Source: an uncultured Ignavibacteria bacterium (GTDB lineage: Bacteria; Bacteroidota; Ignavibacteria; Ch128b). Taken from it: 32,052 bases of DNA. The position numbers and the translations under genes were made by a program. Within the stretch, counting starts at the first letter, position 1. Each line of letters begins with the position of its first letter. Of the stretch, positions 1 through 32,052 are shown one piece after another. Location: positions 1 through 32,052 of the forward strand of contig CALDZP010000082.1 of NCBI GenBank assembly GCA_937944105.1, read 5' to 3'. The notes beneath the pieces are model-generated. The model saw nothing but the letters and a program-made list of their open reading frames with translations. It was not told the origin of the DNA and did not search any database.

Positions 1-1685
1 CCAGATCGTATTGATATTAAAGTAACTAATACTGCTAAAATCAAAAGTATAATACTGCTAATTAAAAAATCTTTATTAAAAAAACTGTGATATGAGAATT
101 TATTTTCAAAAAAATTAGTCAAAGGGATAAGCAAAATGATGATTAAGAAAATTAAGTAAATCATATTAAACAGGAATGTAATAGTTGCACCACGAGATGA
201 AGCAATTTTAATAGGACTTTTTTCGTCAAAAGTTACAAAATAACTCCCAAAACCAAAGTTAAGCATCACTAATGTTAATGAAATACTAAATATGTTAATG
301 GACGAATAAATCAGTAACACATTGCCCATCGAAATTGAACGATGAGAGAAATAGTTTAATATTTGAGCAACTAATAATATGAAAAATAATGGGGGTAATA
401 TTTTTGTCTTTATTAAATCAATTGGTTTTAAAGGGGCGGATTTGATTTTCCAGAATGCCTGTGCTTCGATACTTAAAATTGGATATACAAATCTCAGACA
501 AATGGAACTGATTAAAAATGAATTAAAAATAAAAATCGATAAATAAGTAATCGTTTGTAAGAAAGGTAATGTTTTTATAACATCTATTTTTGAAATGCTT
601 GAAATGAAAATTAAAATTAGAAAAGTAATTACACCTAAATGAATCCACTGGGCAGGTTCTCTAAAAAATTGATGGAATTCTTTTTTAAGCAATACATCTG
701 TTTGAGTTGAAAAAACTGAATTATTTCTAAAATCAAAAATTTGCTTTCCCTGATTATATACTTTTTGTGAGAATTTTTTATTCTGTTTTTGAGCTTTCAA
801 TTCAATTGTTATTAGAAATGATTTATAGAAAAATTCACTTCCAATAATTATCGAAAAAATCAATAAAAAGAGAAAAAGCAAATTAATTAAAATTATATAT
901 TGAATGGAAATCTGCATGTCAGTTTTATTAAAATAAAATAACGCTTCTGCAAACCAATGATTGGGCAAAAAATAGTTAACTGGATGTATTAAAAAACTAA
1001 AATTGAAATCAAAGTTTGGGTAATATTTCATTACTTCAGTAACCAAATTCTTTGGATTAACTAAATTAAAGAATGAATAAATAGCAATTAAATATAAAGT
1101 TACGATGACCAGAATTGTTCTTCGAAATCCAAATTTTCGAGCGACTTGCATGAAAAAAATTAGAATGATGATACCCAGAAGAGCAGCACTAAAAACAAAT
1201 GGTATGAAAATTAAGAAAATAGAAACCGGGTAATAAATTAAAGGAAGTTTAAAATAAACTCCATAAGCTGTTAAAACAGAAAATCCAATTAACAAAAATG
1301 TTGGTGAACTATAAAGGATACTTTCTATTAGTCTTATAAAAAATAATTTCTCATATTTAATCGGTTTGGTTAATAAATAAAATACCTCGCTGGATTTAAA
1401 AAGCATTGAATAAGCAACGACTAAATTTCCAGCACTAATAGACACAAAGAATACAAATAGCAAAATTGAAATAAATCTGTGAAGTAAAAATTGTCCAATG
1501 TGTATTTCGTCAAGGACATAAACAAAAATTTCTTTTGTGAAAAAATATATTCCTAACCCAAAAAGAATAAAAATAAAACTCCCCAGAATGTTTTGTACTA
1601 AAAATTTTGGTTTCGAAAATATTTGATTATTGTAATTAATAAATGTTTTTAACTTATACCAGAAAATTTGAATTAATTGATTCAT
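1..1685 (-). CDS. ABC exporter membrane (permease) subunit, C-terminus cut by window edge
   Basis: An uninterrupted minus-strand reading frame starts at an ATG at 1685 (MNQLIQIFWYKLK) and stays open to base 1, giving at least 561 residues with no stop. It is very hydrophobic, with many predicted membrane helices (for example FILFGLGIYFF near residue 40 and AALLGIIILIFF near residue 170) and short charged loops. One loop reads LSIEAQAFWKIKSAPL, a stretch I associate with large two-block ABC exporter permeases. The ATPase gene lies 108 bases upstream on the same strand, so the two probably form one exporter. No clear Shine-Dalgarno precedes the ATG. The substrate cannot be deduced, and the C-terminus is missing only because the window ends. 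Confidence 0.8.
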   Translation of the reverse strand, partial: MNQLIQIFWYKLKTFINYNNQIFSKPKFLVQNILGSFIFILFGLGIYFFTKEIFVYVLDEIHIGQFLLHRFISILLFVFFVSISAGNLVVAYSMLFKSSEVFYLLTKPIKYEKLFFIRLIESILYSSPTFLLIGFSVLTAYGVYFKLPLIYYPVSIFLIFIPFVFSAALLGIIILIFFMQVARKFGFRRTILVIVTLYLIAIYSFFNLVNPKNLVTEVMKYYPNFDFNFSFLIHPVNYFLPNHWFAEALFYFNKTDMQISIQYIILINLLFLFLLIFSIIIGSEFFYKSFLITIELKAQKQNKKFSQKVYNQGKQIFDFRNNSVFSTQTDVLLKKEFHQFFREPAQWIHLGVITFLILIFISSISKIDVIKTLPFLQTITYLSIFIFNSFLISSICLRFVYPILSIEAQAFWKIKSAPLKPIDLIKTKILPPLFFILLVAQILNYFSHRSISMGNVLLIYSSINIFSISLTLVMLNFGFGSYFVTFDEKSPIKIASSRGATITFLFNMIYLIFLIIILLIPLTNFFENKFSYHSFFNKDFLISSIILLILAVLVTLISIRS

Positions 1686-1793
1686 GTATAACAATTTAAT
1701 TGTTCAAATTAAGACTAATCGCACTGCATAAATTGAAAATTTTAAACCCGGTCTTTCATTCAGACTGGTGAATTTTGATTTTATCCATAAAGC

Positions 1794-2537
1794 TTAATCA
1801 ACTTTGTCCGTGATTTCATTTGATAAAACTTTGAGATAAAATTCTTCCAGATTACCATTATGACCAAAAGTAAATTTTTGAAATGATTTTAGAGAACTTT
1901 CAAAAATAATTTTACCATTTTTAATTATCGCAATTCTATCACATAATTCTTCTGCTATAGATAATAGATGAGTCGACATTAAAATAGTAGCACCTTCATT
2001 AGCTCTTTCTTTCAAAATTTTTTTTACAATTGTTGCACTTGATGGATCCAGCCCTACAATTGGTTCATCAATTACAATAATTTTGGGATCGTGGATAAGT
2101 GCAGAGGCTATTGCAATTCTTTGTTTCATTCCACGAGAATATTCTTCTGTCAATCTATAAATCCATTCATTAAGCTCAAATATCTGGATTAGTTTTTCAA
2201 TACGATTTTTCAAGATACTTTTTTCAATACCATATAACCCTCCGCTAAAGTATAAATATTCGAGTCCCGTAAGTTTATCATAAAGGAATGGTTCATCTGG
2301 AACATAACCTATAAAACTTTTTGCCTCAATAGGAAATTTTTGAATGTCCAACCCATTAATGATAACTTCACCTGATGTTGGGGCATAGAGTCCCGTTATC
2401 ATTTTAATTGTAGTTGTTTTTCCAGCCCCATTTGGACCGAGAAAACCAAAAAACTCCCCAGAATTTATCTCAAGGTTTAGATTGTCAACTGCGATAAAAT
2501 TGCCAAATTTTTTTGTAAGATTTTTGATAACAATCAT
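1794..2537 (-). CDS. ABC transporter ATP-binding protein
   Basis: This 247-residue protein is a complete single ABC ATPase domain. Walker A is GPNGAGKTT at residues 34-42, a signature-like SRGMKQR follows near residues 132-140, then Walker B IIVIDEP and the switch histidine in STH. The length and the DPSSATIVKKIL stretch fit the ABC-2/CcmA-type exporter ATPases that pair with a separate membrane subunit. That subunit is the permease directly downstream on the same strand. The last ~30 residues form a short C-terminal extension beyond the core. Family assignment is firm; the exported substrate is unknown. Confidence 0.93.
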   Translation of the reverse strand: MIVIKNLTKKFGNFIAVDNLNLEINSGEFFGFLGPNGAGKTTTIKMITGLYAPTSGEVIINGLDIQKFPIEAKSFIGYVPDEPFLYDKLTGLEYLYFSGGLYGIEKSILKNRIEKLIQIFELNEWIYRLTEEYSRGMKQRIAIASALIHDPKIIVIDEPIVGLDPSSATIVKKILKERANEGATILMSTHLLSIAEELCDRIAIIKNGKIIFESSLKSFQKFTFGHNGNLEEFYLKVLSNEITDKVD

Positions 2538-2662
2538 AATTGTTAGGTTTTTTATTTGTAAAAAAATAAGTTCTGGCTTAAAAAATTTGTTTATAGTAGA
2601 AATTAATCTATTATAAAAAATTAAGAAAGTAATCAGTCTGGTTCTTTATTCTTAAAAATTAA

Positions 2663-2686
2663 AAACCCACCTGACTTGGTGGGTTT
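2663..2686 (-). terminator. Rho-independent terminator after the DUF4837-like gene
   Basis: A 9-bp perfect stem (AAACCCACC with GGTGGGTTT, loop of six) lies 30 bases past the stop of the lipoprotein gene at 2716. On the minus strand it is followed by TTTTTAATTTTT, so it terminates leftward transcripts and marks the end of the seven-gene greA-to-lipoprotein run. It also separates that run from the ABC exporter. Confidence 0.85.
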
Positions 2687-2715
2687 AAAAACGGACACAA
2701 AAAAATTAATTACTT

Positions 2716-3804
2716 TCATTTCAAATATTTTAATAATGCATCAATTTCTTCTTTTGATAATTCATCACTTGTTTTGAAAGTTTTAAGCGTCACATCAACT
2801 TGTTGAATTAAAGATTTTTTCTCGTAGCGTGGTGAGAAAACAGAACCATCAAGCATATACAATCTGTTTTTCTTTTGATCCAGGAATGTGTAATTAACAA
2901 ATGGTCCTCCCATGCTATAATCATTCATTCTCCATAATCCCTGAGTAAAAATTGAATATTTCCCGTTGAAATTAACTTCATTTTGATTTAGGTATTCTTT
3001 TGCAATTTCAACATAAGCTTTATCGTCAGTAGTTCTTAAAAATTTTTGAGTGATTCTATTTCTGATTACAATCACACTATCTTTGTTTAACCATCTTGAA
3101 TCAGCAGAATCTATCCAGTGGATAAAAATCCATCTTTCCATATCCGAATTAGGTGATCGTCTCAACCAGACAAAATTACCTTCTTTATTGTCTATAGCTT
3201 CAAAGAAATCTGCTTGAATGTAAAGTTTCCAGCCATAATTCTTTAGATATTTAGCTTCAAGATCTTTTTTTTCATAAGTTGGATTATAGAGATTTTTCAT
3301 CACTCTTTCATCAGAAGCAGACTGGAAAAAGTAGAGTAGGTTATCTTTGTCCTTAAAAGCTTTAATTCTCAGCTCTTCAATTGTGTTTGAAATTAGGATT
3401 ACAAGAACTTGATTTTTAGCCCACACATCTTTTTTCTTAATAACAAATTCTTTCCCTTCTTTGATAAGATTGAGAGCAGCACTATCGATAATTGATTTTA
3501 CATATCTTGTTACTTCGTTATCGTGATTAAGTGTTGTAACAATCAGAATATTTTTGCGATTCTGATATTTTTTGAATTGTGAAAAATCAATTCTATTAAG
3601 AACAAAAAGTTGTTCAGGTTGTGGTGTTATAATTTCTTTTTCAAAAATGGCAGAGAGAAAATCGTAATATTCATTCCAGTAAGTTGAATCAGCAACGACA
3701 ATAATTTCGTCTTCTTTTCCAAATGCTGGTTTAAGATTTTTCTGGCAACCAATATTTATGAAGAAATAAATTGTTAATGGAATTAAAAGATAGATTTTTT
3801 TCAT
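2716..3804 (-). CDS. DUF4837-like lipoprotein
   Basis: This is a predicted lipoprotein of 362 residues. I place the start at the ATG at 3804 (MKKIYLLIPL). It gives a normal signal peptide ending at Cys20 (INIGC) and lies 4 bases after the upstream stop, with GGGTAAG just before it. An in-frame ATG at 3828 would add eight residues and overlap the previous gene. The lipobox is loose, with Asn at -3. The mature part begins with GKEDEIIVVAD followed by a Trp-rich stretch, the pattern I associate with DUF4837 proteins of Bacteroidota, whose function is not known. It is the last gene of the run and is followed by a strong terminator. The family call is from memory of the pattern, not a profile search. 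Confidence 0.8.
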   Translation of the reverse strand: MKKIYLLIPLTIYFFINIGCQKNLKPAFGKEDEIIVVADSTYWNEYYDFLSAIFEKEIITPQPEQLFVLNRIDFSQFKKYQNRKNILIVTTLNHDNEVTRYVKSIIDSAALNLIKEGKEFVIKKKDVWAKNQVLVILISNTIEELRIKAFKDKDNLLYFFQSASDERVMKNLYNPTYEKKDLEAKYLKNYGWKLYIQADFFEAIDNKEGNFVWLRRSPNSDMERWIFIHWIDSADSRWLNKDSVIVIRNRITQKFLRTTDDKAYVEIAKEYLNQNEVNFNGKYSIFTQGLWRMNDYSMGGPFVNYTFLDQKKNRLYMLDGSVFSPRYEKKSLIQQVDVTLKTFKTSDELSKEEIDALLKYLK

Positions 3805-3808
3805 AATC

Positions 3809-4525
3809 TTACCCGAAATGATAAACATTTATTTGTGGTAATAGTAGCGCATAAAGTATCCACATAACAGTTCCGATTGTAATTGGTATTGATAAATTAT
3901 CGTCTATTTCAAACGACATACTCTCGGCAATTGTTCCAAAAAAAGCAGCAATGATTCCAATCACATACTCAAGAAAATGATGTTCAACTTTTGGAGTGAA
4001 GAAAATCACAATTAAAGCAGAAACAAAAAATGCAGCTGATCCTTCTAAACTCTTGGCGAAGAATTTTCTTTTACCAAATTTTCTACCAATTAAAGCTGAA
4101 GATATATCGGAAATTATGAGGATTGAAAATGCGGTTACAAAAATTAGTTTCGGAAAGACGATAACACAAAAGAGTGCGGAAAGTAAAACGTTAGTTGCAC
4201 CATTTAATCTTTTTTTTGAATCATCTTTTTCTTTTTTCCGGAGAAGAAATCCAAATATCTTATAAAACCAATCGGCAACCTGCGGATTATAATAACGAAT
4301 GATATCAACAACTAAAAATGAAAATGTCAAAGGAATTAAAATTGTTAACGCTAATTCTTTCTCGATATAATAATAAATAATTGGAATTGAGAGAGAATTC
4401 AAATGTATTAGTTTTCGGATTACCTCATATTTATAATCAATTGTAGCTGCTTCGTGAATCACTGAATCATCTACCTTCGGGATTTCCACTACTCTGAGTT
4501 TGCGAAGATTCTGCTTCACCATCAT
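3809..4525 (-). CDS. Dolichol/phytol kinase-like (SEC59/DGK1/VTE5 family) integral membrane protein
   Basis: A 238-residue polytopic membrane protein. The family hallmarks visible are RKLIHL at residues 37-42, the [10 protein letters not shown] segment at 109-118, [13 protein letters not shown] at 140-152 followed by [10 protein letters not shown] at 159-168, and the late acidic segment [10 protein letters not shown] at 206-215. Related enzymes phosphorylate polyprenols, phytol or diacylglycerol, often with CTP; the substrate here is unknown. With the ATG at 4525 the gene overlaps ftsH by 59 bases. AAAGGG lies just upstream and is better spaced for the second ATG at 4522. An alternative GTG at 4462, just past the ftsH stop, would begin at VIHEAATID and fits the usual short N-terminus. 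The start is therefore uncertain; the family call is solid. Confidence 0.82.
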
Positions 4526-6527
4526 TTTTCCCTTTACGGATTTCCATTAGTTTTTTTACATGTTCTGGTAATTCTTCTTGATGATTATTCTTTTTAACTG
4601 GAGGAAGTTCTTCTCCTCTAATTATTTTATCAATTTCTTCATTGTCAAGAATTTCTCTTTCCAGTAAATTCTTTGAAAGTCTATGAAGAATATCAATATT
4701 ATCTCGAAGAATTTTTTCAGCTCTTGCCATGCAAGAATTCACTATATTCTGAACCTCTTCGTCAATTAATTGAGCTGTTTTTTCACTAACTTCTTTATGA
4801 CGTGTAATTTCTCTTCCAAGGAAAAGTTCTTCTTCTTTGCTACCATATGCAATGGGACCTAATTTTTCACTCATTCCCCATTCACAAACCATTTTTCTTG
4901 CAATTTGAGTAACACGTTCAATGTCATTACCAGCGCCAGTGGTCAACTCATTAAATACAATTAATTCAGCAGCTCGTCCGCCAAGAGCATAAGCCATCAT
5001 TGCAAGTAGATACGATTTAGAGTATGAATGTTTTTCGTCAATCGGTAAAAATGTTGTAACTCCTAAGGCTCGACCTCTTGGTATAATTGTTACTTTATGA
5101 ACTGGATCAGCTTCAGGAATCATTTTGGCAACAAGGACATGTCCACTTTCGTGATAAGCTGTCATTTCTTTTTCTTTCTCTGATATAATTAAACTTTTTC
5201 TTTCCATTCCCATCATAACTTTATCTTTTGCATCTTCAAAATCGTCCATATCAACATATTTTTTGTTCTTTCGAGCTGCAATTAAGGTGGCTTCATTTAC
5301 AAGATTTGCAAGATCTGCGCCCGAAAGTCCTGGAGTTCCTTTTGCAATTACAGCAAGATCAACATCAGGAGCTAAAGGAATTTTTCTTGTGTGAACTTTT
5401 AAAATTCCTTCTCTACCTTTTACATCAGGTCGATCTACAACAACCTGACGATCAAATCTTCCTGGTCTTAACAAGGCTGGATCTAAAATATCCGGTCTAT
5501 TGGTTGCAGCAATAATTATAATTCCATTATTTGGTTCGAATCCATCCATCTCAATTAACAATTGATTTAGAGTTTGTTCACGTTCATCATGACCACCGCC
5601 GAGTCCTGCTCCTCTTTGACGACCGACTGCATCAATTTCGTCAATGAATATTATGCAAGGTGCGTATTTTTTCCCTTGTTCAAATAAATCACGAACACGG
5701 CTTGCACCCACACCGACAAACATTTCAACAAATTCTGCCCCAGAAATAGATAAAAATGGAACGCCAGCTTCACCAGCAACTGCTCGAGCGAGTAAAGTTT
5801 TTCCAGTTCCAGGAGGACCTAATAATAAAACTCCACGAGGAATTCTTGCACCGAGTCTTTGAAACTTGGAAGGTTCTTTCAAAAATTCAATTATCTCTTG
5901 AAGTTCTTGTTTGGCTTCATCGCAACCAGCAACATCTTTGAAAGTAACTTTTGGAAGGTTTTCTGTAAATATTCTTACTCTACTTTTACCGAAATTAAAT
6001 ATTCCTTTTGTTCCGCCAGCTCCACCTTGCATTCGTCTCATGAAAAATATCCATAAACCAAAAATTAGAACCCATGGTAACAAAGTCATCAATGCTGTCC
6101 ACCAAGCTGAATCTTTTTCTTCGAAAGTAAAGTTAATGTTTTTTTCATTCCATAGTTTTATGTTTTCAGGTGAACCAGCTTCTGGCAGAAATACAACAAA
6201 TTTTTTTGTTTTAATTTTTTTACCTGGAGCAACTTGAAGTAATTCTTCGTTTTTTAATCTTCCATGAAAATAGTAATTATTGATTTCTGATTTTTTAATG
6301 ACGGCACTTTCGATTTTGTTTTCATTTAAGAGTCTCTGGTATTCATTAAAAGTAATTTCAATTTCAGCCATATCGCCTGCACGAAACATTTGCATTACAA
6401 TAAGAGCGGCAACAATTACACCACCCCAGCCAAAGACTAATCTTAAAATTTTCGACCACTCGAAATTTTCGTCACCTTTTCCTTTTTTGTTTCTGTTATT
6501 CTGATTATTTGGATTTCTTTCTTCCAT
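4467..6527 (-). CDS. ftsH: ATP-dependent zinc metalloprotease FtsH
   Basis: FtsH is a membrane-anchored hexameric AAA+ protease that degrades misfolded and regulatory membrane and cytoplasmic proteins. The 686 residues show the full family order. A charged Asn-rich N-terminus leads into membrane helix 1 (about 30-48), an extracytoplasmic domain and membrane helix 2 (about 146-163). The AAA module has Walker A GPPGTGKT (237-244), Walker B IIFIDE (292-297) and the second region of homology ending LLRPGRFDR (352-360). The zinc site HESGH is at 459-463 and the third ligand region is [12 protein letters not shown]. The C-terminal tail is hydrophilic. GGAG precedes the ATG at a normal distance. It follows hpt by 11 bases; tilS-hpt-ftsH is a gene order conserved in many bacteria. 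Confidence 0.98.
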
Positions 6528-6538
6528 AAATTCTCCAA

Positions 6539-7099
6539 TTAACTATTTTTTAATGCATATATTGATCGCAAGTTTCTATACTTCTGACTATGATCGAGTC
6601 CGTATCCAATTACAAATCTGTTTGGAATTTGAAAACCGATATAGTCGAGTTTAATATCGTATTTTGTTGCTTCTTTTTTATGAAGCAGAGTAACAATTTT
6701 AATGCTATTAGGATTTTGAGATTGAATCAATCCTTTCATATAGACTATTGAGAGTCCAGTATCTACTATATCTTCAACAATTATGATATCACGATTTTTA
6801 ATATCCGCATTAAGCTCTTTTATTAATTTCACATTACCACTTGAAATTTTTGCATCGCCATAACTTGATAACTTTAAGAAATCTACTTCACAATTTATGG
6901 AAATGTTTCGAATCAAATCAGCGAAAAAAATTACAGAACCATTTAAAACGCCAATAAAGATTGGAATTCGTCCCTCATAATCTTTGCTGATTATTTCACC
7001 AAGCTCAGCGACTCTTTTCTGAATTGTTTCTTCATCAATTAAAATTTCAAATATTTCACCATTAACAGAAATTTCTTTTGCGTTATATTTCGAAATCAT
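6539..7099 (-). CDS. hpt: Hypoxanthine phosphoribosyltransferase
   Basis: This enzyme of purine salvage joins hypoxanthine (and usually guanine) to PRPP, forming IMP or GMP. The 186-residue length is typical. The PRPP-binding motif [10 protein letters not shown] is at residues 108-117. The flexible-loop region [10 protein letters not shown] and the C-terminal purine-contact region [18 protein letters not shown] are all present. The gene starts inside the end of tilS (17-base overlap) and ends 11 bases before ftsH, so it is translationally coupled in the same run. Which purine base is preferred cannot be told from sequence. Confidence 0.96.
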
Positions 7100-8483
7100 A
7101 ATTTATTCTCGCTTTAATCACCTTCTTTGTCTCTTTTGTAACTTTGTATTTTTCTGATAGTCGTACTCCTACTACCCAGATGATCTCGTTCCCATCGCAA
7201 AGGACTAAAATTTGTTTTTTAAAGATTGAAGGTATTTTAGCATCGCTTAATAAGTCACTAACTTTTTTTGAATATTTCATTCCTATTGGAATAATTTTAT
7301 CACCGGGTTTCCAGTTTCTTAATATTAATTTGTGTTTAATTTTATCAGCATCAAAAAATTCGACCATCGGATTGTCAGAAATTTTTGCTTCTTTGACAGG
7401 TGCGATACTCAATTTAAATTCAAAATAACTTCCATAATATTTCTGAAGTTTTGTATCATAAGTTACCGATATATTTACCTCTTCAAATTCAGGTTCATAA
7501 AGAATTAGAATTGTATTGCTTTCACGAATTGCAAAAACTTTTTCGTTGATTTGCAGAGTTGTTCCTTTATCTTGTTTTACAAGATTTACTAACTCTTTAG
7601 TTTTTTCAAAGCTAAGCTGAAGATTAAATTGAAGATCAACTTTTTTACGAATTAAATCCATCATCAGGTAATTTTTGTAATCGATATTTTCTTCAATTTT
7701 AATTCTGAGTACTTTTTCAGTTTTTTTGGTTATAAATAACCTTTCAAACTTTAGTTCTTCAGCTTGAATGTATCTTTCAAGTAGATTTAAAAGTTGAGAA
7801 GTAATTGAAAATGTCTGAAAGAGATTAGGATTAATTTCTTGTAACAATGGAATTACTTTATTTCTAATGAAATTTCTTGTAAAGTTTTCTTGTTTATTTG
7901 TTGCATCAACTCTATAAGGAATCTTTTCTGACTTTAAAAATTCGATAATTTCTTCTTTTGTAATTCCTAAAAGAGGTCTAATTATATTATCTCGTTTAAT
8001 TGGAATGCCTCGTAGTCCAGAAACGCCACTTCCTCGAACGAAATTAAAAATCATAGTTTCAGCATTATCGTTGAGAGTATGTCCCGTAGCTATTTTATTT
8101 GCTTTGAATTTCGCGGCAGCTTCTGTAAAGAATTTGTATCTTTCATTTCTGGCAACTTCTTCGATGCTTTTTTTTGTTTCCTGTGCAATTTTATTTATCT
8201 CTCTACTCTCGGTTATAAATTGAACTTTATTTTCTTTACAAAAATTTTTTACAAATTCTTCATCATCATCAGATTCTTTTCCTCTTAATTTGTGATTTAA
8301 ATGAGCTGCATAAACTTTCAGATTAAAAATTTTTTGTATCGTAAGAAGCAAAACCAATAAAAATGTTGAATCGGGTCCTCCACTAAAACCAACTACCACA
8401 GAATCCCCATTTTTTAACAACTCATTTTCTCTGATAAATTTCAGGGACTTTTGTATAGCTGATGATGTAATTCTTTTCTTCAT
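7083..8483 (-). CDS. tilS: tRNA(Ile)-lysidine synthetase
   Basis: TilS attaches lysine to C34 of the AUA-reading isoleucine tRNA, changing its decoding and charging identity. The 466-residue protein has the N-type ATP pyrophosphatase PP-loop SGGPDS at 34-39. The family segments AAHLNHKLRG, TGHTLNDNAET and GLRGIP follow in order. The C-terminal TilS domain is visible from about residue 385 (LRNWKPGDKIIPIG, then KVSDLLSDAKIP). The start is supported by AGGT four bases before the ATG, a site formed by the last codons of the preceding gene, whose stop is one base away. It is essential in most bacteria and nothing suggests it is broken. Confidence 0.97.
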   Translation of the reverse strand: MKKRITSSAIQKSLKFIRENELLKNGDSVVVGFSGGPDSTFLLVLLLTIQKIFNLKVYAAHLNHKLRGKESDDDEEFVKNFCKENKVQFITESREINKIAQETKKSIEEVARNERYKFFTEAAAKFKANKIATGHTLNDNAETMIFNFVRGSGVSGLRGIPIKRDNIIRPLLGITKEEIIEFLKSEKIPYRVDATNKQENFTRNFIRNKVIPLLQEINPNLFQTFSITSQLLNLLERYIQAEELKFERLFITKKTEKVLRIKIEENIDYKNYLMMDLIRKKVDLQFNLQLSFEKTKELVNLVKQDKGTTLQINEKVFAIRESNTILILYEPEFEEVNISVTYDTKLQKYYGSYFEFKLSIAPVKEAKISDNPMVEFFDADKIKHKLILRNWKPGDKIIPIGMKYSKKVSDLLSDAKIPSIFKKQILVLCDGNEIIWVVGVRLSEKYKVTKETKKVIKARINYDFEI

Positions 8484-8484
8484 A

Positions 8485-9393
8485 TTAACCTATCATAAAA
8501 TCGTAAATAAGTTTAGAAATTTTTCCAATGGTTTCTTTTCCCTTATCCGAATTTTCAAGTCCTCTGGAAAGAATCACTAAGACATATTTTCTTCCATCAG
8601 GTAGAAATACAATACCACTATCATGTTCAACTCCAGATATACTCCCGGTCTTATGAGCTACTTTTACATTATATGGTAAATACCTGGGAATTTTATCATT
8701 AAATTTTTGCTCTGAAAGAATTTTTATCATTTCTTCGCAGGCTTTTTCATTTATAAGTTTTTTTTGTGCAATTAATTCGTAGAGTTTCATTAAATCTGAT
8801 GCGTTTACAGTATTGTTTAATCCAAGATTAAAAGCTTTAGAATCCTCCACTCCTCGTATAACATTAATATTCTTTAAGTCATAATATCGCATTGTCTTTG
8901 TTATATTACTTGCGCCCACAAGTTCAATCAATAAATTTGTAGCAAGATTACTACTAACGGTTATCATATCATAAACTAAATCATAAATTTTTCTTTTTTT
9001 ACCAATTTGTGAGTAGATTTTATCATCGCCATCATCATTTACATTAAGAGAATACAATGAGCTATCAACAATACTGGTAAATTGATTTTTCACAATAATG
9101 GAATCATCTATGGAGAATTTGCCTTCATAATATTGTTTAAAGACTTCAACCATCACGGGGGTTTTCATAGTGCTGGCAGCATGGAAAATTACTTCACCAT
9201 TAATAATTATTTCATTTGAATTGTTGTCAACATCACGGAATGCAACTGCAAAAGTTCCTTTGCATTTTTTTATTTCTTCTAGAATTTGATTTTTCAATGC
9301 ATCAATTTTGGCGTTTGAAATTTTTTGTTGCAAATAACCCTCTTGATGAAAAATAGAAATAAATAAAAAAAAAGTAATAAGCGATAACTTCAT
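8485..9393 (-). CDS. Exported class A beta-lactamase-fold serine hydrolase
   Basis: A 302-residue protein with an N-terminal signal peptide (hydrophobic residues 3-15), so probably periplasmic. The active-site set of the penicillin-recognising serine hydrolases is present: STMK at 74-77 (nucleophile Ser74, Lys77), SSN at 147-149 in place of the usual SDN, and KTGS at 248-251. Glu183 in RGVED is a plausible deacylation glutamate of the omega loop. The next residues (SNLATNLLIELVG) also match class A enzymes. It could be a true beta-lactamase or a peptidoglycan or ester hydrolase of the same fold. It sits 8 bases after greA and 1 base before tilS, an unusual place for an acquired resistance gene, which suggests a resident role. 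No Shine-Dalgarno is seen, so coupling to greA is likely. Confidence 0.88.
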   Translation of the reverse strand: MKLSLITFFLFISIFHQEGYLQQKISNAKIDALKNQILEEIKKCKGTFAVAFRDVDNNSNEIIINGEVIFHAASTMKTPVMVEVFKQYYEGKFSIDDSIIVKNQFTSIVDSSLYSLNVNDDGDDKIYSQIGKKRKIYDLVYDMITVSSNLATNLLIELVGASNITKTMRYYDLKNINVIRGVEDSKAFNLGLNNTVNASDLMKLYELIAQKKLINEKACEEMIKILSEQKFNDKIPRYLPYNVKVAHKTGSISGVEHDSGIVFLPDGRKYVLVILSRGLENSDKGKETIGKISKLIYDFMIG

Positions 9394-9401
9394 ATAAAAT
9401 T

Positions 9402-9875
9402 TTATCTTGAAATTTCTAAAATTTCGAGTTCAATTACTCCTGCAGGAACATTAACCTTAACAATGTCCCCAACTTTTTTGCTGAGTAATTGCCTGCCTAT
9501 CGGGCTATTGATGGACATTTTTCCATTTTCAAAATCAGCTTCCTCAGGAGAAACAAGATGATAGATTTGAATTTTATTTGTTTTGAGATTTTTTACTTTT
9601 ACTTTTGTTAAAACACGAACTTCGTCGGTAGAGATAGAGTTAGTATCAATAACTTTTGCCCGGGCAAGCATATTTTCTAATTTTGCAATCCTTAGCTCGA
9701 GTAGTCCCTGTTCTTCTTTTGCTGCATCATATTCTGCATTTTCAGAAAGATCACCGTGGGCTCTTGCATCGGCTATTTTTTGTGCAATTTCTTTTCTACC
9801 TCGGATTTTTAAATCATTTAATTCTTTTTCGAGTTCCAGAAGCCTTTCTCTTGTCATATAAATGTAATCGTTCAT
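9402..9875 (-). CDS. greA: Transcription elongation factor GreA
   Basis: GreA enters the secondary channel of RNA polymerase and stimulates cleavage of backtracked transcripts. The 157-residue length is typical. The N-terminal coiled coil carries the conserved tip, with Asp42 and Glu45 in GDLSEN followed by AEYDAAKEEQ. The C-terminal FKBP-like domain has SPIGRQLLSKKVGD. A good Shine-Dalgarno (AAGAGG) lies six bases before the ATG. It is the first gene of the seven-gene minus-strand run, and a strong terminator hairpin lies about 50 bases upstream of its start codon, suggesting attenuation of the whole run. Confidence 0.97.
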   Translation of the reverse strand: MNDYIYMTRERLLELEKELNDLKIRGRKEIAQKIADARAHGDLSENAEYDAAKEEQGLLELRIAKLENMLARAKVIDTNSISTDEVRVLTKVKVKNLKTNKIQIYHLVSPEEADFENGKMSINSPIGRQLLSKKVGDIVKVNVPAGVIELEILEISR

Positions 9876-9923
9876 AAAAAACCTCTTAAATTTTAGTTAC
9901 TATTAGCTAAATCAGGTTATAAA

Positions 9924-9960
9924 AAAATTAGCCACTTCCGAATGGGAAATGGCTAATTTT
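9924..9960 (-). terminator. Strong intrinsic terminator / attenuator hairpin in front of greA
   Basis: On the minus strand the RNA forms a 16-bp continuous stem with a 5-base loop, followed at once by seven U residues. One pair is a G-U wobble in minus-strand RNA but a C-A mismatch in plus-strand RNA, so the minus orientation is the selected one. The hairpin starts directly after a promoter-like pair of boxes and ends about 50 bases before the greA start. No gene ends close upstream (the nearest stop is 367 bases away), which favours a leader attenuator over a simple gene-end terminator. Confidence 0.85.
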
Positions 9961-9965
9961 CGATA

Positions 9966-9997
9966 CAAACTTAGTGAATGAGAAATTCTTTAGCAAA
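9966..9997 (-). promoter_or_regulatory. Candidate Bacteroidota-type promoter of the greA run
   Basis: Read on the minus strand, TTTG (9997-9994) and TAAGTTTG (9973-9966) are separated by 20 bases. This matches the -33 TTTG and -7 TAnnTTTG pattern known for Bacteroides and Flavobacterium housekeeping promoters. The predicted start falls near 9960, the first base of the hairpin. That Ignavibacteria use the same consensus is an assumption. Confidence 0.5.
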
Positions 9998-10326
9998 TGA
10001 TTTTTTTAAGAACAAATAGAGAACCAAACATTCGAAAAATTTAGAATAGGGGAATAATTTAATTGATATGTTATAGTATATGTGATTATAACTACAAAAG
10101 ATAATTTTGGAATTTACTTTTGTTTAGTGTAAGCCCAATGATTTTAATTTATATGATATTAACAATTTCAGGAATAGCTAACTTCAAAAACATCAATTTT
10201 TAATTTTAAGAAATTAAAAAAGTTATACTAGAAAATTATAAAAAATTTCAGGATACTTATTGTGTCCGATTATTTGATTAAAAAAATGCTTAAAATTTTC
10301 TTAACTAAATTTTTTCAATAATTTCT

Positions 10327-10587
10327 TTAATGTCCTGCCAGATAAGACAAACAACCTATGAAAAAACTTGAAAACATCAGGAAAATTATAAAAATTACCG
10401 CAAAAATAATTAAATACGCTTGAGCCCATGTTTTTTTACTTGGGTGTGTATTCCCACCAAATGCCCAGACAAGTAACATTATTATGTTGACCAAAGGGAT
10501 TGCCGCTATTATTAAAGTAACGACCCAATCACCCACAGATATTGGAGCAATTTCTGATTGATTAAATGAGGAATTTACTTGGTTCAT
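10327..10587 (-). CDS. Small conserved-looking two-helix membrane protein
   Basis: This 86-residue protein has two membrane helices, about residues 22-43 (VVTLIIAAIPLVNIIMLLVW) and 58-84. They are joined by a conserved-looking loop with WAFGGNTHPSKKTWAQA. That loop, together with the SVGDW entry to helix 1, resembles a small membrane protein family I have seen in Bacteroidota. No function is known to me. GAGG lies before the ATG at good spacing (TGAGGTTAACATG), supporting the start. It stands alone, with the pgk terminator upstream and a long gap downstream. Confidence 0.72.
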   Translation of the reverse strand: MNQVNSSFNQSEIAPISVGDWVVTLIIAAIPLVNIIMLLVWAFGGNTHPSKKTWAQAYLIIFAVIFIIFLMFSSFFIGCLSYLAGH

Positions 10588-10749
10588 GTTAACCTCATAA
10601 AATTATTTTAATTTGTTGTTTAATTCATTTTAAGTTGTTCACAGGACATAAAAGAAATACTCCTTTCGAGTTGAAAGTAAAGAAAAAATAAATAACTATC
10701 AATTAATTTTATTTATTCCCGTAAAAACCATTGAGATTCGATAATAAAA

Positions 10750-10818
10750 ACACAGAAGCCACATTACAGGGGGATTTTGGGCTTTAGGGGTATTTTGAGG
10801 TGGGTGTGGCTTCTGTGT
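10750..10818 (-). terminator. Terminator of pgk with a G/C-biased loop
   Basis: Two 14-base arms (ACACAGAAGCCACA and its exact complement) enclose a 41-base loop. On the minus strand the stem is followed by TTTTTATTAT, so it terminates pgk transcripts; the stem begins 22 bases past the pgk stop. The loop is strongly strand-biased: the plus strand has runs of five, three, four and three G residues, and the RNA has the matching C runs. Confidence 0.85.
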
Positions 10819-10840
10819 GAAAAACCCTAAATCGTATCAA

Positions 10841-12040
10841 TTATTTCAAATCACTTAATGCTGCAACACCAGGTAGAACTTTTCCTTCAAGAAATTCAAG
10901 TGATGCACCACCACCAGTAGAAACATGAGAAACTTTATCTTCTAATCCAGCTTTTGCAATAGCTGCAGCACTATCACCACCGCCAACTATTGTAACGACA
11001 CCTTTCTCCGTTGCTTCAGCTAAAGATTTTGCAATTTCAATTGTTCCCTTTGCAAAATTATCAAATTCAAAAACTCCCATTGGTCCATTCCAGACTACTG
11101 TTTTCGATTTATTAATATATGACTTAAACAATTCAACAGTTTTTGGACCAATATCAAGTCCCTGCCAATCGGGTTTAATGGAATTAATTTCGACAATTTC
11201 ATATTTAGCATCATTGCTGAATGAATCGGCAATTACTACATCTACAGGTAAAACAAGGTTAATATTTTGTGATTTGGCTTTTTCAAGGATTTCTTTTGCC
11301 ATTTCAATTCTATCTTCTTCAAGAAGAGATTTTCCGATTTCCAATCCCATCGCTTTAAAGAATGTAAAAGCCATTCCGCCGCCAATCAAAAGATTATCGA
11401 CTATGTTCATCAAATTTTGAATGACATCAATTTTACCTGAAATCTTTGCACCACCTAAGATTGCTGTGTATGGTCTTTCAGGATTACCTACAGCTTTTGA
11501 AAGATACTCAAGTTCTTTTTGCATTAAATATCCAGCAGCGTTCTGGCTAAAATATTTTGTTACGCCTTCAGTAGATGCGTGTGCTCGGTGTGCACTTCCA
11601 AAGGCATCATTAACATAAATGTCTGCAAGTTCAGCTAATTTTTTTGAAAATTCTGGATCGTTTTTTTCTTCCTCTTCATGAAATCTTAAATTTTCTAATA
11701 AAAGAACTTCTCCATTCTGTAAAGAATCGGCAAGTTTCTTAACTTCTTCACCAATGCAATCGGGTGCAAATTTTACTTCTTTACCAAGAAGTTGACTGAG
11801 TCTTTCAGCTACAGGTTTTAAGGAATACTTCGGGTTTGGTTTACCTTTTGGTCTTCCTAGATGAGACATTAAAATTAATTTTCCACCGTCATTAATTACT
11901 TTTTGTATCGATGGTAATGAAGCACGTATTCTCGTATCGTCTGTCACATTTTGATTTTCGTCCAGGGGGACATTAAAGTCAACTCTCATTAAAACTTTTT
12001 TGCCTTTAAGTTCAATTTGATCTATAGTTAGTTTATTCAT
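10841..12040 (-). CDS. pgk: Phosphoglycerate kinase
   Basis: Pgk interconverts 1,3-bisphosphoglycerate plus ADP with 3-phosphoglycerate plus ATP in glycolysis and gluconeogenesis. The 399-residue length is typical. N-domain motifs are RVDFNVPLD (19-27) and SHLGRPKG (59-66). The hinge and nucleotide-domain motifs are [23 protein letters not shown] and the glycine-rich [15 protein letters not shown] near residue 355, then [14 protein letters not shown] at the C-terminus. It appears to be a single-gene unit with its own terminator. A TAAATTTG box at 12068-12075 on the minus strand resembles a Bacteroidota -7 element, but no matching upstream box was found. Confidence 0.98.
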
Positions 12041-12317
12041 ATCACTTTAAAACCTTTAATTGTTTTACAAATTTACTAAAATTTTATGATTAATTTTTGG
12101 CGATATAAATTAAGATGAAAGAAGGTCGAAAAATTTTATTATTATTTATCAATTTATTTTGTTGAGTTGAGTAGTCAATTGCCACTCGAAGCTCTTATTA
12201 ATAATCAAAGACTGTCATATTAATTCATTGTGATGACCATATTTCAATTAAGTTTGAAATTAAACATTGATTTGTTTGTCGAAAGATATGTTAATAATTA
12301 TTTGAACTTAATTGAAA

Positions 12318-14075
12318 TTAAAAATTCACCAATTGTTTATAGACAATATCATCAGCAATTTCTTCAACGAGTTTGAATTCTTCATTGAGAGTTGTTTCTG
12401 TGTTTCTGAAGATGTTCTCTGCGTCATCAAGTTGTTGTGTTCTTAAGGCAAGTCTTGTTGATAATACAGAAAGCCTTTTAACAGTGATTGTATCACCCAG
12501 TTCTTTGTCAACCAATCCTTCTATAAAATATGGACCCATAGATAATGTTAAATGTGCATATTTTTCGTATTCTCTTGGAAAAATAACAGCTTCAAAAGTT
12601 CCAGTTAAATCTTCAAGAGAAAGAAATTTCATTATATCTCCTTTTCGTGTTCGAATTCGTTTTGATGTCATTAACCAACCAATTGCCTTGACTTTTTCTC
12701 CTTTTTTAAGTGGTAGTTTTTCAGCTGGGATGATTTCAGGATCCTTTAAGAATTTATAATAAAATTCAAGAGGATGTCGACTTACCATATAACCAAAAGT
12801 TTCATATTCAATTTTGCAGATCTGTGCGATAGAATATCTTCTGATGTTGTTTTGACCGATTAATCTAAGCATATGATCAAGATACTTATCATTTTCAAAC
12901 AAATTGATTGTATCGTCGTTGATAATTTTTCTATGATGTAATTCAATATCCAGCATTCGCATAAGCAAAGGTCTTAGATATGATACAAAAGAATTTTCGT
13001 TGAGATAGTTTTCGTTTATCAGATTATCAGGATACATTTCGGAGATTTTATTCAAAATTTTTTGTCCTTCTTGTTGATCAAGATTTTTAAATCTTGTCCA
13101 GATTTGTGGCGCAAAACAATCCAATGCACCACACTTAATGAGTATTGAACACTCAGCATAGCCAATCTTTGTCCTTCTCAAGAAATCTCTAAGCGATTTA
13201 TATTTGCCATTTTTATTTCGTTCATCTATGATTTTTTCCATTGTTGCACGAGAAAGATTTTTAATTGCCATTAATCCTATTCTTATCCAGTTATCTTTCC
13301 CAGTGTATTCAATTTCACTTTCATTAATATCGGGTAAAAGAATTTTGAGTCCTAATCGTTTTGCTTCCTGAATGTAAACGGCAGCAGAATAGTATCCCCC
13401 TTGATTTGTTAAAATTGATGACATAAACTCTGCAGGGTAATGGGCTTTGAGATAAGCATTTTGAAAAGATAATAATGCAAAAGAGGCGCTATGAGCTTTA
13501 CAAAAAGCATAACCAGCGAAAGATTCAATCTGTCGCCATAATTCGGCAGTTATATCTTCGGAATATTTTTTCAGACAGTGTTCAAAAAATTTGTCTTTAA
13601 TTTTTTTCATAGCTTCGTGAGAACGCATTTTGCCACTCATTGCTCTTCGCAATAAATCTGCTTCTTCGAGTGAAAGTCCAGCAACATAATGAGCAACTTT
13701 AATCACATCTTCCTGGTAAATCATTACACCGTATGTTTCTTTGAGCAATGGTTCTAATTCAGGCACTAAATATTTTCGTCTTAATGGGTCGTGATGTCTC
13801 GCAATAAACTCAGCCATCATGCCGCTTTCAGCAACACCAGGTCGTATTACAGAACTTATAGCAGTTAACATTTCAAATGAATCGGAGTTCATTTTTTTGA
13901 GGAGGGAACGCATTCCAGGGGACTCAATGTAAAAACATCCAATAGTCTTACCTTCACGAATTATTCGTTTAGTTTCTTCATCGTTAAAAATTTTGTTGAA
14001 ATTGTAAATATCAAAATCTTTGGTCTTAGCTATCGCTGGGAAAATCGGGAAAATTTTTGGTTTTTTTTGTTTCAT
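12318..14075 (-). CDS. Headless DnaE-like DNA polymerase III alpha protein (fingers to OB fold only)
   Basis: The 585 residues align by eye with the C-terminal half of DnaE, closest to the DnaE2/error-prone-like branch. Fingers motifs run from about residue 40: GCFYIESPGM (47-55), SSVIRPGVAESGMM, YGVMIYQEDVIKVAH (115-129), EEADLLRRAMSGK (137-149) and FAGYAFCKAHSASFALLS (186-203). Helix-hairpin-helix-like sequence (about 265-325) and an OB-fold segment (about 465-525) follow. The PHP domain and the palm with all three catalytic aspartates would lie before residue 1 and are absent. In-frame sequence upstream of the ATG runs only 16 codons to a stop and has no DnaE similarity. The remaining 585 codons are intact. 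It may be a decayed copy, a non-catalytic partner, or half of a split enzyme encoded elsewhere. No Shine-Dalgarno is visible. Confidence 0.85.
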   Translation of the reverse strand: MKQKKPKIFPIFPAIAKTKDFDIYNFNKIFNDEETKRIIREGKTIGCFYIESPGMRSLLKKMNSDSFEMLTAISSVIRPGVAESGMMAEFIARHHDPLRRKYLVPELEPLLKETYGVMIYQEDVIKVAHYVAGLSLEEADLLRRAMSGKMRSHEAMKKIKDKFFEHCLKKYSEDITAELWRQIESFAGYAFCKAHSASFALLSFQNAYLKAHYPAEFMSSILTNQGGYYSAAVYIQEAKRLGLKILLPDINESEIEYTGKDNWIRIGLMAIKNLSRATMEKIIDERNKNGKYKSLRDFLRRTKIGYAECSILIKCGALDCFAPQIWTRFKNLDQQEGQKILNKISEMYPDNLINENYLNENSFVSYLRPLLMRMLDIELHHRKIINDDTINLFENDKYLDHMLRLIGQNNIRRYSIAQICKIEYETFGYMVSRHPLEFYYKFLKDPEIIPAEKLPLKKGEKVKAIGWLMTSKRIRTRKGDIMKFLSLEDLTGTFEAVIFPREYEKYAHLTLSMGPYFIEGLVDKELGDTITVKRLSVLSTRLALRTQQLDDAENIFRNTETTLNEEFKLVEEIADDIVYKQLVNF

Positions 14076-14421
14076 TTTATTTTTTCTGATTATATTATTC
14101 TTAAAGATACGTTTGTAATAATCTTAATTTATTTTTTTGAAAAATCAAAATGATAGCTGTAAGATCATGGAGGAATTTTCAATAAGTGATTTTTGTGGGT
14201 TGAGGTAGCTAAAATTATCTGGTAACGTTCAGACTATTTTGATTTCAATTCTTCGATTGCATTTATTTTTGAAATATGTGATAGATACTATTGAGTGTTA
14301 CTGGATGGGTTAATTCAATAAGTGGATCATGAGAATAACTTGATATATTCCGATAGGTAGGATTCATAATGTATGTTTTATCAAAAGATACCTACTATCC
14401 ATCCAAATAATATATTAACAA
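14076..14421. other. Intergenic region upstream of the DnaE-like gene
   Basis: This 346-base gap contains no coding remnant of the missing polymerase N-terminus in any frame I read. The only structure seen is a bulged inverted repeat around 14353-14400 (GATAGGTAGG against CCTACTATCC, with a loop of roughly 30 bases), too weak to call a terminator. Confidence 0.5.
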
Positions 14422-16329
14422 TCAATTAACATTCATCAATTGTACTAACTCATATGGCAGCTGAATTTCGGGGGAGATTTTATAAACCTTCATAACTAAA
14501 TTTTTTGCTGCTTCTTTCTTCCCAAATTTTAATTCATATAAAGCTCTATTAATATGTGCAGAAACAATTAAATTTTTTAATGTTTCAGTATAATAACTTT
14601 GGTCGTTTCTGAAATTGATTTTATAATCACTTGATTTGAGAGGTTGATAATTTGTGTCTCTTACAATCTTAAAAAGAAATAAATCAGGGACAATTTGGAG
14701 TGAATCTGGAATTACAAGCCAGCCATTTCTAATTTCATTTTGTACCATTTCGGGTGTTAAATAAATTGTATGATCATGAATATTTCTTAAAATGAAACTT
14801 AGAATTATATCTTTATAAAATTTTTCTAGCACATGCGAATTATAATTTTGATTTCTCTCAAACTTTATTAATTCTGGTATAAATCCTTTGATCAAATCTT
14901 CGGAGCGATAATAAATTTCAGGGTAATTGGTTTTAATCTGATTAAAGTACCAGCTTCGTCTAACAAGTTCTTTGTCAATTACAATTACATCTTTTCTCTT
15001 ATTCTCAACAAACTGTAGATAATATGAAGGGGATATGAAAAAATCCCACAAATAAGAAATTATGATTGAATTTTTTTCCGCTGTGTCTAATACTGACTGA
15101 GTATATTCTTGAAATTGACTATTATCACTTTGGTTAGTTTTTTCAAAATTCATTACCAGGAGAAGTAAAGGCACAAGCGTCAATAAATATATAGAATGTT
15201 TCAAAAACTTTTCTGCGATAAAATAAAAACCAAAAGTCATAATAAAACCAGATGAAATAAAAGCTAACAAGAAATACGAATCAATATCATTTATATCGTA
15301 GTTTATTGAATAAAGAAGACATGTAATGAAAAGTAAGATTGTAAATAGAAATATTTTTTTATTTGTTTTGAATAATTTAAAAAGTCCAGATAAAATGAAA
15401 ATCAAACCTATGTAGGCAAACTCAATAGGATAAATTGATAGAAAATATTTGAATTGTTTAGATGCAGATTCAGTTGAGGAAAAAATCCAGCTCTGATATT
15501 GCCATCCCATCACATGCCTTTTGAATTTTTCCCAATCGATAGGATTTCCCCAGTTAATTGGCGGGTTGTTCGATGCCGAAATAGGTAAATAGAGGTATAG
15601 ACTTAGTGCTAAAAAGAAAGGAATGAGCATTATCAAAATATTTTTCAAAGAAAATTTTTTAAAACCAAATTTATCGAAATACAAATATGCCATTGCAGGT
15701 AAAACAAGAATAGTTGTCATATGATTTGTGAACGAAAGTCCGAGAAAAAATGCAAATAATAGCCATGGCTTTAAGTTAACTTTTACTAATGTATGCTCTC
15801 GATTGGCTGTATCAATGAAGTAAGCTTTAAGAAAAAAATACAATGTTGCAGTAATCAATAAAATATGAAGTGAGTATACTTCAACTGAAGTTGATTGTAA
15901 CCAGAATGTTTTTGAAAATGCAAGGGTGAGTGCTGAAATAATTGCAATTAATTTAATTTCATTATCATCAAAGGATTTTGCAACCGAAGATTTTTTCTTT
16001 CCTTTTTTTTCAACGGGTCTTTCATTAATAATATTTTTTAGTAATAATTTGTTTATGCCATATATGAAAAAGAATCCACCAAGTGTGTAAAGATTTGAAA
16101 GAAAGTTAAGTGCGTAAATTTTTGATGTAAAGAAAAAAAGCTTTGTGAAGATAAAACCAATTAATGTAAAGAGTGGGTAACCTGTTGGATGAGCAATTCC
16201 TGGAAGAGAGGCAACAGCTGCTAATTCACCTGAGTCAATTTGAATAATTCCAGGTGCCATTGTAATCAGGTAAACTACAAAAACAATAATTCCTGACACT
16301 GGTAAGTATATTTTCGTGATTTGACTCAT
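14422..16329 (-). CDS. DUF2723 family GT-C-type membrane protein
   Basis: A 635-residue protein with about ten membrane helices in the first ~400 residues and a soluble C-terminal part. The N-terminal signature DSGELAAVA (32-40) followed by HPTGYPLF (47-54) marks the DUF2723 family. Its human relative TMEM260 is described as a protein O-mannosyltransferase; the acidic residues after the first helix fit a GT-C active site. A later FWLQSTSVEVYSLH stretch is also typical. I place the start at the ATG at 16329: GGAGAAG (16335-16341) sits five bases before it. A TTG immediately upstream in frame is less likely. It lies downstream of the T9SS adhesin gene and could glycosylate exported proteins, but that link is inference. 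Confidence 0.85.
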   Translation of the reverse strand: MSQITKIYLPVSGIIVFVVYLITMAPGIIQIDSGELAAVASLPGIAHPTGYPLFTLIGFIFTKLFFFTSKIYALNFLSNLYTLGGFFFIYGINKLLLKNIINERPVEKKGKKKSSVAKSFDDNEIKLIAIISALTLAFSKTFWLQSTSVEVYSLHILLITATLYFFLKAYFIDTANREHTLVKVNLKPWLLFAFFLGLSFTNHMTTILVLPAMAYLYFDKFGFKKFSLKNILIMLIPFFLALSLYLYLPISASNNPPINWGNPIDWEKFKRHVMGWQYQSWIFSSTESASKQFKYFLSIYPIEFAYIGLIFILSGLFKLFKTNKKIFLFTILLFITCLLYSINYDINDIDSYFLLAFISSGFIMTFGFYFIAEKFLKHSIYLLTLVPLLLLVMNFEKTNQSDNSQFQEYTQSVLDTAEKNSIIISYLWDFFISPSYYLQFVENKRKDVIVIDKELVRRSWYFNQIKTNYPEIYYRSEDLIKGFIPELIKFERNQNYNSHVLEKFYKDIILSFILRNIHDHTIYLTPEMVQNEIRNGWLVIPDSLQIVPDLFLFKIVRDTNYQPLKSSDYKINFRNDQSYYTETLKNLIVSAHINRALYELKFGKKEAAKNLVMKVYKISPEIQLPYELVQLMNVN

Positions 16330-16550
16330 CAATGCTTCTCCGATTTATTTAAGGATTTCAAAATTTTAAATGATAAATTTTTCATTCAAATTTGAAACTT
16401 TGTCATTTAATCTAAAAATTTTCGAATACCTATTTAAATATTTTTTGTGGTAAAAGATTTATTTTTCTTGATCAACTTTTTTAATGGTTATAGATGGTTA
16501 ATAAAAAATACATTGAATGACCCTGAGATTTCCAATATAATAACTAAAAA

Positions 16551-16579
16551 GAAAAGGTGTCCTTTCGGGACACCTTTTC
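16551..16579 (-). terminator. Intrinsic terminator after the T9SS adhesin gene
   Basis: A 12-bp perfect stem (GAAAAGGTGTCC with its complement) has a five-base loop and lies 35 bases past the stop at 16615. On the minus strand it is followed by TTTTTAGTT. The AT-rich ends of the stem could let it work in both directions, but no plus-strand gene precedes it. Confidence 0.88.
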
Positions 16580-16614
16580 TTATTTACCTTGCACGATTAT
16601 TGATTTTGATTGAA

Positions 16615-19600
16615 CTATTTCTGCAAGATCATCTTGCGAGTAGCAGTGTAAGATTCTGTTTGAAGTTTATAGATGTATACACCTGAGCTTAAGTTTGAAG
16701 CATCGAATCTTACAGAATAATTACCTGGGTTTTTCATTTCGTTGACCAATGTAGCAACTTCCTGACCAAGAATGTTATATACTTTCAACGTGACGAATTC
16801 TGGATTAACAATTGAGAATTCAATCATAGTTGAAGGATTAAATGGATTAGGATAGTTTTGAGTTAACTTATATTCAACTGGTACTTCGCTTTCAGATGAT
16901 TTCTTACCGCTATTCTTGCTGACAAATGCAATGTTCTTAATCTCTACTTCATATTGTGACATATTCATATTATCACGCTTCTCGTAAACCAAAGATATTT
17001 TTCTTATTCTTGATGGATCAAGTTCTGTTGAGATTCCTTCCCTTTGTTTGAATTCAGAGAATGGAATTACATATGTTCTCTCTTTATTATCGAGGACTAA
17101 TTTCTTCATATGGAAGTTAAAGTTTTGTACACCGTCCTGCTCTATCCTTAACCAGACAACTCCGTTACCACTAATTGTAAACATAATTCCCTCATAATCA
17201 CTCAAGTCTACTGGTGCGGTGTTTGCAGTTAATGATCTAAATATTGTAACCCAATCTTCAAGTTTACCTTGCATCTTAACTCCACCAGAAAGAACCAGTG
17301 AACCCTCGGGATAATCATTTACATTTTGAACTGGATAAGATCTTGTATCAAAGTAGTCAACTGTAGATTTATTCCCGTTTAAGTAAGTATATGCACCACC
17401 GCTTACAAATATTTCGTCTTTGAATCCGTTTGAAGATGTGATGTAAACATTTGCATCACTAATTATTCCAGTGCTTATAGCTATTGAATTCAATCCAGGA
17501 TTAAGTGAATATGTGTAAGCCTTTTCGATTCTATCGCCACCTTGAGTTGCTCTGGATTTTACAAGTACAGTTATGTTTTCTGAAGATTTGCTTTCATTCT
17601 TCAACACTACTTCAACTTTACCATTGTGTAGGTATTTACCTTTCACAGCGTATGTCATTGCTATTGGTAACTGAGCTCTGTTCAAGAAATCAACTTCACC
17701 TTTGAGCTTAAATTGTTCTATTATTTGATTAACCAAGAAGATGGCGTTCTTGAAACTGCTACCCCAAACCTGGAAGTTATAGATATTGGTTGTACCTTGT
17801 GGAACTTGATATTCTTCAATTAACCATCTAGAATCAACCAAATATTTATTACCTATTTCGTATACACTGAAGTGAATTTCATAATCGAGTACACCTTCTT
17901 CAACCTTATTTATAATTGAAGCAAAATAGTAGTTTTCACCAATTTTAATTTGAGTCAATGAATTCAGTTCAGCGTTTACTAATCTATCGCATATTGCTTT
18001 GGTATGTTCATAGATATAAGGTGGATTTGTAGTAGTTGCAAAGACTCCAGCAACTCTGGTTTCACCTTTTGCGAGTTTCAGTTTATAATCAACTGCATAA
18101 GCTGAAGTTGCATTTGATATTCCAAGTATATCAAACGGAGTTGCTTCTTGAGCAATTGAACCCATAGGACCATAATTAGGAACTAATTCAAATAATCCAA
18201 GAGAAGCTGTGAATGGAGTTTTTGGATTTCTGAGAATTTTTGTTGTCATACCATATTCAATCTTTGTGATTCTTCTGAGCAGTAGGTCTGCAAGATTAGC
18301 ATTTGATTCAACACCTGCATCAAATCCACTGCCAGTAGAATCTGGTGGTAATGGACATGTTAGGAAGCCATAGTTGCAATCGCATGCAAAGTTATAGTTG
18401 ATCATCGATACTACATCATTCAATATTTGAATTGAGAATGGAGTAGTGCCACCACCTAAAGCAATATTAGCAAGTAACAGAACTTCAGAAACTTTATAAT
18501 CTTTCATCGGACCAGATGCAACTACAAGATTTGCTAATTTAGTTGTAGCTGTAGAACCAAGTAAACCAGCTTCGTTAAATGCAACGTTTAATGTAAGAGC
18601 GGCAACATTACCTGCAAATGAACCAGCTGAAGTTGTGGTTGGATTAACATAGTTTGTGTTAAATTGACCTAAAGTACCAATTTGTGGTAAGAAGTTACGA
18701 ACAGCTATGGCATTTGTGAAGATAGCTGAGTACGGAGATCCTTGATTTCCAATTTCCATACCTGACGGAAATACTGTAGCAAAGTTATTTTCAAGTAATG
18801 ATTTGGCTGGTTCAAGGCACCACTGATCTTGAGTATAAGTCTTATACAAAGTTAGATTGCAAGGTTCAGGAGCTGGTTTAAGTTTGTCTCCGAATTTTAT
18901 GTTGCATACATCTTGATTTGTTACAAAAATATTATAAGAATTTGGTGTTGTAGATATATATCCATAAGGATCAATTTCCTGGACGTGATATTCACCTTCA
19001 GGAACATTCAAGAATTCAAATTTTCCAAGAGCATTGGTAATAGTTTGAGCTATTAAATTACCAGAAGTTCCCCATAATTTAATTACAACGTTCTCTATAC
19101 CTACTTCGCCGTTATCAAGTAAACCATTACCATTTGCATCATTAAATACCATGCCGCAAACTTTATAACCAACAACACATTCTTTCAAACCAGCATCAAT
19201 ACTCAAGTTATTTTCACCAGCGGCAAGCGTGAAGCAAACCGTTGTACCTGTGATAGGATCAGCATCTGAATCTAACTCATCATCTGAACCAGCATCTTTA
19301 ATTGTAAACAGATATCCTGTCGGAGCCTGGAATTTAACATAATAGTTTCCTGGTAATAGATCCGTAAACTTATAATATCCACTTGAGTTTGTTGTTGTAA
19401 CACTGATTAAATTATCATTGCAATCATATAATTTCACAGTTATACCGGATAAACCAGATTCATTATTATCTTGAATACCATTCCCGTTTGCATCGAACCA
19501 AACGAAATTACCGATTGAACCTTTTAATTTATAAATTCCAGCATCCCATTTAGTTGAGTTACTATCGCAATTTGGTGGTTCAATTGGGAAGCATGTGGTC

Positions 19601-22392
19601 ATACCGGTTAATGGATCAACATCAGAATCAAGTAAATCATTCATTCCAGCATCTTTTAATGTGAATGCATATCCTGAGGGTAATACAAAACGTAGTTTAT
19701 AAACGCCCTGGGTTATGTTTGTAAAGTGGTAGTAACCATTTTCATCTGTTTGAGTTGTAGATAGAACCTGTCCATCGCAATCAAGTAACTTAACAGTTAC
19801 ATAACCAACCCCACTTTCACCATAGTCCTGTATACCATTTTTGTTCAAATCTTCCCAAACTTTATCTCCAATTACACAAGTTGGTGCTGGAGGTGTTGGA
19901 TACAATCCAATGTCCCATTTTACATCATTCGCACCACAATCTGGAGGATTTAAGTTTATACAAATCGATTCACCGTTTAATGGATCAACATCTGAATCGA
20001 GTAAGTCATTATTTCCTTGGTCCTTCGGTGAAATAGAGAATCCATCGGGCACGATAACTTTAATCTTATAAGTCCCTGCAACTAAACTGTCAAATGAGTA
20101 ATAACCATTTGCATTTGTAAATGCAGAATCTAGTAAGTTATTGTTGCAGTCGAATAGTTTAATCTTAATATTTTGTATTCCGTTTTCATCTGGATCCTGT
20201 ATACCATTTGCGTTTACATCAAACCAAACCCTATCACCAATTGAACAAACTGGTGGTGGTGGGATTAAGTGTATTCCGGCATCTAAATCAACATAATTTT
20301 CACCAAAGTTAATAGAAATACATTCACTCATTCCGGTTGAGGGATTAATATCAGAATCTTTTGCTTCATCTGAACCTTGATTCATCAAACTAAATTCATA
20401 TCCATTGGGTAAGACAACAGATATTTTGTAATAACCTGCTAATAAGTTTTCAAAGTGATAGTATCCCATTGAGTCTGTAACTGTTTGTGCGAGTAAGTTA
20501 CCGTTGCAATCATAGAGTTTTACAAGCACACCAGCCACTCCTGCTTCATCGGGATCTTGAATCCCATTCATATTGTAGTCGAACCATATGAAATCTCCAA
20601 TTGAACCAAAGTTATAGACAAGTCCTGCGTCTAAAGAAAGATTAGTTTCGCCATTATTTAATGTAAAGCATGTAGTTGAACCATTTAAGGGATCAGCGTC
20701 AGAATCATATTCATCATTTGGACCGGAATCTTTGAATGTAAATTTTAAAGAATCAGGTGGATAAAATTTTACATAATAATTTCCGGGTATAACATTATTA
20801 AAGAAATACAGACCTGAGGAATTGGTAAATGTGGAATCAATTAAATGATCATTACAGTCAAATAATTTAACCAAAACATTTGAAATTCCTGGTTCACCAT
20901 TGTCCTGGATTCCGTTTCCATTTAAATCAAACCAAACAAAATCACCAATTTTTCCAAAAACATTTTCAGGACAATCAAGAAATCCATTGTTGACATAACC
21001 ATTGTCAAAATTCTCATTTATTGCTTTTGCTGCATCATTTATTTGTGAATATGTAAAACCATTTAGTGAACCGCCACCCAGGACTTGTTCAGCAAAAGCT
21101 AAAAAGCTATTTACTGTCCAGCCTGTAAACGGTCCTGATGTTATAACTAAATTACCTAGTGGAAAAGGATTTGAACCCAGGTAACCGGCTTGATTAAAGT
21201 ATACGTTTAGTTTCAAAGCAACGATTTGCCCGGCTAAAACTCCAGCACTTGTTGATAACGGATCAACATAATTTTGTGTCAGAGCTCCAGGTGTCCCACC
21301 TTGAGGAAGGAAATTCATAACGGCAAATGCATTACTCAGAGTTAATGTGTAATTACCACCAACTACCAATCCAGATGGAAAAACAGATGAAAAGTACATG
21401 TCTCTTATTTTTCCAGGAACGCTAACGGAGGGACTGCCCCAACCACCTTGAGTATAAGTTACATAACCTGTAAGATCACAGGATTGGGGTATGTACCAAC
21501 TAACAGTATCCTGAACTTGTTTTGTATCAATAGCTGGAGTTGCCAGAACAAGTTTTTGTTTGCCATCAGGATTTGTCTTATGAACATAACGAGTTCCTTG
21601 TGGAATTGTTAAAACAGAAGTTGCGGAAATTATTGATGTACCAACTCCCGAATAATTTAAGAATACCGGTCCGCCTTTTCCATCGCTATCGGTTATAACA
21701 GAGTCAACACTTAAATTTCCAAGTGAGGCAGAAAGATAAATTACTGCATTTTGAACTGGATTCCCGTTTATATCAAATGCAAAAACATAAAATTCTACAG
21801 GTGTATTAACAGGATAAGATTGTGATGTTTTTACAATAAGCAGTGTATTTATTGGTTTTACATTATTGTGATTTGCTATAGCATCTGCTATTATTTGTAA
21901 AGCTCTTGTTTTAACTGTATTGTTGTTTGTAATAGTATTTACATCTACACTATCACTGAAATGCCAGATTGCCATCTGAATAGCAGCAGCTTCATAATTT
22001 ATGTTTGTGAGTTGTCCAGGATATGAAGTCTTGTATGGATAATAGTTGTTTAATATATAAGTAATTTCAGAAGATGTTGTCCCTTCATCCCAATAATCTT
22101 TGTTAAATTCAAGCAAATGCTGAATATCGATACAATAAAATTTTGTAGGTTGGGAGTTTAGTGTCCCATTAAAAGTCCCTGCAAAATAAGTAACAGTTGA
22201 ATCAAGATATGGATCTGTGAATTTAATACTGGTACCTTCTGCTGTACCGGTAATCTTTGCAATGCTTGTATAATCCTGAGGTTTATCAGGAAATTTTTTT
22301 TGAGCAAATAAATTAATATTTAATATGATTGAAATTAGTAAAGCAAAAACAACTATTCTTTTGCTTGTTAATTTTGTATTAACCTGTTTCAT
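16615..22392 (-). CDS. Giant T9SS-secreted adhesin with thioester-like domain and SdrD-B-like repeats
   Basis: The product is a 1925-residue surface protein. The start is the ATG at 22392, because the Shine-Dalgarno GAGG (22399-22402) lies inside the extra codons of an ATG at 22404. Domains in order: signal peptide (1-30); a thioester-domain-like region with Cys87 in FYCID and Gln139 in IQMAIW; an Ig-like invasin-type domain (about 183-295); an unnamed module A1 (305-474); five SdrD-B-like repeats starting near 482, 598, 718, 840 and 959, each opening with a calcium-loop pattern such as DLNGNGIQDNGE; a divergent sixth repeat (about 1074-1170); module A2 (1178-1346); a long C-terminal region with a possible carbohydrate-binding sandwich (about 1690-1835); and a type A sorting domain ending QTESYTATRKMILQK. 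It probably mediates attachment to surfaces or other cells after T9SS export. Confidence 0.9.
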   Translation of the reverse strand: MKQVNTKLTSKRIVVFALLISIILNINLFAQKKFPDKPQDYTSIAKITGTAEGTSIKFTDPYLDSTVTYFAGTFNGTLNSQPTKFYCIDIQHLLEFNKDYWDEGTTSSEITYILNNYYPYKTSYPGQLTNINYEAAAIQMAIWHFSDSVDVNTITNNNTVKTRALQIIADAIANHNNVKPINTLLIVKTSQSYPVNTPVEFYVFAFDINGNPVQNAVIYLSASLGNLSVDSVITDSDGKGGPVFLNYSGVGTSIISATSVLTIPQGTRYVHKTNPDGKQKLVLATPAIDTKQVQDTVSWYIPQSCDLTGYVTYTQGGWGSPSVSVPGKIRDMYFSSVFPSGLVVGGNYTLTLSNAFAVMNFLPQGGTPGALTQNYVDPLSTSAGVLAGQIVALKLNVYFNQAGYLGSNPFPLGNLVITSGPFTGWTVNSFLAFAEQVLGGGSLNGFTYSQINDAAKAINENFDNGYVNNGFLDCPENVFGKIGDFVWFDLNGNGIQDNGEPGISNVLVKLFDCNDHLIDSTFTNSSGLYFFNNVIPGNYYVKFYPPDSLKFTFKDSGPNDEYDSDADPLNGSTTCFTLNNGETNLSLDAGLVYNFGSIGDFIWFDYNMNGIQDPDEAGVAGVLVKLYDCNGNLLAQTVTDSMGYYHFENLLAGYYKISVVLPNGYEFSLMNQGSDEAKDSDINPSTGMSECISINFGENYVDLDAGIHLIPPPPVCSIGDRVWFDVNANGIQDPDENGIQNIKIKLFDCNNNLLDSAFTNANGYYSFDSLVAGTYKIKVIVPDGFSISPKDQGNNDLLDSDVDPLNGESICINLNPPDCGANDVKWDIGLYPTPPAPTCVIGDKVWEDLNKNGIQDYGESGVGYVTVKLLDCDGQVLSTTQTDENGYYHFTNITQGVYKLRFVLPSGYAFTLKDAGMNDLLDSDVDPLTGMTTCFPIEPPNCDSNSTKWDAGIYKLKGSIGNFVWFDANGNGIQDNNESGLSGITVKLYDCNDNLISVTTTNSSGYYKFTDLLPGNYYVKFQAPTGYLFTIKDAGSDDELDSDADPITGTTVCFTLAAGENNLSIDAGLKECVVGYKVCGMVFNDANGNGLLDNGEVGIENVVIKLWGTSGNLIAQTITNALGKFEFLNVPEGEYHVQEIDPYGYISTTPNSYNIFVTNQDVCNIKFGDKLKPAPEPCNLTLYKTYTQDQWCLEPAKSLLENNFATVFPSGMEIGNQGSPYSAIFTNAIAVRNFLPQIGTLGQFNTNYVNPTTTSAGSFAGNVAALTLNVAFNEAGLLGSTATTKLANLVVASGPMKDYKVSEVLLLANIALGGGTTPFSIQILNDVVSMINYNFACDCNYGFLTCPLPPDSTGSGFDAGVESNANLADLLLRRITKIEYGMTTKILRNPKTPFTASLGLFELVPNYGPMGSIAQEATPFDILGISNATSAYAVDYKLKLAKGETRVAGVFATTTNPPYIYEHTKAICDRLVNAELNSLTQIKIGENYYFASIINKVEEGVLDYEIHFSVYEIGNKYLVDSRWLIEEYQVPQGTTNIYNFQVWGSSFKNAIFLVNQIIEQFKLKGEVDFLNRAQLPIAMTYAVKGKYLHNGKVEVVLKNESKSSENITVLVKSRATQGGDRIEKAYTYSLNPGLNSIAISTGIISDANVYITSSNGFKDEIFVSGGAYTYLNGNKSTVDYFDTRSYPVQNVNDYPEGSLVLSGGVKMQGKLEDWVTIFRSLTANTAPVDLSDYEGIMFTISGNGVVWLRIEQDGVQNFNFHMKKLVLDNKERTYVIPFSEFKQREGISTELDPSRIRKISLVYEKRDNMNMSQYEVEIKNIAFVSKNSGKKSSESEVPVEYKLTQNYPNPFNPSTMIEFSIVNPEFVTLKVYNILGQEVATLVNEMKNPGNYSVRFDASNLSSGVYIYKLQTESYTATRKMILQK

Positions 22393-22398
22393 TTCCAG

Positions 22399-22402
22399 CC
22401 TC
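22399..22402 (-). promoter_or_regulatory. Ribosome-binding site that decides the adhesin start
   Basis: GAGG on the minus strand lies six bases before the ATG at 22392. It overlaps the codons of an upstream in-frame ATG at 22404, which is therefore unlikely to be used. The downstream start gives a standard signal peptide. Confidence 0.7.
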
Positions 22403-22404
22403 AT

Positions 22405-23032
22405 TTATTTTTGATAATGTTATTAGCATAAAATCTGCCAGAGTACAAAACTTGAAAATTTGAATAAAATTTAAGGTTGGTTTTTTAGTAGGTGTTTTAT
22501 TTTGAGATTTGTTTCAAATTAATTCAGCAAAAAAATAGAATTCTTATTTATTGTTTTCAGTTCAAATATTGGCAAATGAATTTTTATTTAGCGGTTTAGA
22601 GGACTTAATTTTGTTTGTTGAATTTGATTTTTTTTGGTTGATTATTCCTTCCATAAAAAAATTCAGTTATGATTCCGTAAAGATTTGGAGTGACTTATTG
22701 GGTGATACTTTAGTGTCCTTATTTGGCAATTGAATTTTTTTATTAAATGCTTAAGTTTAAAGAAATTTGATTAAAAGGTTCCGTTTCTCGGGTAAGATGG
22801 ATTATTCTTAAGTAAAGATTAATTGAATTTGATCTTTTAGGTTGTTGCACAGCTATATCCGTCCTTAATCTTTTTTGAATTGTTTTCATTTATATAGATT
22901 TGAAAAAAATACTCTGAACTGCTTAAGAAATTCTAACGATGATTTAATTATTTTTATTGATAATCTTCTTTATTTAAAATACTTTTCATTTCAATTTTTC
23001 ATTAAAAAGTTTAACTTAGAATTAAAAACATC
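22405..23032. other. Divergent intergenic region between the adhesin and ferredoxin genes
   Basis: This region must hold promoters for both the leftward adhesin gene and the rightward ferredoxin run. No convincing gene, RNA or repeat was found. A TAGATTTG box at 22895-22902 with TTTG at 22874-22877 (17-base spacing) is a weak candidate for the rightward promoter. No matching pair was found for the leftward gene. A 60-codon Phe-rich frame at 22551-22733 begins with TTG and has no ribosome-binding site. Confidence 0.5.
22874..22902 (+). promoter_or_regulatory. Weak candidate promoter for the ferredoxin-reductase run
   Basis: TTTG and TAGATTTG match the Bacteroidota -33/-7 pattern, but the 17-base spacer is shorter than the usual 19-21. 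The predicted start would leave a leader of about 120 bases before the ferredoxin ATG. Confidence 0.28.
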
Positions 23033-23248
23033 ATGCTATTAATAGAAATTAAACCGGATAAGTGTGATTTTTGTGGGGTTTGTGTGGGAGTTTGTCCAGA
23101 GGACGCAATTGAATTAAAAGAGGCAACTATTAAAATTAGTGAAGAGCTTTGTACCAATTGTGCTAAATGTGTCTGGTGCTGCCCTATTGAAGTCTTAGTT
23201 TTTAGAAAAGATAAAATTCAACAATTGAAGGCAAGTACATTTAAATGA
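23033..23248 (+). CDS. 2x[4Fe-4S] ferredoxin
   Basis: A 71-residue bacterial-type ferredoxin with two complete CxxCxxCxxxCP cluster motifs: Cys11, 14, 17 and 21 (CDFCGVCVGVCP) and Cys40, 43, 46 and 50 (CTNCAKCVWCCP). There is one extra cysteine at 49. It is a low-potential electron carrier in the cytoplasm. Its stop overlaps the start of the flavoprotein gene by four bases (ATGA), so the two are translated as a pair. Archaeal geranylgeranyl reductases take electrons from such ferredoxins, so this is probably the dedicated donor. Confidence 0.93.
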   Translation: MLLIEIKPDKCDFCGVCVGVCPEDAIELKEATIKISEELCTNCAKCVWCCPIEVLVFRKDKIQQLKASTFK

Positions 23249-24414
23249 TCGAAAAATTTTATGATGTAATTGTTGTTGGTGCTGGTCCTGCAGGAACAAC
23301 TGCAGCTCGTTTTGCAGCCGAACAGGGAGTTTCTGTCCTTATTCTAGAAAAGGATAGGGATATTGGTTATCCAGTTAGATGTGGTGAAGCTGTTAGTAAG
23401 GATGGTATCGAACCTTTTATTAAACCAGATTCAAAATGGATAGCATCAACAATCAATAGTTTTGTTTTAATTTCACCTGATGGAACTGAAGTAAAAATAA
23501 ATTTTAATCGCACTGGTTACATCCTTGAAAGAAGAATATTTGATTATGAACTTGGTAAACTTGCTGCAAAAGCGGGAGCACATATTTTAACTAAAGCTTA
23601 TGTATATGACTTGTTAAGAGAAGATGGTAAAATTACAGGTGTGAAGTTTGAGCATAATGGAGAGAAAAAAGAAGTAAAAGGGAAGATCATTATTGGTGCA
23701 GATGGAGTGGAATCACGCATTGGTCGATTTGCAGGAATTAAAACTCACATTAAAATTTCCGATATGGAATGCTGTGTCCAGTTTACTGTTTCGAATATCA
23801 ATGTCGATGCAAGTACATGTTACTTTTACTTTGGTGAAAATTATGCACCTGGAGGATATTTGTGGATTTTTCCGAAGGGCAATAATTCGGCAAATGTAGG
23901 TTTGGGGATTGGTGGTGATAAAGCAAAAATAAAATCACCAATTTCATATATAAATAATTTTCTTGAGAATAAATTCCCGAATGTACCTAAATTAACAATG
24001 ATTTCAGGGGGTGTGCCCTGTAGTTTAACACTTAGTGAAATTGTAAAAGAAAATGTTCTATTAGTTGGAGATGCAGCAAGACAGGTAAATCCATTGTCTG
24101 GTGGGGGAATTACAAGTGGTATGATTGGAGGAAGTATTGCTGGTGAACTTGCTGGTAAGGCTATTAAGGAAAATAATTTTAAATTGTTGATGGACTATCC
24201 CAAAATCTGGCATAGTAGAGTCGGAAGAAGACATGAAATGTATTACAAAGTAAAAAATGCTATTTATAATTTCCGTGATGAAACATTAAATAGTATTGCT
24301 CATTCTGCAATTAAAATTCCTGAGTCAGAAAGAACTTTACTTTCCATATTTAAAATTGCATTACTTGATAAACCGTCTTTACTATTTGAGTTTGCAAAAA
24401 TCTTTTTTTATTGA
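23245..24414 (+). CDS. Geranylgeranyl reductase family FAD-dependent oxidoreductase
   Basis: A 389-residue flavoprotein. The FAD dinucleotide-binding motif is at the N-terminus (VIVVGAGPAGTTAARFA, GxGxxG at 12-17). The PVRCGEAV segment with Cys46 follows. The family substrate-channel motif YLWIFPKG is at 205-212, and the second FAD motif VLLVGDAARQVNPLSGGGI at 271-289. Members saturate isoprenoid double bonds, in archaeal lipids, chlorophyll or phytyl chains, or the menaquinone side chain. In a non-phototroph the likely targets are a quinone tail or polyprenyl lipids, but the sequence does not decide. Four-base overlap with the ferredoxin gene supports ferredoxin-driven reduction. Confidence 0.92.
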   Translation: MIEKFYDVIVVGAGPAGTTAARFAAEQGVSVLILEKDRDIGYPVRCGEAVSKDGIEPFIKPDSKWIASTINSFVLISPDGTEVKINFNRTGYILERRIFDYELGKLAAKAGAHILTKAYVYDLLREDGKITGVKFEHNGEKKEVKGKIIIGADGVESRIGRFAGIKTHIKISDMECCVQFTVSNINVDASTCYFYFGENYAPGGYLWIFPKGNNSANVGLGIGGDKAKIKSPISYINNFLENKFPNVPKLTMISGGVPCSLTLSEIVKENVLLVGDAARQVNPLSGGGITSGMIGGSIAGELAGKAIKENNFKLLMDYPKIWHSRVGRRHEMYYKVKNAIYNFRDETLNSIAHSAIKIPESERTLLSIFKIALLDKPSLLFEFAKIFFY

Positions 24415-24416
24415 AA

Positions 24417-24421
24417 GGAGG
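24417..24421 (+). promoter_or_regulatory. Strong Shine-Dalgarno deciding the lipoprotein start
   Basis: GGAGG lies four bases before the ATG at 24426. An in-frame TTG at 24411 lies upstream of this site and cannot use it, so the ATG is the start. Confidence 0.8.
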
Positions 24422-24425
24422 CTTT

Positions 24426-24848
24426 ATGGGTTCAAAAATTATTCACCTCTTAATAATAACTTTTGTTTTAATTCAAGCGTGTGCGAAAAAATCTAATTTA
24501 ACTGAAAATAAATCTGGAGAAACAAAAGTCACAACTATTAAAGAAAATATTTCTTATGTGACCGCTCAGATTCTTAATAAACAAAAGCAATCTGATACTC
24601 TTTACACATTGAAAATTTTAATTTTACAATCGAATTCTGATGAGAATATGCCAAGTTTTGCAACTGATAATGAAGAAATCGAAGCACGACCAAATTTTGT
24701 TTTGAATGAATCAGGAATTATTGATATGGCAGATTCGAGAAATCAGAACCTAATTGAATTATCGAAAATGAACAAAGGTGACACGGTTAATCTCACACTT
24801 ACTCTGAGTCTCCAAAAAGGATGGTTGATCATTAATTATAATAAATGA
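24426..24848 (+). CDS. Small lipoprotein of unknown function
   Basis: A 140-residue predicted lipoprotein. The signal peptide has a hydrophobic core (LLIITFVLI) and ends at Cys19 in the lipobox IQAC. The mature part is hydrophilic and Lys/Asn/Ser-rich, with no domain I recognise. The second half reads like a beta-rich fold (GDTVNLTLTLSLQKGW near the end). It starts 11 bases after the reductase and ends 22 bases before the Asp-box protein, so it belongs to the same run. Its partner could be either neighbour. Confidence 0.8.
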   Translation: MGSKIIHLLIITFVLIQACAKKSNLTENKSGETKVTTIKENISYVTAQILNKQKQSDTLYTLKILILQSNSDENMPSFATDNEEIEARPNFVLNESGIIDMADSRNQNLIELSKMNKGDTVNLTLTLSLQKGWLIINYNK

Positions 24849-24870
24849 CGAATAAGGGGGAGAATAAAAA

Positions 24871-27432
24871 ATGAAAAACATAATTTTCTTAATGGCTTTC
24901 TTTGCAGGTTTTATATTGACAATAAAAGATCACGATGTAAATGAAAAACGCAATTCCTTCTTAGCTTACAAGATTCAAAAGAAAAAAGAATCTCCAAAAT
25001 ACGATAAACCTATGGAAGCAATACGCTTCTGGTATGAACAAAGAGCTTTTCCACTCGGATATATTCCAGAAAACTGGCGAAGTGAAGCATTAAAACACAT
25101 TGAAAAGAATAACCTGATTGATCCTTTAAAACAGTCAACTTTATCATGGGTACATCTGGGACCAACGAATATCGCAGGGCGGGTAAGATCATTTCTAATC
25201 GATCCCGTTAACCCTTCCATTTTATATGCTGGTTCAGTTAGTGGTGGTGTATGGAAATCGACCAATGAAGGTCAGAGCTGGTTTGCTCTTAATGATAATA
25301 TGGAAAATTTAGCTATTGGTTCATTAGCTATGGATCCATCCAATCGCAATATAATTTACGCCGGTACTGGTGAAGGCTTCTTTAATATCGATGCGATAAG
25401 AGGAAATGGTATTTTCAAAACAACCGATGGTGGTGTTACATGGAGTCAACTTTCATCTACGAATAATTCAAATTTTAATTATGTGAACGATCTTGTAATT
25501 GATAAAAATAATGGAAGAATTTTTGCGGCAACTCATGCCGGTTTATTTTATTCCACCAATGGAGGTTCGAGCTGGAATCTTGTTAATGGCGCACCTTCTG
25601 GAAATGTTTATTGTCTTGATCTTGAAATTGCAAATACAAATCCCTCGAAAATTTTTGCAAGCTTCGGGCATTTTTCACAATCAAAAATTTACAGAAGTAC
25701 AGACGGAGGAAATTCCTTTACTCAAATTCACACTGTAGCAAATCAAGGTCGTGCTGAAATTGCTATTTCCCCTTCAAATCCTAATGTGATTTATGTTTCT
25801 TTTCACGATCTACAGACCAATGAAGTTACAAAGTTTCAAAAATCAACCAATGGGGGCAGTACATTTTTTGATATTACAGTTCCCGGACCATCAATAACTC
25901 ACCAATCTTATACAGGACCACAGGCCTGGTATAATAATATAGTGGTTGTTCATCCACAAAATTCTGATATTGTTTATGCTGGCGGTGTTGATTTGTTCAG
26001 ATCAACTGATGGTGGTCAAAGCTGGTCTCAAATCACTAATTGGTATCCTTATCTTACTTATCCTTATGTTCATGCCGATTTTCATGTAATTGAATTTCAT
26101 CCCACAAATTACAATATCATTTATGTTGGGACAGATGGTGGTATTTTTAGAACAACTAATGGAGGTCTTTCATGGAGTTCCAGAAACAATGGAATGTCAA
26201 CAACACAATTTTATTCAGGGGCTTATCATCCATCTCAAAATGTTTATTATGGTGGTACACAGGATAATGGGACTTTGAAAAGCTCAATTGGAACTAATTG
26301 GTCAGAAATTTTTGGAGGTGATGGTGGTGCAACTGAAGTTGATTTTAACAATCCAAATACAATTTATACTGAATATGTTAATCTTGCCATTTTCAAATCT
26401 ACAAATGCAGGTGCAACATGGAATAAAGTAATGAACGGAATACCTGCAGGTCCTAATTATTATGATGGTACAACAGATAGGGTCCTATTTATTGCACCAT
26501 ATAAAATGGATCCTAATAACCCAAATATTTTAGTTGCTGGAACATACAGAGTTTTCAGGACGACAAATGGGGGAAATAATTGGACAGCAATTAGTGGTGA
26601 TTTAACCGGAGATGGAACAGGTTCTTCTGGCGCTAAAATTTCTTCACTGGCAATTGCAAAAGGTAACTCTAATTTGATCTACGCTGGTTGTACTAATGGA
26701 AGATTACAAAAAACTACAAATGCTGGATTGAGCTGGACAAATGTATCGTCAGGATTACCAACTCTCTACATTACTGATGTAGAAATATCACGAACAAATA
26801 ATTCAAATGTATATGTGACTTTTTCAGGCTTCAGTTCTTCAAATAAAGTATTTAAAACAACAAATGGTGGACAAAACTGGGTAAATATTTCATCTAATCT
26901 TCCAAATATTCCGGTAAACTGTATTTTTGTTAATCCCTATAATGAATTAAATTTATTAATTGGAACTGATCTTGGAATATTTGAAACAACCAATGGTGGA
27001 ACAAGCTGGTATAAAACTTCAAGCGCTTTGCCAAATGTAGCTGTTGTTGATATGGATTTTAGAGATAATGATAATACACTCATTGCCGCAACTCATGGAA
27101 GGGGAATGTGGAAAACTACAATCACAACAGGAGTTGAAAATGATAATGGTAAAATGGTTGTTGACGAATTTAAGTTATATCAAAATTTCCCGAATCCATT
27201 TAATTCAAATACCACAATAAGATATTCAATTAAAAGAGAATCGCTAGTTGAAATAAAATTATTTGATTTATCAGGTAAAGAAATCGCCACATTGTTGAAT
27301 GAAATTAAGACACCAGGAGAGTATTCATTGAAACTTGATGCGAGTGATTTCAATTTGAGTAGTGGAGTATATTTATATCAAATGAAAACTGGTGAGTTTA
27401 AATTTTCAAGAAAATTGGTCTATTTGAAATAA
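24871..27432 (+). CDS. Asp-box (BNR/sortilin-like) repeat protein secreted by T9SS
   Basis: An 853-residue exported protein. A short N-terminal hydrophobic signal (about 3-17) is followed by a pro-like Lys-rich stretch, then WVHLGPTNIAGRVR (about 89-102), the usual entry to this propeller family. At least eleven Asp-box motifs follow, such as STNEGQSW, TTDGGVTW, STNGGSSW, STDGGQSW and TTNGGNNW, with repeated DPxNPxxxYAG-like strands. This fits a large beta-propeller of the sortilin/xyloglucanase type. No glycosidase catalytic residues can be assigned. The last ~85 residues are a T9SS type A sorting domain (NFPNPFNSNTTIRYSI to FSRKLVYLK). AAGGGGGAG before the ATG supports the start. Confidence 0.9.
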   Translation: MKNIIFLMAFFAGFILTIKDHDVNEKRNSFLAYKIQKKKESPKYDKPMEAIRFWYEQRAFPLGYIPENWRSEALKHIEKNNLIDPLKQSTLSWVHLGPTNIAGRVRSFLIDPVNPSILYAGSVSGGVWKSTNEGQSWFALNDNMENLAIGSLAMDPSNRNIIYAGTGEGFFNIDAIRGNGIFKTTDGGVTWSQLSSTNNSNFNYVNDLVIDKNNGRIFAATHAGLFYSTNGGSSWNLVNGAPSGNVYCLDLEIANTNPSKIFASFGHFSQSKIYRSTDGGNSFTQIHTVANQGRAEIAISPSNPNVIYVSFHDLQTNEVTKFQKSTNGGSTFFDITVPGPSITHQSYTGPQAWYNNIVVVHPQNSDIVYAGGVDLFRSTDGGQSWSQITNWYPYLTYPYVHADFHVIEFHPTNYNIIYVGTDGGIFRTTNGGLSWSSRNNGMSTTQFYSGAYHPSQNVYYGGTQDNGTLKSSIGTNWSEIFGGDGGATEVDFNNPNTIYTEYVNLAIFKSTNAGATWNKVMNGIPAGPNYYDGTTDRVLFIAPYKMDPNNPNILVAGTYRVFRTTNGGNNWTAISGDLTGDGTGSSGAKISSLAIAKGNSNLIYAGCTNGRLQKTTNAGLSWTNVSSGLPTLYITDVEISRTNNSNVYVTFSGFSSSNKVFKTTNGGQNWVNISSNLPNIPVNCIFVNPYNELNLLIGTDLGIFETTNGGTSWYKTSSALPNVAVVDMDFRDNDNTLIAATHGRGMWKTTITTGVENDNGKMVVDEFKLYQNFPNPFNSNTTIRYSIKRESLVEIKLFDLSGKEIATLLNEIKTPGEYSLKLDASDFNLSSGVYLYQMKTGEFKFSRKLVYLK

Positions 27433-27801
27433 ATTTCTTCTATAATCTTAAAGTTCATTTGCTGGACCCTTTTTCAAACTTTTTGGGACAGAGTTTATTG
27501 TTTAGAATTTGTGTTGAAATGTTGATAAAAAAAATTGAACCTGAATTTCATTTTTCATCGACAATAGATCATCTATTTGTGTTTAAGATTTTATATCAAT
27601 CAAATCTTACATCTTTAAGAAAAAGTTTAGACTAATTTTTTCTTGAAGGATACACAATTATATGATTACGAGTGTTTTGTTCATATATCCAATTAAGATA
27701 AAGAAATTGCAAAAAAATGTTTGAATAAAAATTAAATCTGTCAGACATAATCTTATAAATTACCTTGAATCAATTAAATTATTTTCACATCTTATAATAG
27801 G
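27433..27801. other. Intergenic region before the metal-uptake-like locus
   Basis: A 369-base AT-rich gap. It holds one inverted repeat at 27613-27648 and TATAAT at 27793-27798 directly before the next ATG. No gene, RNA or recognisable Zur or Fur box was seen. Confidence 0.5.
27613..27648. repeat. AT-rich inverted repeat
   Basis: CTTTAAGAAAAA (27613-27624) pairs with TTTTTCTTGAAG (27637-27648), 12 bp with one G-U in plus-strand RNA and a 12-base loop. No U-run follows, so it is not a standard terminator. It may be a weak end signal for the Asp-box gene or an operator. Confidence 0.4.
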
Positions 27802-28149
27802 ATGAAGAGAAAATTTTTAAGACAAATAATTTTTAGTTTAATAATCATTTCCTATTTGGGAATATTTTTCGCCAATGTATACCATTTTCACAATTACACT
27901 TTTTCAATAAATTTTTTAGCAGAACTTGAAAATGGACAAAGTAAAACAAATAAAATTTGGCATTCTTTTGAGCTTTGTCCTGTTAGTTTAGTATTTAATT
28001 CCATTCATCATTTTTTAGGGAAGATTCACAATTTAAATTTTCAAGATGTTAAGTTAGAAAAGTTACTAATCCTAGAATCAACAAACTTAAAAAGATTTGA
28101 TTATTTAGTATCCCAAAATTTTAGAGCCCCACCTGAAAATCACTCCTGA
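27802..28149 (+). CDS. Small His/Cys membrane-anchored protein, DUF2946-like
   Basis: A 115-residue protein with one N-terminal membrane helix (about 9-24) after a basic start (MKRKFLRQ). It then carries potential metal ligands: His28 and His30 in YHFHNY, Cys59 in ELCP, His69-His70, and a C-terminal RAPP motif (108-111) close to the end. Helix, HxH, Cys and terminal RAPP resemble the small DUF2946-type proteins found beside metal transport genes; this is pattern memory. It heads a three-gene run with a lipoprotein and a ZnuD-like receptor, fitting a metal-sensing or chaperone role. No good Shine-Dalgarno is seen; AGG touches the ATG and TATAAT is only three bases further upstream. Confidence 0.68.
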   Translation: MKRKFLRQIIFSLIIISYLGIFFANVYHFHNYTFSINFLAELENGQSKTNKIWHSFELCPVSLVFNSIHHFLGKIHNLNFQDVKLEKLLILESTNLKRFDYLVSQNFRAPPENHS

Positions 28150-28212
28150 GCTCACAAATTTAGTTGTAAAATCATTACTTGAAATAATCATTAAAAACAA
28201 AAGGAGTGACAA

Positions 28213-28677
28213 ATGAAATTCAGAAGTTTTTTATTCGTAAGATTTTTACCCATACTATTATTAGTTTTTACAATAATTTCATGCTCTAAAGATGAACCAT
28301 TAGCACCTGAAGAAGAACATTTTGAAGCAGAAGGTATGGTATTTTATGAATCAGGAATTAAAATTGTCGAAATTTTTCGTGGTGTTACCCGAGATACTTT
28401 TTTTGTCCCATTAAATCAAATGACCTCAGGAATTGAAATAAAATTTTTAAATCCAGAAAAAAAAGAAATCGATCCACCGGATTATAAAAAGAAACCTTTG
28501 GGCTGGTCAATTTCGGATACATCAATTGTTTCGGTCTGGCAACATAAAGGTGAAGAAGGTAATTATGAGTTCCATCTTTTCGGTAAAAAACCTGGAATTA
28601 CTTTAATTGAGTTCTTTGTATTACATGAAGGACATCCTGATTTTAGAAGTGGAAAAATTCCTGTGAAAGTACAGTAA
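28213..28677 (+). CDS. Lipoprotein linked to the ZnuD-like receptor
   Basis: A 154-residue lipoprotein with signal peptide and lipobox IISC (Cys24). The mature part starts with an acidic stretch (APEEEHFEAEGMVF) and ends with HEGHPDFRSGKIPVKV. The His-rich, acidic make-up and the DF/IPV ending are features I associate with lipoproteins encoded beside zinc-type TonB receptors in Bacteroidota. A strong Shine-Dalgarno (AAGGAG, seven bases before the ATG) supports the start. Its stop is one base before the receptor gene, so the two are co-translated. A role in passing a metal to or from the receptor is inference. Confidence 0.78.
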   Translation: MKFRSFLFVRFLPILLLVFTIISCSKDEPLAPEEEHFEAEGMVFYESGIKIVEIFRGVTRDTFFVPLNQMTSGIEIKFLNPEKKEIDPPDYKKKPLGWSISDTSIVSVWQHKGEEGNYEFHLFGKKPGITLIEFFVLHEGHPDFRSGKIPVKVQ

Positions 28678-28678
28678 A

Positions 28679-30934
28679 ATGAAAAATTTAACTCGAAAAA
28701 ATTTCTTAACTAAATTAAACTCTTGCTTTGAGAATCGCCATTACCTTTTGGCGATTCTCTTGATTTTATTTAATCTTAAAGCCAATTCATCGGAAATTCC
28801 TTTTTATATAAATGGAAGGATTTTAAGTGCTGAAAACTCAGAACCGATTTCTAATGCTGTCATTGAAATAGTTGAACAAAAAATTTATACCACATCAAAA
28901 AATGATGGTACTTTTACAATTGGCCCAATTAATTTTAAGAAGTTCAGAATTAAAGTAACACATCTGGCATTTCAGGAAAAATTAATTGACATTGAAATTA
29001 AATCAGAATCAAATAAAAACGTTGTGATTTATTTAATTCCAAGAATACTTGATCTTTCACCGTTAATTATCTCGGATAAAAAGACAACTGATTTTTTAGA
29101 TGAGCTTCAAGAGTATAATGCAAAACTTTCTGGTAAATCACTTCATCAAAAACTGGGACAAACAATTGCACAAACATTGAAAAATGAAACTGGCATTTCT
29201 GTTCGTTCAATGGGTCCTGCACCTTCTCGACCAATATTTAGAGGACTTGGTCAGGATAGAATTGTTATCACCGAAGATGGGATGAAATCTATTGATTTAT
29301 CTGCCACTTCACCTGATCATGCTGTAACTATTGAACCATTTGTTTCTGAGAGAATCGAAGTTTTGCGAGGACCAAAGATTTTAACTCAAACTTCAACAAC
29401 CATTGGTGGATTGATTAATGTTGTTCAAGAGAACATTCCATCTGTAATACATAATACACCGCATTTTACTTTTGGAAGTTATTTCGAATCTGCCAATCAT
29501 GGTATGCTTGGTTCGATTAAAACTGGAATACCTTTAAATCCTTTTCAAATCAAATTTGATTTGGTGAAAAGAAAGACATCAGACTTAACAACTCCAATTG
29601 GTAAATTAAAAAATTCATCGTCAGAAAATTTTAATGGCTCAGCAGGAATTAGTTACATAAAAGATTTCGGTTTTATCGGTGGTTCGTTAAAAACTTATGA
29701 GTTGAATTACGGTATCCCTGGTGGGTTTATTGGTGCTCATCCTTTGGGAGTGAATATCAAAATTTTTAAAAAACAATATGCACTTTCGTCAAGAATTAAA
29801 ACAAATAATTCAGAGAATTTCTTCAATATTGATTTCAGGAATGATTATTATCGTCATAAAGAATTTGAACATAGCGGTTTAATCGGAAGTGAATTCAAGA
29901 TCATTACTAATTCATTGAAAATTATTTATGAACACGAAAATGGTAAAATCTTAAAATCGGGTGAATTTGGTTTATCCATCGAACATCGGGATTTTGATAT
30001 TGGTGGATATGTTTTTACACCACCAACTCAATCTGCTAATGTTTCTTTATTTCTATATGAAGATTTTCATCTTAAAGATATTAATCTCGAAACTGCTTTA
30101 AGATTAAGTTATGATGTTGTAAATCCAAGTGTCAAAAAATTAAGTTCGAGAATCGGTCAAATAAGAAAGAGAGAATTTTTTAATATTTCAGCTGCCGCAT
30201 CTTTGATTTACCAAATTAGTAATGTTGTTTTTATCGGTGCAAATCTAAGTCGTTCAACTCGAGTTCCTACGATAGAGGAATTGTTTTCAGAAGGACCACA
30301 TCTTGCCGCATATTCTTTTGAGGTCGGGAATCCAGATTTGAATTCAGAGAGAGGATGGGGAACGGAAATTTTTGTTTACCATAAATTTGAGAATTTGGAT
30401 TTTAACCTGAATGCATTTTATAACTTTTTGAATTCTTATATAATTCCTAGAAATACTGGCGATACTAACTATCAAACATTTTTGCCTATCTATAAAACTT
30501 TTGGAGAAAATGTAACAATCTATGGTTTTGAAGGTTCAATTAAAATTAAATTAATGCGAGATGTTTTTTTACAGTCTTCAATCAGTCACACTACAGGTAA
30601 GTTCAGAAATTCGAAAAAACCCTTGCCACAAATTCCACCAACAAAAGGTTTAAATCAAATTTACTTTAATAATGAAAAATTAACATTTGGAATTTCCAAT
30701 GAATGGGCATTAGCACAAAACAGGGTGGATATTTTTGAACAACCCACAGCTGGTTATGGAATATTTAGCTTTTATGGACAAACAATCTTTGCCTTGGGCA
30801 AATTTGTATCAAGTATTTCAATTAATATTGAAAATATTTTTAACAAAGAATATAGAAATCACCTTTCACGGATTAAATCAATTTATCCTGAAGCAGGGAG
30901 AAATTTTAGAATTACCTTTAAGTTGTTTGTGTGA
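28679..30934 (+). CDS. ZnuD-like TonB-dependent outer-membrane receptor
   Basis: A 751-residue outer-membrane receptor. After a signal peptide with a long n-region (hydrophobic core 22-32) come a carboxypeptidase-D-like beta domain (about 41-120), the TonB plug (about 150-255) and a 22-strand barrel (about 256-751). The plug has RSMGPAPSRPIFRGLGQDR (177-194), LSATSPDHAV (207-216), SERIEVLRGP (223-232) and IGGLINVVQENIP (242-254). The barrel has FSEGPHLAAYSFEVGNPDLN. These closely resemble zinc receptor ZnuD of Neisseria and relatives. The His-rich external loop of ZnuD is not obvious. The last residues are KLFV rather than a terminal aromatic. Zinc is the likeliest substrate, copper or another metal possible. 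Confidence 0.85.
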   Translation: MKNLTRKNFLTKLNSCFENRHYLLAILLILFNLKANSSEIPFYINGRILSAENSEPISNAVIEIVEQKIYTTSKNDGTFTIGPINFKKFRIKVTHLAFQEKLIDIEIKSESNKNVVIYLIPRILDLSPLIISDKKTTDFLDELQEYNAKLSGKSLHQKLGQTIAQTLKNETGISVRSMGPAPSRPIFRGLGQDRIVITEDGMKSIDLSATSPDHAVTIEPFVSERIEVLRGPKILTQTSTTIGGLINVVQENIPSVIHNTPHFTFGSYFESANHGMLGSIKTGIPLNPFQIKFDLVKRKTSDLTTPIGKLKNSSSENFNGSAGISYIKDFGFIGGSLKTYELNYGIPGGFIGAHPLGVNIKIFKKQYALSSRIKTNNSENFFNIDFRNDYYRHKEFEHSGLIGSEFKIITNSLKIIYEHENGKILKSGEFGLSIEHRDFDIGGYVFTPPTQSANVSLFLYEDFHLKDINLETALRLSYDVVNPSVKKLSSRIGQIRKREFFNISAAASLIYQISNVVFIGANLSRSTRVPTIEELFSEGPHLAAYSFEVGNPDLNSERGWGTEIFVYHKFENLDFNLNAFYNFLNSYIIPRNTGDTNYQTFLPIYKTFGENVTIYGFEGSIKIKLMRDVFLQSSISHTTGKFRNSKKPLPQIPPTKGLNQIYFNNEKLTFGISNEWALAQNRVDIFEQPTAGYGIFSFYGQTIFALGKFVSSISINIENIFNKEYRNHLSRIKSIYPEAGRNFRITFKLFV
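28730..28759 (+). repeat. Terminator-like hairpin inside the receptor signal-peptide codons
   Basis: An 11-bp perfect stem (GAGAATCGCCA with TGGCGATTCTC) has an 8-base loop and is followed by TTGATTTTATTT. It sits 51 bases after the ATG, spanning codons 18-27. Its GC content is well above the surrounding sequence. It could be an attenuator lowering receptor expression relative to the lipoprotein gene, or a protein-binding palindrome. Confidence 0.75.
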
Positions 30935-31383
30935 TTAATTACTTAAAATTTAATCTGAGCGATATTCTATTTATATTTTGTTTTTGATATCATGGTTCTG
31001 TTTAACCATATTTTAAGATTTTATTACTCAAATTGATTTTTAGTTTAATAGATTTTTTTGCGTTAGTTTGGACAAGTATTATAATAAAAATACATCATTG
31101 TGTTTGTAATTAATTTTGTTTTATTGGTTATTAGAAGGATTGATAATTTTAATGCACTTCCACAATGAAAAATAAATTAAGTTGTTTTTTTATTACTTAT
31201 TGAAAAAATGTTACAGTAGAATTTATTTGATTCGAAAAGCAAAGTACTTAGAACAATAATGATAATTTTAATAGATAAAATGATATTTATTGAAATTACT
31301 AATATTGACCCTTATTGAAAAATTAGAGTAAATATTTTATATTTTCTTAAGTTCTTTAGATAAATTTAATTTGGAAAATTATT
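30935..31383. other. Intergenic region after the receptor gene
   Basis: A 449-base AT-rich gap between two rightward units. A weak hairpin lies at 30992-31009 and nothing else was recognised. No clear promoter boxes were found for the next gene. Confidence 0.5.
30992..31009 (+). terminator. Weak possible terminator after the receptor gene
   Basis: ATGGTT and AACCAT form a 6-bp stem with a six-base loop, followed by ATTTTAAGATTTT, 58 bases past the receptor stop. The stem is short and AT-rich. Confidence 0.3.
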
Positions 31384-32052
31384 ATGAATTTTACTTTTAG
31401 TCCTATCAATAACAAACTTATTCTCCGAACAATTTTTATTATAATGAATTTAGCCATATTCCTGTTAAATTCTTGTGGTCGGAGTTCTAAAAGTGACAAC
31501 TGGTATTATTCTATTAATGATATTATTGAAAATCCAACTGAAAAAATTAGTGAGTCAACAAAAATTCATTTGTTCTTAGATGCTACAACTTCAATGAAGG
31601 GATTTATTAAAAACAACAACAGTATTTATAATTCTTTTATTGATGAATTTGAGGCAGCAATTCAAACTGGCTGGGGTTCCGTTGATATAAGATTTTTTAA
31701 GTTTGGGACTACATTCAGAGAAATAAATAGGGCGCAATATAGAATGGCAAAAATCAATACTTTTTATGAAGAACAGGGTATTTTTGATAAGACTAATATT
31801 GATTCCGTGATTAATTTTATTGGGGGAAATTTTGCTTCTTCACACCTTTATATCATCGTAACAGATTTATTTCAAAACGAATCAGACATAAATTCAATTA
31901 TTACAAAGATAAAAGATAATATTTTCAAAAATAATATAGCATTAGGAATACTTGGTATTAAATGTGATTTTAATGGTATGATATATGACGCTAAAGTTCC
32001 ACCATTCTTTTTCAAGTCTAAAATTGATGATATTTCTACTTACAGAAATCTT
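31384..32052 (+). CDS. Lipoprotein with von Willebrand A-like domain, C-terminus cut by window edge
   Basis: The frame opens at an ATG at 31384 and runs without a stop to the window end, 223 residues so far. A basic N-terminus and hydrophobic segment lead to a lipobox LLNSC (Cys31). A vWA-like fold follows: the first strand and metal-site motif IHLFLDATTSMKGFI has Asp66, Thr68 and Ser70 in DxTxS order, and a later strand YIIVTDLFQN carries the second metal-site aspartate. Such domains bind a divalent cation and mediate protein contacts. The ribosome-binding site is weak (GGAAAA). The partner and process are unknown, and the missing C-terminal part would be informative. Confidence 0.75.
   Translation, partial: MNFTFSPINNKLILRTIFIIMNLAIFLLNSCGRSSKSDNWYYSINDIIENPTEKISESTKIHLFLDATTSMKGFIKNNNSIYNSFIDEFEAAIQTGWGSVDIRFFKFGTTFREINRAQYRMAKINTFYEEQGIFDKTNIDSVINFIGGNFASSHLYIIVTDLFQNESDINSIITKIKDNIFKNNIALGILGIKCDFNGMIYDAKVPPFFFKSKIDDISTYRNL

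Follow-up and report, generated by a model that had tools for sequence, protein, structure and literature searches.

The closest described system is the greA leader of Escherichia coli, in which a terminator stops about two thirds of the transcripts and gives rise to the 37–59-nt GraL RNAs (PMC6829880). GraL drops about 4-fold when GreA is lacking, an excess of GreA is repressive, and the protein must be catalytically active; full autoregulation needs positions +1 to +18 ahead of the hairpin as well as the hairpin sequence itself, and in vitro experiments did not reproduce the feedback, which seems to require a further factor (PMC6829880). Terminators 5′ of greA were also found by Naville and Gautheret in 2010, who surveyed 302 genomes and ranked greA/rnk seventh among gene families for 5′ terminators, with cases in Proteobacteria, Bacilli and Clostridia (PMC2965389). 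The main text of that study makes no mention of the Bacteroidota, although its supplements may list them, and we found no literature report of greA leaders or attenuators in this phylum, other than what supplementary lists could contain.

The window analysed here, a stretch of 32,052 nt from an uncultured Ignavibacteria bacterium, has on its minus strand the order TTTG, N20, TAAGTTTG, TATCG (5 nt), hairpin, U7 and greA, as read directly from the sequence (Table 1). The arms of the hairpin (9960–9945 and 9939–9924) form 16 bp, including one U-G pair, around a 5-nt loop (9944–9940); T7 overlaps the stem, and 45 nt separate the U-tract from the greA ATG at 9875. The stem, loop and U-tract are those described by the initial annotation, which had counted six bases between the promoter box and the stem where there are 5 nt and was otherwise right within a base. 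The leader RNA folds with −25 kcal/mol (z = −4.6; no sequence among 200 shuffles reached this stability), and the U-G pair becomes an A-C mismatch in the RNA of the opposite strand. A covariance model built from leaders of the class gives 37.5 bits to the minus strand and 33.4 bits to the other, in agreement with the earlier remark that the wobble pair works only in minus-strand RNA. As a positional definition of a leader attenuator we took a sense-strand hairpin with a U-tract, at most 300 nt from greA and closer to it than to the upstream gene; the element of the window, 48 nt from greA and 366 nt from the upstream ORF, falls within it. A generic terminator scan of the window did not list the greA-leader hairpin, probably because the full-length stem consumes part of the T-run. 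In Flavobacterium the TAnnTTTG box occupies positions −12 to −5 (PMC9723704), which puts the predicted start of transcription at 9961 and the hairpin at +2 to +38, so that some 41 nt would have been transcribed where the U-tract ends. A terminated RNA of about 41 nt is therefore predicted from the positions of promoter and hairpin, close to the ~40 nt originally proposed.

Table 1. Features of the greA region in the window, with the evidence on which each rests
Feature	Position	Strand	Evidence
−33 promoter element TTTG	9994..9997	−	sequence; exact N20 spacing also in G001, G002 and G004; TTG equivalent in G003 and G005
−7 promoter element TAAGTTTG	9966..9973	−	fits Bacteroidota consensus TAnnTTTG; identical in six family members
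predicted transcription start (+1)	9961	−	inferred from Flavobacterium box position
terminator hairpin	9924..9960	−	37 nt; inverted repeat; kept in 6/6 family members; covariation across families
U-tract (U7)	9921..9927	−	sequence; kept in 6/6 family members; its first four U are paired to the 5′ A run
greA, 157 aa	9402..9875	−	Pfam GreA_GreB_N 2e-27, GreA_GreB 4e-24
six further genes: beta-lactamase-like, tilS, hpt, ftsH, 238-aa protein, DUF4837	2716..9393	−	gaps of at most 11 nt or overlaps

The resemblance to GraL and its Rfam family RF01769 is one of plan: an intrinsic terminator in the greA 5′ UTR with a promoter immediately ahead of it, a short predicted product within the size range of GraL, a hairpin followed by seven U, and wobble pairs in the stem. 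The differences are equally clear. Here the hairpin starts at about +2, whereas in E. coli it starts at +19 from P1 and about +7 from P2 (the latter obtained by subtraction from product sizes), so that, given the predicted start, the +1 to +18 sequence ahead of the E. coli hairpin is essentially missing; the promoter is of the Bacteroidota type and the stem sequence is unrelated. A search with RF01769 (“Enterobacteria greA leader”) gave no hit at E ≤ 1 in the window and none in 20 greA loci, while the E. coli leader scored 127.5 bits in the same search, and the whole of Rfam yielded no credible match in the window and the greA loci. The element also shares a terminator 5′ of greA with the attenuators of Naville and Gautheret but differs from them in that a clear antiterminator, which lay outside their search definition, accompanies each of those cases (PMC2965389) and none is found in the window. 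Terminators before greA are, then, already known, and what sets this one apart is its Bacteroidota promoter, its hairpin at about +2 and its having no antiterminator.

Conservation of the arrangement was followed in 61 genomes, two of the same genus, three more of the same family and the rest of the same class, with start codons and the orientation of upstream genes assigned by simple ORF rules; greA was found in 58 of them. The initial annotation had suggested looking for the hairpin in the greA leaders of close relatives, and promoter, hairpin and U-run adjoin greA in all five same-family genomes (six of six with the window). The family block consists of TTTG-N20-TAAGTTTG, in which two members have TTG at the corresponding position, then 5–7 nt to a stem AGCCAUUUCC/GGAAGUGGCU, which is lengthened by A/U pairs, closed by a loop of 4–8 nt and followed by a U-run. 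The stem sequence is strictly conserved within the family (one change in G004) and the loop varies. On the evidence of its sequence, the block is not due to chance, and the earlier idea of a promoter firing directly into a terminator gains support from both sequence and conservation.

A hairpin with a U-tract would also be expected if the element ended the upstream transcription unit as an ordinary 3′ terminator or insulated greA from read-in, and in the window the upstream neighbours, an 86-aa ORF and then pgk, are indeed co-directional with greA. The neighbours change among the relatives, however: G001 has pgk and G004 another co-directional gene, while G002 has a divergent tRNA-Leu and G003 and G005 have divergent genes. 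Since the block stays constant while the upstream neighbours differ or invert, it belongs to greA and not to them. The same conclusion follows on a larger scale, as 67 of the 73 leaders whose upstream gene is divergent retain the hairpin, which removes the reading as a 3′ terminator. Unlike generic Rho-independent 3′ terminators, moreover, the greA hairpin lies directly behind greA's own conserved promoter, 20–60 nt before the gene start, and it vanishes when greA enters an upstream operon. Among leaders of the class that have at least 90 nt available or no upstream gene close by, hairpin and U-tract are present in 49 of 49 (a few of them read by eye, having been missed by the tail rule of the scan), and all 11 class leaders without the hairpin have greA at most 50 nt from the upstream gene, mostly directly behind it. 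Hairpin and free-standing leader are thus gained and lost together, as expected of an attenuator acting on greA's own promoter, and the loss of the element in several lineages where greA joined an operon means that it is dispensable there. A role as 3′ terminator or insulator is largely refuted by these observations and we consider it very improbable.

Other families of the class have a stem that differs yet can be aligned, with an outer NGCCA....UGGCN kept and the inner half changed. In a 22-row alignment 90.9% of the cells are paired, both sides have changed in 43 cells, against 15.7 ± 3.8 in shuffles, and covariation amounts to 0.476, against 0.178 ± 0.024 in shuffles (0/500) and at most 0.148 in slid controls; an ungapped set of 16 distinct stem arms agrees with this result. 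We picked the rows for a GCC(A/G)...(C/T)GGC hairpin and imposed the structure on them, so that control (b) and the outer core pairs are biased towards it; the evidence for covariation is in the inner stem pairs. This pattern bears on the possibility that the near-perfect inverted repeat, lying directly behind the promoter and across the start site, is a DNA operator bound by a repressor. An operator would not be expected to let the spacing of its arms range over 4–8 nt within a family, to retain a non-Watson-Crick pair, or to exchange its stem sequence from family to family and yet keep the pairing and the U-tract, and we regard it as disfavoured to the point of being scarcely credible. The U-tract is only weak in some leaders of family f4. 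In the two f3 leaders L019 and L032 (genomes G053 and G035), two tandem terminator-like hairpins, AGCCACCATCC..GGATGATGGCT and then CCCTTCAG..CTGAGGGG, precede greA, each with its own U-run.

Beyond the class, we counted terminator-like hairpins 15–150 nt from the greA start in 72 leaders of the class, 39 from elsewhere in the phylum and 80 from named Bacteroidota, at cut-offs of −8 and −12 kcal/mol. The hairpin is found in 78%, 92% and 89% of them, respectively, at the first cut-off (background 19–24%) and in 65%, 79% and 68% at the second (background 4–15%), the background being 316 genes from 20 stretches of 20 kb in genomes of the class and thus a loose match for the phylum and named sets. 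Where the gap is at least 80 nt, 10% of background genes have a terminator-like hairpin at −12 kcal/mol. Conservation before greA orthologues therefore exceeds background, as is expected of an attenuator. When no U requirement is made, the best hairpin has a median of −17.1 kcal/mol in greA leaders and −8.8 kcal/mol in the background, and at least five U out of eight follow it in 61% and 10%, respectively. Of 71 greA leaders from named Bacteroidota, 70% have a perfect TAnnTTTG ahead of the hairpin, whereas shuffling yields it in 5%, and the median distance of the −7 box from the hairpin is 6–10 nt. Judged from these leaders, the hairpin is a phylum-wide feature of Bacteroidota greA; the independent-looking parallel to GraL that the initial annotation had drawn stands as a parallel, but not as an isolated case in a distant phylum.

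These numbers also help to weigh a role in mRNA stability. The 5′ stem-loop of ompA is an example of a hairpin that guards an mRNA from decay, and since the hairpin of the window starts at about +2, the 5′ end of a read-through greA mRNA would be paired and could be shielded in the same way, with no need for termination. A pure stabiliser needs no U-tract, however, and U-runs are far commoner behind greA hairpins than in the background; in many Bacteroidia, besides, the hairpin starts only 10–30 nt past the box. Stabilisation in place of termination is accordingly improbable, although it could be an added effect besides termination.

The specificity of the element is architectural and does not lie in a unique motif. 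We rejected the hairpin as a greA-specific RNA family, since the class covariance model also matches generic terminators in other genomes, of the form AAAAAGCC..GGCTTTTT, a result that gives some support to the reading as an ordinary 3′ terminator; in the window's own genome a single other site was found (E = 0.011). The mid-stem wobble or mismatch was likewise dismissed as a special feature, with 0.095 G-U per pair in the class and 0.076 in 3′ terminators of the same clade. The greA-leader stems of Bacteroidia (e.g., L103, L107, L109 and L128) are richer in G-U than both of these sets, at 0.146 per pair, a comparison across clades on which we base no claim, and their antisense RNA is on average 5 kcal/mol less stable than the sense RNA. 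Elsewhere in the window, the interval from a 1929-aa ORF (16615–22404, minus strand) to the gene that follows holds a perfect 14–15-bp terminator-like hairpin with a U-run (16549–16581), apparently an ordinary 3′ terminator.

Taken together, it is highly probable that the hairpin is a real terminator or attenuator of greA, and the best reading, to which we give a probability of about 0.7, is that of a transcription attenuator close to the promoter, operating in the manner of E. coli GraL. RNA polymerase would start at about 9961 and immediately transcribe a strong hairpin and a U-tract; a large share of the transcripts would end as the short hairpin RNA, and the remainder would extend into greA and the genes that follow. 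What the sequence shows is the promoter with its hairpin and U-tract, their conservation and covariation, and their tie to a free-standing greA; that the element terminates in vivo and yields the short RNA, and that it depends on GreA and by which route, is what we infer from this arrangement. In the six family leaders no antiterminator was found, as there is no RNA upstream of the hairpin and none folds downstream (the hairpin forms with a probability of ~1.0 in all six). A GCTAAT downstream of the hairpin in the window, considered as a mimic of the 3′ arm, was rejected, being absent in G002 and others, with the hairpin probability again at ~1. Because the hairpin begins at about +2 and leaves no upstream RNA for an antiterminator, read-through would be set by the polymerase and its factors. 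By analogy with E. coli the likeliest controller is GreA itself, more GreA leading to more termination and less greA mRNA, and we would place such feedback at a little under even odds. One conceivable kinetic route leads through backtracking: GreA would stimulate cleavage of the backtracked RNA, and the polymerase would then cross the U-tract repeatedly, with more chances to terminate.

A leader without an antiterminator or a sensor region could also be an unregulated partial terminator, which would either hold read-through from a strong promoter at a fixed low level or make a trans-acting RNA of about 41 nt, with no sensing of GreA. GraL does act in trans in E. coli (PMC6829880), and the strict conservation of the stem inside the family, with a variable loop, could be read in this way. 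The turnover of the stem sequence between families, with structure and U-tract persisting, fits termination better than a base-pairing sRNA, and the persistence of the terminator before one gene family across phyla suggests gene-specific control; we think an unregulated element unlikely, though it is the alternative to be taken most seriously. Returning to a GraL-like attenuator, its most specific form would be a minimal GreA sensor in Bacteroidota, a terminator made from the first nucleotides of the RNA without aptamer, leader peptide or antiterminator, whose efficiency GreA would set directly through its action on the young elongation complex. We put this forward tentatively, as a proposal more doubtful than feedback as such. 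If it were true, then, taken with GraL, feedback by GreA via a terminator close to the promoter would be ancient or would have evolved repeatedly across bacteria. The Bacteroidota leader, being just a hairpin and a U-tract at about +2, reduces the unsolved problem of the E. coli feedback to its core, and dozens of natural variants with different stems are on offer. This apparently uncatalogued cis-element of gut and environmental Bacteroidota would set the level of GreA, which rescues RNA polymerase and is a global elongation and fidelity factor.

In the window, the element would also set the level of a gene run that includes ftsH and tilS. The gene order of the seven-gene run to which the initial annotation had extended this control was borne out, and the control itself is supported as a prediction: the seven genes from greA to DUF4837 are presumably co-transcribed, and the run would be throttled along with greA unless internal promoters exist. 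Such throttling is not general, since in G003 and G005 about 1.1 kb lies between greA and the beta-lactamase-like gene. The greA of the window is the only PF03449 match in its genome. Second, C-terminal-only GreA-like genes occur in three f4 genomes (L060–L062, in G018, G036 and G045), and no comparable promoter-terminator unit was found in the leaders of these paralogues. Finally, greA, ftsH and a penicillin-binding or beta-lactamase-like gene are neighbours both in the window (4467–9875) and in E. coli: the order is greA, beta-lactamase-like, tilS, hpt, ftsH in the former and dacB, greA, yhbY, rlmE, ftsH in the latter (NC_000913.3, 3324500–3330500; L233).
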